DNA of 64,000 nucleotides, from the NCBI RefSeq assembly GCF_018987235.1, contig NZ_CP072197.1, positions 1,860,001-1,924,000 of the forward strand, in the 5' to 3' direction. The notes beneath the pieces were generated by a model that made no database searches, was not told where the DNA came from, and was given only the letters and a program-made list of their open reading frames with translations. The stretch's first letter is position 1. Every line of letters begins with the position of its first letter. Made by a program: the position numbers and the translations under genes. The stretch comes from Lactobacillus crispatus (lineage in GTDB: Bacteria > Bacillota > Bacilli > Lactobacillales > Lactobacillaceae). This document shows, piece by piece, positions 1 through 64,000 of this stretch.

Positions 1-678
1 GCAAATGAATTTATAATGTACTGTAACCTTAATCCAACAAATTCTTTAACTCACAAAATATTTAATGCTTATCAAAGAAAAGGTATTACCGAGCTTAAAC
101 ATCTAACTTTAAAGCAAATTAAACAAAGTAAAACTAGTAAAAACAGATTTGATTTATTTCTAGCTGTAGCCGCTGCTAATTTCTATTTTGACTTAACCAA
201 TATTCGTTTAATTTCAAAATTTGATATTTTAAATGTAAAATCAATTTTATCGTCTACTTCATATTGGAATTATTATTACATTAGTGTTTGGGGTAATACC
301 TTAGCATTCTATGATCCTACATTTAATTTCAAAATCGCTTCAAGAATACTTACTATTTTGAAAAATCAAACGACATTAGAATTTGGTACGGAGTATTACA
401 CCTGGTGTACAATTTTAAATGCTTTAATTAGAATAATTCCAGAGAAAATTGAACTAGCAAAAAAACTCTCACTCAAAATAAATAAAGTTTCAATTCCCAA
501 CTCCTTTTTATCTATTCGACTTAAGAAAAGATTTATGGATATATACATAAAATATCAGCTACATGAATCAGATAAAGAAGAATTGAATAAATTTCTTTAC
601 TCATTAGAAAATTTGCAGTTAATTGATTTAAAGAATGAACTTGAATATTTCTTATCTAACACAAAAATGAGAAATTAG
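1..678 (+). CDS. Rgg/MutR-like regulator, C-terminal part (5' end outside window)
   Basis: The reading frame is open to the window edge, so the first ATG at 16 is probably internal. The visible ~225 residues are Leu/Ile/Lys-rich and helical, like the TPR-type C-terminal half of Rgg/GadR/MutR regulators, which are usually 280-300 aa with an N-terminal HTH. No HTH is visible here. There is no obvious operon partner downstream. The family assignment rests on overall character rather than a diagnostic motif. It could be another TPR regulator. Confidence 0.5.
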   Translation, partial: ANEFIMYCNLNPTNSLTHKIFNAYQRKGITELKHLTLKQIKQSKTSKNRFDLFLAVAAANFYFDLTNIRLISKFDILNVKSILSSTSYWNYYYISVWGNTLAFYDPTFNFKIASRILTILKNQTTLEFGTEYYTWCTILNALIRIIPEKIELAKKLSLKINKVSIPNSFLSIRLKKRFMDIYIKYQLHESDKEELNKFLYSLENLQLIDLKNELEYFLSNTKMRN

Positions 679-1058
679 CCTCCTTCCTTTAATTTTTAAT
701 TTAAATATACTCTCATATTTCTTTAAAAGTGATATATTTGCATATATGCAAATATTTTTGAATTATTGTTGCCATCTTTTCGATAATATCAACAATAATC
801 TAATGTCTTGTTGCTAAATACTAATACTAGACACCATGATTAACTTTTTCCTGTACAGGTAATTTTTCACGTGCACAATTATCCTTTACTTATCTCCATA
901 AAACGCTAATAAAATCAGCAAACATAGACTCTAATAATGACGAGTAGTTTTCTTGACTTCCTTAGTCTAAAATTGAAAAGTATTCCTTAAAAATACTTTT
1001 TCTTACCATGAACGCTTCTCTTAGAAAGCTCCTTCACAGTTAATCGATTACACAAAAA
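679..1058. other. Gene-free AT-rich stretch with palindromes
   Basis: No convincing ORF lies in either strand. A perfect 22-bp palindrome sits at 734-755 (core TTTGCATATATGCAAA), and an inverted repeat ATTATTGTTG/CAACAATAAT sits at 762-771 and 790-799. The second has no T-run and so is not a clear terminator. The rest shows nothing recognisable. Confidence 0.5.
734..755. repeat. 22-bp perfect palindrome
   Basis: The sequence reads identically on both strands, centred on GCATATATGC. It lies about 55 bp after the Rgg-like gene. It could be an operator for a dimeric regulator, but no target promoter or gene start is adjacent. Confidence 0.5.
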
Positions 1059-1093
1059 AATGACCAGATCTTTGGCGATCCGGTCATTTTCGT
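1059..1093. terminator. Intrinsic terminator, bidirectional
   Basis: The stem AAAATGACCAGATC pairs with GATCCGGTCATTTT (one G-U) around a short loop. It has A-runs and T-runs on both sides, so it could serve either strand. It lies just beyond the 3' end of the minus-strand fragment at 1134. Confidence 0.8.
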
Positions 1094-1133
1094 TGCAGAC
1101 GAAATTATTAAGCCTTTTAGTAGAATATTTTAG

Positions 1134-1283
1134 TTACTTCTTTAAGTTCTTTTCGCAGTAATCCTTGATCTTGTCATCATCAGCTTTAAGCATCCACTCA
1201 CAAGCTGCTTCGGTCTTCATCGTGTCACGACCATTTGCTTCCATTTCGTGATCCCAGGTAGGTCTATTAGTAGTCGTTGTTAA
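1134..1283 (-). pseudogene. C-terminal remnant of an unrecognised gene
   Basis: The minus strand encodes about 50 residues ending in a natural stop, including PTWDHEMEANGRDTMKTEA followed by a Lys/Asp-rich helix ending NLKK. An in-frame TAG at 1284-1286 cuts it off upstream, and no start with a ribosome binding site is visible. The composition looks truly coding. The terminator at 1059-1093 sits directly after it. I do not recognise the family. Confidence 0.45.
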
Positions 1284-1309
1284 CTAAAAGCGCTTATTTT
1301 ATTAATATT

Positions 1310-2041
1310 CTAATTTTTGTCATTAACTGCTTCATCAGCTTGGTTGATCACAGTAACGGCATTTAAACTTCTTGGGTAACCAATAAATGGTACATTTTGT
1401 TCAACAACTTTTGTCAAGAATTCCTTGTCATTGCCCAGCTTAATATTAGCTTGCGCATGTACCATTAATTGTGGCTCACACCCTCCTTGAGCAGCAATAT
1501 AGCAAAACGTAATCATTTCCCGGTCACGATCATCTAATCCAGTCCTTGTATAATAATCACCAAAGCAATTATCTACAAGCCACTTATTAATGGTTCCCTT
1601 CTTAGCGAAATCCTTCATCTGTTTTCCAAATAATCGTATTTGCGTCTCTTCACCTTTCTCTAAACGATTCTTCATCGTTGTAGTCGACTGCGACTTTAAG
1701 GGAAGTTTTACTCCTCTAGCAGTTAGTATTTCGTTAGTAATTTTGAAAAATGGAAAAACGCGGCCTAAACCTAAATAATCTATTGCTTGATACAAAACTT
1801 CCTTAGCTTCAATCGGAGTAACATCGTTATCAAGTGCAACTGGAAGCATTACTTTATATTCAGCATTTGCTTGCATCCCTAATAAATAAGCCAAAGTTGA
1901 CAGCATCTTAACTCTATCTGATAAATCCACTTCATTTTGTACTTCATTAAATGTAAAGTGATTAATTCGTTCTATAATATCTGGATCCGTTGTTTTTAAC
2001 AAATTAGCATGAACTCTTTGTGCATCATCCTTAATTGACAT
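1310..2041 (-). CDS. Carboxymuconolactone decarboxylase (CMD) family protein
   Basis: The 243-aa protein has two CMD-like helical repeats, roughly residues 25-100 and 140-225. The second carries FCYIAAQGGCEPQLMVHAQA, which resembles the CMD signature (helix, small residues, Cys-Glu-Pro, His). The AhpD-type CxxC redox pair is absent, so a peroxidase-partner role is not supported. In lactobacilli such two-domain proteins are usually of unknown function. The start is supported by GAAAGG about 9 nt upstream of the ATG. The gene stands alone, with the remnant at 1134-1283 just downstream on the same strand. Confidence 0.8.
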   Translation of the reverse strand: MSIKDDAQRVHANLLKTTDPDIIERINHFTFNEVQNEVDLSDRVKMLSTLAYLLGMQANAEYKVMLPVALDNDVTPIEAKEVLYQAIDYLGLGRVFPFFKITNEILTARGVKLPLKSQSTTTMKNRLEKGEETQIRLFGKQMKDFAKKGTINKWLVDNCFGDYYTRTGLDDRDREMITFCYIAAQGGCEPQLMVHAQANIKLGNDKEFLTKVVEQNVPFIGYPRSLNAVTVINQADEAVNDKN

Positions 2042-2157
2042 AATATTTTCCTTTCTAAAATGCCCTCTTTACTATTCATTTAAATACGTTTTAGTGTTAA
2101 AGAAAAATATCTATTTCTTATTTCATAGGATAACTTCTACTTATAATCATTTTTAAC

Positions 2158-2205
2158 AAATAAACATCCCTAACCAATTCAATTGTTGATCAGGGATGTT
2201 TATTT
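2158..2205. terminator. Hairpin with 14-bp perfect arms
   Basis: The arms AAATAAACATCCCT and AGGGATGTTTATTT enclose a 20-nt loop and are flanked by A and T runs. It lies just after the 3' end of the minus-strand fragment at 2223 and probably was that gene's terminator. Confidence 0.7.
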
Positions 2206-2222
2206 ATTTTATTGAAAATATT

Positions 2223-2436
2223 CTAGCTATCTTGCCTCGGTAGCTCATTTTCTTCAGCTTCTTCAAATTCTTTTTCGGAAACCTGTTGATCTGGACTATA
2301 TCTCCGTTTGATCGGCATTCCCATCGGATTCTGATCTCTAGACATTACACTAGTTGGTACCTTTACCTGGCTTATCTAGGCCTTCAATCTCCCAAGTAAA
2401 CGGAGAAAATTTATTATTAGGATCAACCCAATCTGT
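2223..2436 (-). pseudogene. 3' remnant of an unrecognised gene with a frameshift
   Basis: Two overlapping minus-strand frames read as one protein tail. The first includes TDWVDPNNKFSPFTWEIEG and KPGKGTN before a TAG near 2350. The second, in the next frame, is a 40-codon ORF (ATG at 2345, stop at 2223) starting MSRDQNPMGMPIKRRYSP with an acidic end. Joining them needs a one-base shift at about 2350-2356. The upstream part is missing, replaced by the permease fragment on the other strand. A separate small protein of 40 aa is possible, but its ribosome binding site is poor. Confidence 0.45.
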
Positions 2437-2886
2437 ATGCTTCCTAGCTGGATTGGTAAAAAGAACAAATATGATGCTGCTTGGGTAGCAATTTTATTTA
2501 GTGCTGCAATCACTGCCTTTTTAATAACCCAATCTTATTTATTCTTGGTATCTTGTATTGTACTTGCTTCACTTATTCAATACGTACCATCAATTTTGGC
2601 AGTTATCAAATTCAAACATACAAATGAATTTCCTAACCATGGTTTCAAACTTCCAGGTGGTTATACCATTACAATTTTAGCTTTAATTATTTCATGTTAC
2701 ATGGTAACCAACTTTACTTGGAAAACTATCTTTCTTGGTTTAGTAGTCGGTGTATTAGCTGCTATAGCTTACTTCTTCATTGATAAGGACAAAGCGGCAG
2801 AACATAAGCACCAACTATACCTAAAAAAATGCGAAAGAAATAATAAAAAATATTTAATAGACAAAAAAGGAACGGATCAAAATTGA
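2437..2886 (+). pseudogene. Amino-acid permease (APC family), C-terminal remnant
   Basis: About 145 residues carry the last three or four membrane helices of an APC-type transporter. It starts at LPSWIGKKNKYDAAWVA, a cytoplasmic loop typical of the region before the last helices in this family, and ends with a charged Lys-rich tail. Full-length relatives are 450-500 aa, so roughly two thirds are missing. No ribosome binding site precedes the ATG at 2437. The frame runs open a little upstream but loses permease character at the junction with the unrelated minus-strand fragment. It is a deletion or rearrangement remnant and unlikely to work. Confidence 0.75.
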
Positions 2887-2900
2887 TTCGTTCCTTTTAT
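2865..2900. terminator. Terminator between permease remnant and glmS
   Basis: AAAAGGAACGGATCA pairs with TGATTCGTTCCTTTT (one G-T) and has a T-run. The two genes converge here, so it probably stops both. Confidence 0.85.
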
Positions 2901-2910
2901 TTATACTTGT

Positions 2911-4722
2911 TTATTCAACAGTTACACTTTTAGCTAAGTTACGAGGCTTATCAACGTCTAGTCCCTTGTCCTTAGAAGCGTAGTAAGCTAGAAGTTGAGC
3001 AGGCACTACTGTCAACAATGCTGACATGTAGTAATTAATTTCTGGCAAAACAATGTCATCGTCGCCTCTAGCAAAGTCCTTACCTACAATTGTAATAACA
3101 CTAGCTCCACGGGAAATAACTTCTTGAATATTACCACGGGTAAGATCTGCAGTTACTGGATCATTAATCAAGGCAATTACAGGAGTGCCTTTTTCAATTA
3201 ATGAAATGGTACCATGTTTAAGTTCAGCTGCTGCAAAACCTTCAGTTTGAATATATGAAACTTCCTTTAACTTAAGAGCAGCTTCAAGTGCAACTGCATA
3301 GTCAATACCTCGACCAATGTAGAATGCATTTCTAGACTTTACTAAGTATTTATCTGCAAGCTTTTTCAACTTTTCTTTACCATCCACAATTTGTTGAATA
3401 CCTTCTGCAGCCATTGCTAAGTCTTTTTGTAAATCCCATTCCTTAGCATTTTCATTATTTAACTTTTCACCTAAAGCCTTAGCCAGAACAGCTTGTAAAG
3501 CAACTTGAGCAGTATATGCCTTAGTTGAAGCAACTGCGATTTCAGGACCAGCACCCAAAAGCATAGTATAGGTAGCTTCACGAGAAAGTGTTGAGCCTTC
3601 CACATTAGTCATAGTTAAACTTGGGATGCCACGTTTATTTGCTTCTTTTAATACAACACGTGAATCAGCAGTTTCCCCTGATTGAGTCAAGAAGATAAAG
3701 AATGGGTTCTTGCTCAACATTGGGAAATGATATCCTGCTTCAGAAGCCAAATCAACTTCAGTTGGAATACCAGTATAGTGTTCAAAAAGAGTCTTACCAA
3801 CCAAACCTGCATGATAACTAGTTCCTGCAGCAAAGATATATATTCTATCTGCTTTAGAAACAACATCCAAAATATCTTGATCAACTTGTGGTTCCCCATT
3901 TTCATCAAGATAATTTTGTGACATATGACGCATTACACCAGGTTGTTCATCAATTTCTTTAAGCATATAAAATTCATAAGCACCCTTTGAAGCAGCGTTT
4001 GGATCAATATTCAAAACATGAGGTTCGCGATCAACCTTTTTACCATCGATGGTCTCAATAGTGTAAGAATCTTTAGTGATATCACCAACATCGCCATCAT
4101 GTAAGTCTACAAAAGTTTTGGTTTGATCTAAAACAGAAATAGCATCTGAAGCGATAATATTAAAGCCATCGCCGATACCAAGCATCATTGGTGATTTATT
4201 TTTAGCGATGAAAACATGATCTGGTTCAGTATTATCAACTAGCAAAAATGCATATGAACCCTTAACCAGTTTTAAAGCTTCTTTAAATGCTGAAAAACCG
4301 TCTAAATTCTTGTCACGAGCAATTTTACTAATTAATTGCACAACTACTTCAGTATCAGTATCTGAACGGAACTTTACACCTTGCAAGTACTTTTCCTTCA
4401 ATTCGGCGAAGTTCTCAATCACACCATTATGAACTAAATAGAAGCGCTTGGTCTCATCAAAATGTGGGTGGGCATTATCAACAGTTGGCTTACCGTGGGT
4501 AGCCCAACGAGTATGACCAATCCCCACTAAGCCTTGTTCATCTGGAGTTAACTTTTCCTTTAAGTTAGAAATACGACCAACAGCCTTAGTTAAGTATTCA
4601 TTACCATTTAAATCATTTAAGTAAATACCAGCTGAATCATAGCCACGGTATTCCAAATTAGTTAATCCATTTAAAATAATATCTTTTGCTGGTTTACCAA
4701 CAACCCCAACAATTCCACACAT
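2911..4722 (-). CDS. glmS: Glutamine--fructose-6-phosphate aminotransferase
   Basis: This cytoplasmic enzyme makes glucosamine-6-phosphate from fructose-6-phosphate and glutamine, the first step of UDP-GlcNAc and cell-wall synthesis. The 603-aa length is normal. MCGIVGVVG exposes the N-terminal Cys nucleophile after Met removal. GHTRWATHG and the SDTDTEV stretch belong to the class II glutaminase domain (1-230). Two SIS isomerase domains follow (about 290-420 and 460-590), with SQSGETADS and AVASTKAYT for sugar phosphate binding. The C-terminus DKPRNLAKSVTVE is the conserved family end. The gene is monocistronic, with its own promoter, an AAGGAG site and a terminator. Confidence 0.98.
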   Translation of the reverse strand: MCGIVGVVGKPAKDIILNGLTNLEYRGYDSAGIYLNDLNGNEYLTKAVGRISNLKEKLTPDEQGLVGIGHTRWATHGKPTVDNAHPHFDETKRFYLVHNGVIENFAELKEKYLQGVKFRSDTDTEVVVQLISKIARDKNLDGFSAFKEALKLVKGSYAFLLVDNTEPDHVFIAKNKSPMMLGIGDGFNIIASDAISVLDQTKTFVDLHDGDVGDITKDSYTIETIDGKKVDREPHVLNIDPNAASKGAYEFYMLKEIDEQPGVMRHMSQNYLDENGEPQVDQDILDVVSKADRIYIFAAGTSYHAGLVGKTLFEHYTGIPTEVDLASEAGYHFPMLSKNPFFIFLTQSGETADSRVVLKEANKRGIPSLTMTNVEGSTLSREATYTMLLGAGPEIAVASTKAYTAQVALQAVLAKALGEKLNNENAKEWDLQKDLAMAAEGIQQIVDGKEKLKKLADKYLVKSRNAFYIGRGIDYAVALEAALKLKEVSYIQTEGFAAAELKHGTISLIEKGTPVIALINDPVTADLTRGNIQEVISRGASVITIVGKDFARGDDDIVLPEINYYMSALLTVVPAQLLAYYASKDKGLDVDKPRNLAKSVTVE

Positions 4723-4793
4723 AAAATTTTTCTCCTTTGGTCTAGTTCGCCTTTGTTGTAGTGGACTAGTTTAAATTCATTGTTACAGTAGCA

Positions 4794-4822
4794 ATAATAT
4801 TATTTTTTAATAAAGCGGTCAA
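4794..4822 (-). promoter_or_regulatory. glmS promoter
   Basis: On the minus strand, TTGACC (4817-4822) and TATTAT (4794-4799) are separated by exactly 17 bp. The leader to the ATG is about 65 nt and contains a small CTAGT/ACTAG hairpin. It is too short for a glmS ribozyme. Confidence 0.75.
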
Positions 4823-4864
4823 GTAATTGTTGCTAAAATTGGTATAATTAATTTCTAAATCAAA

Positions 4865-4899
4865 AAATAGCATTCAATATCTTTCATTGAATGCTATTT
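4865..4899 (-). terminator. adhE terminator
   Basis: The perfect arms AAATAGCATTCAAT and ATTGAATGCTATTT flank a 7-nt loop, and an A-run on the plus strand becomes a U-run in the adhE transcript. Confidence 0.85.
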
Positions 4900-4918
4900 A
4901 CTATTAATATATTATTTC

Positions 4919-7542
4919 TTACTTAGTTGAGATTCCCTTGCCCTCATAGCTATCTCTCATTAATTGGGCAATTTGACTGATTAATGGAGCTGATGGGTTA
5001 GTAACCGTATTTTGATCGCCATAAGCTTCAACAGCTAATTGGTCCACCTTCTTGTCAAACTCAGCCTTATCAACGCCATAATCCTTGAAGGCCATCTTAA
5101 TGCCAACTGATTCAGCCAAATCAATAATCTTTTGTACCAGCTTTTCAACCAATTCTGCATCACTTGAACCAGTTAAACCGATTGCTCTAGCAATATCAGC
5201 ATAGTCGCTTTCAGCACGGTAAACTGAGTAATGTGGCCACATAGCAAGTTTTTCTGGACGCTTAGCATTAAAGCGAATGACTTGTGGCAATGCAATTGCA
5301 TCGCTGACACCACTTGGAATATCAAAGGTTGAACCAACAGTGTGAGCAATTGAGTGTTCCAAACCAAGGAAGGCATTTGAGTAAGCCATCCCTGCCAAAG
5401 TTGCAGCATCATGCATTCTCTTACGTGCGTCAAGATCACCGTCATAAGACTTCTTTAAGTTAGCAAAGATTGTCTTAATAGCTTCAAGTGACCAACCGCG
5501 GGTAAAGTCTGTAGCCATAGTCGAAACATAGCTTTCGATAGCGTGACCTAATGCTTCAAAACCTGACCAAGCAATTAAACGTTTGGGCAGCGTTTGCACA
5601 AATTGATCATCAACAATTGAAACATCAGGTGTTAAAGCATAGTCACATAAGGTGTGTTTAATTCCAGTTTTGGCATCGGAAATAATAGCAATTGGGGAAA
5701 CTTCTGAGCCAGTTCCTGAAGTAGTTGGGATACATACAAGTTGTACACCATTAATCTTTGGGAAACGGACTACTCTTTTTCTAATGTCTAAGAATTTTTG
5801 GTAAGCCTCTTCAAAACTCATTTCTGGGTTTTCATAGAATAAGCGCATTGCCTTGGCTGCATCCATTACTGAACCACCACCGATGGCAATAATTACATCT
5901 GGCTTGAAGATGTTCATTCTGTGAACACCATCTTTAATTACATCAGTATTAGGATCAAGCGTTACAGCTTTGAAGACTTCATATTCCTTTTGTCCTAAAC
6001 GCTTAGAAATAATATCAGTGATTTCATCAGCAAAGCCTTGGTCAGCTACGCCTTCATCAGTAACGATAAAGAAGCGGTTAACATTTGGCATATGACGCAA
6101 GTAGTTAGCAGCATTATGTTCAAAATAGGTCTTAGACGGAACTTTTACCCATTGCATATTGTCACGGCGCATTGCTACGGTTTTAATGTTAAGCAAATCT
6201 TTGGCACCAATGTTATGTGAGAAGGTGTTAGCACCATATGAACCAGTACCCAAGGTAAGTGATGGCAACATATTGTTGTAAAGATCACCGATACCACCAA
6301 GGGCAGCTGGTGAGTTAACTAAGATACGACAAGCATCCATCTTCATTGCAAACTCATCAATGATCTTTTTATCAGTTGAGTGCAAACCAGCAGTATGTCC
6401 ACGACCACCGTAGTTTAACAAGTCAGTACAAATCTTAAATGCATCATCGTGACTCTTAGCCCGGTACAAAGTAAAGACTGGTGAAAGTTTTTCTGCTGAA
6501 AGTGGGAAGTTTCTACCTACGCCTTTATATTCAGCGATAATTACTTTAGTTGTCTTTGGCACATCCACACCACAAAGCTTGGCAATTTCATAAGCTGACT
6601 TACCAGCTACTGGACCAGCAACCGTACCACGACGAGGATCAATAAAGTGTTCCTCAAACTTCTTAATTTCTCCTTTGTTTAAGAAGTAGCAGTTCCACTT
6701 CTTAAATTCTTCTTTAACTTTGTCATAAATTTCAGTATCAACGACAACTGAATTTTCAGAAGCACAAACCATACCGTTATCAAAGTTCTTTGATAAAACA
6801 ATGTCATAAACTGCACGGTCAATATTAGCAGTCTTTTCAATGTAAGAAGGACCATTACCAGGACCAACACCAATAGCTGGCTTGCCTGATGAATAAGCAG
6901 CTTTAACCATACCTGGACCACCAGTTGCCAAAATAGTTTGAACACCTGGGTTAGTCATCAAATCGGTCGTTGCATCAAGGCTTGGTTCTTCAATCCATTG
7001 AACGGCATCCGCAGGAGCACCTGCAGCAACAGCAGCCGCACGAATGATTTTACCAGTTTCTACACAACATTTTTGAGCCTGTGGGTGGAAACCAAAGATA
7101 ATGGTATTTCTCGTCTTCAAAGCAAGCATTGCCTTGAAAATAACAGTTGAGTTGGGTTAGTTACTGGAGTAACACCTGCAATAACACCTTTAGGTTCAGC
7201 AATCTTAGTCAAACCTAATTCCTTGTCTTCTTCAATTACGCCGACGGTCTTTTCGTGACGCAAACTGTTCCAGATATTTTCTGAAGCATACATATTCTTG
7301 GTAGTTTTATCTTCAACTACACCACGTTTAGTTTCTTCAACAGCCATTTTAGCTAGTGGGTAAGCATTTTGTTCACCTGCAGTAGCAACTGCTTCACAGA
7401 TCTTATCAACTTGTTCTTGTGTGAAGTTAGCCATTTGATCTAAAGCGACATGTGATTTCTTTACTAAGTTATCGACCATGTCGTAGATTTGCTTTTTCTT
7501 TTCGTCCTCTGTAAGAGTCTCTTTTTGTTGTGTCTTAGCCAT
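4919..7542 (-). pseudogene. adhE: Bifunctional acetaldehyde-CoA/alcohol dehydrogenase, single-base frameshift
   Basis: AdhE reduces acetyl-CoA to ethanol through acetaldehyde, reoxidising two NADH. The 5' ORF (7117-7542) gives the first ~130 residues and the 3' ORF (4919-7129) the remaining ~735. Together they match the usual ~870 aa. The frame breaks at about 7150, where CCAACTCAACTG replaces an expected CCAACT-TCAACTG, so one base is missing. The aldehyde dehydrogenase half keeps the catalytic Cys in NGMVCASENS and the Gly-rich NAD site. In the iron-ADH half, the usual ligands D-x-x-x-H and HSxAH...HIPHG read E-x-x-x-H and HSIAH...DIPSG, so two of four ligands differ. A sequencing error could explain the frameshift but not the ligands. 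Confidence 0.9.
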
Positions 7543-7572
7543 TGTATTATTACCTCTAAGATCTACTAATTC

Positions 7573-7590
7573 TTGTGAACTAATTTACAA
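7573..7590. promoter_or_regulatory. Rex-type NADH-responsive operator upstream of adhE
   Basis: TTGTGAACTAATTTACAA differs at only two positions from the published Rex consensus TTGTGAAWWWWTTCACAA. It lies just downstream of the adhE -10 box and 31 bp before its ATG, where a bound repressor would block initiation. Fermentative dehydrogenases such as adhE are classic Rex targets. Regulation is inferred. Confidence 0.7.
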
Positions 7591-7595
7591 TGTCA

Positions 7596-7623
7596 ACTAT
7601 AGCACAATAACTTTATTTGTAAA
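7596..7623 (-). promoter_or_regulatory. adhE promoter
   Basis: On the minus strand, TTTACA (7618-7623) and TATAGT (7596-7601) are 16 bp apart. The Rex-like operator sits at the expected start site. Confidence 0.55.
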
Positions 7624-7692
7624 TGCATGAATTTATGAAAATAGTGAATTAACAAGGATTCACATTCCCTCATAATTTTGCTCTAATGCAAA

Positions 7693-7733
7693 TGAAAGCG
7701 ATTCCTTAATTATTTGTTTGTTAATTAACAAAC
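7693..7733. promoter_or_regulatory. cre-like site and 18-bp palindrome in the adhE/permease intergenic region
   Basis: TGAAAGCGATTCCT (7693-7706) resembles a CcpA catabolite-responsive element with two mismatches. GTTTGTTAATTAACAAAC (7716-7733) is a perfect palindrome. The 313-bp region separates divergent adhE and the amino-acid permease, so either gene could be the target. Confidence 0.4.
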
Positions 7734-7855
7734 TTATTTTAAAAAAACAGATTTTTGATATTTTTTTAAATCTAACTATAGGGTCTGGTCATACTAATTG
7801 ATAATGATAAAATATTAAGTATATGTGAAAAGATTGAGAACACTGGGGGGCTTAT

Positions 7856-9229
7856 ATGAGTGAGAAAAAAACACAGACCGCTTCTGGTTATAAACGAACC
7901 CTAAGCAATGCACACATTCAGTTAATTGCTTTAGGTGGAACAATTGGGACCGGCCTTTTTCTGGGGGTTGGTGACAGTATTCACCGCGCCGGTCCTAGCG
8001 TTATCCTGATATATATTATTGTCGGTATCTTCCTCTTCCTGCTAATGCGGGCACTGGGAGAACTAATTATGTCCGACTTGAACAAGCACACATATATTGA
8101 TTTTATTGAACAATATTTGGGTAAAAATATTGGCTTTATCACAGGCTATTTGTATTGGTTAAGTTGGATTACCTTGGGTATGGCCGAAACCACGGCCCTA
8201 GGAATTTACTTCAAGTATTGGTTTCCAACACTGAAACCTTGGATTCCAGGAATTATTACCATTGTGATCTTGCTGTTAATCAATTTAATTTCAGCTCGTG
8301 TCTTTGGCAACTTGGAATTCAGTTTTGCCATTATCAAAATTGTCACGATTATTGCCTTCGTCATCTTGATCCTTTACTTACTAGTAACTGGTGGCAAAAC
8401 CAGCTTTGGTCCTGTTAGCTTTGCTAACCTTGACGATCATGGCGGCTTCTTCGCCCGTGGCAGTAAAGGATTCTTACAAGGATTTCAAATGGTAATCTTC
8501 AGCTTTATTGGAGTTGAATTAATTGGTTTAACCGCGGCTGAAGCACAAAAGCCAGAGACAACGTTGAAGCGAGCAATCAATCAATTACCAATTCGAATTA
8601 TTTTGTTCTATGTCATGGCTATTTTAGGAATTTTGTTAGTAATTCCATGGTCCAAAGTTGCTACTAACGCTAGTCCATTTGTTGAGGCCTTAGGCGCTAC
8701 TGGCATTAAAAATGCTAGTTCTATTATTAACTTTGTAGTTATTTCAGCCGCCGTCTCATCAACTAACAGTTTTTTGTATAGTGCTGGTCGATTACTTTTC
8801 TCTGTTACTTTTGATGGTAAAGGAAAATGGAACAAAACTTTTGGACATTTATCAAGAAGGCAGCTTCCACAAAATGCATTGATTTTATCCGCATTATTGA
8901 TGGGATGTGCACCACTAATCACCTTGGTTATTGGCGATCAGGCCTTTAATTTTATCTCATCAACTTCAACTAGTATGTTTTTAATCATCTGGAGTTTGAT
9001 GATTTTAACTCACATGGCTTACAGGAGAAAAACACCAGCTAATCAGCTAAACGATTTTCAAATGCCAGGTTACCCTTATATCGATTATGTAATCTTGTCA
9101 TTCTTCGTTTTAATGATTATCCTGCTATTGATTTTACCAAGCTACCGAGTACCAATGGTCGCTGCAATTGCAATCTTTATTGTTTTATACATCATTTCCA
9201 AAATTTGGAGTAATGAAAAAGCTGTTTAA
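7856..9229 (+). CDS. Amino-acid permease, APC superfamily (AAT type)
   Basis: The 457-aa membrane protein has about 12 hydrophobic segments. The first helix carries IQLIALGGTIGTGLFLGVG, the APC substrate/ion site with GTIGTGLF. AGPSVILIY and ALGELI in the next helices are typical of the AAT subfamily, which imports amino acids by proton symport (for example D-Ala/Ser/Gly, aromatic or basic amino acids). The substrate cannot be told from sequence. A GGGGGG ribosome binding site precedes the ATG. The gene is divergent from adhE and monocistronic, with a terminator right after it. It is complete, unlike the APC remnant at 2437-2886. Confidence 0.9.
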   Translation: MSEKKTQTASGYKRTLSNAHIQLIALGGTIGTGLFLGVGDSIHRAGPSVILIYIIVGIFLFLLMRALGELIMSDLNKHTYIDFIEQYLGKNIGFITGYLYWLSWITLGMAETTALGIYFKYWFPTLKPWIPGIITIVILLLINLISARVFGNLEFSFAIIKIVTIIAFVILILYLLVTGGKTSFGPVSFANLDDHGGFFARGSKGFLQGFQMVIFSFIGVELIGLTAAEAQKPETTLKRAINQLPIRIILFYVMAILGILLVIPWSKVATNASPFVEALGATGIKNASSIINFVVISAAVSSTNSFLYSAGRLLFSVTFDGKGKWNKTFGHLSRRQLPQNALILSALLMGCAPLITLVIGDQAFNFISSTSTSMFLIIWSLMILTHMAYRRKTPANQLNDFQMPGYPYIDYVILSFFVLMIILLLILPSYRVPMVAAIAIFIVLYIISKIWSNEKAV

Positions 9230-9231
9230 AG

Positions 9232-9265
9232 CAAAAAGTCGAGTTTTTTAGCTCGACCTTTTATT
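9232..9265. terminator. Terminator shared by permease and acetyltransferase
   Basis: AAAGTCGAG pairs with CTCGACCTTT around a T-rich loop and is followed by TTATTTT. The two genes converge here. Confidence 0.8.
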
Positions 9266-9780
9266 TTGCAATTTTTTTAATTATTTTAGCAGGATTTCCG
9301 GCAACTACCGTATTAGCTGGCACATCTTTGGTTACAACGGCATTAGCCGCTACAACGGCGTTTTTACCTACCGTAACGCCAGGCAATATCGTTGCTTTAG
9401 CGCCAATCCAGGCGTTTTGTTTGATAACAACTGGCTTTAATTCCAGTTCTTTTCTATGCTGTGGATCCAGCTTGTGATTAACTGAAATCAGGTAGGCTCC
9501 AGGCCCAATCAACACATCGTTCTCAATTGTAATCCCGCCTAAGTCGACCATCATCACATTGGCATTAATAAACACGCGCTCGCCTAATTTGATGTTGTGC
9601 CCATAATCAGAATAAAATGGTAACCGAATCTCTATACTAGCCAGCTATTTTTTGACCAATTATTTCACTAACCAATTGTCTAACTTCACAGCTACAATGC
9701 CGTTGTGTATTTAAATTCTGCAATAATCGCTGATTCTGTTGGGCTAGTTTTCGACGTAAATCGTGATCTTCTGTTTCCAT
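9261..9780 (-). pseudogene. Sugar/maltose O-acetyltransferase family, frameshifted
   Basis: This is a left-handed beta-helix acetyltransferase of the LacA/Maa type. The 3' part carries PFYSDYGHNIKLGERVF, then NAWIGAKATILPGVTVG and GNPAK, the hexapeptide-repeat core. The gene starts at an ATG at 9780 with an AAGGAG site and begins METEDHDLRRKLAQQNQR. This frame stops at a TAG near 9639, and the family sequence resumes in the next frame (SIEIRLPFYSDYG), so one base is extra or two are missing at about 9638-9643. The 104-aa downstream ORF alone lacks part of the acceptor domain. It is divergent from the LysR gene, which may once have controlled it. Confidence 0.8.
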
Positions 9781-9888
9781 TATTACCACTCCTTTTTCTT
9801 GCTCTACTCCAGTTTAAAGGGTAAGCTTATCAATGTGCAAAGCTTATAAGGTATGAAGTATAATAACAATTGTTTATAGGTGATTTAA

Positions 9889-10770
9889 ATGGAATTACGT
9901 GTTTTAAATTATTTTGTCGCTACAGCGCAAGAATTAAATATGACGCGAGCTGCACAAAAACTATTAGTCTCACAACCTGCTTTATCGCGTCAGATAGCAG
10001 ATTTAGAGGATGAATTAGGCGTTAAGTTATTCAACCGCCAACCGCGGCACTTAACCTTAACCCCTGCAGGACAGTATTTATATGAACAAGCAAAAGAAAT
10101 TCTTACTTTAGCTTCCAAAACCAAGAGTAACCTACAATCTAGTGCTGTCATCAGTGGTGACCTAACTATTGCTGCCGGCGAAAGTTTTGCCATGCAACGT
10201 CTAATGAATATCGTCAGCAACATTATTCGGGATTATCCTACAGTTAAAATTCATATTCTAAGTGGCGATTATGAATTTGCAGAAAGGCGTTTAAACACGG
10301 GTGCAGTTGATTTTGCCGTAATCATTGGTAATCTACCTTTAGATAATTATCCTTCTCTGCAACTCCCTGAGAAGGATACATGGGGTGTTTTAATGACTAA
10401 GGATGATCCTCTAGCAAAAAAGAGTGCTATTACAGCTGAAGATTTAGTTGGACGAAACGTCTTAAATTCACAACAAGCCGAAAATCGAAAGTACTTTGAT
10501 TCATGGTTCGGTAATTATAAAGAGCAAATTAATATCATCGGTACTGTTAACTTGAATTTCAACGGTACACTTTTAGTTAAAAATAAAGCAGCTATTATGC
10601 TCACACTCGATAAGCTAGCCAATATATCAGATGAATCCAATCTAACTTTTAGACCAATTACTCCAATGTTAAAACAGCCGGTCACAGTAATTTGGAAGCG
10701 AGAAACCAATTTATCACCTGTAGCTGATTTATTCCTAAATCGTTTACGAGCATCAATTGATGACGATTAA
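9889..10770 (+). CDS. LysR-family transcriptional regulator
   Basis: The 293-aa protein has the LysR layout. An N-terminal winged HTH covers residues 1-60, with the diagnostic NMTRAAQKLLVSQPALSRQIADLE then LGVKLFNR and LTPAG. A two-lobed periplasmic-binding-like effector domain follows (about 90-290). It starts at ATG with AGGTGA upstream. It is divergent from the broken acetyltransferase, the usual arrangement for a LysR target, but the ligand is unknown. It is monocistronic, with a strong terminator. Confidence 0.93.
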   Translation: MELRVLNYFVATAQELNMTRAAQKLLVSQPALSRQIADLEDELGVKLFNRQPRHLTLTPAGQYLYEQAKEILTLASKTKSNLQSSAVISGDLTIAAGESFAMQRLMNIVSNIIRDYPTVKIHILSGDYEFAERRLNTGAVDFAVIIGNLPLDNYPSLQLPEKDTWGVLMTKDDPLAKKSAITAEDLVGRNVLNSQQAENRKYFDSWFGNYKEQINIIGTVNLNFNGTLLVKNKAAIMLTLDKLANISDESNLTFRPITPMLKQPVTVIWKRETNLSPVADLFLNRLRASIDDD

Positions 10771-10771
10771 C

Positions 10772-10812
10772 AAAAATAACCTAGATCGAATTGATCTAGG
10801 TTATTTTTTACT
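10772..10812. terminator. Terminator between lysR and manO
   Basis: AAAATAACCTAGATC pairs with GATCTAGGTTATTTT around a 5-nt loop, with a T-run. It lies between convergent genes and can act on both. Confidence 0.9.
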
Positions 10813-11181
10813 TTATTTCTTTTTACGACTAAAACGTTGCTTCAATCGTTGCCATAAGCTTAATGCCCTGCGCATATGATCAGCTGGTACATATTTTCTT
10901 ATTGCTCGCAATATCTTTTTAGGATCACGTGCCGCAAAAATAAATTTACCATTTGACTTAGTTCTGATTTCAAAACGCGGAATATAACGTCCACCAAAGC
11001 GGACATCTGCAACCACATAAGTTACTTCATTCCAAGGAATCTGAACATAATCTTCAACGTTTCGTTCGTTATAAAATTCAAAAGCTCTATCGCCGATCAT
11101 GATTTTGCCGTATGATGCAATTCCTCTAAACCAGGTTGCATCAACAGTGAGATCGACTTTTGTATTAATTGACTTAGCCAT
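10813..11181 (-). CDS. manO: DUF956 family protein ManO, mannose PTS operon accessory
   Basis: This 122-aa cytoplasmic protein has a basic C-terminus (QRFSRKKK). DUF956 proteins are commonly the last gene of mannose-class PTS operons in lactic acid bacteria and are thought to modulate the transporter or its expression. The start lies 3 bp after the manN stop, so the gene is co-transcribed. The residues around the GRYIPRFEIRTKSNGKFIF segment fit the family. The molecular role is not established. Confidence 0.85.
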   Translation of the reverse strand: MAKSINTKVDLTVDATWFRGIASYGKIMIGDRAFEFYNERNVEDYVQIPWNEVTYVVADVRFGGRYIPRFEIRTKSNGKFIFAARDPKKILRAIRKYVPADHMRRALSLWQRLKQRFSRKKK

Positions 11182-11184
11182 TTA

Positions 11185-12105
11185 TTAAAGAATGCCCCAT
11201 ACATGGAAGAGAACACCGACAACGAAGATACCGATGATAATCCAGATTGGTGAAACTTTCTTCTTCAATAACCACATACAGAAGAAAGTTAAGAGCAAAC
11301 CAGCTAAACCAGGAATTAATTGGTTCAAGTTGTCTTGTAAAGTAGTAACTTTAGTACTGCTTAAAGCTTTACCGTTACCCATATCCCATTGTTGAAGAGC
11401 GGATTGGATACCTTTAGCACCTGATGGAAGCTTGTCCCATTCGATGTAACCACCCTTTTGAATAGGAGTTTGAGAAACAATTGGAGTGAACTTGATGTTT
11501 ACCCAACGTTCAATTAAGGCACCCAAGACGAACATACCCATCATTGAAGCACCACGGGTAACCTTTTGAAGCATACCACCTGACATATCACTGGTGATAG
11601 CTGAACCAGCCTTGTAACCAAATTCTTGTGTGTACCATAAGAATGCGATTCTGATAATATTCCAGATAACGAAGAACAAGATAGGACCCATTACGTTACC
11701 TGCAATGGCCATTGATGCACCTAATGCACCAACAATTGGACGAACAGTGTACCAGAATACAGGGTCACCAACACCGGCCAAAGGTCCCATCATACCAACC
11801 TTAACACCTTGGATAGCGTCATCAGTAACTTCTGCACCGTTAGCCTTATCTTCTTCCAAAGCCAAGGTAACACCAAGAACAGGTGATGCTAAGTATGGGT
11901 GAGTGTTAAAGAATACTAAGTGTCTTTGTAAGGCAGCAGATAAATCTTTCTTGTTTGGGTATAACTTTCTCAATGCTGGAATCATTGAATAAGCGTAACC
12001 ACCGTTTTGCATTCTTTCATAGTTCCATGAACCCTGAAGGAATTGTGAGTGCCACATAACGTTAAAACGGTCGCGCTTGGTTAATTTAGTTTTCTTATCA
12101 GCCAT
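11185..12105 (-). CDS. manN: PTS mannose/glucose transporter subunit IID
   Basis: IID is the second membrane subunit of the Man-type phosphotransferase system. With IIC it transports mannose, glucose or related hexoses during phosphorylation. The 306-aa length is normal. The N-terminal amphipathic half (QFLQGSWNYERMQNGGYAYS, YPNKKDL, FFNTHPYLASPVLG) is strongly conserved in IID, and Gly-rich membrane segments follow (PLAGVGDPVFWYT). An AGGAGG site precedes the ATG. It is the third gene of manL-manM-manN-manO. Confidence 0.95.
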   Translation of the reverse strand: MADKKTKLTKRDRFNVMWHSQFLQGSWNYERMQNGGYAYSMIPALRKLYPNKKDLSAALQRHLVFFNTHPYLASPVLGVTLALEEDKANGAEVTDDAIQGVKVGMMGPLAGVGDPVFWYTVRPIVGALGASMAIAGNVMGPILFFVIWNIIRIAFLWYTQEFGYKAGSAITSDMSGGMLQKVTRGASMMGMFVLGALIERWVNIKFTPIVSQTPIQKGGYIEWDKLPSGAKGIQSALQQWDMGNGKALSSTKVTTLQDNLNQLIPGLAGLLLTFFCMWLLKKKVSPIWIIIGIFVVGVLFHVWGIL

Positions 12106-12133
12106 TATATAAATCCTCCTCTATGCGTTCATT

Positions 12134-12943
12134 TTAATAGTCATCAATGATATCGCCGAGTGGATCGCCAGTGCCGGCATCGCCAGAATTATTGTTTCCA
12201 CCGTTGCCACCCTTAGCTTCAAGAGCTAAGTACATCAAAGCCATTGAAAGGCCAATAGCACCAAGGGCGATCAAAGTTAAGTCTTTGATAGCAGCAAGGG
12301 CAAAACCAATTGCGAAGAATGGCCATACTTCCTTACTTGCCATCATGTTAATAACCATAGCGTAACCTACGGCTACAACCATCGCACCACCGATAGTCAT
12401 ACCTTCGTTTAACCATTGTGGCATCATTGCAAGCCAACTTCTAACAGTACCTGAAGGGATTGCTAAAAGAAGTGCAGCTGGGATAGCAATTCTCAAACCT
12501 TGTAAACATACGGCAATCCATTGCCATAAGTTGATCATACGCCAGTTACCCTTCTTAGCTTCTGCGTCCATGATGTGAACGATAGCAGTTGAAATAGTAC
12601 GTACGATCATAGTTAAGAACAAACCAGCAACAGCTAATGGGATAGCGATACCAGTAGCAGTACCAATACCCTTAATACCTTGACCACCTTCGATCAAGAT
12701 AATAGCTGAAGCTACTGATGCTAAGGCAGCATCTGGTGCAACAGCGGCACCAATGTTAGCCCAACCTAAAGCGATCATTTGTAATGAACCACCTAAGGCA
12801 ACACCTAAATCCAAGTGACCGGTTACTAAACCGATCAAAGTACAAGCAACTAATGGTTGGTGGAATTGCCATTCATCCAAGATACCTTCCATACCGGCAA
12901 GAAAGGCAACAAACACAACCAAAATCATTTGAATAGCGTTCAT
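12134..12943 (-). CDS. manM: PTS mannose/glucose transporter subunit IIC
   Basis: IIC forms the sugar channel with IID. The 269-aa protein shows multiple membrane segments and family motifs (GMEGILDEWQFHQPLVACTL, GSLQMIALGWANIGAAVAPD). The C-terminal tail is hydrophilic and Gly/Asn/Asp-rich (about 20 residues), a variable cytoplasmic end. It lies between manL (21 bp) and manN (28 bp). In lactic acid bacteria, IIC/IID of this system can also be the receptor for class IIa bacteriocins. Confidence 0.95.
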   Translation of the reverse strand: MNAIQMILVVFVAFLAGMEGILDEWQFHQPLVACTLIGLVTGHLDLGVALGGSLQMIALGWANIGAAVAPDAALASVASAIILIEGGQGIKGIGTATGIAIPLAVAGLFLTMIVRTISTAIVHIMDAEAKKGNWRMINLWQWIAVCLQGLRIAIPAALLLAIPSGTVRSWLAMMPQWLNEGMTIGGAMVVAVGYAMVINMMASKEVWPFFAIGFALAAIKDLTLIALGAIGLSMALMYLALEAKGGNGGNNNSGDAGTGDPLGDIIDDY

Positions 12944-12964
12944 TTATTTACTCCTAATTATTTA

Positions 12965-13972
12965 TTACTTTTTTTCGTCAAGTAAAGTTTGAGCCTTCTT
13001 CAAGATAGCATCCATATTACTTGGAGCATCTGAAGGAACTTTTCTTACATCAAACTTAACGCCCATCTTTTCAAGTTCACGGAATGTATCAACGTCTTTT
13101 TGATTCATTGATAATACGTTGTTGGCGTTAACATCGCCTTCCTTATATGACATTGAACCAACGTTGATATTCTTAAGATCAATACCGCCTTTGATAGCCC
13201 TCAATACATCTTCTGGATTTTCAAACAAAAGAAGTGCATGAGTGTTTCCAAATCTTGGATCTTTAGCAATTTCTTCCATCTTCTTGAGTGGAACAGTATG
13301 AGCCTTAACACCAGCTGGTGCAGCTTCACGAATCATACTCTTACGTAAATCATCCTTAGCTACACTATCTGAAACAACAATTACTCTATCAGGCTTCATA
13401 GCTGGAATCCAACCAGTTGCCACTTGACCGTGAAGCAAACGTGAATCAATTCTTGCCAAAACGTACTTGATATGACCATCACCAATAACAGTACCTTCTG
13501 GAATGCTCTTCTTACTGCCCTTAGCAGCAGCTTTGTCAGCTGCTGGAGCTGCAGCAGCCGTCTTAGGCATTAAGTCAGCTGGCTTAGTCTTAATTCCATC
13601 TCTACCAGGTTGAACAACTGCAGTGGCGATGTGCTTTGCAGTTGCATTAGCATCCATCATTCTCTCAGTTAATGCTTGTACAACCATTGGTAAATTCATA
13701 CCAGCAACAATTGCCCATTTATCATGCTTTTCAGCAAGTCCATTTGCTTGGTTAAATGGAGTACCACCCCATAAGTCAACCAAGAACAAAACTTCATCCT
13801 GGTTATCAAATGAAGCAATTGCTTTTTCCATTTTGCCACGAATGTCATCTGGACCTTCATCAGGCTTTAAGATAACATGTGCAAAATTATCTTGTTCACC
13901 GAAAAGCATTTGCGCAGATTGTGCAATACCATCGGCAAAGCCACCATGGCTGGCTAAAACAATTCCTACCAT
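12965..13972 (-). CDS. manL: PTS mannose/glucose subunit IIAB
   Basis: This fused cytoplasmic phosphotransfer protein of 335 aa passes phosphate from HPr to IIA and IIB and then to the sugar. The IIA domain (1-130) has VGIVLASHGG with His9 as the phosphorylation site. A 25-residue Ala/Lys/Pro linker (about 135-158) follows. The IIB domain (165-330) has LARIDSRLLHGQVATGW with His181 as its phosphorylation site. It is the first gene of the operon, with a GGAGGAAA site. The linker is of the usual flexible type. Confidence 0.96.
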   Translation of the reverse strand: MVGIVLASHGGFADGIAQSAQMLFGEQDNFAHVILKPDEGPDDIRGKMEKAIASFDNQDEVLFLVDLWGGTPFNQANGLAEKHDKWAIVAGMNLPMVVQALTERMMDANATAKHIATAVVQPGRDGIKTKPADLMPKTAAAAPAADKAAAKGSKKSIPEGTVIGDGHIKYVLARIDSRLLHGQVATGWIPAMKPDRVIVVSDSVAKDDLRKSMIREAAPAGVKAHTVPLKKMEEIAKDPRFGNTHALLLFENPEDVLRAIKGGIDLKNINVGSMSYKEGDVNANNVLSMNQKDVDTFRELEKMGVKFDVRKVPSDAPSNMDAILKKAQTLLDEKK

Positions 13973-14011
13973 GTAATTTCCTCCTCTAGATCAAAAAATG
14001 AATCCGCTTTT

Positions 14012-14017
14012 ATTATA
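14012..14017 (-). promoter_or_regulatory. Candidate -10 box of the man operon
   Basis: The minus strand has a perfect TATAAT about 40 bp before manL. The -35 position 17 bp upstream is only a T-run, so an activator or extended contacts may be needed. AAAACGCTTTTT nearby has a CcpA-like core but is too degenerate to call. Confidence 0.45.
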
Positions 14018-14232
14018 CGATAAATATAGACTTTAAAAAAGCGTTTTTTGAAAATAATTTCATAAAGTGCCAATTTGTTTCAAGCAGTCCAAATGCCTTG
14101 TCTCCCAAGCAAAGACAGAAATTAGTCTAATAAAAAAAGAAAGCCTGTTTTCATGATTTGAGTCGTTTTTCACAAATTTGGCTTCCTATTAAAATATATG
14201 CTGGTTGGATAATTTCATTTTCATAAAATAAC
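14018..14232. other. Gene-free stretch between man operon and rRNA operon
   Basis: It is AT-rich with no ORF of note. An imperfect inverted pair AGAAAGCC/GGCTTCCT lies around 14140-14190. Nothing else is recognised. Confidence 0.4.
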
Positions 14233-14258
14233 AAAAAAGGAAGCCTTCCGCTTCCTTC
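14233..14258 (-). terminator. rRNA operon terminator
   Basis: AAGGAAGC and GCTTCCTT flank a 5-nt loop. The A6 run at 14233-14238 on the plus strand gives a U-run in the minus-strand rRNA transcript just after tRNA-Asn. Confidence 0.85.
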
Positions 14259-14267
14259 TTCCCTTTA

Positions 14268-14340
14268 CTCCGGCTGTCAGACTCGAACTGACGACATCTT
14301 GATTAACAGTCAAGCGCTCTACCAACTGAGCTAAGCCGGA
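14268..14340 (-). tRNA. tRNA-Asn (GTT)
   Basis: The minus strand folds into a cloverleaf. The acceptor TCCGGCT pairs with AGCCGGA, the discriminator is G, the D-arm is GCTCAGTTGGTAGAGC, the anticodon stem is CTTGA/TCAAG with loop CTGTTAA (anticodon GTT), and the T-arm contains GTTCGAGTC. CCA is not encoded. It is the last gene of the rRNA operon. Confidence 0.95.
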
Positions 14341-14353
14341 ATATTAAAAAAGA

Positions 14354-14471
14354 GCACGGCAGCTTCCTTTCCTCGCAGGCAGTTGCCCACCAACTACTTT
14401 CGGCGTTAAGAAGCTTAACTTCTGTGTTCGGCATGGGAACAGGTGTATCCTTCTTGCTTTCGCCACCGTAC
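14354..14471 (-). rRNA. rrf: 5S ribosomal RNA
   Basis: About 118 nt carry the standard 5S landmarks, such as GGATACACCTGTTCCCATGC followed by GAACACAGAAGTTAAG. Complementary ends (GTACGGTGG with GCCGTGC) form helix I. It lies between 23S and tRNA-Asn. Ends are accurate to a few bases. Confidence 0.95.
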
Positions 14472-14542
14472 TCTTTTGAGCTTTTACACTCAAAACTAAA
14501 CATAATCCTCCTCGCAAAAAAACTTCCAGTTTGCTTCGCTTT

Positions 14543-19222
<4,680 letters not shown>

Positions 19223-19391
19223 TTTGAATGATTGCTCATTCCTTATTTAAGATCTTTGTCTCAAATTTATTGCTTGCGAATTGACTTCGCTTCTTGTTTG
19301 GGTTTTTACACCCGCACACTTTTAGCGAAACTTTGTTCAGTTTTCAAAGTACTACCTCTGTCTTGCTTTTTGTAAAGCAGACAGCTTTTAT

Positions 19392-19515
19392 ATTTTATCA
19401 AACCATCATTTCTTTGTCAAGAACTTTTTGATTTGTTTTTTCGTCTTGCTCAAGCTTTTTCTGCTTTCACCTGACGACATTTAAATATATTACCAGCTTA
19501 TTTACTTCTTTGCAA
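19392..19515 (-). promoter_or_regulatory. Tandem rRNA promoters P1 and P2
   Basis: On the minus strand, P1 is TTGCAA (19510-19515), 17 bp, TAATAT (19487-19492). P2 is TTGACA (19415-19420), 17 bp, TAAAAT (19392-19397), close to consensus and about 170 bp before mature 16S. Tandem promoters about 95 bp apart are typical of rRNA operons. Confidence 0.85.
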
Positions 19516-19851
19516 GTACTTTTTTCTTTTTATTTGTTTTCTTTCCTTGCATGTCTGTTTTTAAGCTCTCGTCGCATCTCTCGAAGCGACTTTATTAATT
19601 TACCTTATTTTCTCCGCTTTGGCAAGTCTTGCTTTTCGTTCGCAATCTTTTAGAAACGCTTGGACGCGTTGTAATTATTTCTTTATTTATATTTCAATCT
19701 ACTTTTTCTTTTTGCTTACTTTATTTTTATCCTTACGCTTATTATTCGAGTTTTACTGTTTTTTCTCTTAATTTTAGTACAAAATTTTTCGAATTTTTTT
19801 CAAAATAATTCAAAAAAACAGTGTTTTGCCTAATTTTTCACTCAAAAATGC
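19516..19851. other. AT-rich upstream region of the rRNA operon
   Basis: There is no ORF of note. Runs of A/T upstream of P1 could act as UP elements. Nothing else is recognised. Confidence 0.4.
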
Positions 19852-19900
19852 AAAAAAAGACGTTTATCAAATATAATCATTCGATAAACGTCTCATTTTA
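19852..19900 (-). terminator. Terminator of the adhesin gene
   Basis: AGACGTTTATC and GATAAACGTCT pair around a ~24-nt AT-rich loop. The A7 run on the plus strand gives a U-run in the minus-strand transcript. Confidence 0.8.
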
Positions 19901-19927
19901 TATCTTTAGATGATCAATTTTTAGTGT

Positions 19928-22900
19928 CTATTCATCTTTTTTCTTACGTTTTTCAACGCCAAGTAAACTAATCCAACCTAAACCAGCGAGTAATGTACCA
20001 ATCAAACCTAGTGTGTGTTTGTGTTCACTACCAGTTTGAGGCAATAAGTCTTGCACGGACTTCGGTTTTGCATTTAATTTGTTAGCTAATTGCTTTCTTT
20101 CTGCTTTGCCGGTTTATCTGGCTTAGCAAGCTTGTTTGGCTTATCCGGTTTATTTGGTTTGTCAGGTTTATCTGGCTTCGGCTCTGGAGCTGGTACTTCA
20201 TCTTGCTTGTAAGTAATTTTAATATTACTGTCAGCCGTATCTACTGAAACCTTTTCCGCTGCCACCTTACTTTGTGAAGCAGTGTAGCCACTAAATGTTG
20301 GAGCAGTATATGCATCCCACTGAGTATTACCATCTACCTTCCACTCACTGTATGTAACTTTGCCAGTAACTTTATCAAACGTTACTTTTTGAGTGATAAT
20401 CAGCTTAGCACCAAAAGGCGTAATGACTGTAATTATTCTAGTTGGAGTCTTAGTCAAAGTATCGAAGTGATCATAGTTCTTACTTGAATCACCTGGCACT
20501 GGACCTGTTGGAACATCCCTTGGTGGAGTTTCTGGAGTAACAATAATGGTGTCGTGTTCAACCCTTACAGTTATAGTTGGAATGCCATCAGCAGTTGCAA
20601 CTACTGTCTTAGGAATATCCTGTCCTGAAACAATCTTCCATCCTGCTGGAACTTGTGGATTTACATCTACTGTTTCACCGGTCTTGCCACTAAGCGGAGT
20701 TTGCCCTACTTCTTTGCCATCACTATCAACGTAAGAAATCTTCCCCGTTTGAGTGTTGACAGTATAAGTAACAGTGACTTCACTATCCTTATCATTGCCA
20801 GTTACTTTCACTTGTTCAACCTTGTTAGGATTTGTGGTATAGCCAGCAAATTCCTTCGGCGTAAATCCAGCAAATGTATCCTTACCATCTACCGCAGTCC
20901 ATTGGCCTTCACTATTGGCAACCAGCTTTCCAGTAACCAAATCATATACGGCAGTCCGCGTAAATTCAACGGTCTGTTTCTTTTGATCTTCTGAAATCTG
21001 AGCTAGTTGTTCTTCACTCAAACCTTCGTAATTAATGGTTCGGGTGACATCCTTAACTAGGTCATTTTTCTTGAACCAGCTTTCATCCTTAGTAGGATTG
21101 GTTGCTGAATCAGTTGGATCAACGATTGCTGTCTTGTGAACTAATTTAATGTACAAGTTCTGACTTAATGCCTTGCCAAAAGTATAGCTAGTTGGCAATT
21201 CTTGATCTGGTGCTAACTCGTAGTTCTCTGGAAGCTTCAAATCAAGGTTATCAACAGTTGAGCCAGCAACGCCAGATTCAGCTGGAATTCCATTTGCAAA
21301 TTCATAAGTCAAACCTGCCGGAACTGTAATAGCAGTTGGAACATTAACTTTAAAGTTTGTTCCATCAATTACTGGTACAGTGCTTTCTTGACTATAGTTA
21401 GGATTATCATCTTGCAATTTTTTCAATCCCTTAGCAGTTAAGGCAATGTAGTAAGTACCGGCATTTGTTGGCGCAGAAATTGGCTTACCATTGGCATCGA
21501 CCTATTCATAATCACCAGCTGCTAGGTTAGCAGTATTCAACGTTTCACCGCTTACTAAACCAATTGGAGTGAATACACCGAAGTTGGTAGCTTGAGTGTT
21601 AATCGTTGCAGGTTGACCATCGTACGTCTTGCCATCTGCGCCCTTACTATTACCGTCAAGAACTACATTAAGATCCTTTTGTTTAATTGTGTAAGTGGCA
21701 GAGCCTAGCAGGTCTTCAGCATCCAAGGTGACATTTCCTTGACCAGCGTATTGGTTAAGGGCTTTTTGCAAGTTAACAATACCATTGGCACTCAGCTTAA
21801 TCGTGTAAGTACCAGCATTAACTGGTGCGCTGCCAGCATTTCAAATATAATCACCGTCTTGCAGAGCATACGTACTTTCGGTAGTTGGACCTGGGAAAGT
21901 AAAGTGAACTAAAATTTGACCATTGCTGTTAACTTGTGCAGTTGTTACAGCTGTACCATCAAATGTCTTTTGGTTAGAGCCATTAAGTTTTGCGTCAGCA
22001 GTGGCTGCAGTAACTATGTAGTTAGCTGTTGTCTTAAATGTCCACTTGTAGTTAGCACCATTATTACCAGTTAGTTGCTTAAGCTTTTCTTGACCAGCCT
22101 GTGACAATTTAACTTGGTAAGTACCGACATTCGTTGCATTACCAACAATTTGCAAATCGTCAGCAGTTAACTTAAGTGTCTGAGCTTCACCATCAGCGGA
22201 GTAAACCGTCGCATCGTAGGTTACGTTGTACTTATTCAAGTTAAGTCCACTTGGTAAGGTTTGCTTAGCATCATAAGTCTTGCTGTCACCACTATTCAGG
22301 GTAACAGTAGCTTCGCCCTGGTTAATGTACCCTTAGTAGTTACATCAGCTGCTACTTGTGGGTATGCGTAGTTAGTACCCAAAGCTTTTTCAATGTTAGC
22401 CAACCCTTGCGCAGATAATTCCACGTGGTATTCACCGACATTGCCTGGGGTTTGATCAAAGATCAAGTCACCATCTTTAGCAGTGTAGCTTAAATTAGTA
22501 CTATTTTTACCATACGTATATTTACAACAACATAATCCTTGCCTGGATCAGGAACATTAACTTGCCAAGTTTGTCCAGCTTCTTTAGGTAGACTCCATGA
22601 ACCAGAAATCACTTTAAATCCTGGCGTTGTTGAATCACCTGCTGTTTGATCCCATTGCCAATTACCATAAGTAATCGTGTTATTAGCAACATTTAAACTA
22701 CCAGTCTGGGCATAGAATACCTGTATTTGTGAATCAGGTGCAAATTGTTGACCATTTTTGTCACCACCAGCAATTACATATTTAGCCGTTACTGTTCTCG
22801 CTTGCTGTTTTACTGGAATATACAAAACAGTGTGAACTGGACGGGCTTCATAAACTGATGCGTTAGGAAGATTTGCGTAAAAGCAGGCAAAGTGCATTGT

Positions 22901-23694
22901 CCTGGAATTGACGCACCGTTTGCTAATTCGTAACCATAACCTTCTGGATCAGTTGGAATGGTCATATTAAAGTTGAGGTTAGTTTGAACACCAGGGATAA
23001 ATTCTTGTGAATAAGTTTGACCGACAACCGCATTATTGTTGTACTGGTCTACAAATTCAAACGTCACCTTTTGCGCAACATTAACATTAGCATTCAATTC
23101 GTAGTAGTAATACTTACCATCTGCATCATATTGAGCACCAAGCGTACCATTTGGAACAGTAACGCGAATAGTAGCATTTTGCTTGCCACTCACTAAGCCA
23201 TCAGCATTTGTTTGCAAGCGGGAAATAATATAGTTTGGCTGATAACTGTCGGTGCCTTGAGTGAAAGTAGTTTGCTGACCTGAATCGCCGCTCTTATTGT
23301 AAGCACTATAAGAAACTTCCTTATTATTTTGAGTAGAAACACCTTTAGTATCTTCTGGACTAGTAGCTTTTTTATCTTCTGCCTGTTTAGTTGAATTCTG
23401 CTCGGTTGAATTTTTGCTAGTCAAAGGATCGGTACCGCTAACTTCTTTTTGAGCAGTAGTATCGTTATCATTCTTATCAGCTGTCGTAGTCTGATCATTT
23501 CCAGTATCTGTGGTAGTCTTCTTAGCCGACTCAACCTCTTCTGTTTCTACTGGATCCGTAGTATCCGCATGAACCGTTTGACTTGTATTCATCGTCCAAA
23601 GCAAAGTTGAAAGCAAAACGGAACAAACTCCAATGTTCAATTTTCTAATACTAAAGCGCTGCTTGCCTTCAAAGTCATTTTTATTAAAAGTCAT
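19928..23694 (-). pseudogene. LPXTG mucus-binding-type surface adhesin, heavily frameshifted
   Basis: If repaired, this encodes about 1255 aa. The N-terminus has a YSIRK-type signal (KQRFSIRKLNIGVCSVLLST), then a Thr/Lys/Asp-rich stretch to about residue 135. Repeated MBG-like units follow, with GTYxIxLSxxG and ADAKLNGSNQKTFDG patterns. MucBP-type domains are then seen (GKISYVDSDGKEVGQTPLSG). A Pro/Asp/Lys repeat stalk and a sortase signal LPQTG, hydrophobic helix and KRKKKDE tail end the protein. Lesions by position are frameshifts near 22880-22905, 22515, 22320 and 20090-20110, a TGA at 21841-21843 and a TAG at 21502-21504, both at a GDY-[W?] position of a repeat. AAGGGGATTGAGAG precedes the ATG. 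Confidence 0.92.
20110..20165 (-). repeat. KPDKPxK stalk repeat
   Basis: The minus strand encodes tandem KPDKPNK/KPDKPAK units near the wall-anchor end of the adhesin, a typical wall-spanning stalk. The frameshift before LPQTG lies immediately downstream, within or next to this low-complexity stretch. Confidence 0.75.
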
Positions 23695-23822
23695 AGTCTC
23701 TCAATCCCCTTAAGTTATGTTTTATCTCTAACTTATAGTCTTTCTATTACGCGGTTTTATTCTATTCATCTATTTTAATCCCTAACATAAATCACAACAA
23801 AAAGCAGGCTTAAATTATATGC

Positions 23823-23876
23823 AAAAAAATCGTTATTTTAAGTTGTCAGTCACAACAACTAAAATAACGATTTTAT
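23823..23876 (-). terminator. serS terminator
   Basis: A long hairpin pairs AAAATCGTTATTTTA, GTTGT on one arm with ACAAC, TAAAATAACGATTTT on the other. An A7 run on the plus strand gives the U-tract for serS. Confidence 0.85.
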
Positions 23877-23905
23877 TGTGCTCATTTTTTAATTAAATTT
23901 AGGAA

Positions 23906-25213
23906 TTAAATTAAACCTGATTCTTTAGTAATCTTCTTCATACCATTCATGTAAGGAACAAGTACATCAGGAACAGTTACTGAACCATCTTCGTTTTGGT
24001 AATTTTCCAAAATAGCAGCTACACAACGACCAACAGCCAAACCTGAGCCATTTAAAGTGTGTGCCAAGTGAAGCTTGCCGTCTTCATCACGGTAACGAAT
24101 TTGTGCACGGCGAGCTTGGAAGTCAGTACAGTTTGAACAACTTGAGATTTCACGGTACTTGTCTTGTGCAGGCATCCAAACTTCAAGGTCGTAAGTCTTA
24201 GCACTAGTAAAACTTGCATCCCCAGTTGAAAGAGCAACTACGTGATATGGCAGGCCCAACTTTTGCAATAAGTGTTCCGCATTATGAGTTAACTTCTCGA
24301 GTTCATCCCATGATTCGTCAGGCTTACATACCTTAACCATTTCAACCTTACGGAATTCGTGCATTCTAATCAAACCACGAGTGTCCCGTCCTGCTGACCC
24401 TGCTTCACTTCTGAATGCTGGTGACAATGCAGTAACATTGATTGGCAACTTGTTTTCATGAATAATTTCATTTCTGAAGTAGTTTACCAATGGAACTTCA
24501 GCAGTTGGGATCAAAGTTAAGTCACGTGGCTTATCTGGATCATCATTATCAACGATGGTATAAACATCTTCGTGGAACTTAGGGAATTGACCAGTTCCTT
24601 GCATTGATGCATCGTTTACCAAGTATGGTGGGATAATTTCGGTATAACCTTCCTTAGTGTTTTCATCAAGGAAGAAGTTGAAGACAGCACGTTCCAAAAG
24701 CGCACCAGCACCGATGTAGTAAACAAAACGTGCACCTGAAACCTTTGAAGCACGGTCCCAGTCTAAGATGCCAAGGTCAGTACCAATATCCCAGTGAGCC
24801 TTTGGCTTAAAGTTAAATTCAGTAGTTGGGTGCCACTTACGAACTTCTTCGTTGTAGCTATCGTCCGGACCAATTGGGTCTGAATCAGCTGGGAAGTTAG
24901 GCAATCTAAGCAAGATGTAGTTTTGCTTTTCAGTTAATTCCGCAACTTCCTTATCTAAGTCTTTGATTTCCTTACCTACTTCACGCATAGCAGCAATTGC
25001 ATCGCTAGCATCTTCTTTGTTACGCTTTTTTTCTGCAATTTGCTTAGAAACGTCGTTACGCTTAGCCTTTAATTGTTCACTCTTAGTCAAATCCTTACGA
25101 CGCTTAGCGTCAATTTCAACTAATTCATCTAATTCTTCTGGCTTAATGCCACGTGTAGCCAATTTCTTCTTTGACCAGTCAAGATTCTCACGAATCACTT
25201 TAATATCAAGCAT
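23906..25213 (-). CDS. serS: Seryl-tRNA synthetase
   Basis: This class II aminoacyl-tRNA synthetase charges tRNA-Ser with serine. Its 435-aa length is normal. The N-terminal helical arm (about 30-105) is a charged antiparallel coiled coil that clasps the tRNA long variable arm. The catalytic core contains motif 2 ([21 protein letters not shown]) and motif 3 ([20 protein letters not shown]), with Glu and Arg residues for ATP and serine. The gene is monocistronic and preceded by a T-box leader. The start ATG has an AGGAGG-like site (ATGGAGGTTTTAT on the minus strand). Confidence 0.98.
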
Positions 25214-25235
25214 ATAAAACCTCCATGATATGCAT

Positions 25236-25460
25236 AAAAAAAGAGCCGACTTATCCCTACACTTGGGACGAATCGGCTCTTACACGGTTTCGCGGTACCA
25301 CCCAGCTTCAGTCTATCTAGACTGCACCTCTTTACCAGACGAGTAACGACGTCAAACCGTGCAACTATTAATTGCCCACATTATTGAAATCTGGAAGCGA
25401 CTATGCATTCACTCGCACCAACCGTGAACTCTCTGAAGCAGTCTTAGGATTTCGTGTTTG
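25236..25460 (-). ncRNA. T-box riboswitch leader of serS
   Basis: The minus strand carries the T-box core TGGGTGGTACCGCG (25291-25304), which pairs with the uncharged tRNA end. It is followed by an alternative terminator of AGAGCCGATTCG with CGACTTATCGG-type pairing and a U7 run (25236-25282). Stem I lies at about 25320-25450. Uncharged tRNA-Ser should favour antitermination and serS expression. I did not fix the specifier codon with confidence. The 5' end overlaps the tail of the acetyltransferase gene. Confidence 0.93.
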
Positions 25461-25995
25461 CATTTATTTTAAGCCATTCTTCTTTTTTGAGCAAATAATA
25501 TTTTTCTTTAAACGAAAAAAGTGCACTAACTTGTGTGTAATCGACAGTATAAACATACTGAAATCCTAGTGTTTTAAGCAATTTCTGTGATTTTTCATTA
25601 TCGGCAAAAGTTCCAGCCCAGACTTCTACTTGCTTTTTCTTTTTAAAAGCATAGGTCAAAATCAATCGTAAAGCTTCAGTCATATAGCCGTGACCTTCAA
25701 ACGACTGATCTAGCAAAAAGCCAACTTCTTTAGTCTTTAATAGGCCACTCTTTTCATCTAAGCCGCGTTCATACAATTCAACCAGACCGATCACTTCATT
25801 GTTCTTGCGCAAGCAAACGACATAACTTTCAGGACGCGACATATATTGCTTCACGCCATTAACCGCCTCAGTCAGATTGCGGTATTCCTCAAAGCCAGCC
25901 ATCTTGTGGTAGCGGGGATTGCCACCCCACTTCAGTAATTGCTGCGCGTCCCTTTCTTCAAAAGGTCTCAAATATATTCTCTTAGATTCAAGCAT
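25444..25995 (-). CDS. GNAT acetyltransferase, RimJ/RimL type
   Basis: The 183-aa protein starts with the RimJ/L pattern (SKRIYLRPFEERDAQQLLKW). The acetyl-CoA loop region is EVGFLLDQSFEGHGYMTEALRL, where QxxxGxG reads QSFEGHG. A conserved NEKSQKLLKTLGFQYV end follows, as in ribosomal-protein or small-molecule N-acetyltransferases. The substrate is unknown. Its start abuts the stop of the TVP38 gene, so they are translationally coupled. The last 50 bp also contain the serS promoter. Confidence 0.88.
   Translation of the reverse strand: MLESKRIYLRPFEERDAQQLLKWGGNPRYHKMAGFEEYRNLTEAVNGVKQYMSRPESYVVCLRKNNEVIGLVELYERGLDEKSGLLKTKEVGFLLDQSFEGHGYMTEALRLILTYAFKKKKQVEVWAGTFADNEKSQKLLKTLGFQYVYTVDYTQVSALFSFKEKYYLLKKEEWLKINANTKS
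25466..25494 (-). promoter_or_regulatory. serS/T-box promoter inside the acetyltransferase gene
   Basis: On the minus strand, TTGCTC (25489-25494) and TAAAAT (25466-25471) are 17 bp apart. Both lie within the last codons of the upstream GNAT gene, so serS has its own promoter despite the overlap. Confidence 0.65.
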
Positions 25996-26600
25996 TAGTT
26001 ACCCATCAGCTTCAAGAGCCACTTTGCACCAAACTGTAGGCCTATACTATAGGCCGCAATTGTCCATGGCTTACACAAAATAATAATCCAAAAATAAGTC
26101 CAAAACTTCATTTTAGTCAATCCTGCTAGCAGGCAAAGCACGTCATCGGGAGCTGCTGGGGCGAGAATACATAATGCAAAGAACCAATTAAATTTATTCT
26201 GATTCTCTGTCCACTTCATATATTTATCAAGCGTTTCTTCCGAAACAATATGCAAAATAAAGGGCCGGCCGTAGTGTCTAGCTAAAAAGAAGTTGATAAT
26301 TGAGCCAATACAAATCCCCACGTAGTTATAAATAAACCCAGCAACTGGGCCAAAGAAGACCACGCCTCCTAATAAAGACACGCCCCCAGGAATAATCGGA
26401 ATAACTACCTGAACAATTTGAATCAACACGAAAATAATCGGACCAACAATTTGTTTATTAGCCAGATAAGCCCGCATTTTAGCTTGATCGGTAAAGATCC
26501 CCAAACGGTACCAATAAATCACCAGCAACACGATTGCGATTCCACAAACTATAGTTGCAATATTGATTAATTTACGACTAGCCTTAGTCGATAGATGCAT
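25995..26600 (-). CDS. TVP38/TMEM64 (VTT/SNARE-associated) membrane protein
   Basis: About 201 aa with five or six hydrophobic segments. The VTT core contains PIIPGGVSLLGGVVFFGPVAGF and YVGICIGSIINFFLARHYG, then AAPDDVLCLLAGLTKM, a characteristic family pattern. Relatives are lipid scramblase-like or transport proteins with poorly defined bacterial roles. I chose the second ATG (MHLST) because AAGGCGAG lies properly upstream of it; an ATG six codons earlier has no ribosome binding site. It is first of a two-gene unit with the GNAT protein. Confidence 0.85.
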   Translation of the reverse strand: MHLSTKASRKLINIATIVCGIAIVLLVIYWYRLGIFTDQAKMRAYLANKQIVGPIIFVLIQIVQVVIPIIPGGVSLLGGVVFFGPVAGFIYNYVGICIGSIINFFLARHYGRPFILHIVSEETLDKYMKWTENQNKFNWFFALCILAPAAPDDVLCLLAGLTKMKFWTYFWIIILCKPWTIAAYSIGLQFGAKWLLKLMGN

Positions 26601-26717
26601 TTTCTCGCCTTCCTTCATCGCCTAGTAGTTCAATTTTAACAAAAATCCAGCCCAGATACCGTAAACATGCAAATCTAAAAAAAGTTTTATTATTTTAGCT
26701 ACTTTGGGCAGATACTA

Positions 26718-26723
26718 TATAAT
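26718..26723 (+). promoter_or_regulatory. Candidate -10 box of the hydrolase gene
   Basis: A perfect TATAAT lies 35 bp before the hydrolase ATG. The -35 position 17 bp upstream reads TTAGCT, a weak match. Confidence 0.5.
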
Positions 26724-26757
26724 AAAGTTAATAAGTTATTAGAAAGGTAGGCATCTT

Positions 26758-27552
26758 ATGGTTGTAATTAAGAATGATATTGTTTATGACAAGACTAAAG
26801 AATTAAAAACGGATATTTACTATCCTAATGATACATCTTCTAATACCAAGATTTTAATCTTCTGGCATGGCGGTGGCTGGTTTAGAGGTAATAAAGAAAG
26901 CGTAAAAAATCTAGGTATTCGCTTTGCTAATGCGGGCTTTATGACCTTCATCCCCGACTACTCCTTAGCACCTAAATACCACTTTCCTGCTGCTCATGAA
27001 GATGCATTGCACTTTGTCGACTGGCTGTTGAATTCTGAATACACTGATCAAGACGATGTCAAAAACATTGTTCAAATTGGAGCCAGCGTTGGCGGTGAAA
27101 TGGCAATTGAGGTTGCTGGGAAATACGGTTTCCCTACTGTCACCTGGTCTGCTCCAGTTGAATATTCAAACTGGATTAAAGATCATCAAGATACTAAAGC
27201 ATCCTCAGATGCCGCTAACGATTTTGGCATTACCGATCCTGAAAAGATCAGACAATCTTTCTACAAGTACTTCACATTAACCTACACAGGTACTGAAGAT
27301 GAGGCTGTATTACAAAAATTAGACGCTAAGTCATTTGACTATAGCCATCTCAAGCAATTAATGATGATTAATTCCGCAGATGAGTTGACACCACTAGCTA
27401 CAGTATTGGATTTTGTTAAGTTCTTAGCTGACAAAAACTTAGGCGTACAGCTCCTCGTAATTCCTGGTCACGGTCACGCCATGGCTTATGGTCCCGATTA
27501 TGTAGACGAATCGCTCGATTTTTTATATCAAACTATTAAGAGACAAGATTAA
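26758..27552 (+). CDS. Alpha/beta hydrolase (esterase, BD-FAE/HSL-like)
   Basis: The 264-aa cytoplasmic protein has the alpha/beta-hydrolase signature. HGGGWFRGN (about residues 38-46) forms the oxyanion hole. GASVGGEMA (Ser near residue 110) is the nucleophile elbow. Asp near residue 215 and GHGHAMAYG provide the remaining triad. Carboxylester hydrolysis is likely, substrate unknown. AGAAAGG precedes the ATG. The next gene, a regulator, begins 2 bp after its stop, so the two are coupled. Confidence 0.88.
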   Translation: MVVIKNDIVYDKTKELKTDIYYPNDTSSNTKILIFWHGGGWFRGNKESVKNLGIRFANAGFMTFIPDYSLAPKYHFPAAHEDALHFVDWLLNSEYTDQDDVKNIVQIGASVGGEMAIEVAGKYGFPTVTWSAPVEYSNWIKDHQDTKASSDAANDFGITDPEKIRQSFYKYFTLTYTGTEDEAVLQKLDAKSFDYSHLKQLMMINSADELTPLATVLDFVKFLADKNLGVQLLVIPGHGHAMAYGPDYVDESLDFLYQTIKRQD

Positions 27553-27554
27553 GT

Positions 27555-28415
27555 ATGATCAACATAGAAAAATTTGTTCAAGCCAGAAAAAAATTAAGGC
27601 TATCGCAAACTGAACTTTGCCGCGGCATTTGCACGCAGTCAACCTTAAGTAAGTTTGAAAACAACGGACAGGTACCTTCATTTAAAATTCTTAAGCAGCT
27701 TTGTGAACGGATGGATATTGATGTTAGCGATATTATGGACAGCAGTGAGCACAAATATATCGCGCATATCCTGTTTGAAGCGGATTTTGCCTTTATCAAT
27801 TTTGATTACAGTAAAATTTTTACTTTACTTTCACAAATCAACCCCGAAGTAGACCTAAAACGCCAAACAAATCGGATTCATTATCACTATTTGCGCGGAC
27901 AATATGCTCTAAGAAGTGATCGCAATCAAATGAGTGCGCTCTTTTATTTCAACAATATCTTGACCACCCAGGAATTGCCTGAAAATGATATTTACCGCTT
28001 GTTGGCATTAAATGGTTGTAGTCAAATCTATGCTAAACAAGGTGAAACAGAGAAAGCCGAGCACTATTATAGTCAAGTATTAAAGAACATTATGGACGTC
28101 AAGATCGATAACATTTTGACTACAATGCATGCCTTAAGTATTTTATGTGATGCCGGTGAATTCTATGGCGAACGAAAAATGTATCGTGAGTCTAATGCAT
28201 TGTTGCGCTATGCCTATAAGATTGGCGCTGAGAAGCACGTGATTTTTTACATGGCACGCATCCTATTGCGGCAAGGCATGAATGATATTGATCAGTCAAA
28301 AAAGAAAGCAATTGCTATCCAACATTTGCATGATGCCTGTGCTTTTGCCCGAATCAACCGCAACACGATTACGCTAAATCAGGCTAAAAAATTACTAAAA
28401 AAATTAAATGACTAA
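27555..28415 (+). CDS. HTH-TPR regulator, Rgg/PlcR-like
   Basis: 286 aa. An N-terminal XRE-type HTH (residues 5-62: RKKLRLSQTELCRGICTQSTLSKFENN) is followed by helical TPR-like repeats to the end (e.g. YRLLALNGCSQIYAKQGETEKAEHYYSQVL). This is the layout of peptide-responsive Rgg/PlcR/ComR regulators. No obvious small peptide gene follows. It is co-transcribed with the esterase and could regulate it. It ends at a terminator. Confidence 0.85.
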   Translation: MINIEKFVQARKKLRLSQTELCRGICTQSTLSKFENNGQVPSFKILKQLCERMDIDVSDIMDSSEHKYIAHILFEADFAFINFDYSKIFTLLSQINPEVDLKRQTNRIHYHYLRGQYALRSDRNQMSALFYFNNILTTQELPENDIYRLLALNGCSQIYAKQGETEKAEHYYSQVLKNIMDVKIDNILTTMHALSILCDAGEFYGERKMYRESNALLRYAYKIGAEKHVIFYMARILLRQGMNDIDQSKKKAIAIQHLHDACAFARINRNTITLNQAKKLLKKLND

Positions 28416-28437
28416 GATCCAATTTGAAATATAGTAA

Positions 28438-28478
28438 TAAGAGTTTGTTCATTTACTTGAGCAAGCTCTTTTATTTTC
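28438..28478 (+). terminator. Terminator after esterase-regulator pair
   Basis: AAGAGTTTGTTC pairs with GAGCAAGCTCTT (one bulge) around an 8-nt loop, followed by TTATTTT. Confidence 0.75.
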
Positions 28479-28485
28479 GTAAAAG

Positions 28486-28582
28486 TGATCAATTAAATGA
28501 TCATTTTTATAGAAATCAGCAAGATTGTTCATTTGATTTTTCAAAAATGATAAAATTAGTATAAATGATCAATTAAATGAAC
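28486..28582. repeat. Repeated WGATCAATTAAATGAWC motif
   Basis: TGATCAATTAAATGATCA (28486-28503) and TGATCAATTAAATGAAC (28566-28582) are nearly identical, and a reverse copy TGTTCATTTGAT lies near 28525-28536. They bracket an AT-rich promoter-like stretch just before the truncated ATPase gene and could be operators. Confidence 0.6.
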
Positions 28583-28605
28583 GCTGTTTAGGAGTTTCAG
28601 ATAGG

Positions 28606-29175
28606 TTGACTTTGGAACGAATTATCAAGTTTATGTTTGACAGTATTGGTAGCTATTTATCCATTCGAAAAATTGCCAATACGTTAACTTCAATGGGACA
28701 TAAAATCACACCAAATACGGTAGAACGGTATATTAATGCGTTACTCGACAGTTTGATTATCTATGACGTTTCACGATTCGATATTCATGGAAAAGAGCAG
28801 CTAGGTTCGCTAAAAAAATATTACATTGTTGATACTGGGCTTATATATCATTTGTTGGCAAGTCACAAAAAAGATCGTGGACATATAATTGAAAATATTG
28901 TTTATCTTGAGTTGCTTAGTCGTGGATATAACGTTACTGTAGGTAGCATCCCTAATGGTGAAATTGATTTTGTCGCAAGAAAGAATAACGAAATTTTTTA
29001 TTATCAAGTGTCCGAAACAGTGCTAGATGAAAAGACCTTAGAGCGCGAATTAAAACCGTTTAACAAGATTAATGATCATTATCCAAAATTTCTATTAATA
29101 ATGAATGAATTTGGAAAAAATGATAATTTTAACGGAATAAAGCAACTTAATATTTTAGATTGGTTATTAGAATAA
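28606..29175 (+). pseudogene. AAA+ ATPase/DUF4143 protein, C-terminal part only
   Basis: About 189 codons match the C-terminal half of the AAA_14/DUF4143 ATPase family, with IRKIANTLTSMGHKITPNTVERYI (winged-helix region) and the nuclease-like end GEIDFVARKNNEIFYYQVSET with a Glu-x-Asp pair. Full-length relatives are about 400 aa with an N-terminal Walker A ATPase. That half is absent, and the frame joins directly to the promoter-like repeat region, so an internal deletion is likely. The proposed TTG start at 28606 has only GGAGTTTC upstream. It ends just before the IS30 element. Confidence 0.75.
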
Positions 29176-29190
29176 TTAAGCTAAGATTAA

Positions 29191-29202
29191 GAATAATAAT
29201 TT
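29191..29202. repeat. 12-bp direct repeat flanking IS30 element, left copy
   Basis: GAATAATAATTT occurs here and again at 30368-30379, one on each side of the element. It is either a target duplication or a chance AT-rich match. Confidence 0.6.
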
Positions 29203-30367
29203 CCCGGATTTAAAATTGAAGTGCAACACCAAGTGTTAAACAAAAAGGCCATGAAGACCTAAACTTGAAGTGACGAAAAATCAAGAAAGGAAGATCTTCA
29301 TGACCAATTCAAATTCTAGCATTTCTAAGCACTATCATCAATTAACCAGCGTACAACGTGGACAAATTCAAGCAATGCTGGATTCCGGCATAACTTCCCG
29401 TACTGTTATCGCTCAAGAAGTCGGCTGCCATAAGTCGACAATCAGTCGCGAAATCAAACGCGGAAGCGTCCTGCAAAGAGACAGCAGCTATTTATTGTAT
29501 GAGCACTATTACGCTGATACTGCACAGCTTTATTATGAGAAGCGTCGCAAAAACTGCTATCAGCGCAATCCATTGAAGCATTATGCTGTCTTTTTGAGAA
29601 TGCTCTCCAGACGCTTCAAAGCTAAATTTGATGCCACCAGCATCGATGAATTCGTTGGTGAATTCAAAAGGACTATGCCAGGCTACCCTTGTCCCAGCAC
29701 ACCAACTGTCTATCGCTATATTGATCAGGGCTTGCTGGACATAAGCAATATTGATCTGCCTATGAAGCTCAAAAGACGCAGGAACAAGCGTCATCACGGC
29801 CAGAGCGGTCATGCTTTGCACAAGAAGAATCTTGGCAATTCCATTGAACAGCGTCCTAAAGAGATTGAAGACAGAAAAACGCCGCTGCACTGGGAAGGAG
29901 ATCTGGTTAAAGGCGTCAGACGCAAGAATCAGCCTGCTTTAATGACTTTGACCGAAAGAACCACACGCTTTGAAGTAGTTATCAAGATTCCTGACTATCG
30001 GGCAAGCACATGCCAAAGGCTGCTTCAAAATGAGATTGACAGACATCCTGCCTGGTTTAAATCGATCACGTTTGACAATGGCTCTGAGTTTGCGGATATG
30101 ACCAAGATCAAAGGCTGCCAGATCTACTTCGCCCACCCATATTCTCCATGGGAAAGAGGCACCAATGAGAACTGCAATGGACTTCTGCGTCAATTCTTCC
30201 CTAAAGGCAAAAGCATGAAAGATAAGTCAGCTGCTTATGTTCAACAGGCAACTGATGCCATTAACCGCAAACATCGTCGAATCCTTCAATATCACACAGC
30301 AGAAGAACTCTTCAAGCAATATATTTCCTCATAGCCTAACTGTTGCACTTAATTTGACAATTCAGGA
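29203..30367 (+). mobile_element. IS30-family insertion sequence
   Basis: About 1165 bp between 12-bp direct repeats. Terminal regions share AAGTGCAACA in inverted orientation (left near 29230-29239, right TGTTGCACTT near 30343-30352) within imperfect inverted repeats of ~26 bp. It contains one intact transposase gene. Size and layout fit IS30. The direct repeat is longer than the 2-3 bp usually made by this family, so the exact ends need checking. Confidence 0.85.
29300..30334 (+). CDS. IS30-family transposase
   Basis: 344 aa. The N-terminal HTH region (YHQLTSVQRGQIQAMLDSG, SRTVIAQEVGCHKSTISREIKRG) is the classic IS30 DNA-binding part. The DDE catalytic core shows HWEGDLVKG (first D), TFDNGSEFAD (second D) and WERGTNENCNGLLRQFFPKG with the conserved E. 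I chose the ATG at 29300, with AAGGAAG upstream. An earlier GTG at 29270 would add ten residues. The gene looks intact. Confidence 0.95.
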   Translation: MTNSNSSISKHYHQLTSVQRGQIQAMLDSGITSRTVIAQEVGCHKSTISREIKRGSVLQRDSSYLLYEHYYADTAQLYYEKRRKNCYQRNPLKHYAVFLRMLSRRFKAKFDATSIDEFVGEFKRTMPGYPCPSTPTVYRYIDQGLLDISNIDLPMKLKRRRNKRHHGQSGHALHKKNLGNSIEQRPKEIEDRKTPLHWEGDLVKGVRRKNQPALMTLTERTTRFEVVIKIPDYRASTCQRLLQNEIDRHPAWFKSITFDNGSEFADMTKIKGCQIYFAHPYSPWERGTNENCNGLLRQFFPKGKSMKDKSAAYVQQATDAINRKHRRILQYHTAEELFKQYISS

Positions 30368-30398
30368 GAATAATAATTTAAAAAAAAGAATTCGAAAA

Positions 30399-30440
30399 AT
30401 CCCCATTTGTAGTGAAAATGCCTACAAAATGGGGATTTTT
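30399..30440 (-). terminator. ptd terminator
   Basis: AAAATCCCCATTTGTAG pairs with CTACAAAATGGGGATTTT around a short loop, with U-runs on both strands. It directly follows the ptd stop. Confidence 0.9.
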
Positions 30441-30944
30441 TTAGATAATCTTGTAACCAGTAACTGGCTTAGCAGGTACTGTATTGAAATCAAAGTTAGC
30501 AAGTTTGTCCAGTTCAGTATTACCATCAATAATTGTAGTAACACCTTGAGCAATCATCAGGTTCATTACTTTATCCTTGTCTAGATCCTTAGTGAAGGTT
30601 ACCAAGACTACAGGCTTATGCAAAGCACGCATGAAACCAATTTCAAAAGCACTACCATCATCTACATTGTCCATGTCATACAAGAAGACGCCACATGTAG
30701 AGTTAACTAAACCTTCCAGGTCATTGTTATAAGTGGCAAGGCGCCAAGTCATGCTGCGAATGCCACCAATTTCAGGATTCTTTTCATCCGGATCAACAAA
30801 ATTTTGATCAAACGGAAAATGCACTCTGACCACTGTCGGATTTTCTTCTAACAAGGCACGAGCCTTATCAACTCTAGCACGTTGATCATCATTGTAAAAT
30901 GGAGTGCCTAAATAAATCTTAGCAGTTGAAACTTGTTTGTTCAT
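30441..30944 (-). CDS. ptd: Purine deoxyribosyltransferase (nucleoside deoxyribosyltransferase type I)
   Basis: 167 aa. It exchanges 2-deoxyribose between purine bases in the cytoplasm, a salvage step prominent in lactobacilli. The sequence has IYLGTPFYNDDQRARV, HFPFD, GIRSMTWRLATYNNDL and VFLYDMDNVDDGSAFEIGFMRAL, with Glu101 the nucleophile position. The DPDEKNPEIGGIRSM stretch matches the purine-specific PTD type from L. helveticus rather than the broader NDT type. It has its own terminator and lies between an IS30 element and a divergent aldehyde dehydrogenase. Confidence 0.9.
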   Translation of the reverse strand: MNKQVSTAKIYLGTPFYNDDQRARVDKARALLEENPTVVRVHFPFDQNFVDPDEKNPEIGGIRSMTWRLATYNNDLEGLVNSTCGVFLYDMDNVDDGSAFEIGFMRALHKPVVLVTFTKDLDKDKVMNLMIAQGVTTIIDGNTELDKLANFDFNTVPAKPVTGYKII

Positions 30945-31043
30945 GCTTTTGTCCCTTCAATGTTTAAAACTTACAAAATAAAATTATTTTTCATTTTAGC
31001 ATGACTTTTTTACAACTAAAAGCACAAATAGCTGTGTTTTCAT

Positions 31044-31060
31044 TGTAAACGCTTTATAAT
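31044..31060 (+). promoter_or_regulatory. cre-like site overlapping -10 of the aldehyde dehydrogenase gene
   Basis: TGTAAACGCTTTAT (31044-31057) matches 12 of 14 cre positions and overlaps a perfect TATAAT (31055-31060). CcpA binding here would repress the gene on good carbon sources (inference). Confidence 0.6.
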
Positions 31061-31110
31061 AGAAACATAACTTATTAAAGCTAAACATAAAACTTATTGG
31101 AGGAATTATT

Positions 31111-32493
31111 TTGTCTAGATATCAATCAATTAATCCATATACTAACGAAGAATTTGCAAGCTATGACAATTCTACTGCCGCACAAATTGACGATGCCATT
31201 AACTTAGCACACGCTTTATATAAAAAATGGCGTCATGAAAATCCTGAGACCCGCAGTCGTCAATTACACAAGATAGCAGATGCTTTGCGCGAGCATGAAG
31301 ATGACTTAGCCAAAATGATGACTCTGGAAATGGGAAAGCTTTTGCGCGAATCAAGAGAAGAAGTTGAATTATGTGCTTCAATTTGTGATTACTATGCCAA
31401 AAACGGGGTCAAAATGTTGGCTCCTACTCCAATCGAATCAGACTTAGGCAATGCCTATTATTTGAAGCAATCAACTGGCGTTATTATGGCTTGTGAACCA
31501 TGGAATTTCCCACTTTACCAAGTTATCCGGGTCTTCGCTCCTAACTTTATCGTGGGTAACCCAATCTTACTGAAGCACGCCCACAATGTTCCAGGTTCTG
31601 CTGCTTTAACCGCTAAAATCATCAGACGTGCTGGTGCTCCTGAAGGCAGCTTAATTAACCTTTATCCAACCTATGATCAATTAAGCGATATTATTGCCGA
31701 CCCTAGAGTTCAAGGCGTTGCATTAACTGGTTCAGAACGTGGCGGTTCAGCTGTTGCCGAAGCTGCTGGTAAAAATTTAAAGAAATCAACCATGGAGCTT
31801 GGCGGCAATGACGCATTTATCGTTTTAGATGATGCAGATCCGCAAGTATTGCGTAACGTTTTAGGCGATGCTAGAACTTATAACGATGGCCAGGTATGTA
31901 CTTCATCCAAGAGAATTATTGTTGAAAAATCTCATTATGAGGAAGTGCTACATACGCTTAAAAACGTCTTCTCTAACCTTAAAGCGGGTGACCCACTTGA
32001 AGCCGATACTACCTTGCCACCAATGAATTCCGAACGTGCTAAGGAAAAATTAAAAGCTCAGGTTAAAAAGGCCGTTGACGCAGGAGCCGAGATTTTTTAC
32101 CAATATCCAGAGATTGATTCTAAAGGTGCCTTCTTCAGACCTGTAATTTTGACTAACATCGACAAAGAAAATCCTATTTATGATGAAGAATTATTTGGCC
32201 CTGTAGCAGAAGTCTTTGTAGTTGACGATGATGACGATGCCATTCAGCTTGCAAATGATTCTAGCTATGGCTTAGGTTCATCTGTTATCTCTAACGATAT
32301 CGAACGTGCTCAAAACGTGGCCGCTCAAATTGAAACTGGTATGACTGTCATCAATGGCCGCTGGATTACCTCTGGTGAATTGCCATTTGGCGGCGTGAAG
32401 AAGTCTGGCTACGGTCGTGAATTAAGTGACTTGGGCATGATGGCCTTTGTTAACGAACACTTAGTAATTGATGTTACTAAGAATAATCAATAG
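31111..32493 (+). CDS. gabD: NAD(P)-dependent aldehyde dehydrogenase, succinate-semialdehyde type
   Basis: 460 aa of the ALDH superfamily, oxidising an aldehyde (probably a semialdehyde) to acid. [20 protein letters not shown] is the cofactor site. MELGGND carries the general base Glu and [10 protein letters not shown] the catalytic Cys. [18 protein letters not shown] is the conserved end. The length is typical of the short SSADH group in lactobacilli. Translation starts at TTG (31111), with TTGGAGG 9 nt upstream; no in-frame ATG fits. The gene symbol is by family similarity only. It is monocistronic. Confidence 0.85.
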
Positions 32494-32529
32494 TAATTTT
32501 TCGATAAAAGAAACATACTAACCTAGTGT

Positions 32530-32573
32530 TGGATCATGAATCGACGGATTCACGATCTGGCACTTTTTATTTT
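32530..32573 (+). terminator. Terminator after aldehyde dehydrogenase
   Basis: GATCATGAATC pairs with GGATTCACGATC around a short loop, then CTGGCACTTTTTATTTT follows. Confidence 0.75.
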
Positions 32574-32587
32574 GTCTAAAATAGAAA

Positions 32588-32752
32588 GTGAAGATAAAGC
32601 AAATCAAGTCTTCAGCTTTTTAGACACTTGATGTCGTAAAAGAAACGGACTGCTTTACCACCTATTCTTAAGTCTCTTCGAAGTCTGTGGGCACTTAGAT
32701 GCCGTGTTTAGAAAATTAGAATTAATAGGTTGATAAAGAGGTTTATCTTCAC
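32588..32752 (+). ncRNA. Candidate bridge RNA of the IS110 element
   Basis: The 165-nt leader before the transposase closes with perfect 11-bp arms, GTGAAGATAAA (32588-32598) and TTTATCTTCAC (32742-32752). Inside are hairpins: ATCAAG...CTTGAT (about 32603-32632), GTAAA/TTTAC (32636-32640 with 32654-32658), and ACCTATT/AATAGGT (32660-32666 with 32724-32730) enclosing GGCA/TGCC (32690-32703). Position, size and multi-stem layout match the bridge RNAs known from IS110 left ends. Its expression and function are inferred. Confidence 0.6.
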
Positions 32753-32767
32753 AGCGGAGGTTATATT

Positions 32768-33994
32768 ATGGAATCACAAATTATTTTCGGTATTGATGTT
32801 AGCAGTAAATCTTCCACAGTTTGTGTGGTTAATGACCGGATCAAACAAGGCGAATCTTTTAGAATCTCTAATGATTCCTTTGGCTATCAAAAACTTTATG
32901 AGCAACTGAACCAATATTTGATAACTCCTTTAGTTGTTTTCGAAGCTACTGGTGTTTATTCTCTAAGCCTGCAAGCTTTCTTAGAGGATTATCATATTAA
33001 GTATTTGAAGCTTAATCCGCTTAAAGCGAAAAAGCTAATGGACAATAATTTACGCCATAATAAAACTGATAAGGTAGATGCTTATCGCCTGGCTTTAATT
33101 CAATTTAATGCCCCGCAAAAGCTGCGTGATCCACAGCCCAGAGAGTATCATGAACTTCAGAATGCCAGTCGCTATTATGAAGAACTTACTAGGAGTATAG
33201 TTACTACTAAAAATCAATTGCACCGCAACCTCCAATCCACTTTCCCACAAATTGAAGAAATACTGTCTCATCCATCTGGCAGAATTTATTGGGCGCTTGT
33301 TAGTCTTTTCCCACATGCTGGATATGTTCTAGAAAAGAATGAGACACAGGTAACTCAAATGCTTAATTCTATTTCTGGAATAGGACAACAAAGGGCACGG
33401 TACTTAACCACAAGATTATACGCTTTTGCTAGAGAAGCTTATCCTTATGATTCCAAAGATAGTATTATCGTTAGAGCTATTCAAAGGAACATTTCTAATT
33501 TATTTTCACTCCAGCAAGAACGCGACTATGTAATTAACTACATGGAAAAGCTGGCTAAAGCAGTAAACGCTCGTGCTTTATCCATCTATTTGAGTATCCC
33601 AGGGGTTGCTAGAATTACAGCAGTGAGATTAGTAGCAGAGCTCGGTGATCTAAGACGGTTTAGCACTTCAGCTCAAATTGATGCGTTTGTTGGCATTGAT
33701 CCAGGAAGGTACCAATCTGGTGAAAAAGACAGTTCTCTTGGCATTACCAAGCATGGCAATCATATTGCCAGAAAAATACTTTATCGAGTTATTACTCAAA
33801 TGGAGACGGTAAAGGCTACGCAGCCTTGCCATATAACTGATTATTATGACAAGAAAAAACGATCTTCAAATAGCCAAGGCTATAAGAAAATCGCCATTGC
33901 ATCAGTCCATAAACTGATACGCACAATGTTTGCTCTTATCAAACATGATCAATTATATGATTACAACATAGCCACCGAAAATAAAAGACTTTAG
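32768..33994 (+). CDS. IS110-family transposase/recombinase
   Basis: 408 aa. The N-terminal RuvC-like DEDD domain shows IIFGIDVSSKSSTVC (Asp), VVFEATGVYS (Glu) and NKTDKVDAYRLA (Asp pair). A central coiled-coil region spans about 120-260. The C-terminal Tnp20 domain has SIPGVARITAVRLVAELGD and FVGIDPGRYQSGEKDSSLGITKHGN with candidate serine nucleophiles. A GCGGAGG site precedes the ATG. The gene appears intact. Confidence 0.93.
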   Translation: MESQIIFGIDVSSKSSTVCVVNDRIKQGESFRISNDSFGYQKLYEQLNQYLITPLVVFEATGVYSLSLQAFLEDYHIKYLKLNPLKAKKLMDNNLRHNKTDKVDAYRLALIQFNAPQKLRDPQPREYHELQNASRYYEELTRSIVTTKNQLHRNLQSTFPQIEEILSHPSGRIYWALVSLFPHAGYVLEKNETQVTQMLNSISGIGQQRARYLTTRLYAFAREAYPYDSKDSIIVRAIQRNISNLFSLQQERDYVINYMEKLAKAVNARALSIYLSIPGVARITAVRLVAELGDLRRFSTSAQIDAFVGIDPGRYQSGEKDSSLGITKHGNHIARKILYRVITQMETVKATQPCHITDYYDKKKRSSNSQGYKKIAIASVHKLIRTMFALIKHDQLYDYNIATENKRL

Positions 33995-34177
33995 CTGAAA
34001 TCAAATAATCAACTTAAGTATAAGCAACCTATGGAAAAACTACAAGTATTCATAGGCTTATTTGTGGTACTTTCGCTTTTTCTTAAATTTAAACTCTTAT
34101 TTGCTTTAACCTTATTCGCATCATTAAAACAAGTAAATTTATTTTCTTAAATCATTGATAATACTTGACTTTGGGTA
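33995..34177. other. Right end of IS110 element and spacer
   Basis: It contains a hairpin with arms ATAAGCAACCTATG and CATAGGCTTAT (about 34020-34063), possibly a terminator or element end. There is no ORF of note. Confidence 0.45.
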
Positions 34178-34215
34178 GAAAATACGCTGGCAACTTAACC
34201 AGCGTATTTCTTTTA
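34178..34215 (-). terminator. Terminator of the zinc-ribbon membrane protein gene
   Basis: AAATACGCTGG pairs with CCAGCGTATTT around an 8-nt loop, with A/T runs on both sides. Confidence 0.8.
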
Positions 34216-34228
34216 CTTATTATTAATT

Positions 34229-35245
34229 CTATTTCTTTTTAAAAAGATTATATCCAGCCAAAATCGTGGTCAACACGCTAGCCAAAATCATAAAGTAAGC
34301 TGAGGCCCCGAGAGAAACTGCATATGACATAAGCTGACTCGTCAATTGAGCCAGCACCCCAGTTGAAGCATGTGCTGCGCTTGATATTTGAAAAATCATA
34401 TAAATCAAAAAGATTGATTCAATCAAAGAAAGGAAGAAGGCCAAAGTCTGACTAGCCTTAGTATTTTTCAAAATATTATAAATAATGAAAATTGGGAACA
34501 AGAATAGTAGCAACCAGACAATGTAAAGAATAAGTGCATACCATGATGTCACGCCGGATGAAAGCAAGCGCCCTGCTAAACCGAACAGTACATTGGAAAT
34601 AGATATTCTCTGCGTATAAGCCGAAGCACCCGAGTCGGTAAAGAGAACGATTAGACTAACTAAAGCCGTAAAAATAACTGAAATCTGCACATAATTAAAG
34701 TGATGTTTGCGAACATTTTTTATTTCACGTACATGATTTTCAACCCGAGGATATTTTTGCACAAATTCTCGGTTTTTCGCTTTGACTTTACTTTCACGTG
34801 CATCCACCCGGTTAAAGACATCGGAACCAATTCGGTCAATCTTTTGCGTTAATCGCTTATCAACCGTATACTGCTCGATCTTATCTTTACGATCACACAC
34901 AATATAAAGCCAAACCATTAGGGCTAAAAAGCCAGTCCATCCTGCCGCTCTAGAAAAACTCATTAGGATTAAAAGTAAGACTCCCAATAAGAAGACTAAG
35001 GTCGCATTTTTCCTAACCCACGCAATCATTCTTTGGACAGTGGTATTTTGCTTTTCAGGAATAAATTCTTCCCGATAGGCTGCACGGCTGATAATCTTTT
35101 CGCCTTCATCTGGTTCTTCAAACTTTGCTTTTTGGTGCTGATCTGTGAAAAAGTCGTCTCGATATTTTTTTAGATTGAAGCCACAGTTTGGACAAATATC
35201 ATCTGTTTCACTAATTTTATGGCCACAATTTGGACAAGTAGTCAT
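34229..35245 (-). CDS. Zinc-ribbon membrane protein of unknown function
   Basis: 338 aa. The N-terminus has a CPNCGHKI...CPNCGFNL zinc ribbon (residues 4-25), a charged linker, then two membrane segments (about 80-120), a basic region (about 125-185) and four more hydrophobic segments to the end. Similar proteins occur singly in lactobacilli and have no assigned role. The start ATG at 35245 has GAAGGGAA upstream. Nothing in the neighbourhood suggests a function. Confidence 0.8.
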   Translation of the reverse strand: MTTCPNCGHKISETDDICPNCGFNLKKYRDDFFTDQHQKAKFEEPDEGEKIISRAAYREEFIPEKQNTTVQRMIAWVRKNATLVFLLGVLLLILMSFSRAAGWTGFLALMVWLYIVCDRKDKIEQYTVDKRLTQKIDRIGSDVFNRVDARESKVKAKNREFVQKYPRVENHVREIKNVRKHHFNYVQISVIFTALVSLIVLFTDSGASAYTQRISISNVLFGLAGRLLSSGVTSWYALILYIVWLLLFLFPIFIIYNILKNTKASQTLAFFLSLIESIFLIYMIFQISSAAHASTGVLAQLTSQLMSYAVSLGASAYFMILASVLTTILAGYNLFKKK

Positions 35246-35314
35246 ATAAGAATTCCCTTCTTTTTCAATCTGTTAGTCATTATTATAACATGTATCAGAA
35301 TTTGAAGATCAAAA

Positions 35315-35350
35315 CAAAAAAAGACCGAATCATTGCGATTCGGTCGAAAA
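35315..35350 (-). terminator. Terminator of the TetR-MMPL operon
   Basis: GACCGAATC and GATTCGGTC pair around a 5-nt loop. An A-run on the plus strand gives the U-tract. Confidence 0.9.
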
Positions 35351-35358
35351 ACTATTTA

Positions 35359-38300
35359 TTAATTATTTTTCTTATTTCTTCTTTTGGCGAACTTATTAAG
35401 GTCGATTCCCTCATATGTCAACTTAGTAGCTGCTGACATAGTAATTGGCAAAATGAAGACCAAGATGAGCAAACCAATATCCACGGCTAAGGCAACTTCA
35501 ATCAAAGTTGGAATACCTGATGGAATCAAGGCTGCAAAAGTACCACCCAAGATAATTGCGGCTGATATAACAACCGTACCAATGATAGCACATGCCTTCA
35601 AGATTCTTGAACTTGGAGTAGTGTAGCCCTCAGACTCAAGTTCACGATAACGAGTCATCAGGAAGATACTGTAGTCAACACCCAAAGCGATCAACATAAT
35701 GAAGCTGAAGAATGGTGTGTTCCAAGTAAGCATTGACTTACCAAGAACTGCTTTAACAATCCATTGATTGATTGAAAGTGAGCAGAGGTAAGCAATAAGC
35801 AAAGTCCCAAGAATGTAGATTGGTTGCAAAAGTGAACGAGTTACAAACATCAAGGCAATGCCGATACCGATTAACATGATGGCAGCAGTTCTAAGGAAGT
35901 CGCCACTGGCAACTGTCTTAGTATCTTCAATCTTGGAACTTTGACCACCCATAGCTACCTTAGCATTCTTCAAAGCAGTACCTTGGAATGACTTCTTAGC
36001 CATAGCACTTAATTCTTGTGACTTCTTAGTAGCTTCGGTTGCACTTGGGTTTGAATCAAAGACAACAATAATTTGAGCTGACTTCTTGTCTGGGCTGAGG
36101 TAAACATCCATTGACTTCTTGAACATATCGTTCTTCAAGAATTCCTTAGGGATGTAGAAAGTATCAGCGGCAGCTGATGAACCTAAACCTCTGAGGTAGG
36201 TTTCACCTTGACCTAAACCACTATTAACAGTGTCAATACCTGAAGTCAATTGTGGAACTTTGCTTGCCAACTTACCAGCGCCAGCACTGAGTTGTCCAGC
36301 ACCTGTGTTAAGTTGACTGATACCTGAAATAAGTTGTGGAGCTTGACCAGCTAATTGGCCGATACCACTATTAAGCTGACCGGCACCAGTGGCAAGAGTA
36401 CCTAAGCCATTATTCAAAGTTCCAGCACCATTTGCAAGAGTGCCAAGACCATTGTTCAACGTACCTGCACCGCTTGCAAGAGTACCAAGACCATTATTTA
36501 ATCGGCCGGCACCATTATTAACTTGGTTTACACCTGCACCAAGGCGACTAGCACCTGATGAAAGTGAACCAAGGCCGTTACTCAATTGACCAGCACCGTT
36601 ATTAAGCTTTTGTGCACCAGCTACACCTTGTGAAGCAGCAGATTGAACTTGAGTTAAGCCTGAACTTAATTGGTTCAAAGCTGTTGCTGCACCTGGAAGA
36701 GCCTTGTTTGAAGCTTGAGCTAAAGCATTAACCTGAGCCTTTAAAGTTTGAAGCTGAGTCATCAAGTTACTTTGTTGCATTGCAGCCATTGAGCTTTGCA
36801 AGCCCTGAGCTGCTGAAGTAGCATTTGCCATTGCTGACTTCATCTTATCAGTATTAGCACCTGATTGAGCCTTTTGAACAACAGATTCAACCGCTTGAGT
36901 GGCAGCCTTAGTTGCTGCTGCTTGAGCCGCTTGTCTTTGATCAGCTGGTACTGATTGCACAGCTGATGAAACAGCCGATGAAATTGCTGATTGAATTTCA
37001 GATTGATTTACTGAACTTGAGTCAGCATTACCTGCTGCACTTTGCAATTCTTTCAAGCTATTTTCAAGATCTGCAGCTTGTTTTTGAACTGTAGCTAAAC
37101 TATTAGTTAACGATGAAGTATCAACCCCACCACCAATAGCTTGATTCAATTGTTGAATACCACTATTGATTTGTGGCAAAGCAGTTTGAAGTTGGGCAAG
37201 TTGTTGCTTGTTAGAGCCACTCAATTGAGTTGAAAGTTGTGAACTCAATTGTTGCAATTGGTTAACCATTTGTTGGGTACCACTTTGCAAACTGTTAGCA
37301 CCATTCTTCAAACGATTTGCACCGCTAACTAAGCTGCTTGCACCACTTTGCAATGCATGAGTACCACTTTCTAAACGACCTGCACCAGTTTGTAAACGAA
37401 CAGCGCCGCTTTGTAATTGAAAAGCACCACTACGTAAGCGATCAGCACCACTAACTAGTTGGCCTGAACCACTTTGCAGGCGAGTTGCACCACTTTGTAA
37501 TTGACTAGCACCGTTTTGCAAACGATTAGTACCACTAACTAATTGGCTAGCGCCACTTTGAAGACGACTAGTACCATTTTGAAGTTGATCAGCACCATCT
37601 TTTAAGCTGTTAGCACCGTTAGCAACCTTGTTTGAGCCTTTGCTCAATTTACCCAAACCTGAACGAGCTTGATCAACACCGTCGTTAACCGTGTTTAATT
37701 GATTGTTGACATAAAGCATATCAATTGGTTCGCCGTAAGGTTCTGTAACAGATGTCGCAAATGAAACGTCTTTTGAAGCTTGAAGTTGCTTAGTCACTTG
37801 ATCAATTAACTTCAAATTTTCTTCGTTGTCTAATCTATGCTTGCTTTGAATGTACAAGTATGATGGTTCAGCCATCCCTTTAGAGAAGTGCTTTTGTACT
37901 ATCAACAAACCTTGCTTAGATGGAACTGAATCTGCAATTTCATCAGTATCATCGTAGTTCAAGTGACCTGAGTACATTAACATGAATGGCACAACAACAA
38001 CTGCTAACACAACCAAGTAAATAATTGGATGCTTCAATGTGGCAGATGAAATACCATGCCATAACTTGTCATCACTTTCACCAGTAAATTTCTTAACTGG
38101 CCAGAACATTTTCTTACCAAGCGTAGCCATGAAGAATGGGTTGAGTGTCAAAAGCACTACCAATAAAACAGCAACGCCGACCGCAACACCAACAGCTGAT
38201 TGGTAAACGGAGAATTTAGCTAAACTTAAAGCAGTAAAACCAATTAAGATGGATGAACCTGAGTAAAGAATTGTTTTACCAGCATTGCGCAAAGCGTCAT

Positions 38301-39117
38301 GCATGGCCTTATACTTGTCCATCCCTTTTCCTAGATTTTCTTTAAACTTGTCATACAGCAAAATGTTGTAGTCGGTACCGATACCGAAGAGCACGATAAC
38401 CATAAACACTTGCGTAAAGTTTGAAAACGGGAAATTGGCGCTTTTAACTAAATTAGTAACAATTGAGAAGGAAGTAAGGAATGAAACACCAACTGTCAAC
38501 AATGAAATAAGTGGAACAATTGGTGACTTAAATACGATAACCAAAACAATAAAGATAAAGACAACTGTAATGGCTTCAGTCTTCTTAATTCCCTCTTGAA
38601 TTGAAGCGGAGAAGTCGTGCTGCAAGACATCCGCACCCGTTACATAAGTACGAAGCCCTTGCGTTTTCGCGGCCTTGTTCATTTCGTTATAAACTTTTTC
38701 AATCGTACCATGACTCTTAGCCACATTAAATTGTGCTACCCAAGTCGTGCCATCTTTTGATTGAAGTTTCTTTCTTGTAGCAATATTGGAATCTGGAAGT
38801 AATGAATCCTTGATTCCGTACTTGCCTTTATCATTAGTGAACTTATCAAGCGTATTATTAATAGCCTGTTTATCGGCATCAGTTAGCTTGCCACTCTTTT
38901 TGTTAAAAACAAGTGCTACTGCATAAGTGTTTTTCTTTTTCGAGCCCCAATTGTTCTCTATTGATTGTGCCACATTGCTTTGCACATTACTTGGCAACGT
39001 AATGTTAGAGTGATCATTAGTCAGCTGCGTAATGTTAGGCAAAGCAACAACGGAAATAATCAATATTAAAATCCACGCAATCAGTTCGAAAACATGGTTC
39101 TTCAGAAATTTCTGCAC
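35359..39117 (-). CDS. MMPL/RND-family exporter with long heptad-repeat insert
   Basis: 1252 aa. A first membrane helix (about 13-31), extracytoplasmic region and a five-helix RND cluster (about 180-335, with the IGTDYNILLYDKFKENLGKG signature) come first. A very large extracytoplasmic insert (about 400-1000) follows. It is built of repeats such as LxNGAxxLxxGxxxL and SGAxRLQSGA that flank a coiled coil. A second RND cluster (about 1040-1225, with LGVDYSIFLMTRYRE) completes it. MMPL proteins export lipids or drugs by proton motive force, and the YhgE-like repeat region may span the wall. It is transcribed with the upstream TetR gene (4 bp gap), which probably represses it. Confidence 0.9.
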   Translation of the reverse strand: MQKFLKNHVFELIAWILILIISVVALPNITQLTNDHSNITLPSNVQSNVAQSIENNWGSKKKNTYAVALVFNKKSGKLTDADKQAINNTLDKFTNDKGKYGIKDSLLPDSNIATRKKLQSKDGTTWVAQFNVAKSHGTIEKVYNEMNKAAKTQGLRTYVTGADVLQHDFSASIQEGIKKTEAITVVFIFIVLVIVFKSPIVPLISLLTVGVSFLTSFSIVTNLVKSANFPFSNFTQVFMVIVLFGIGTDYNILLYDKFKENLGKGMDKYKAMHDALRNAGKTILYSGSSILIGFTALSLAKFSVYQSAVGVAVGVAVLLVVLLTLNPFFMATLGKKMFWPVKKFTGESDDKLWHGISSATLKHPIIYLVVLAVVVVPFMLMYSGHLNYDDTDEIADSVPSKQGLLIVQKHFSKGMAEPSYLYIQSKHRLDNEENLKLIDQVTKQLQASKDVSFATSVTEPYGEPIDMLYVNNQLNTVNDGVDQARSGLGKLSKGSNKVANGANSLKDGADQLQNGTSRLQSGASQLVSGTNRLQNGASQLQSGATRLQSGSGQLVSGADRLRSGAFQLQSGAVRLQTGAGRLESGTHALQSGASSLVSGANRLKNGANSLQSGTQQMVNQLQQLSSQLSTQLSGSNKQQLAQLQTALPQINSGIQQLNQAIGGGVDTSSLTNSLATVQKQAADLENSLKELQSAAGNADSSSVNQSEIQSAISSAVSSAVQSVPADQRQAAQAAATKAATQAVESVVQKAQSGANTDKMKSAMANATSAAQGLQSSMAAMQQSNLMTQLQTLKAQVNALAQASNKALPGAATALNQLSSGLTQVQSAASQGVAGAQKLNNGAGQLSNGLGSLSSGASRLGAGVNQVNNGAGRLNNGLGTLASGAGTLNNGLGTLANGAGTLNNGLGTLATGAGQLNSGIGQLAGQAPQLISGISQLNTGAGQLSAGAGKLASKVPQLTSGIDTVNSGLGQGETYLRGLGSSAAADTFYIPKEFLKNDMFKKSMDVYLSPDKKSAQIIVVFDSNPSATEATKKSQELSAMAKKSFQGTALKNAKVAMGGQSSKIEDTKTVASGDFLRTAAIMLIGIGIALMFVTRSLLQPIYILGTLLIAYLCSLSINQWIVKAVLGKSMLTWNTPFFSFIMLIALGVDYSIFLMTRYRELESEGYTTPSSRILKACAIIGTVVISAAIILGGTFAALIPSGIPTLIEVALAVDIGLLILVFILPITMSAATKLTYEGIDLNKFAKRRNKKNN
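36240..37640 (-). repeat. Heptad/undecad repeat tracts in the MMPL gene
   Basis: Two tracts, about 36240-36620 and 37270-37640, encode reiterated L-x-x-G-A/S-x-x-L units at high nucleotide similarity. They flank a Gln/Ala-rich coiled coil. They are prone to slippage and copy-number change. Confidence 0.85.
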
Positions 39118-39121
39118 TTTC

Positions 39122-39697
39122 CTATTTCCTCCCTATTTGTTGTAAATCAGGTACTGGTTCTACAAGTCGTAAAATCATTTCATGATAATTACGATTAGAT
39201 TCATCTTCTGTTTCATCTCCAAAAGACTTCGATTTATCCAAAAAAACGTACCCTAATACGGCGCCAATTAAAGCATGAAATGAAATGACACTTTCTTTTT
39301 TAAAATTAAGTCTTTCACCCATTTTAATTAAATCCAAGATTTCTTGATTGATGGCCGCATCCTTTGGATATTCGTTCAAATGATACAGAATACTTGATAA
39401 AGCCGGATCACTTAATAAAAAGTCGCGCACAACATCCGCAAACTTAAGCAACGCATCCCTACCTGACATACCGATTAGATCGTTCATCAACTCATGACGT
39501 AAGATCTTAATCTGTCTTGCACCAACTAGTGATAGCAATTGTTTGCGTCCTGAAACGTAATGATAAAGCGACTGTGAGCGGACATCGAGCGCCTTAGCCA
39601 ATGCTGGCAAAGTTGTAGCTGTCAGTCCTTTTTTAGAAATTAATTCAGTAGCTTGATCAATTATTTTATCCAGATCAAGATTTCTTTTCTGTGCCAT
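39122..39697 (-). CDS. TetR/AcrR-family repressor
   Basis: About 191 aa. An N-terminal TetR HTH (residues 8-55: DKIIDQATELISKKGLTATTLPALAKALDVRSQSLYHYVSGRKQL) is followed by a helical ligand-binding domain with a WHG-type profile. AAAGGAGGG is placed correctly for the second ATG (M in MAQKRN), so I start there. A first ATG two codons earlier touches the site. It is co-transcribed with the MMPL gene and likely controls it from the palindromes upstream. Confidence 0.9.
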   Translation of the reverse strand: MAQKRNLDLDKIIDQATELISKKGLTATTLPALAKALDVRSQSLYHYVSGRKQLLSLVGARQIKILRHELMNDLIGMSGRDALLKFADVVRDFLLSDPALSSILYHLNEYPKDAAINQEILDLIKMGERLNFKKESVISFHALIGAVLGYVFLDKSKSFGDETEDESNRNYHEMILRLVEPVPDLQQIGRK

Positions 39698-39729
39698 TTT
39701 CATCCCTCCTTTGTCTTAGCATAGTAAAT

Positions 39730-39772
39730 AATATACACCTACAGTGTGAAGATTACAATCTACATAGTGTAA
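39730..39772 (-). promoter_or_regulatory. TetR-MMPL promoter with palindromic operators
   Basis: On the minus strand, TTGTAA (39753-39758) and TATATT (39730-39735) are 17 bp apart. Two palindromes overlap it: ACACCTACAGTGT (39735-39747) and TACATAGTGTA (39761-39771). They look like operators for the TetR protein (inference). Confidence 0.7.
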
Positions 39773-39793
39773 ATAATTTATTTTTTCTATAAA

Positions 39794-39828
39794 AAATAAT
39801 GAAGCTTTCTCGGACTTCATCATTTTCG
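39794..39828 (-). terminator. Terminator of the beta-lactamase-fold gene
   Basis: ATGAAG and CTTCAT arms extended by AT pairs, with a U-run on the minus strand. Confidence 0.55.
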
Positions 39829-40773
39829 TTACTTATGCTTTTTTATAAACCAAGCATTAACCGTTTTGCCCAATTTATTAAAATTCTTGTGTTGCGTGCT
39901 CCAAACAGACATACAGTAAGCACGTCCGTTAGTCTGAACAATTGCGACAGCAAAATCATCATCACCAATTGCATAAATGCCGCCACTTAAGCCAGAAACT
40001 AAACTTGGTCGCTCTTTAGCTAGGGTTGCTAAAACTCGGCTAGCATATTGCCGATTTAATACTCGACCTTGATACAAGCCAATCATTGTCTTAGCTAAAT
40101 CATTAGCTGTTGTCTGACCAGTCATATTTGAATTGACCTTAGTTTGAGTGGCACCCATTTTTTTAGCAACTTGGTCAATATTATTAACTCCAATTTTTCT
40201 AGTTAAGGCACTAGCTGCAGTTTTGTTACCCTTAAGCATTGCGCTGCGCAAATAACTTACACCATAGGTAATACCAACTTGAAACATCTTATCACCCTTG
40301 GCTTTGTCTTTTTTGCTAATCTTAATCGCAGTTCGCGACCCCATCTTGCCTTTTTGTTCTTGCTCATACAAGGCGATCAGTAAAAATAACCGCATTGTTT
40401 TTCCTGCGTCATGAGCCTTATTAGTATTAGAAACTACGGCAAAGTGACTAGAGTTAGTTAAATCCTGTGCTACTACCTGGAAGCTATCATCAATGCCCAT
40501 AACTTTTTTGATTTGCTTGACTAGCTTCTGATTACTGCCTTTTTGAGCTTTAACATGGTTAGAATATTCAATCGAATTAACCTTGGGCTCCTTAGGCTTT
40601 TCTAATTTTTTAACCTTTGGCTCCTTGGTCTTCTTTTTATTCTTAGCGACCTTGCTGTTATTTGGTTCAACAATCTTTAACTGCGCGTTTTCCACCCGCT
40701 TTATGTTTGATGTATACAAAATGAATGCAAATAAAGTCACAATTAAAGAACCAATTAATATTTTATGTTTCAT
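39829..40773 (-). CDS. Beta-lactamase-fold (serine hydrolase) surface protein, catalytic residues lost
   Basis: 314 aa. An N-terminal membrane anchor (residues 4-24) is followed by a Lys/Pro/Glu linker (25-80) and a domain resembling class A beta-lactamase/PBP-like serine hydrolases. At the SxxK position (family ASVIKLP-like) it reads AGKTMRLFLL, so Ser and Lys are replaced by Lys and Arg. The SDN-like loop reads GNKTA. DQVAKKMGATQTKV and TTANDLAKTMIGL match the downstream fold. It is probably a non-enzymatic wall-associated protein. It is not in an obvious operon, although corA ends 16 bp upstream on the same strand. Confidence 0.7.
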   Translation of the reverse strand: MKHKILIGSLIVTLFAFILYTSNIKRVENAQLKIVEPNNSKVAKNKKKTKEPKVKKLEKPKEPKVNSIEYSNHVKAQKGSNQKLVKQIKKVMGIDDSFQVVAQDLTNSSHFAVVSNTNKAHDAGKTMRLFLLIALYEQEQKGKMGSRTAIKISKKDKAKGDKMFQVGITYGVSYLRSAMLKGNKTAASALTRKIGVNNIDQVAKKMGATQTKVNSNMTGQTTANDLAKTMIGLYQGRVLNRQYASRVLATLAKERPSLVSGLSGGIYAIGDDDFAVAIVQTNGRAYCMSVWSTQHKNFNKLGKTVNAWFIKKHK

Positions 40774-40788
40774 TAAAACGCCTCAATT

Positions 40789-41715
40789 TTAGAAGAAATG
40801 ATGCCTTTTCATCAAAATGACTAACCAAACCATTAAAACAACCATCAAAATAATGATTAAAACCCAGTCAAATGAATTTTTTAAAATTGGTAGACTAACA
40901 TTCATCCCATAAAAACCGGTTAAAATAGTTGGAATAGTTAATACCAATGACCACACAGTTAAGAATTGCATGGTGTCATTCAAATTATTGTTCATCATAT
41001 TATCACTGGTAGCTGATAAAGTCTTAGTTACCTGCTGGGAAATCTGCACCATTTCTGCAGACTGGCTTGATTCAATCAAGACGTCATCCAAGCGTTCACT
41101 GGCTTCTTTAGTGAAGTCTAATTTGCTGTGATTCAGGCCATGCAACATGATTAAATCCGTCTGAATTGAACTTGATAAATAAACTAAACTTTTTTCAATA
41201 TTCGAAAGTTCCACCAAATCTTTATTGTTAATGTCATCAGACAACTTCTGATCTAGGCTGTTACGTTCAACGTCAAGTTGCGTTACGGCACGCTGGAAGT
41301 ATTGTGATGAATATAGGAAAAAGAGCATCAACAACTCAGTAACATCTTTAGCTTCAGACAAACGCTCCCGCATATGTTCATCGTTGAATTCATCAAACAC
41401 ATAGCTGGTTGATTCTGTATGGAAAGTAAAGATATTTTCACCCACTACTAAAAAAGTGATTGGGTGTGAGGTAAAGTGCTTAATCGTGTTGGTCGGCCAA
41501 ATTGGCACATCGTAAACAAGCAAGTGGCTCTTAGTATGGACGTCATAGTCATAGTGAGGACGTTCGTGACGGTCAGAAATATAAGAGATAATGTCAGGCG
41601 TAAAATTAAAATCCTGCTGCAATCTCTCACTGTCTTCTTCACTTAAATTATTGATGTCATACCACTTATACTTTGTTCTTACCGGGAAATTTTGTTGTCT
41701 AATCAACCAGCTCAC
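40789..41715 (-). CDS. corA: CorA-family magnesium/divalent cation transporter
   Basis: 308 aa. A large N-terminal cytoplasmic domain with a long stalk helix (about 150-235) is followed by two C-terminal membrane helices. FYGMNVSLP after the first carries the GMN selectivity motif of CorA channels. The short basic C-terminal end (KRHHFF) is typical. It mediates Mg2+ uptake as a pentamer. It stands upstream of the beta-lactamase-fold gene on the same strand. Confidence 0.92.
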   Translation of the reverse strand: MSWLIRQQNFPVRTKYKWYDINNLSEEDSERLQQDFNFTPDIISYISDRHERPHYDYDVHTKSHLLVYDVPIWPTNTIKHFTSHPITFLVVGENIFTFHTESTSYVFDEFNDEHMRERLSEAKDVTELLMLFFLYSSQYFQRAVTQLDVERNSLDQKLSDDINNKDLVELSNIEKSLVYLSSSIQTDLIMLHGLNHSKLDFTKEASERLDDVLIESSQSAEMVQISQQVTKTLSATSDNMMNNNLNDTMQFLTVWSLVLTIPTILTGFYGMNVSLPILKNSFDWVLIIILMVVLMVWLVILMKRHHFF

Positions 41716-41774
41716 CTCAACTTTTATTTTATTACCTAGTAAATGGTACCATTTTTCTCAATTCTTTTTCCACA

Positions 41775-41803
41775 AAAAAACAGACCTTACGGTCTGCTCT
41801 TTG
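41775..41803. terminator. Terminator after the ABC importer operon
   Basis: AAACAGACC and GGTCTGCTCTTT pair around a short loop, with a U-run on the minus strand. Confidence 0.75.
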
Positions 41804-41824
41804 AAATCTAATTGCTATTTAATT

Positions 41825-43126
41825 TTATTGCTTCCAAGCAGCATCAAATTTTTGCTTACCAGTATTAATTTGGCTGTTAGTATTTTGACCCTTTTGGGCT
41901 GCAGCAAAGATATTTTGCAAAATGCTGTTCAATTGGTTGTATGCAGCATTTGAATTCTTAGCAACAGGAACACTGTACAAGTTCTTCATAGCATCTTCAA
42001 GTTTAGCAGGAAGCTTGATGCTCTTGTTATTCTTGTATTCACTAGATTCGATTGCACTAGTGTTTACAGGAATGTAACCAGTAGCATTAGCCCACTTAAT
42101 TTGGCTTGACTTAGATACTAAGAACTTAATGTACTTAAATGCAGCAGCTTTTTGTTCAGCGCTAGCGTGGTTAAACATGTAAATATCAGTACCTTGTTGC
42201 ATGGTGTATTTGCCAGGACGTGGAGCAACATCATAAGTAAACTTGTTACCTACACCTTGCTTAACAAAGCCTTCACCTGCAGAAGTACCAACAAACATTG
42301 CAACCTTTTCGTTAGCAAATGGACCTGAAAGGTAGTGTTCTGAACCAGCTACTCTGAAGTAACCCTTCTTAATACCATCTGCATAGAAGTTGAGAACTTT
42401 CTTTGAAGTTGAACCACTGAAGTTAATCTTATCAGTAAAGTTCACGCCTTCGTCCTTCATACCAAGAGTGTAGTAGTTGGATAGTGAATCAAAACCAGCA
42501 CCTACAACTTTGTGGTTACTCTTCTTGTAGATAGTTTCTGAAACATCCTTAAGTTCTTCCATAGTAGTTGGAACTTTCTTGATGCCATATTTCTTAAACA
42601 TGGTCTTGTTGTAAGTCAAAGTTTCAATTGACTTGTTAAATGGGATACCGTATTGAGTTCCCTTAATTTTTGCACCATCAAGAAGTTCAGTTCTAATGTC
42701 AGATGCCTTTGCACTGCCCCAACCAACATTCTTGTTGTTGATATATGGGGTCATGTTTACAAGCATCTTGTTTTGAGCTGCGTTCCAAAGCCAACCTGGA
42801 TAAGCTTGAGTAATAGTAGGTAAGTTATTTGGTGATTGCAAAGTTGAGTTGATCTTAGCTTGCAAATCATTGTATGCACCTTGGTTTTCAAGCTTAACAG
42901 TAATTTTAGGGTTCTTCTTTTCAAATTCATTAGTTAATTGCTTTAAAGTAGAACCTTGTACTCCCGGCATAGCGTTCCAGAAGACAACTGTAGTCTTCTT
43001 AGTAATCTTTGATGGAATCTTCTCTGAACTTGATGAAGAAGAATTGCCACTCTTTGAACAAGCAGCAGTGCCAACTAGGGCCAAAGTAGCAACGGCAGCC
43101 ATAGTAAGTTTCTTACTAAACTTCAT
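41825..43126 (-). CDS. ABC importer substrate-binding lipoprotein (UgpB/family 1)
   Basis: About 433 aa. A signal peptide with lipobox LVGTAAC anchors it to the membrane, and a Ser-rich linker follows. The mature domain is a family 1 extracellular solute-binding protein (TVVFWNAMPGVQG, LTNEFEKKNPKITV, then ANEKVAMFVGTSAG). This group binds sugars or sn-glycerol-3-phosphate/glycerophosphodiesters. GGGAGGA fits the ATG of MKFSKK, so the upstream ATG six codons earlier is rejected. It is last of the five-gene operon. Confidence 0.88.
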   Translation of the reverse strand: MKFSKKLTMAAVATLALVGTAACSKSGNSSSSSSEKIPSKITKKTTVVFWNAMPGVQGSTLKQLTNEFEKKNPKITVKLENQGAYNDLQAKINSTLQSPNNLPTITQAYPGWLWNAAQNKMLVNMTPYINNKNVGWGSAKASDIRTELLDGAKIKGTQYGIPFNKSIETLTYNKTMFKKYGIKKVPTTMEELKDVSETIYKKSNHKVVGAGFDSLSNYYTLGMKDEGVNFTDKINFSGSTSKKVLNFYADGIKKGYFRVAGSEHYLSGPFANEKVAMFVGTSAGEGFVKQGVGNKFTYDVAPRPGKYTMQQGTDIYMFNHASAEQKAAAFKYIKFLVSKSSQIKWANATGYIPVNTSAIESSEYKNNKSIKLPAKLEDAMKNLYSVPVAKNSNAAYNQLNSILQNIFAAAQKGQNTNSQINTGKQKFDAAWKQ

Positions 43127-43179
43127 TTGGATAAATCCTCCCAAAAAATAAAACTAAACAACAATATATTTTTGATTCA

Positions 43180-44475
43180 CTAAAGCGTGATTGTTTGACC
43201 ACGTTTAGGTAAAATCCGTTCTCCATATGGGTTCTCTTCCAGCTCCGGATGCAATGTGTGCACCGGTACTAAAACAGCTGGTTGAACCCCAGCAATGATT
43301 TCCTTGAGTTCTTTTTCATCGGCATGGCCTGAACAGCGCAACGCCTTATACTCAATATCATTGTTAGCTAAAGCCTCTACAAATGGTTTGTAGGCAGGAT
43401 CAAAATCCCCTAATGGCTCAGCATTTGAGTGGATATACAAACCACCCTTTTGCAGCTTATCATAATCGGTGACAACTTGCCACATGTATTTATGATTATC
43501 TGCTAAAAGCTCATCATAGCTAACTTCTAGCTCTGGCTTAAGGTCAGCATAGTGCTCCTCATTAGGCATGTAATAGTAAGGATAGTCTTCATCCAAACTT
43601 TCCTTAATCAAATGGGCACGCTGAGCATGTAAAATGACCTTTCTTGGTGAATCGGCAATGATTCGCAATAATCGTTCAACATTAGTAGGATAAGTATTAA
43701 AAGTGATTTGGCGTTCAGGATTAGCCTTTTGCAGGCGCACGATTTCTTCAGTTAGTTCTACTTCATTCTTAGGGCCAGTAAACTCTTCACTGTTTTCATC
43801 ATGCTTTTCTTCTGGCCAAGAAACACCAGTGCCTTCAATAATCAGCATATCGCTATTTTTAGCTGCCTGCATAAAGTCCCGCACCCAATCTGGATGATAA
43901 CCATGCAAGCGAATGTCGCCAGTATAGGCGATTTGCTTATCCGGTGTCTTAACTAATAGACCAGTAGCACCGTAAGCGTCATGATCACTAGGATATATTT
44001 CCAGGATAATATCGCCCACCTTAATTGGTTTCTTGTATTCTGCCGCGATGATTGGACGAGTATAAGTCCGATCATGACCTGCAGCAGGAAGCAAGAAGTC
44101 GCCCTTTTCATTCAAGGCTGGCAATAAATGAGCTGTAATTGGACCTGCATAAAGTGGAATTTCTGGGGCCAAAAAGTTCATTGCCTTACTGTGATCCAAA
44201 TGTAGGTGTGAAATATAGGCCGCCGCATGCTCCCAGCGGTCAGTATCAATTGGCTTACCCGTCAATTTAGGATCGTAAAAATTAGGCACATCCCCGATTA
44301 ATTTATTTTTAATCAGAGTTTGATAACTTTCATCTGGCAATTTTAACTCTGGCCGATAAACTTCCCCCAAGTCAAACAATACATGCGACTTGTTATAGGC
44401 CACTTCAATCATCGGTCCACCAATTGTGGTTAAACCATTATAAAAAGTTACTGTCGTTTTATCCTTTAAGGTCAT
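43180..44475 (-). CDS. Beta-CASP metallo-beta-lactamase-fold hydrolase
   Basis: 431 aa. The metallo-beta-lactamase motif HLHLDHS (about residues 90-96), TGDIRLHG (Asp ligand) and downstream RCSGHADEKELKEII and PVHTLHPE provide the zinc ligands. TFNTYPTNVERLLRIIADSPRKV resembles a beta-CASP insert, as in RNase J. It lacks the RNase J C-terminal domain. Its start overlaps the permease gene by 17 bp, so it is firmly in the importer operon. A nuclease or phosphodiester hydrolase is possible; a role on the imported substrate is an inference from location only. Confidence 0.85.
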   Translation of the reverse strand: MTLKDKTTVTFYNGLTTIGGPMIEVAYNKSHVLFDLGEVYRPELKLPDESYQTLIKNKLIGDVPNFYDPKLTGKPIDTDRWEHAAAYISHLHLDHSKAMNFLAPEIPLYAGPITAHLLPALNEKGDFLLPAAGHDRTYTRPIIAAEYKKPIKVGDIILEIYPSDHDAYGATGLLVKTPDKQIAYTGDIRLHGYHPDWVRDFMQAAKNSDMLIIEGTGVSWPEEKHDENSEEFTGPKNEVELTEEIVRLQKANPERQITFNTYPTNVERLLRIIADSPRKVILHAQRAHLIKESLDEDYPYYYMPNEEHYADLKPELEVSYDELLADNHKYMWQVVTDYDKLQKGGLYIHSNAEPLGDFDPAYKPFVEALANNDIEYKALRCSGHADEKELKEIIAGVQPAVLVPVHTLHPELEENPYGERILPKRGQTITL

Positions 44476-45283
44476 TGCGCACTACTCCTCGAATAATTTG
44501 CTTTCTAAAGATGAAGTACAAAATCAAGATTGGCAAAACAGTCAATGTGGCAGCAGCAAGTTGAAGTTGAGTTTCACTACCTGCATCAGATGCAAATGAA
44601 GTTAAACCATTGTTCAACAATCTCATGCTGTCTTCGTTAGTTACCAATAATGGCCAGAGGAATGAATTCCAACCAGAAATGAAACTTAATAAAGCAACGG
44701 TGAACAAGCCACCTTTAGACATTGGCACCAAAATTTTCCAAATATATTCCCAATCACTCGCTCCGTCAATCATCGCAGCTTTATAAATTGTCTGTGAGAT
44801 TGAACCGAAGTAGCTTTGCAAGTAGTACATGTAGAAAATTGAAGTTAAAAATGGCAATACCAAACCAATATAAGTGTTCAACAAGCCCATTCTGGCAATG
44901 GTATTGTAGTTAGTAAAGATAATCGCTTCACCTGGCACCATCAATAACGATAAAAGTACCATTTGAACAACGCCTTTACCCTTGAACTTCAAGTTAACCA
45001 TGGCAAAAGCACCAAGCAAGGCGTTAAACAAACTTACAATTGTCGTTACACTAGCTGTGATAAAAGTGTTTAGGAAGTAACGAGCAAATGGAGCTTGGGC
45101 GAATACTTTGGCATAGTTTGACCATTCAAAATGCTTAGGAATGATTGTTGGTGGAATAGTGGTTGTTTCTCTAAAACTCATTAATCCACCCAAAATCATG
45201 TAGATGAATGGAAAGACAGTAATGATTGCGAAAATCGCTAAAATAATATAAGCAATCAAAGTGCCCCAACGAATCTTCTTCAT
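44459..45283 (-). CDS. ABC importer permease (MalG/UgpE type)
   Basis: 274 aa with six membrane helices. The EAA loop (residues about 165-185) reads EAAMIDGASDWEYIWKILVPMSKGG-like, the coupling segment contacting the ATPase. The N-terminal PFIYMILGGLMSFRE is usual for this family. It overlaps the beta-CASP gene and lies 3 bp after the partner permease, so the two form the channel. Confidence 0.93.
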   Translation of the reverse strand: MKKIRWGTLIAYIILAIFAIITVFPFIYMILGGLMSFRETTTIPPTIIPKHFEWSNYAKVFAQAPFARYFLNTFITASVTTIVSLFNALLGAFAMVNLKFKGKGVVQMVLLSLLMVPGEAIIFTNYNTIARMGLLNTYIGLVLPFLTSIFYMYYLQSYFGSISQTIYKAAMIDGASDWEYIWKILVPMSKGGLFTVALLSFISGWNSFLWPLLVTNEDSMRLLNNGLTSFASDAGSETQLQLAAATLTVLPILILYFIFRKQIIRGVVRNDLKG

Positions 45284-45286
45284 CCT

Positions 45287-46153
45287 TTACTGTCCTCCAA
45301 TCTTCTTCATCATCTTGCGTTGCAAGAATGTGACAAACATAATGATGATAAATAAGACAACCGTTGCGGCCATCGCTACACCTGGAGTACCAACAATTTG
45401 GAACTTGTTATAGATGTAGAACACTGCAGTTGTAGCTGAGTTACCAACACCTGCTTGTCCATTGAATAAGGCATAAACAGATGTATAAATCTTAAATGCA
45501 GCAATGATATTCATTGTTAATAAGAAGGCGATCGTTGGCACAAGCTGCGGCATTGTAATACGCCAGAACTTTTCAGTACCAGTTGCGCCATACATATCCG
45601 CAATTGTGTAGTAATTAGGGTCAATGTTTCTCAAAGCCCCCATCAAGATAACGATGTTAAAAGCTAAAGAAGTCCAAACACCAAAGATGATAATTGTCGT
45701 CAATGACATCGCTGGATCATCAATCCAGTTTGGTGTTGGCAAGTGAACTGCCTTGAGCAAGAAGTTAAGCAAACCATAGTCACCGTTAAAAATATAACGG
45801 AATACGATACCAATAGCGATAGTTGACGTAACATATGGCATAAAGAAAGTCGTTTCAAAGAATGACTTATGCTTTATCCTGCTGAAAATAAACCAGGCCA
45901 ACATGATTGAAATAGCCAAAGCAACTGGCACAGAAATTAGGGCATACAAAATAGTATTCTTGATTGCCCGCCAAAATTCTGGATCACTAAAGATATATTG
46001 ATAATTGCTGAAGCCGCTCCAATTCAGATTAATTAACGAGCCGCTTTGAAAACTCATTACAAAGGCCCGCAAAATTGGATAAATACTAAAGAAAGTAACA
46101 AAGATAATTGTTGGCGCTAAAAAGAGCCACGCCTTTTTCTGATTGCTCTTCAT
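45287..46153 (-). CDS. ABC importer permease (MalF/UgpA type)
   Basis: 288 aa with six membrane helices. The start MKSNQKKAWLFLAPTIIFVTFFSIYPILRAF is a family hallmark. The EAA-type loop is ADMYGATGTEKFWRITMPQLVP. Its first base coincides with the last base of the ATPase stop, so it is translationally coupled. It pairs with the downstream MalG-type permease. Confidence 0.93.
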   Translation of the reverse strand: MKSNQKKAWLFLAPTIIFVTFFSIYPILRAFVMSFQSGSLINLNWSGFSNYQYIFSDPEFWRAIKNTILYALISVPVALAISIMLAWFIFSRIKHKSFFETTFFMPYVTSTIAIGIVFRYIFNGDYGLLNFLLKAVHLPTPNWIDDPAMSLTTIIIFGVWTSLAFNIVILMGALRNIDPNYYTIADMYGATGTEKFWRITMPQLVPTIAFLLTMNIIAAFKIYTSVYALFNGQAGVGNSATTAVFYIYNKFQIVGTPGVAMAATVVLFIIIMFVTFLQRKMMKKIGGQ

Positions 46154-47241
46154 TAGTAGACACGCTCTCCTTCCTTAGTAAACAGGAATACTCGATCAAG
46201 ACGCATCTTCAAATTGATATTATCACCAGGCTTAATTGGTGTCTCAAGGTTGACTAATGAACGAGCTTGTACCCCATCATGGGTAAACTTCAAAATTCGT
46301 TCACGACCGATTAATTCGACATCATCAACCTTAGCTGAAACTGCACCATCTTCTTCGACTGGCAAAATATTTTCTGGACGAACGGATAAAACGTACTCGC
46401 CGTCAGTTAAGTCACGTTTAAAACGATCCTTGTCTAAATCGTCCACGTTAATTTCAAAATCTGAGCCAGTAATCTTGCCGCCATTAACCTTTACATTAAA
46501 GTTATCAATCACAGGATTACCAACAAAATTAGCAACAAAGTAGTTATTTGGTTCAAGATAGAAGTTTTGTCCTAAGTCATCTTGTTGGATCACACCATTA
46601 TTAAAGAGAATAATCTTATCACCGATTGACAAGGCTTCTTCTTGATCGTGAGTAACAAACAAGGTGGTAATACCCACACTTTTAACTAAAGCACGAATTT
46701 CTTCACGAATCTTCAACCGTAAACGTGCATCCAAGTTACTCAATGGTTCATCCATCAGCAGAATCTTAGGTTGTTGCACTAAAGCACGGGCAATAGCTAC
46801 ACGCTGCTGTTGACCACCAGATAAATTGCCCGGCTTTTGATCAGCAAGTTCGGTAATCTGGGTCGTTGCCATATATTTTTCAGCAATCTTCCTCGCCTCA
46901 TCCTTAGGCATCTTTTGCTTGCCCACAGTCAGAGGAAACATTACATTCTGAAGTACAGTCATATGTGGATATAAGGCATAGTTCTGGAAAACATAGCCGA
47001 TCTGACGATCCTTAGGTGCTACGTTAACAACTGACTTGCCATCAAAAAGGATGTCACCGCTAGTTGGATTAAGCAAACCAGCTAGCATATTTAAGATGGT
47101 TGTTTTACCACAACCAGATGGGCCAAGCAAACATACAAGGTCACCTTTTTTTACGGAAAAGCTAACATCCTTGATTGCTTCATGACCGTTATCATAAACC
47201 TTTTTAAGGTTCTTTACTTCCACGAATTTCTCATCATTCAT
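46153..47241 (-). CDS. ABC importer ATPase (UgpC/MsmK type)
   Basis: About 362 aa. The nucleotide-binding domain has Walker A GPSGCGKTT, signature LSGGQQQR, Walker B ILLMDEPLSNLD and the switch His in FVTHDQEEAL. A C-terminal TOBE/MalK-like regulatory domain follows (about 240-360). I start at the ATG of MNDEKF. A GTG three codons upstream is possible. It is the first gene of the operon. Such ATPases can serve more than one sugar importer. Confidence 0.92.
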   Translation of the reverse strand: MNDEKFVEVKNLKKVYDNGHEAIKDVSFSVKKGDLVCLLGPSGCGKTTILNMLAGLLNPTSGDILFDGKSVVNVAPKDRQIGYVFQNYALYPHMTVLQNVMFPLTVGKQKMPKDEARKIAEKYMATTQITELADQKPGNLSGGQQQRVAIARALVQQPKILLMDEPLSNLDARLRLKIREEIRALVKSVGITTLFVTHDQEEALSIGDKIILFNNGVIQQDDLGQNFYLEPNNYFVANFVGNPVIDNFNVKVNGGKITGSDFEINVDDLDKDRFKRDLTDGEYVLSVRPENILPVEEDGAVSAKVDDVELIGRERILKFTHDGVQARSLVNLETPIKPGDNINLKMRLDRVFLFTKEGERVY

Positions 47242-47292
47242 AAGTTTCACGCACCACTATATATTGATTTAAATTTTTAAATTTCTCTATTA

Positions 47293-47321
47293 ATTCTAAG
47301 CTAAATATACGAAAATAACAA
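47293..47321 (-). promoter_or_regulatory. Promoter of the ABC importer operon
   Basis: On the minus strand, TTGTTA (47316-47321) and TAGAAT (47293-47298) are 17 bp apart, about 50 bp before the ATPase start. Confidence 0.6.
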
Positions 47322-47465
47322 ATAATTTTCATTTGAAATTCGGGGTTTCAACGACTTTGTGAAATGCTTCTCAGCAAGTATTCGGCTTTTGTTCGCATTT
47401 ACTTTTATTTTTCACTTATTTCTTTTTTAAAATTCGGGTTTACTAAATATTGTGGTAGGTACCAA

Positions 47466-47496
47466 AAAAGCCATGAATTAGTCATGGCTTTTTGTA
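47466..47496 (-). terminator. pepD terminator
   Basis: AAAAAGCCATGA pairs with TCATGGCTTTTT around a 5-nt loop, just after the pepD stop. Confidence 0.9.
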
Positions 47497-48924
47497 TCAT
47501 AAGTTATCTCCACGTTCAAATTGATATTTTGAACTATTCAAGGCTTGACGAACCAACTTGCTCATCAAGCTCTTAGTCTTTTTGGTAATCACACCAGCAG
47601 TTTCATCATTAGCGCTAGTTAAATATTTAATAAGCTCTCTGCCTTCCATATTTTTAGCTTTTTCATCAATAAGATCAATTCGGCCAATACCGTAGCTTTG
47701 ACAATCATCACGATAGGCGTTTACCTCATAAATATATTGGTGATAGCGTGGTTCAACAAGCACTTGTAAAGTTTTATACAACCAGTAAGCACTACTATCT
47801 GGATCAACGATATGATCTGCCACCTTATAGTTAAGTGGTGTATCCTCAATATTGGTGTAGAAAGGAACATATGGTGAATATGCATAAAAGCCCATATTAA
47901 TCCATTGAATTGCAGCCATCTTGGCAGGAACATCATTTCTAATTTGCAAGATGCTTGATTCTTGGTTTCTGTCTAAAGCAATAGAACGGAACATCTTTTG
48001 TTCTTTTTCTGAACCAGATGAAAAAGTGTCCATTGGATCGTATGGTGTACCGTTATAGTGACTAGTTAAAAATCTTTGCACATCTTCAACACCAATCTTC
48101 TTTTCGGGAACGCGCGTAAATGGCATTTCTTGACTAGTTGGGTCTTGTTCAATGCTTGGATTAAACAACTTCTGTCCATACCAAGTTCTTGGAGTATTGT
48201 AAAAAGCATCAGCTTCATCCTTAGTACCAAAAATATCTCTGAAAGAAAAGCTACCGTCAGTACTATTGTTTAAATGATTCTTTTCTACGAATTCTCGAAT
48301 ACCAGCTGAATACATAAAGTTATCTGGATCATCAAAGTCAACATTTTGAATCACCATGATGTTAGGACAAATTGCGTAAGAATCATCAGGAACACGAGCC
48401 GCAACCCATTGGTGACCCGCGCCAGTTTCCAGATACCAAACTTCCTTGTTGTCTGAAAAGGCAATACCGTTGCTTTCACCGGTACCATATTTTTCGATTA
48501 ATTGCCCTAAGCGCTTAACACCTTCACGAGCAGTCTTCACGAATGGCAAAGTAATATAAACCATTGAGTCTTCGTTGATTCCATTTGCTACTAAAGGATC
48601 ATGTCCTAAGCAGCGAGCATTAGTAGCTTCAGTTTCAGTGGCTGACATGGCAACGTTATATTCGTTAATGCCTTGCTCGTCCCAGCGACCTTCTGAATCA
48701 TCAGCAGTAGGGACAGCAGTCCATTTGCAGCCATCGCCCTCAAGGTGCATCTTAAAGCCGTTATATTTTGATACATAATCTTCATCATAATGACGGGCTG
48801 GGTTTACCACAAAAACTTTTTCGTTAATGCCACCATAACCGTCTTCGTCACGCGCAATCATGGTTGATCCATCGATTGAAGCGTCCTTACCAACTAGCAT
48901 TGCAGTACAGTTATCTTTTTTCAT
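47497..48924 (-). CDS. pepD: C69-family dipeptidase
   Basis: 475 aa. N-terminal MKKDNCTAMLVGKDASIDGSTMIARDED places Cys6 as the Ntn-hydrolase nucleophile, the hallmark of lactobacillus PepD dipeptidases. These cleave varied dipeptides in the cytoplasm as part of proteolysis. GQYLETGAGHQWVAARVPDDSYA-like motifs and a Gly/Trp-rich core follow (about 155-190). The length matches the family (about 470). It has its own ribosome site (GGAAG) and terminator. Several paralogues are usual in these species. Confidence 0.93.
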   Translation of the reverse strand: MKKDNCTAMLVGKDASIDGSTMIARDEDGYGGINEKVFVVNPARHYDEDYVSKYNGFKMHLEGDGCKWTAVPTADDSEGRWDEQGINEYNVAMSATETEATNARCLGHDPLVANGINEDSMVYITLPFVKTAREGVKRLGQLIEKYGTGESNGIAFSDNKEVWYLETGAGHQWVAARVPDDSYAICPNIMVIQNVDFDDPDNFMYSAGIREFVEKNHLNNSTDGSFSFRDIFGTKDEADAFYNTPRTWYGQKLFNPSIEQDPTSQEMPFTRVPEKKIGVEDVQRFLTSHYNGTPYDPMDTFSSGSEKEQKMFRSIALDRNQESSILQIRNDVPAKMAAIQWINMGFYAYSPYVPFYTNIEDTPLNYKVADHIVDPDSSAYWLYKTLQVLVEPRYHQYIYEVNAYRDDCQSYGIGRIDLIDEKAKNMEGRELIKYLTSANDETAGVITKKTKSLMSKLVRQALNSSKYQFERGDNL

Positions 48925-48980
48925 TATTGTTTATACTTCCTTTTTTATTTCAGTAATAATTTTTCATATTATTAATTCTA

Positions 48981-49835
48981 CTACTCATTAACCTGCATTT
49001 GCCGATCAACTTTTGCTCGACCGTTATTATAGTTAAAAACATAACCGGGCTGCACGTTATAGAGATAGACATTGAAGTTTAAACTGCCATCAGTTGAAAC
49101 GGCCTGCAAATTCACGCCGCGGGCCATTAACTCATTACCACGAAAAACAGCAGTTGCTTGATAAATTACACGCTTATTCTGCCGCAGTGCTCTCCTAACC
49201 TTAGCCTCAAAAATAGTCTGAATCTTTTGGTTAGAATAAGCGGATTGCGTAAATAAATTCTTAGGATTATTTTGGTCCCCTGATTGATTGCGTGGATCAT
49301 AATTGCCGCTTTGATCAATTCCAGCTGAGACTGAATAGGCAATCAAGTGGCCCCGATTATAGATTTGGGTACCGTTACGGTGATTATAGTGCCAGCCAGT
49401 CGGTTCAACATATTGCCTTACTCGCAAGCTATCATTAGCCACATTGCGCTTTTCCAAAAAGGCTGTATTAGAGCGCGATGTTCGATTCAATGAATCAAGG
49501 TTAGAGTAAATCACCCGATTTATCTTCCATGCGCCTTTGACCAAAGTCGACTTATCATGGTTGACTTCGGTATAAGCGCGACTGCCACTCTTAAAATTCA
49601 AATTAGCTAATTTTTGATAATCAGTTGGCGATAGACCTCCATAATTGGTCTTGGCTTTTGATGCATCGCTAATTGTATTAGTTACATGTTCATCATTATT
49701 GCCAGTAAAGTCACGCAAAAACTGGCTGCCATTTGGATCGCTGCCAGCTTTAGTAAAAACTCCCCATAAAATCGCGATTAAGACAATTAATGATGAAACA
49801 ACCGTTCCTTGTTTTTTTCGTCTTCTTCGTGTCAT
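48981..49835 (-). CDS. DNA/RNA non-specific endonuclease, membrane-anchored
   Basis: 284 aa. A basic start (MTRRRRKKQG) and one membrane segment (about residues 12-28) place the nuclease domain outside the cell. The beta-beta-alpha-Me nuclease motif reads YNRGHLIAYS, where canonical DRGH has Asp replaced by Asn, and QNNPKNLFTQSAYSNQ carries the metal-binding Asn. This is the EndA/competence-nuclease type. It is the last gene of a five-gene run that starts at DUF3290, with a 9-bp gap to the exonuclease. Confidence 0.85.
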   Translation of the reverse strand: MTRRRRKKQGTVVSSLIVLIAILWGVFTKAGSDPNGSQFLRDFTGNNDEHVTNTISDASKAKTNYGGLSPTDYQKLANLNFKSGSRAYTEVNHDKSTLVKGAWKINRVIYSNLDSLNRTSRSNTAFLEKRNVANDSLRVRQYVEPTGWHYNHRNGTQIYNRGHLIAYSVSAGIDQSGNYDPRNQSGDQNNPKNLFTQSAYSNQKIQTIFEAKVRRALRQNKRVIYQATAVFRGNELMARGVNLQAVSTDGSLNFNVYLYNVQPGYVFNYNNGRAKVDRQMQVNE

Positions 49836-49844
49836 CTTTTTCCT

Positions 49845-50801
49845 CTAACTACGAGCCCAATCATCAAGCATGCTTAAGAAAAAGGTCTCCGAGAAACGTT
49901 TAATCTTAGCACCATTTTTGATCAAATCACGTGCTGCATTCAAATCCTGATTATCTTTTCTAAAGAAATCTTGATCACCCATGATTAAGTAATTAGTCGT
50001 TGCTAACACTGAATTGTCAACTTGGCCGCCCATATTGTTGATCATCTTGCCCGCTTCAGCTTCGTTCATATGAATATTGCCAGACAAAACGATATTCTTA
50101 TTTTGAACCGGATTGTGCCAACCTAAGTCAACATAATCCAATTCGCCAGTAGTTAGGTCGATATTCTTAATCTTGCTTTGTGCCTTTTCCAATAAATCAT
50201 CAGTAAAGTGCTGGGCAAAGTCATCATAAACCTTGATCGTATCAAGAGAATCCTGCAAACCGTGGTGAGCCTCAACTTGAGCAATTCCAGCCCGCTGCAT
50301 GCAGTCAAGCAGACGGTTATGGCGCTCGCGTGGATAATATGTCCGCGCCAAACGCAATACGTCAACGTAATCATTATCAAGCACTGGTAAGCCATATTTT
50401 TGACTTAAATCATACAAAAAGTTCAAGTCAAAATTGACGTTATACCCAATGATAACGTCATCACCAATAAACTCACGAAATTCACGAATAGCCTGCTCAG
50501 CCGGAATCCCTTCCTTCACAATTTGCTCTTCAGTAATTCCATTTAGCTTAGTAATAAAAGCAGGAACAGAATTATTCTTGGAAAACTTCACCAAATTAGT
50601 ATATTGATCAACAATTTGACCGTTACGTACCTTAACCCCACCTAATTCAGTAATTCGATCGCGGTAAGGATATAAGCCCGTTGTTTCAATATCAAGCATT
50701 GTATAATTGGTCAAAAAGTCAGGCTTTTCCTGTCCTTTTTTACGCAACTTGTCTTGCGCACCGGTTACATGTAAAATTCCATTTTTTATGTAAATACTCA
50801 T
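49845..50801 (-). CDS. DnaQ-like 3'-5' exonuclease with C-terminal BRCT domain
   Basis: 318 aa. The DEDDh exonuclease (about 30-200) shows TMLDIETTGL (Asp, Glu), GYNVNFDLNFL (Asp) and HHGLQDSLDT (His, Asp). A BRCT domain follows (about 235-305: NIVLSGNIHMNEAEAGKMINNMGGQVDNSVLATTNYLIMG). This fusion occurs in Firmicutes and suggests DNA repair or processing distinct from replicative epsilon. It is 15 bp from the sirtuin gene and 9 bp from the nuclease gene. Confidence 0.9.
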   Translation of the reverse strand: MSIYIKNGILHVTGAQDKLRKKGQEKPDFLTNYTMLDIETTGLYPYRDRITELGGVKVRNGQIVDQYTNLVKFSKNNSVPAFITKLNGITEEQIVKEGIPAEQAIREFREFIGDDVIIGYNVNFDLNFLYDLSQKYGLPVLDNDYVDVLRLARTYYPRERHNRLLDCMQRAGIAQVEAHHGLQDSLDTIKVYDDFAQHFTDDLLEKAQSKIKNIDLTTGELDYVDLGWHNPVQNKNIVLSGNIHMNEAEAGKMINNMGGQVDNSVLATTNYLIMGDQDFFRKDNQDLNAARDLIKNGAKIKRFSETFFLSMLDDWARS

Positions 50802-50816
50802 TCTTCACCTATTTAA

Positions 50817-51638
50817 TTATTTAATCAAATTCATCAGCATCTCGTGCGAATTGCTATCAAAACCCATTGCTCGTTTCTTAAGATCAGCTGGAAAATCTGC
50901 ATCAGCTAAATCAGCGGCAATATAATGCCAATTAGGAAATTGCTGCACTAGCTTTACCATTGGATCAAGTAATTGAGGACTGGTCTCATCTACGCCTAAT
51001 TCCAAAATTACGACATTCTTGTCCTCGGCTCCCGTTAGAAACCAACGAAAACGCGTATTAGCATCGGTATCAGGGAAGAAGTTAGCATTCAGCGGCATAT
51101 GCAATTCCATTGGGCTATTGCAGTCCTCGCACTTTGGTACTAAATCTGTCGTTACGTTGCCGTTCTTAATTGCCGTCATAAAGCGTTCTACTACTTCACG
51201 GTTATCCTTTTGACCATGATTAATCCCGCTAGAACACTGCATTTTAGTCCAATCACCAAAGGCATTGAAAATTCGATTTTCATTAAAGCCTGCATTTTCA
51301 AAAAAGTGCCCGAATGTACTGGTCGCAATAAAATATTTTTTATCACGAATTAGCTTTTTTAGAGCAAGCATCGTCTCACTAGGCTCATATTGTAAGGAAT
51401 ATTCGTTGATTAGCTCACTCCAAAAAGCCCATTGCTCGCTCCAAGTATCAAACCTCTTATCTAATGCATCCCCAATTGTATGCACATCATACTTATCTGC
51501 AATTTTGCCAAATTGATCATCAAAGCCTTCTTCACTTAGGATATCTAGTCCCTCTTCTTTTGCCATGCCATTACCAGCCGTTACGATCACCGTGTTAGCA
51601 TTTTTCAGCCATTTTTTTGCTGTCACTAAATCTGCCAT
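50817..51638 (-). CDS. Atypical Sir2-family NAD-dependent deacylase
   Basis: 273 aa. The Rossmann motif reads TAGNGMAKEEGLDIL instead of the canonical GAGxSxxSGIPxFR. TSTFGHFFENAGF stands for the TQNIDxLH motif, and a catalytic His follows only loosely. A zinc-ribbon-like CEDC pair is kept (about residue 178), with MQCSSGINHG before it. This divergent branch includes SirTM-like and uncharacterised sirtuins. It may deacylate, ADP-ribosylate or bind/cleave NAD. It starts 1 bp after the DUF421 gene. Confidence 0.8.
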   Translation of the reverse strand: MADLVTAKKWLKNANTVIVTAGNGMAKEEGLDILSEEGFDDQFGKIADKYDVHTIGDALDKRFDTWSEQWAFWSELINEYSLQYEPSETMLALKKLIRDKKYFIATSTFGHFFENAGFNENRIFNAFGDWTKMQCSSGINHGQKDNREVVERFMTAIKNGNVTTDLVPKCEDCNSPMELHMPLNANFFPDTDANTRFRWFLTGAEDKNVVILELGVDETSPQLLDPMVKLVQQFPNWHYIAADLADADFPADLKKRAMGFDSNSHEMLMNLIK

Positions 51639-51639
51639 T

Positions 51640-52287
51640 TTATCTCTTTCCCTTTGAATAACCTGTCAAGCGTAATTGTCCATTAATGTATTCTCCTAAG
51701 AAAACATCACTGATACTATTATAACCTGCCTCTTCAACTTGTTGCTGTAACCAAGCTTCGCTTTTGTGAATCAACTCTAAGACATCAATATTAGCCTGAC
51801 CATCACTAATTATTGGGAAACGAATGTTAGCTTCATCATTTTCAATAATAGTTAATTGCCCGTTTTGCTCAAAGATACAATTCTTAATCTTTTCAACAGA
51901 GTAGATACCTCGACTGCGCAATTTAAACATTAATTCATTAGCGGAGATTCCTGCCTTCATGCAGTTGCCAACTAGCACCTTACCATTTTTGATTACCTGA
52001 ACGGGTTTACCATCGATAATCCCTCTAATCCAATTATTGTGATCACGGCTGAATTTCAAAATAAAAACAACCAACGTCCAAACGATTAGAACTAGGAAAA
52101 ACTGAAGAATTGTAATACTAGGATTGTAAATCAAGCCACCAATAATTCCACCTAAAACATAATTCTGCAATTGATCTAATGCAGTCGTAGGAGCCAGATT
52201 AGACTTACCAAAGACATTGATTTGAATGATTAAAGTTAAGATACCGAGAGCAAACTTAATGAATAATTGTGTGTAATCTAGCTGCAT
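51640..52287 (-). CDS. DUF421 family membrane protein (YetF-like)
   Basis: 215 aa. Three N-terminal membrane segments (about 8-95) are followed by a cytoplasmic domain with the family patterns IRGIIDGKPVQVIKNGKV and GISANELMFKLRSRGIYSVEKI. DUF421 and DUF3290 proteins are regularly encoded together in lactic acid bacteria. Their function is unknown. Its start overlaps the DUF3290 stop by one base. Confidence 0.9.
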   Translation of the reverse strand: MQLDYTQLFIKFALGILTLIIQINVFGKSNLAPTTALDQLQNYVLGGIIGGLIYNPSITILQFFLVLIVWTLVVFILKFSRDHNNWIRGIIDGKPVQVIKNGKVLVGNCMKAGISANELMFKLRSRGIYSVEKIKNCIFEQNGQLTIIENDEANIRFPIISDGQANIDVLELIHKSEAWLQQQVEEAGYNSISDVFLGEYINGQLRLTGYSKGKR

Positions 52288-52736
52288 TATTTTATTACCT
52301 CTACTTTATGATCAATTACATGGGCTTGCGTTAATGTGTAAGTATTGCGATCATCATTAAGGTTTAACTGATAATCAATATTTTTAGAATCAATCCTTAC
52401 GATCATGCCATTAGTTAAAACAGTTGAACTAACTAAAACATCAGAAGTCGAAACATTTTCATCTTTAGCAATCGATTTGATGAATGGCACGATTTGAATC
52501 GCCTGTGATTTTTGCGTATTAAGTTGCACATATTTTTCATATTGCGTACCGGCAAACAAAAGCAAAAATAATAAGGCAATAATACCCAAATCGCGATACT
52601 TGGTTGCAAAACGGTTATGTAAATATAGCAAAGCAAAAATTATCATTGCTAACGCCGCCACCAACATCAAAGCATATAATACTGCCTGATTAGTATTCTG
52701 GTTATTTTGAATATATTTCATTGTATAAAAGGTCAT
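52287..52736 (-). CDS. DUF3290 family membrane protein
   Basis: 149 aa with two membrane segments (about 20-70) and a C-terminal soluble domain. It pairs with DUF421 as in other Lactobacillales. It is the first gene of the run, directly after the pnuC terminator region. No function is known. Confidence 0.85.
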   Translation of the reverse strand: MTFYTMKYIQNNQNTNQAVLYALMLVAALAMIIFALLYLHNRFATKYRDLGIIALLFLLLFAGTQYEKYVQLNTQKSQAIQIVPFIKSIAKDENVSTSDVLVSSTVLTNGMIVRIDSKNIDYQLNLNDDRNTYTLTQAHVIDHKVEVIK

Positions 52737-52780
52737 GCTCTACCTCACCCTTCATATTTTTCTTTCATTCTAACACAGAA

Positions 52781-52812
52781 AAAAAGTAGCACTTTCGTAC
52801 TACTTTTACTAG
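52781..52812 (-). terminator. pnuC terminator
   Basis: AAAAAGTAGCAC pairs with GTACTACTTTT (one mismatch) around TTTC, with an A-run on the plus strand. Confidence 0.75.
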
Positions 52813-52839
52813 AAATTATTCACTTTTCACTATTATTAA

Positions 52840-53592
52840 TTATTTTTGAATTTCTTTTAATCCAGCTTTGCGACGGCCCATGTTAAACCATGGTGAAACA
52901 GTGAAGGCTAACACATCATTAATTACATAGATTAATGAATTAATTGCCATGGCTAAGTTTGCATCACCTTGAGCATAAGTTACGCCCCAAAGAATCAACT
53001 GGAAGACGCCACTAGCAGTCCACCAAAAGTATTGATTGTTGTAACGCATAAAGCACATGATCCCAGCAGTTAATGAAATAGCAAAACTAATAGCATCAAT
53101 CCAAGGACGAGGATCATTGGTAAATTTACCAATCAAAAAGCCGGATACAACATAAACAAGTAAAGTTCCAACAATAGCAATAAGCCATTCCTTTGAACCA
53201 AATTTTCTCAAATGATTCTTAGTATCGTCATTCCATGATCTAACGGCAATGATAACTGGTAAATCTAAAGTTGCAATATAGGCAATCTGTTCAAAAATGG
53301 AAAGATAATTCTTAGCTGACCAACCTGCATAGATAAAACAAGCAGCTGAAATCAACCCCAACCAACCATTAATTGCCTTAGTAGCGTTAATTGCCAATAC
53401 ACAAAGTGTACCCAAAAGCGTACCAATAAAAGTAATCAAAGTTACGCTTGTAATTTTGCCTTGAATCAGCAAAGCTAATTGAAATCCAAACGCAAAAAAC
53501 CATAAACAGTAATTTTGAACTGGCCAGCCTTTCAATTGATTAAATAGCCAAACAAAATAATTTTCGTGTTTTCTTTCCATCCTATTCAACAT
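52840..53592 (-). CDS. pnuC: PnuC-family nicotinamide riboside/mononucleotide transporter
   Basis: 250 aa with seven or eight membrane helices and the PnuC/SWEET-type topology. Conserved stretches NYCLWFFAFGFQL, INGWLGLISA and NYQYFWWTASGVFQLILWGVTY carry Trp/Tyr residues seen in PnuC substrate sites. It imports NAD precursors by facilitated diffusion. AAGGGG precedes the ATG. The leader of about 110 nt contains several hairpins. The substrate could also be another B vitamin. Confidence 0.85.
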   Translation of the reverse strand: MLNRMERKHENYFVWLFNQLKGWPVQNYCLWFFAFGFQLALLIQGKITSVTLITFIGTLLGTLCVLAINATKAINGWLGLISAACFIYAGWSAKNYLSIFEQIAYIATLDLPVIIAVRSWNDDTKNHLRKFGSKEWLIAIVGTLLVYVVSGFLIGKFTNDPRPWIDAISFAISLTAGIMCFMRYNNQYFWWTASGVFQLILWGVTYAQGDANLAMAINSLIYVINDVLAFTVSPWFNMGRRKAGLKEIQK

Positions 53593-53720
53593 TCCCCTTT
53601 TTTATTTTAGGTCGCAAAATACAAGATCTTGTGCCTTATCCGTGCTATGCAAAAAAGCACATCGATATCTATCCTAATAGAAAGATAAATTTTATACAAG
53701 ATTGAATTCAACCAAATATT
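53593..53720 (-). promoter_or_regulatory. Hairpin-rich leader upstream of pnuC
   Basis: ACAAGATCTTGT (near 53625-53636, a perfect 12-bp palindrome) and GTGCT...AGCAC (about 53643-53661) can fold on the minus strand, along with ATCTTTC...GATAGAT-like pairing near 53670-53690. No known riboswitch consensus was recognised. Confidence 0.4.
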
Positions 53721-53834
53721 GTGTTATTAGCATAAGCTATATCTATATGTTGTAGTCAAAATTAAAAAGTAGCTTAAAACTATGTTTTTTAGTAAAATGA
53801 CACTATGTCACAAAAATGATAGAGGTGTATATAT

Positions 53835-54146
53835 ATGCTAAAAAACAAACTAATTTATGTTCCTCAAAAAATATTCCAACAAATTCTTCCTACTAAGGCA
53901 ACTAACACTCCAAACTACCAATTGCCTATCAACTATTACGATCCTGAAGGCAACATGGTTGGCACTTATTCTGGAATTAACCTGGCGGCAAATGAAACTA
54001 TCACTCACCACCAGCTCAAAAGATTTATCAACATTCATCTTCCTGAAAATTACGAAGTTTTTCCTTACTTTGCTTATCCTAAGGAGAATATCACCTGTGA
54101 AAATCTGCCTGATGAAATAATGATCGCAGTCAGATTATCTAATTAA
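53835..54146 (+). CDS. Small orphan protein, MucBP-like fold pattern without signal peptide
   Basis: 103 aa, cytoplasmic by appearance. It contains NYYDPEGNMVGTYSGINLAANETITHHQL and LPENYEVFPYFAYP, a pattern (Y-D-x-x-G, Gly-rich turn, LP-x-x-Y-E) reminiscent of a single mucin-binding MucBP-type unit. It has no signal peptide, membrane helix or wall anchor. An AGAGGTGTATATAT ribosome-site region precedes the ATG. It is convergent with the PAS gene. The resemblance is weak, and the function is unknown. Confidence 0.65.
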   Translation: MLKNKLIYVPQKIFQQILPTKATNTPNYQLPINYYDPEGNMVGTYSGINLAANETITHHQLKRFINIHLPENYEVFPYFAYPKENITCENLPDEIMIAVRLSN

Positions 54147-54178
54147 AAAAGGCGACTCGATTGAGTCGCTTTTTTCAT
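54147..54178. terminator. Terminator between orphan protein and PAS gene
   Basis: AAAAAGGCGACTC pairs with GAGTCGCTTTTTT around a 4-nt loop, shared by convergent genes. Confidence 0.9.
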
Positions 54179-54189
54179 TGCAATTGATA

Positions 54190-54930
54190 TTAATGTTGCG
54201 AAGCACCAGTTGTAGTATCTGGTTCTTCGTGCTTTTCTTCTTTAACTTCTGCAGCTTTAGTTGATGCACCAGTTGCGGCGTCTGGATCAGAATTTCTACG
54301 GTAAGTTGCACCAGTAGTTGCATCATCATCTACTACCAATTTTTGACCAGTAGTCTCACAGAAGTACTTAACTAATGGATACAGGTCTTGGACCCATTCA
54401 TAAATACCAGCATAGTTGCCTTGGTCGTCTTCTACACGCTTATAATAGTGCAAAACCAATTTCTTTAAATTACCTGTTGGCACTGGCATATAAACATCAT
54501 CATGACCTTCATGCTTGGTCCGCAAAGCATGAACCACCTTTTTAGCATCTGGAATAACATCGCGGACATCTGGGTGAACTGCTCCCATCGTATCACCAAC
54601 TTGATCTGGCGTACGTTTAGCCAGCATCTTCTTGTTAGGATCAGTTGGACGGTTATACCACAAAAATTGGTTGTTATCGTCAACAAACGTCATTTCACCG
54701 ATAGTATTTCTTAACATCCAATTAAGTTGATTAACAGTTAACAAACCTGCATCAAGTTTGACATAATCATCGCCTTCTGCAGCATGAACTTTCTTAGCGG
54801 CTTTATCTAACCAATCAGGATCATTTTTATCAATTCCCTCAACTGTATATTTAGACTTGCCCTTTGCATCAAAATCTTCTTTTAAGTATTCATCGGCATT
54901 CATATCTTTAAGCCATTTTGGTTCAGCCAT
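54190..54930 (-). CDS. PAS-domain protein with TTGA-type C-terminal repeats
   Basis: 246 aa. A PAS-like domain spans about residues 65-195 (LTVNQLNWMLRNTIGEMTFVDDNNQFLWYNRP, then HPDVRDVIPDAKKVVHALRTKHEGHDDVYMPV), as in DUF438/PAS_10 proteins. The N-terminus has ~60 acidic residues. The tail repeats DATTGAT, DAATGAS and DTTTGAS between charged spacers. No output domain is present, so it may sense a ligand and act through a partner. It has an AGGAGG ribosome site and stands alone. Confidence 0.75.
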   Translation of the reverse strand: MAEPKWLKDMNADEYLKEDFDAKGKSKYTVEGIDKNDPDWLDKAAKKVHAAEGDDYVKLDAGLLTVNQLNWMLRNTIGEMTFVDDNNQFLWYNRPTDPNKKMLAKRTPDQVGDTMGAVHPDVRDVIPDAKKVVHALRTKHEGHDDVYMPVPTGNLKKLVLHYYKRVEDDQGNYAGIYEWVQDLYPLVKYFCETTGQKLVVDDDATTGATYRRNSDPDAATGASTKAAEVKEEKHEEPDTTTGASQH

Positions 54931-55052
54931 AGTAAAACCTCCTCGTATGAACTCTGTTAACCTAATTATATGATGTAAGTGGTTTCAGTTCAACGATTTT
55001 AATATATTTTATAAAATATTTTCGCTAGCTAAATTATATATTATTTTATATA

Positions 55053-55080
55053 AAAAGAGCTGATCAACGATCAACTCTTT
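55053..55080 (-). terminator. ABC exporter terminator
   Basis: AAAGAGCTGATC and GATCAACTCTTT pair around AAC, overlapping the stop region of the gene. Confidence 0.7.
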
Positions 55081-56683
55081 ACATCTTTGTCTCAATTGTA
55101 TGAGTGTCCAAATGAATGATCACGTCAAACATCGCTTTTTCTTCTGGTGAAATCTTATGAGCCACCTCAATAACAGCAATACGTGGATTCTTCAACAGAG
55201 TCTTATGAATGCCTAACGACAAGTTCGGGTCAAGTGCACTTGTCGCTTCATCAGCTAGCAAAATCGGCCGATCTGATAAAAGCGCACGGGCAATTTCTAC
55301 TCTTTGGATTTGTCCACCTGACAAACCACTACCGTTTTCACCAACAGCCTTATCCAGCCCTTGTTCTTTTACTAATTCGTCTAATCCAGACTCATGAATA
55401 ACTTCTTTCAAATGCTCGTCACTCACTTTACGTCCTAACGTAATGTTGAAACGCAATGTATCATCAAACATGAATGGCTTTTGATTAACATAGGAAAAAT
55501 AATTGTGGGCAGCATCCCAGTTTCCCGTTACATCCGTACCATTGATCAAAATTTTACCGTCTTTGGGCTTTCTCAAACCTAATAGCAAGCGAAGCAAGGT
55601 GGTCTTGCCCCAACCACTTGGCGCCATCAATAGAACTTTTTCACCCGGCTTAACTGTTAAGTTCACATTCTCAAAGATGCGTTTGTGATCACTACTTGTA
55701 ACATAAGATAGTTGTTCAACCTCCATACCATCAAAATGATCGATCTTCTGCTTATCATCTTTCAGCACGTGATGCAAAGCGCGCTGGTTTTTTTCCCACA
55801 TTGGCACAGTCGACTTGACTTGGTTAAATTCGTTAAAAAGAGTCACGATTGGCGTGATAAAGTTCAAGGCCAAATCGACGATCATTACTAATGTACCCAC
55901 CTTTAAATTTCCCTGCATCATCATAATACCGCCAATAGTACATGGTACGATGAAGCAAAACAATTCAGCAGCTGAATAAATTAATTCTAGTGCCCAAGCT
56001 TGAGTCAATGCCATATTACGCAGAGCGTTCTCCATTGCCTGGGCCGCACCAGCTGCTCGTGTAACGATGTTGGTGCGCACGTTATAAAGCTTGGTAGCCT
56101 GTGCCCCATTTAATGAATCGGACACATTTTGCGTATAGTTAGCGTTAGTCGTTGCCCAAATCTTGGACTTACGTGTAATGATAGGACTGGTAAGCATTTG
56201 AACTAATGCTGGCGCAAGCGTAGCAATCAAAAATACTAGGGTCATCTGCCATGAACTATAAAGAGCAAAAGTAATTGCCCCGAAAAACGACAAACCTTGG
56301 AAAATCATATCCAATTGTGCCGTTATCCGATTAGTTTCAATCTGTTTTAAATCGTTGGTCATCAGTGATAAACCGCTCTTGATATCAGGCTCACCTTGAT
56401 CAACCAAATAACGCAAGTTAGCGCGCTTAAAGGTCATATTCACGTCACGAATAATGCCCATCTTTACCGTTTCATAGACAAAGTTACTGGCCATAAAACA
56501 CATCTGACCTAAGGCAGTCAAAGCAGCCAGGCGAATCAAATGCAGATAATCATGTGATCCTGACGAAGCAACATTCAACATAATTTGTACCATATAAGCT
56601 ACAAAGACGATGTTGCAGGCCTTGATTGCGGCCAAAATGGTATAGCTAATAATTTGGCTTTTTTTAGCGTACTTCAGGCTCAT
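55079..56683 (-). CDS. ABC exporter, fused membrane and ATPase domains
   Basis: About 534 aa. A six-helix exporter membrane domain (1-300) precedes an ATPase domain (about 320-530) with Walker A APSGWGKTTLLRLLLG, signature LSGGQIQRVEIARAL and Walker B PILLADEATSALD. It resembles half-size peptide/drug exporters that dimerise. I start at the ATG of MSLKYAKKSQ, with AAGGAG upstream, rather than at an ATG 20 codons earlier. It is monocistronic and has no partner half-transporter nearby, so probably a homodimer. The substrate is unknown. Confidence 0.9.
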   Translation of the reverse strand: MSLKYAKKSQIISYTILAAIKACNIVFVAYMVQIMLNVASSGSHDYLHLIRLAALTALGQMCFMASNFVYETVKMGIIRDVNMTFKRANLRYLVDQGEPDIKSGLSLMTNDLKQIETNRITAQLDMIFQGLSFFGAITFALYSSWQMTLVFLIATLAPALVQMLTSPIITRKSKIWATTNANYTQNVSDSLNGAQATKLYNVRTNIVTRAAGAAQAMENALRNMALTQAWALELIYSAAELFCFIVPCTIGGIMMMQGNLKVGTLVMIVDLALNFITPIVTLFNEFNQVKSTVPMWEKNQRALHHVLKDDKQKIDHFDGMEVEQLSYVTSSDHKRIFENVNLTVKPGEKVLLMAPSGWGKTTLLRLLLGLRKPKDGKILINGTDVTGNWDAAHNYFSYVNQKPFMFDDTLRFNITLGRKVSDEHLKEVIHESGLDELVKEQGLDKAVGENGSGLSGGQIQRVEIARALLSDRPILLADEATSALDPNLSLGIHKTLLKNPRIAVIEVAHKISPEEKAMFDVIIHLDTHTIETKM

Positions 56684-56804
56684 TAATTTCTCCTTTTCTA
56701 TCCCGTTAGAAACATTATACCCGCTAGCTTGTCTTTTTCTCAATTAGATACGATAATTAGAGTAAACATTTTAATTTTTAATGAAAAGCAGAAAGGAACT
56801 TTTA

Positions 56805-57722
56805 ATGAAGACTGGTACTAAAATTATTACTTTAGACAACGGTTATCACTTATGGACCAACACCCAAGGTGAAGGCGACATTCATCTTCTAGCTTTGCAT
56901 GGTGGTCCTGGCGGCAATCACGAATATTGGGAAGACACTGCAGAACAATTGAAAAAGCAAGGCTTGAACGTGCAAGTTACTATGTACGATCAGCTTGGTT
57001 CGCTTTATTCAGATCAGCCTGACTACTCTGATCCTGAAATTGCCAAGAAATATTTAACCTACGAATATTTCTTAGATGAGGTTGACGAAGTCCGTGAAAA
57101 GTTAGGACTTGATAACATTTATTTAATCGGTCAAAGCTGGGGTGGTCTATTAGTTCAAGAATACGCCGTTAAATATGGTCAACACTTGAAAGGTGCAATT
57201 ATCTCCTCAATGGTTGATGAAATCGATGAGTACGTTGCTTCAGTTAACAGAAGACGCCAAGAAGTTTTACCACAAACCGAAATCGACTTCATGCACGAAT
57301 GTGAAAAGAACAACGACTATGATAATCAACGCTATCAAGATGACGTACAAATTTTAAACATTAATTTCGTTGACCGAAAGCAACCATCTAAGCTTTACCA
57401 CTTAAAAGACATTGGTGGAACCGCTGTTTACAACGCTTTCCAAGGCGACAATGAATTCGTAATTACTGGTAAATTAAAAGACTGGCATTTCAGAGATCAA
57501 TTACACAAGATCAAGGTGCCAACCCTATTAACCTTTGGTGAAAACGAAACTATGCCAATTTCAACTGCTAAGATTATGCAAAAGAAGATTCCTAACTCAC
57601 GCTTAGTAACTACACCTGACGGTGGTCACCACCACATGGTTGACAACCCTGACGTATATTATAAGCACTTAGCTGACTTTATTCGTGAAGTAGAAAATGG
57701 TACATTTAAGGGCGAAAATTAA
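56805..57722 (+). CDS. Prolyl aminopeptidase/prolinase (alpha/beta hydrolase, S33)
   Basis: About 305 aa. S33 family motifs are LLALHGGPGGNHEYW (oxyanion hole), IGQSWGGLLVQEYAV (Ser nucleophile), and GGHHHMVDN (His). It removes N-terminal proline or cleaves Pro-dipeptides in the cytoplasm, as PepI/PepR in lactobacilli; the two cannot be separated here. AGAAAGGAA fits the ATG at 56805, so the ATG eight codons earlier is rejected. It ends with its own terminator. Confidence 0.88.
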   Translation: MKTGTKIITLDNGYHLWTNTQGEGDIHLLALHGGPGGNHEYWEDTAEQLKKQGLNVQVTMYDQLGSLYSDQPDYSDPEIAKKYLTYEYFLDEVDEVREKLGLDNIYLIGQSWGGLLVQEYAVKYGQHLKGAIISSMVDEIDEYVASVNRRRQEVLPQTEIDFMHECEKNNDYDNQRYQDDVQILNINFVDRKQPSKLYHLKDIGGTAVYNAFQGDNEFVITGKLKDWHFRDQLHKIKVPTLLTFGENETMPISTAKIMQKKIPNSRLVTTPDGGHHHMVDNPDVYYKHLADFIREVENGTFKGEN

Positions 57723-57732
57723 TTAACAGATA

Positions 57733-57768
57733 TTCAGGCTGGAATCGATTTCCGGCCTTTTATTTTTA
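57733..57768 (+). terminator. Terminator after prolyl peptidase gene
   Basis: AGGCTGGAA pairs with TTCCGGCCT around a 4-nt loop (one mismatch), followed by TTTATTTTT. It lies directly before the response-regulator gene. Confidence 0.8.
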
Positions 57769-57779
57769 AGGAAAATGAT

Positions 57780-58499
57780 ATGGATGAAAAAGATGTCAAA
57801 ATTCTGCTAGTTGAGGATGAAGAAAGCGTCGCTAGCTTCGTCAAAACTGAATTAGAATTTGAGGATTACCAAGTTGTTTGGGCTGAAGACGGCAAAAAAG
57901 CATTAGAACTTTTTACTCAAGAAAAGCCAACTTTAATTTTGCTTGATTGGATGTTGCCGGTATATGATGGCATGACCGTGTTACGGCGAATCCGCAAGCA
58001 AAGTGATGTGCCGATTATTATGCTCACTGCCAAAAACTCTGCTTCTGATATAAGCTCTGCTCTTGATCAGGGACTAGACGACTACATCACCAAACCATTT
58101 GAAATCGAGGAATTGCTGGCACGAATTCGGGTAGTCTTGCGAAGACTGGAAAAAATGCGGCAGCAAAATGACGTCCCTGATACTTCCCTAGAATTTGGCC
58201 CATTAAAAATTGATCTGCTTAAGCACGAATTTTACTGTGACACCGAGCAAATTTATCTTACTCCTAAGGAATTTGCCTTAATCACTGAACTAATGCGGGA
58301 CCCCGAAAAAGTCAAAAGTCGTGACGAGTTGCTTGATACAGTCTGGGGATATGACTTTGTTGGTCAAACCAATACTGTTGATGTTTATATTCGAACTATT
58401 CGCAATAAAATAGGCGAGCCCTATAAGAAAATCATCAAAACCATGCGCGGCTTGGGCTATTGTTTGAGAAAATTAGATGATAATCATGAAAAAAGCTGA
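57780..58499 (+). CDS. OmpR/PhoB-family response regulator
   Basis: 239 aa. The receiver domain (1-120) has the acidic pocket VEDEE, phosphorylation Asp56 in LILLDWMLP, and Lys about 105 in DYITKPFEIEELL. The C-terminal winged-helix DNA-binding domain (about 140-235) includes LTPKEFALITELM and VDVYIRTIRNKIG. AAGGAAAA precedes the ATG. It overlaps the histidine kinase by 23 bp, so they are co-translated. Confidence 0.95.
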   Translation: MDEKDVKILLVEDEESVASFVKTELEFEDYQVVWAEDGKKALELFTQEKPTLILLDWMLPVYDGMTVLRRIRKQSDVPIIMLTAKNSASDISSALDQGLDDYITKPFEIEELLARIRVVLRRLEKMRQQNDVPDTSLEFGPLKIDLLKHEFYCDTEQIYLTPKEFALITELMRDPEKVKSRDELLDTVWGYDFVGQTNTVDVYIRTIRNKIGEPYKKIIKTMRGLGYCLRKLDDNHEKS

Positions 58500-59820
58500 T
58501 CCTAAATCAACTACCCAACAATTAACATACTTATTCGTAAAGCTATTTGTAGCTATTTTAATATTAGTCAATGTAGCTTTCTTAATTATTTCTTCTGCTT
58601 ACATCTATTATCAAGCTGAACGACAAAGTGAGCAGGTTGTTAGAGCTGTTAAAGATAATCTAGATTCACAATATGATTGGTCGGCAATGCTAGACGCATA
58701 TTTAGCCAAGCAAGACAGCGATGCGATTACTCTGACTACGCCACATGGCAAAACTTACTACTCTGAAGATGCGCATGAAACTTTTAAGTATATTAACGAG
58801 CAGAGACACTATCAAAATTTAGTTTATTCAAACAAGCACATTTACTTTTTAAAAGATGAGCAAAAGCATAATTTTAAAATCAATGTTGCTCTAAACATTG
58901 ATAGGTTATTTCATTTAATTATTTGGCTATTTTGCACAATGTTAATTATTAACTTAGCCGCTATTTTGATTAGTATCCCACTTATTCGACGTTTATCACA
59001 TAAATGGAGCCGTCCAATTCAAACAATGAATAGTGAAATTCAAGATATTCAAAAAGATGGGGCTACAACTAAAATTACAGTTCCTAATCAACCACTTGAA
59101 ATTAAACAGCTTGCTAAATCATTTAATAATTTGCTTACTTTTCAAAATAAGGCTTTACAGCGGGAACAACAATTTGTTAGTGATGCCTCGCATGAACTAA
59201 AAACTCCGATCGCTGCAATTCGCGGTCATGTTAACCTAATCAGACGACATGGAAAAGATAAACCTGAAATCATCCCCAAATCATTAGATTATATTGACGT
59301 TGAATCCAAAAAGATGGAAGGCTTAATTAATGACCTACTCGCTTTAGGCAGAATAGAGAGAAATACCAATTTAACGCAAACTAATTTGGTGAAAATTATT
59401 AATGAAATAACCGCTGAAATTCAAGCAGTTTATCCACATAAAATACACACTGACATGCCGCAAGAACTATTTTTCCTCATCAATCCAACAGATTTTAGAA
59501 ACATTGTGCATAATTTAGTGGAAAACGCTGCTAAATATTCGCCTGAACATAGCGATATTAACATCTCATTAACTCAAAAAGAAAATCAAATACTCTTTCA
59601 AGTAGCAGATCACGGCATCGGTATTGCAGCGAAAAATCTCGAAAAAATATTTCAACGTTTTTATCGTGAAGACACTTCTCATTCGAGTAAAATTAAAGGA
59701 TCTGGCTTAGGCTTGGCAATTGTCAAAGCTGAAGTTGATAAGTATCATGGACAAATTAAAGTTACAGATAACGCTCCTCAAGGAACAGTCTTCACAGTTT
59801 CTCTTCCACTAGAAAAATGA
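58477..59820 (+). CDS. Sensor histidine kinase
   Basis: 447 aa. Two membrane helices (about 20-45 and 145-170) flank an extracytoplasmic sensor of ~100 residues. A HAMP linker (about 170-225), HisKA (VSDASHELKTPIAAIRGH, His239) and an ATPase domain with N-, G1- and G2-like boxes (NLVENAAKYS, DHGIGI, GSGLGLAIVK) follow. This is an EnvZ/PhoR-type kinase. A start three codons later (ATG at 58486) is also possible. It controls the response regulator, and perhaps the two PepSY genes just downstream. Confidence 0.93.
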   Translation: MIIMKKADPKSTTQQLTYLFVKLFVAILILVNVAFLIISSAYIYYQAERQSEQVVRAVKDNLDSQYDWSAMLDAYLAKQDSDAITLTTPHGKTYYSEDAHETFKYINEQRHYQNLVYSNKHIYFLKDEQKHNFKINVALNIDRLFHLIIWLFCTMLIINLAAILISIPLIRRLSHKWSRPIQTMNSEIQDIQKDGATTKITVPNQPLEIKQLAKSFNNLLTFQNKALQREQQFVSDASHELKTPIAAIRGHVNLIRRHGKDKPEIIPKSLDYIDVESKKMEGLINDLLALGRIERNTNLTQTNLVKIINEITAEIQAVYPHKIHTDMPQELFFLINPTDFRNIVHNLVENAAKYSPEHSDINISLTQKENQILFQVADHGIGIAAKNLEKIFQRFYREDTSHSSKIKGSGLGLAIVKAEVDKYHGQIKVTDNAPQGTVFTVSLPLEK

Positions 59821-59938
59821 AGAAATCTTCATTTAAACTCTATTAAATCTTAGTTTTTTTAAGCCGCTTACCTAGTAAGATAAATATATCAAGTAAAGCA
59901 AAACAAAAATTATTAACGATTTTAGAGGAGAATTTTTT

Positions 59939-60487
59939 ATGAAGACTATTAACTTAAAGAAAATTACTATTACCGGTGCAGCATTACTCGGCTTAGGAAC
60001 TGCCGCAATTGCTACAATAAATTTAGCTAACGAAACTAATGTTGTGCAAGCTGTTTCAAGCAAAATTAAGGTTTCACAAAATACAGCTGTTAAAAAGTTT
60101 AAGGCAAAGTTCAAGACTGCCAAGATTGAATCAATCAGTTTAGATAAAGAAAATGGTCGCTACGTTTACGACATTGAAGGTTTCACTTCAAGCAAGGAAT
60201 ATGAAATGAAAATCAATGCTTCAACTGGCAAAACTATCTCATCGCATTCCGAAAAATTAGATCGCGATGAACGTGGCAAAAAGGCTTTAAGCTTAAGCAA
60301 GACAATTTCTCGCTCTACTGCTACTAAAATTGCTCAAAAAAGAGTAGCTGGAAAGGCAGTTGAATGGTCATTAGACCGGGAAGGTTCAAAGCATGTCTGG
60401 GAAGTAACCATCAGTAAGAATGGCCAAAAAAGTGAAGTTAAGGTTAACGCAATTACTAAAAAAGTAATTAGTGTTGACCGTGATTAA
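59939..60487 (+). CDS. PepSY-domain secreted protein 1
   Basis: 182 aa. An N-terminal signal or anchor (about 8-30) is followed by two PepSY-type units (about 45-110 and 118-180) with IESISLDKENGRYVYDIEGF and AVEWSLDREGSKHVWEVTI. PepSY proteins can bind or inhibit proteases and act as sensors in wall-associated regulation. AGAGGAG precedes the ATG. It is 18 bp from the second PepSY gene and 119 bp after the kinase. The two share the SEKLDxDxRxxKALxL segment, so they are paralogues. Confidence 0.88.
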   Translation: MKTINLKKITITGAALLGLGTAAIATINLANETNVVQAVSSKIKVSQNTAVKKFKAKFKTAKIESISLDKENGRYVYDIEGFTSSKEYEMKINASTGKTISSHSEKLDRDERGKKALSLSKTISRSTATKIAQKRVAGKAVEWSLDREGSKHVWEVTISKNGQKSEVKVNAITKKVISVDRD

Positions 60488-60504
60488 TTACGAGAGGACA
60501 TAGA

Positions 60505-61116
60505 ATGAAATTTACTAAACTTACAAGTGTCGCACTACTAAGCGCAACTTTATTAACAACAGTAGTAGCTTGTTCTAAGCAAAACGACACTGCGACGACT
60601 ACTCAAAAAAGTGTTACTTCCTCAAAAGTTACACACAATTCTGAGTCAGCAGTGAGCAAACAATCTCGAAAAGATAATATTCAAATCAAATTAAGCCAAC
60701 AAGAGGCCATTGACAAATTTCAAAAACAATTTAGTGGTAAGCAGCTTAAAAGTATTGAATTAAGTCGTGAAGGTAATCATTACCTTTACGAAATCGAGGG
60801 ATTCGATTCAACCAATGAATACTCTGTTAATATCAATGCAGAAACTGGTCAAATTGGCCACGTTCATTCAGAAAAATTAGATCATGATGATCGCAATCAA
60901 AAGGCCTTGGCCCTCAGAGGTGCCATTAGCCGTGACGACGCTAGCCGCATTGCAGAAGAACACGTTAAAGGTACTAGTGAGGAATGGAAACTAGAACAAG
61001 ATGAAGATACCGGTAAAACATACTGGGAAGTTACAGTTAAAAATGGTCATCAAGAAACAGACGTTAAAATCAACGCCCATACTAGGGAGATTATTTTAAC
61101 TGAACACGATGATTAA
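60505..61116 (+). CDS. PepSY-domain lipoprotein 2
   Basis: 203 aa. A signal peptide with lipobox TTVVAC (Cys about 23) predicts a membrane lipoprotein. A Ser/Thr linker and two PepSY units follow, with IELSREGNHYLYEIEGF and EEWKLEQDEDTGKTYWEVTV. Conserved parts match PepSY protein 1, so tandem duplication is likely. It probably acts with protein 1 outside the membrane, possibly upstream of the adjacent kinase. Confidence 0.88.
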   Translation: MKFTKLTSVALLSATLLTTVVACSKQNDTATTTQKSVTSSKVTHNSESAVSKQSRKDNIQIKLSQQEAIDKFQKQFSGKQLKSIELSREGNHYLYEIEGFDSTNEYSVNINAETGQIGHVHSEKLDHDDRNQKALALRGAISRDDASRIAEEHVKGTSEEWKLEQDEDTGKTYWEVTVKNGHQETDVKINAHTREIILTEHDD

Positions 61117-61132
61117 CGAATAAGAACACATA

Positions 61133-61172
61133 GAAAAAGGCACAACATTATTCTTCAAGTTGTGCCTTTTCG
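61133..61172. terminator. Terminator between PepSY and GNAT genes
   Basis: AAAAAGGCACAAC pairs with GTTGTGCCTTTT around a 12-nt loop, shared by convergent genes. Confidence 0.85.
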
Positions 61173-61177
61173 TATGT

Positions 61178-61705
61178 TTAATTTCTGGTCAATTTCTTCA
61201 CTAACAGCCAATCAGTTTGTGGGTCACTCCCCACTTGGAAAGTGTGTTGACTCACTTTACTAAAACCATGCCGCTTATAAAAATGCTGTGCTGGCACATT
61301 TTTTTCATAAACACCCAACCACATATAATCCTTACCTTCTTCACGCGCCGTTTTTTCCGCAAAATCAAGCAACACATTTCCTAAGCCGCGATGTTGAAAA
61401 CTAGAACGCAAATAAATTCGTTCCACCTCTAAGGCATTCTCACGCAAATGTTCTGTCTGTGCATCCCCAACATTGATTTTCAAATAGCCTGCTATTTCAT
61501 TCTGCACCATTAAAAAGTAAAAACGACTATTCGGATTTTCAATTTCTTTGACTAACTTTACTGTTTCATAATCTTCTTCCAAAAAGCGTGCCATATCATT
61601 TGGTGCAGTGTAAGGATCAAAAGTCGCCTTAAAAGTTTCACGTGAAACTTTCTGTAATTTTTCAACATCACTTGTAGTAATAGGCTTAATTGTATAATCC
61701 ATCAA
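61178..61705 (-). CDS. GNAT-family N-acetyltransferase
   Basis: 175 aa. The acetyl-CoA site is VERIYLRSSFQHRGLGNVLLDFAEKTA (Q/RxxGxG/A reads QHRGLG). YEKNVPAQHFYKRHGF is the conserved distal part. Similar proteins are linked to spermidine or peptide acetylation, but the substrate is unclear. It overlaps the MarR gene by 4 bp, a coupled pair. Confidence 0.9.
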   Translation of the reverse strand: MMDYTIKPITTSDVEKLQKVSRETFKATFDPYTAPNDMARFLEEDYETVKLVKEIENPNSRFYFLMVQNEIAGYLKINVGDAQTEHLRENALEVERIYLRSSFQHRGLGNVLLDFAEKTAREEGKDYMWLGVYEKNVPAQHFYKRHGFSKVSQHTFQVGSDPQTDWLLVKKLTRN

Positions 61706-62166
61706 TATTCCCTCTTTCCACCATTTTTAACAAAGCGCCAGTTTTCGCTGGCATTGTCTTCTACAACCTTTAGTAAAGCAGTTAATTCCGCTCTTTGCTT
61801 TAAACTTAATCCTGATAAAACTAGTTCATTTGAGTAAGTATTTTCTTTTTCAATTTTTATTGCTAGTCGCTTACCTAAATCAGTCACAAACAGATGCTTA
61901 ATCTTTTTATTCTCTGCATCGTTTTCTTTCTTAATTAGTTGATTTTGCTCTAGCTTTTTAATGCTGCGGGCTGTCGTTGTCCGGTCAACATTAAGCATCC
62001 CAGCTAAATGATCCGAGATAATCCCTGGATTTTCCTTAATCCGCACCAGATATAAATATTGTCCCCGATTTAATTGCATTTCTTTAAATTCAATGTTAGC
62101 AATCGAATCAAGTGCCCGCGCAATTGTGCCAATTTGACGTAAAATATCTTCTTTCATTTTTTTCAC
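61702..62166 (-). CDS. MarR-family transcriptional regulator
   Basis: 154 aa with a winged HTH (about 40-105: NPGIISDHLAGMLNVDRTTTARSIKKLEQNQLIKKENDAENKKIKHLFVTDLGK) and dimerisation helices. It is upstream of and coupled to the GNAT gene. A TTGTTGCAATTACAACAAA inverted sequence (near 62190-62206) lies just upstream of the start and could be its operator. Confidence 0.9.
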   Translation of the reverse strand: MKKMKEDILRQIGTIARALDSIANIEFKEMQLNRGQYLYLVRIKENPGIISDHLAGMLNVDRTTTARSIKKLEQNQLIKKENDAENKKIKHLFVTDLGKRLAIKIEKENTYSNELVLSGLSLKQRAELTALLKVVEDNASENWRFVKNGGKREY

Positions 62167-62184
62167 CTTAGAAATTATTATATT

Positions 62185-62206
62185 AAATTTTGTTGTAATT
62201 GCAACA
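62185..62206. promoter_or_regulatory. Candidate MarR operator
   Basis: TTTGTTGTAATTGCAACAA is a near-palindrome (TTGTTG/CAACAA arms) about 20-40 bp upstream of the MarR start, a usual autoregulatory site. Confidence 0.55.
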
Positions 62207-62227
62207 ATAAAGATAAAAAAAGAAAAA

Positions 62228-62247
62228 TGGGATTACTCCCTTCTCCT
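62228..62247 (-). terminator. Weak hairpin after oppA
   Basis: GGGA and TCCC around a short loop with a U-run on the minus strand. Short arms make it a weak terminator. Confidence 0.4.
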
Positions 62248-63894
62248 TTAATCTACATAAGCATATTTATATGACCATTGTGTACCAGCAGTATTATGAA
62301 TAAGGCCGTGAACACGCTTATTTTGTAAATATGCAGTTGTTTGTTGATATATTGGTGTAATTGCCTGATTGCCGTTTACGATCTTAGCCGCCTTAACTAA
62401 ATCATTCCACCGCTTTTCTGGATTGTTTGCATCTTCATTACCAGCTTTTTTAACCAAATTATCGTATGTAGAATTAGACCACTTACCATAATTATATGAA
62501 GTGCCAGTCATTGGAATTTGCATAAAGGTCATTGGATCGTTAAAGTCGCCGCCCCAATGTGATAGATAAATGTCAAAGTTGCCTTGCTGTGCTCGACTGG
62601 TGGTTGATTTATCAGGAATATTGGTAATATTTATCTTGATTCCCTTCAATTCTTTGGTCCATTGTGACTGCAAATATTGGGTCAATTGATCACTGTCTGT
62701 TTCATCATTTGAAGATAAAACATCAAAAGTCAAACTCTTTTGGCCAATCTCCTGTAATCCCTTTTGCCAATATTTCTTGGCTAGAGCTGGATTATAATCA
62801 ACTGTATTTTTCACTGCTTGTTCTTTAGCAAAATCTATACCTGTTTTAGGATTTGAAGCTAAGTCATTTGCCACAAAACCTGTTGGCAAAGTTGAACCAT
62901 TGCCTAAAACTTTTTTGGTTACAACATCGCGATCAATTGAAAGTGATAAAGCTAAACGAATATTTTTATTGTTTAAAGCTGCACGATTAATCTGATTTTT
63001 GTCTTTAAAATTGTAAAGTAAGAATCTAACAAGTGAATATGGATATTGAGTAAAGTCCTGATTACTCTTCAAGTTCTTAACTTGTTCACTTGAAAGTGGC
63101 GTTAAATCCAGCTTACCTTGTTGGTACATTTGATAGCCTGTATTGTTGGACTTAACTACCTGATAATTAATCTTGTTCAACTTGACTACCTTCTTGTCCC
63201 AGTAATCATTATTCTTAACAAATGACCAGGTATCATTAGTTCCATTCCATCCTTTAATCTTGAAAGGACCTGAGTAGACTTGGTACTGAGCCTTGGTTGC
63301 GTATCTATTGCCATACTTTTTCACAACTTTTTCGTTTTGCGGCCCAAATAGTGGATAAGCCATCAATACTCTAAAGTAAGCGATCGGGCGATTTAACTTA
63401 ACCACTACTGTCTTTTTATCCGGTGCAGAAATTCCTAATGCATTAGGTGATTTCTTTCCTGCAATGATTGCGTCAGCATTCTTCACGCCACTAAAAAGAT
63501 AGGCATACGGAGAAGCGGTCTTAGGATTCAAGCTTCTTCTCCAAGAATAAACAAAGTCCTGCGCTACAATCGGATCACCATTGGACCACTTAGAATCACG
63601 TATCTTAAACGTCCAGGTCTTACCATCTTTAGATACGGTCCCAGTTTTAGCTAAGCCGGCTGTTGGCTTACCATTTTTACCAAGACGATAAAAACTTTCG
63701 AATACATTGCCAGTTTGACCAAATCCGGTAGACTTACTGATATCAATAGTATCTAATGGAGCTGTGGTGCTTAAATTTAAAGTGCCACTTTGAGCTGCCG
63801 ACTTACTACTGCTATTGCCATTACCACATGCTGCAAGAAGCATTCCTAATGAAATAGTAACGACTCCTGCTAAAACTCCCTTTAGTTTCGACAT
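62248..63894 (-). CDS. oppA: Oligopeptide ABC transporter substrate-binding lipoprotein (OppA-like)
   Basis: About 548 aa. The lipobox LAAC (MLLAACGNG) follows a basic signal peptide, and a Ser-rich linker comes next. The SBP_bac_5 family regions include VSKDGKTWTFKIRDSKWSNGDPIVAQDFVYSW and the C-terminal lobe (YLSHWGGDFNDPMTFMQ). It captures peptides for import and feeds the proteolytic system. I start at the ATG of MSKLKG, with GAAAGGAA upstream. No permease or ATPase gene is visible on this side, so the rest of the transporter may be elsewhere. Confidence 0.92.
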   Translation of the reverse strand: MSKLKGVLAGVVTISLGMLLAACGNGNSSSKSAAQSGTLNLSTTAPLDTIDISKSTGFGQTGNVFESFYRLGKNGKPTAGLAKTGTVSKDGKTWTFKIRDSKWSNGDPIVAQDFVYSWRRSLNPKTASPYAYLFSGVKNADAIIAGKKSPNALGISAPDKKTVVVKLNRPIAYFRVLMAYPLFGPQNEKVVKKYGNRYATKAQYQVYSGPFKIKGWNGTNDTWSFVKNNDYWDKKVVKLNKINYQVVKSNNTGYQMYQQGKLDLTPLSSEQVKNLKSNQDFTQYPYSLVRFLLYNFKDKNQINRAALNNKNIRLALSLSIDRDVVTKKVLGNGSTLPTGFVANDLASNPKTGIDFAKEQAVKNTVDYNPALAKKYWQKGLQEIGQKSLTFDVLSSNDETDSDQLTQYLQSQWTKELKGIKINITNIPDKSTTSRAQQGNFDIYLSHWGGDFNDPMTFMQIPMTGTSYNYGKWSNSTYDNLVKKAGNEDANNPEKRWNDLVKAAKIVNGNQAITPIYQQTTAYLQNKRVHGLIHNTAGTQWSYKYAYVD

Positions 63895-63917
63895 AAATTT
63901 TCCTTTCTCAAACAAAA

Positions 63918-63956
63918 AAATGGGATGTACTCCAACACGGAATACATCCCATTAAG
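63918..63956 (-). terminator. Strong hairpin just upstream of oppA
   Basis: AATGGGATGTATTCC pairs with GGAGTACATCCCATT around a short loop, followed on the minus strand by a U7 run and then the oppA ribosome site. It may end an upstream transcript or act as a leader attenuator. No T-box core is visible in the remaining ~45 bp. Confidence 0.7.
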
Positions 63957-64000
63957 AACCACAACTTTTTAACTAGTTAATCAGTAATAGTCTTAAGATG

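Follow-up and report, generated by a model that had tools for sequence, protein, structure and literature searches.

The gene for an IS110-family recombinase in Lactobacillus crispatus is preceded by a non-coding leader rich in complementary segments, which raises the question of whether this leader encodes a bridge RNA and, if so, which DNA such an RNA would specify and which of the known guide-RNA systems it resembles. We examined it within a window of 64,000 nucleotides (contig NZ_CP072197.1, positions 1,860,001 to 1,924,000); coordinates below are those of the window and all features lie on its forward strand. Judged from sequence comparisons, the leader very probably encodes a bridge/seek RNA, and as an explanation of the locus overall we hold with considerable confidence that it is the bispecific guide RNA of an IS110-superfamily DEDD recombinase.

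The element and its recombinase

The recombinase gene (32768..33994) encodes a protein of 408 aa in which domain searching and alignment identified both PF01548 and PF02371. Residues D10, E59, D101, D104, and S317 were invariant in an alignment of 10 sequences, and the two domains, the DEDD residues and the conserved serine place the protein in the IS110 superfamily. Recombinase profile scores were 93 bits for ISCro4 and 86 bits for IS621 (both partial sequences) vs. 64 for IS4321. The element's family splits off with 100% support in the recombinase tree, where branching among IS4321, IS621/ISCro4, ISEc45, ISAtu7, and the Enterococcus faecium element has support of just 23–44%. A hairpin (CCTATG/CATAGG) with a T-rich tail is apparent 3′ of the gene at 34028..34063; the idea that a host terminator serves as the recombinase's own was dropped, because the gene already has this downstream hairpin.

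The whole element (32511..34182) was delimited by aligning its eight own-genome copies with their flanks and with element-free counterparts in sibling species, its exact ends being ambiguous inside the A-runs at 32511-32513 and 34179-34182. The same comparisons identified the left target half, TAAAAG (32505..32510), as host DNA. Five of the eight copies in the host genome (a 2.24-Mb single contig) are identical across the 1663 bp compared, the other three differ by two to three bases, and the leader is without any difference among the eight; this near-identity suggests recent movement. An L. crispatus plasmid carries, at a different site, a copy of 96% identity whose guides are unchanged and in which the donor-loop stem shows a paired change from GGCA/TGCC to GACA/TGTC.

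Several further arrangements were observed. Another genome of the genus (G024:C44:6599-6782) has the window's insertion in common, with 81 nt at 100% identity including ~31 nt of host flank, and 98% identity across 130 nt of flank. In a miniature remnant (G036:C26:30457-30558), 57 nt from the left end are separated by just ~15 nt from 31 nt of the right end, and at the right junction of L021/L097 the element's last ~30 bp are tandemly repeated. In Cytobacillus gottheilii (L120, L122) two leader copies lie near each other in the same orientation, and the right flanks start GAGGCTGGGACATAAG. Rfam RF03014, Transposase-1 RNA, occurs close to another insertion of the element (L002:3296-3354). Within the window, an open reading frame at 29270-30334, 2 kb upstream of the element, presumably resembles an IS30-type transposase, and an rRNA operon plus tRNA occupies 14268-19217.

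Fold of the leader

The initial annotation described two arms closing the leader, GTGAAGATAAA (A, 32588-32598) and TTTATCTTCAC (D, 32742-32752), and these are exact 11-nt complements 143 nt apart, the latter immediately before GGAGG at 32756-32760. Of 1000 dinucleotide-shuffled versions of the leader, 6 contained an inverted repeat ≥11 nt long enclosing a loop of ≥60 nt. The predicted folding energy of the stretch was −41.9 kcal/mol (z −2.5), with 4 of 200 shuffles equally good, and the modeled fold thus surpasses shuffles moderately. On a plain alignment of 29 leaders, a column-wise count for the outer stem gave 57% of cells paired vs. 41–57% in slid controls and hence no resolution; a per-sequence helix search was used instead. 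By this approach 27 of the 29 leaders, their sequences being quite different, have a helix linking the regions of the two outer arms that no more than 5 in 100 segment shuffles equaled, and helices A:B and B:C reached the same level in 14 and 15 of the 29, respectively.

Three inner hairpins had been proposed between the arms, and only the third is conserved among relatives: its GGCA/TGCC stem is paired in 108/116 cells and its ACCTATT/AATAGGT stem in 125/173. The first (ATCAAG/CTTGAT, 82/146 cells) and second (GTAAA/TTTAC, 69/145) are not conserved, and are outdone by the alternatives AGTC/GACT (75/112) and GACA/TGTC (86/110). These belong to a single domain that supplants both hairpins, a predicted target-binding domain (32595..32657) comprising P1 (TAAAGC/GCTTTA, 32595-32600/32652-32657), P2 (AGTC/GACT, 32607-32610/32648-32651), an internal loop and an apical stem (GACA/TGTC, 32623-32626/32632-32635). 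It is followed by a putative donor-binding domain (32660..32730) with P4 at 32660-32666/32724-32730 and an apical stem at 32690-32693/32700-32703, supported by conservation of the third hairpin. P1 and the outer stem would be mutually exclusive, because their 5′ strand is common to both. The feature is larger than the noted extent, 32588-32752, with a 40-nt hairpin and T-run (32525-32573) lying 5′ of it.

As RNAalifold applied to the plain alignment of 29 leaders returned the left-end hairpin alone (8 pairs), we counted pairs in the named structure. In total 75.8% of its cells were paired vs. 61.8 ± 1.0% in shuffled and at most 42.2% in slid controls, a count favored by the structure having been named from the window's own sequence. 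Two-sided changes occurred at 19 of its 25 pairs; P2 was merely 67% paired, and covariation in the donor domain was mostly clade-wise. A covariance model trained on 18 relatives, the window itself included, detected the RNA in 27 of the 62 sources to which it was applied (E ≤ 0.002), the 62 including element-free sites and truncated leaders. The model had no match in the records of IS4321, ISEc45, ISAtu7, ISEsa2, and the Streptomyces and E. faecium elements. Rfam, searched with the leader both at the gathering score and with E ≤ 5, gave no relevant match, which says little because that library offered no bridge-RNA family for comparison.

Probable target guides and insertion flanks

Comparison of the loops with the insertion flanks of other copies had been proposed in the initial annotation as a check on a bridge RNA, and this, the decisive test, was positive. 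Element ends were located in 58 entries and leaders in 56 (33 unique), from which 44 distinct insertions and 26 guide classes were tested. Entries dropped were L040, L124, and L114 (no mapped guide), L110 (right end missing), the outer L089 left end and L128 (no gene start), and L087 (left-end pattern unmet). Guides were taken from alignment columns, because regular expressions could not extract them from the window clade, among others.

Two segments of the target domain matched the flanks, 32612..32622 the right and 32636..32645 the left. Scored as the best of three registers with G-U pairs allowed, right flanks fitted their own guides at 7.9 of 10 positions vs. 6.43 ± 0.17 when shuffled, and left flanks at 5.42 of 8 vs. 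3.67 ± 0.20; none of 5000 shuffles equaled either value, these shuffles being non-independent trials because copies have common ancestry. For the eight own copies the right match was 7–9 of 10 (other guides 5.8–6.8) and the left match 5–7 of 8 (other guides 2.8–4.2). Rows at or below control were L116 (4 of 10), L118 (5), and L131 (6) on the right and L116 (3 of 8), L122 (2), and L022 (4) on the left. An unbiased scan of all six-base RNA windows against both flanks and both strands yielded just two signals above the null of 200 shuffles: one for the top strand of the right flank at ~32612-32619 (z 7.4 against a null maximum of 3.2) and one for the bottom strand of the left flank at ~32636-32642 (z 7.0 against a null maximum of 3.4). 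The loop is thus complementary to both target halves, as expected of a bridge/seek RNA, with the top-strand match 5′ of the bottom-strand match, as in the IS1111 group.

These results bear on two other readings of the leader. It could be a mere structured 5′ UTR with a regulatory role in the translation or termination of the recombinase mRNA and no guide function. Its competing stems (A with B or D) lie beside the ribosome site and are accompanied by a terminator-like hairpin, both as in leader attenuators; the loop sequences, however, track the insertion flanks of relatives, which a pure regulator would have no reason to do, and we regard this reading as very unlikely. Alternatively, the RNA could be of the IS621 type, the left-target guide then being the 5′ one. 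Its position in the left end is that of the IS110 group, and the recombinase profile ranks ISCro4 and IS621 over IS4321, yet the pairings that this order requires stayed at noise level in the scan (z 2.4 and 3.2, with null maxima of 3.0 and 3.4), leaving it, in our estimation, slightly the less credible of these two very improbable readings.

In Lactobacillus kitasatonis one element (L089:1733-3411) is inserted in another relative, which starts near L089:1526. The nested insertion hits the donor-loop part of the guide-RNA gene (..GGTTTAG / AAAATTAGATC..), a site that the inner element's own guides fit at 9 of 10 and 6 of 8 positions—apparently a case of one such element aimed at the RNA gene of another.

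Probable donor guides and element ends

The second loop was compared with the ends of the element. Its 5′ donor guide, AGUCUGU (32682..32688), would pair with the left end, ACATACT, at 6 of 7 positions, and the 3′ donor guide, UAGAAAA (32709..32715), equals the right end, TAGAAAA. Across relatives the 5′ guide fitted the left end at 7 of 7 positions in 24/29 leaders, over three kinds of left-end sequence (CATACT, CATTCT, and CAGACT), and the 3′ side was identical to the right end, 7 of 7, in 16/28; locating donor guides by pattern or as the best window favors a match in these counts. The window element, likewise three close relatives, has one mismatch between 5′ guide and end. With this one exception the loop is complementary to the element's ends, as in bridge/seek RNAs, and one loop fitting the insertion flanks and another the element ends together support the bridge-RNA reading.

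A candidate left subterminal inverted repeat (32518..32528) matches its partner at 34168-34178 in 6 of 11 positions in register. Over 19 distinct end pairs the in-register mean was 6.84 of 11 vs. 3.08 shuffled, a count to which the search pattern contributes by dictating the opening letters; restricted to positions 4-11 it was 4.05 of 8. The single distinct Enterococcus end pair reaches 10 of 11, and the longest exact run is 3 in the window vs. 12 in IS4321. The ends of relatives thus appear to keep traces of subterminal inverted repeats.

Placement among guide-RNA systems

For placement we drew on parts of PMC11208160, PMC11187229, PMC11208158, and PMC9208149. In the sections used, the IS1111 elements tested have the top-strand match 5′ of the bottom-strand match and ISEc21 the reverse (PMC11187229), and the guide order of IS621 is the reverse of the IS1111 order (PMC11208160). 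The window's RNA shares its order with the seekRNAs of IS1111-group elements ISEc11, ISPa11, and ISKpn4, as described there (PMC11187229), and its family appears to keep traces of subterminal inverted repeats like those of that group, at 10 of 11 positions in the Enterococcus ends. By eye, GCCGTA..CTGG of IS4321 resembles the family's GTCGTA..CTGGC. In the RNA region of IS4321, downstream of the gene, AAAACGGAA is the complement of the right flank and lies 5′ of TATTTTC, which by eye fits the left side.

Unlike IS1111-group elements, the window element has its RNA in the left end, upstream of the gene, as in the IS110 group, rather than downstream (a rule with exceptions, e.g., ISMtsp17, according to the part of PMC11187229 used), a recombinase of about 400 aa rather than the 330–350 given in these sources, and decayed repeats. 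Left-end position, a target loop before the donor loop, two guides per loop and a predicted circle-junction promoter are shared with the IS621 bridge RNA and the ISEc21 seekRNA (PMC11208160; PMC11187229), whereas the guide order is reversed in both loops and a T-run lies 3′ of the first hairpin here. Recombinase length agrees with the IS110-proper subgroup (395–455 aa), whose guide order was not found stated in the parts of these papers drawn upon. We consider an IS1111 guide order within an upstream RNA well supported, and call the element a mosaic and a member of neither group, because it combines this order and the repeat traces with an upstream RNA and a long recombinase, and because the tree branching is poorly supported. 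The PMC11208160 figure of six diverse RNAs may already include one that lies upstream and has the IS1111 order.

Insertion at probable terminator edges

Six of the eight sites (L001, L002, L003, L004, L007, and L008) could be aligned with an element-free counterpart, the one for L003 being diverged at the junction. The empty site of L002 reads CGGTAAAAGAAAAAGCAAATT and that of L007, the tuf terminator, TTTAAAAGAAAAAAGATGCGC. The products, TAAAAGAAACATAC and GGGTAGAAAA-AAAGC, are consistent with exchange inside an A-run; by hand count the joint would have 4 A in most counterpart comparisons and 5 in two, the A-run making core and joint uncertain. In the mechanism we propose, the recombinase would use the guide RNA to bring the circular element and its target together, with strand exchange inside the common A-run, the core probably being AA. 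The element would be programmed to about TAAAAG-AA-AAAGC, which in this host is mostly the U-tract edge of the hairpin at the 3′ end of the right-hand gene.

Taking neighboring frames as the longest open frames rather than from annotation, the right-hand frame points toward the element in all eight own copies, its 3′ end 39–73 nt off in all copies but L006, in which it is open at the junction; left-hand frames are split 4 and 4 in orientation, that of L004 being open up to the junction. As the right frames face the element, most copies have their target next to the 3′ hairpin of the right-hand gene, on the side of the U-tract. In the window a predicted hairpin of −14.8 kcal/mol, mostly host DNA, spans the right junction (34180..34209) and is followed by a T-rich stretch. 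Right flanks fold at −9.9 kcal/mol or below in 7/8 own copies (L005, −4.8), and L004 has a strong hairpin ~25 nt deeper in the right flank. Family-wide, a strict terminator scan was positive at 9/45 sites vs. 17/608 controls; as it missed AT-rich stems, folding energy was used next, and 28/45 right flanks reached −10 kcal/mol or below vs. 125/446 control AAAA sites (P = 6.7e-6). A fold plus T-rich tail was present in 13 right flanks vs. 38 control sites.

It is feasible that insertions at terminators reflect survival only, the guides fitting A-rich DNA anywhere and harmless 3′ ends being kept. The host genome has 12 unoccupied exact AAAAGAAAAAGC sites, of which six are covered by an open frame throughout the tested stretch and three are, by eye, compact palindromes, figures in line with survival. 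Seven of the 12 fold at −9.9 kcal/mol or below, which hardly separates them from the occupied sites and leaves no clear difference between the two; a claim that unoccupied sites are rarely palindromic and mostly coding was weakened by this folding and by the six open-frame sites. Against survival alone speak the uniform orientation toward the right-hand frame, the family-wide excess of folded right flanks, and the guide itself, which reaches into the terminator stem (AAAAAGC). We judge survival alone possible rather than probable; terminator-edge targeting by the window element is supported, with survival a likely co-cause. Group IIC introns, which prefer intrinsic terminators, are likewise mobile elements that settle at such sites, with unrelated machinery. 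A search of the text of open PMC papers on terminators with IS110/IS1111 or on read-through found nothing on such an arrangement.

The left-end hairpin and a predicted junction promoter

The hairpin 5′ of the leader domains (32525..32573) comprises an 18-bp stem with one mismatch, a tetraloop, and a T-run, terminator-like or the 5′ stem-loop of the RNA; immediately 3′ of the stem comes TTTTATTTT. Seven of its eight RNAalifold pairs have two-sided changes among the 29 leaders. Of 32 unique leaders, 30 have at least 5 T within the 8 nt past the stem (the remaining two were mis-parsed), against a background of 8% of all 8-mers in 33 leaders.

From the spacing of end pairs, a −10-like TAACCT (32519..32524) in the left end and a −35-like TTGACT (34165..34170) in the right end would together make up a promoter spanning the joint of the circle. 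Right ends have TTGACT or TTGACA (TTGAAT in one relative) and left ends TAA(G/C/T)(A/C)T, and given 4 A at the joint the spacing is 17 nt in 32/32 unique end pairs, its left-end part fixed by the search pattern and its right-end part free. The predicted start, ~7 nt past the −10 site, would fall inside the left arm of the hairpin. After a 7-nt truncation the gap between stem and T-run was at least 4 nt in 20/32 leaders and 1 nt in 9, and refolding occurred in 1/32 (figures covering 30 of the 32).

Somewhat less surely than for the guides, we suggest that the hairpin and its T-run might stop host-gene transcription entering the element, and that the junction promoter, TTGACT-17-TAACCT, might start the RNA inside the left arm, so that the hairpin would no longer stop RNA made from the circle. 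Read-through protection of IS10 and IS50 has a similar logic, in that a hairpin is complete only in transcripts entering from outside; there the ribosome site is masked, while here termination is proposed. A conditional terminator, limiting guide RNA and recombinase to the circle, together with a stem switch (A:B or A:D) between guide and mRNA is attractive, unproven, and in our assessment tentative, with chances distinctly below even. Slightly better placed, if still short of an even chance, is the alternative that the hairpin (32525-32564) is the guide RNA's 5′ stem-loop, as in IS621, and not a terminator: IS621-type RNAs start with one, its position is just 3′ of the predicted junction promoter, and the truncated stem lies 1 nt from the T-run in nine leaders. 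That alternative leaves unaccounted for the T enrichment after the stem, which includes Bacillus-type relatives with unrelated stem sequence, and a predicted start within the left arm.

Implications

The occurrence in one lineage of an IS110 position with IS1111 guide order and repeat traces bears on the movement of guide RNAs between element ends. With 26 natural guide sets and their sites, drawn from Lactobacillus, Streptococcus, Enterococcus, and Bacillus-type relatives, rules of targeting can be tested. Targeting of terminator edges would account for a high copy number with little harm to the host and, if the conditional terminator is true, the combination of terminator-aimed guides with the element's own terminators would make an insertion transcriptionally silent to both neighbors.
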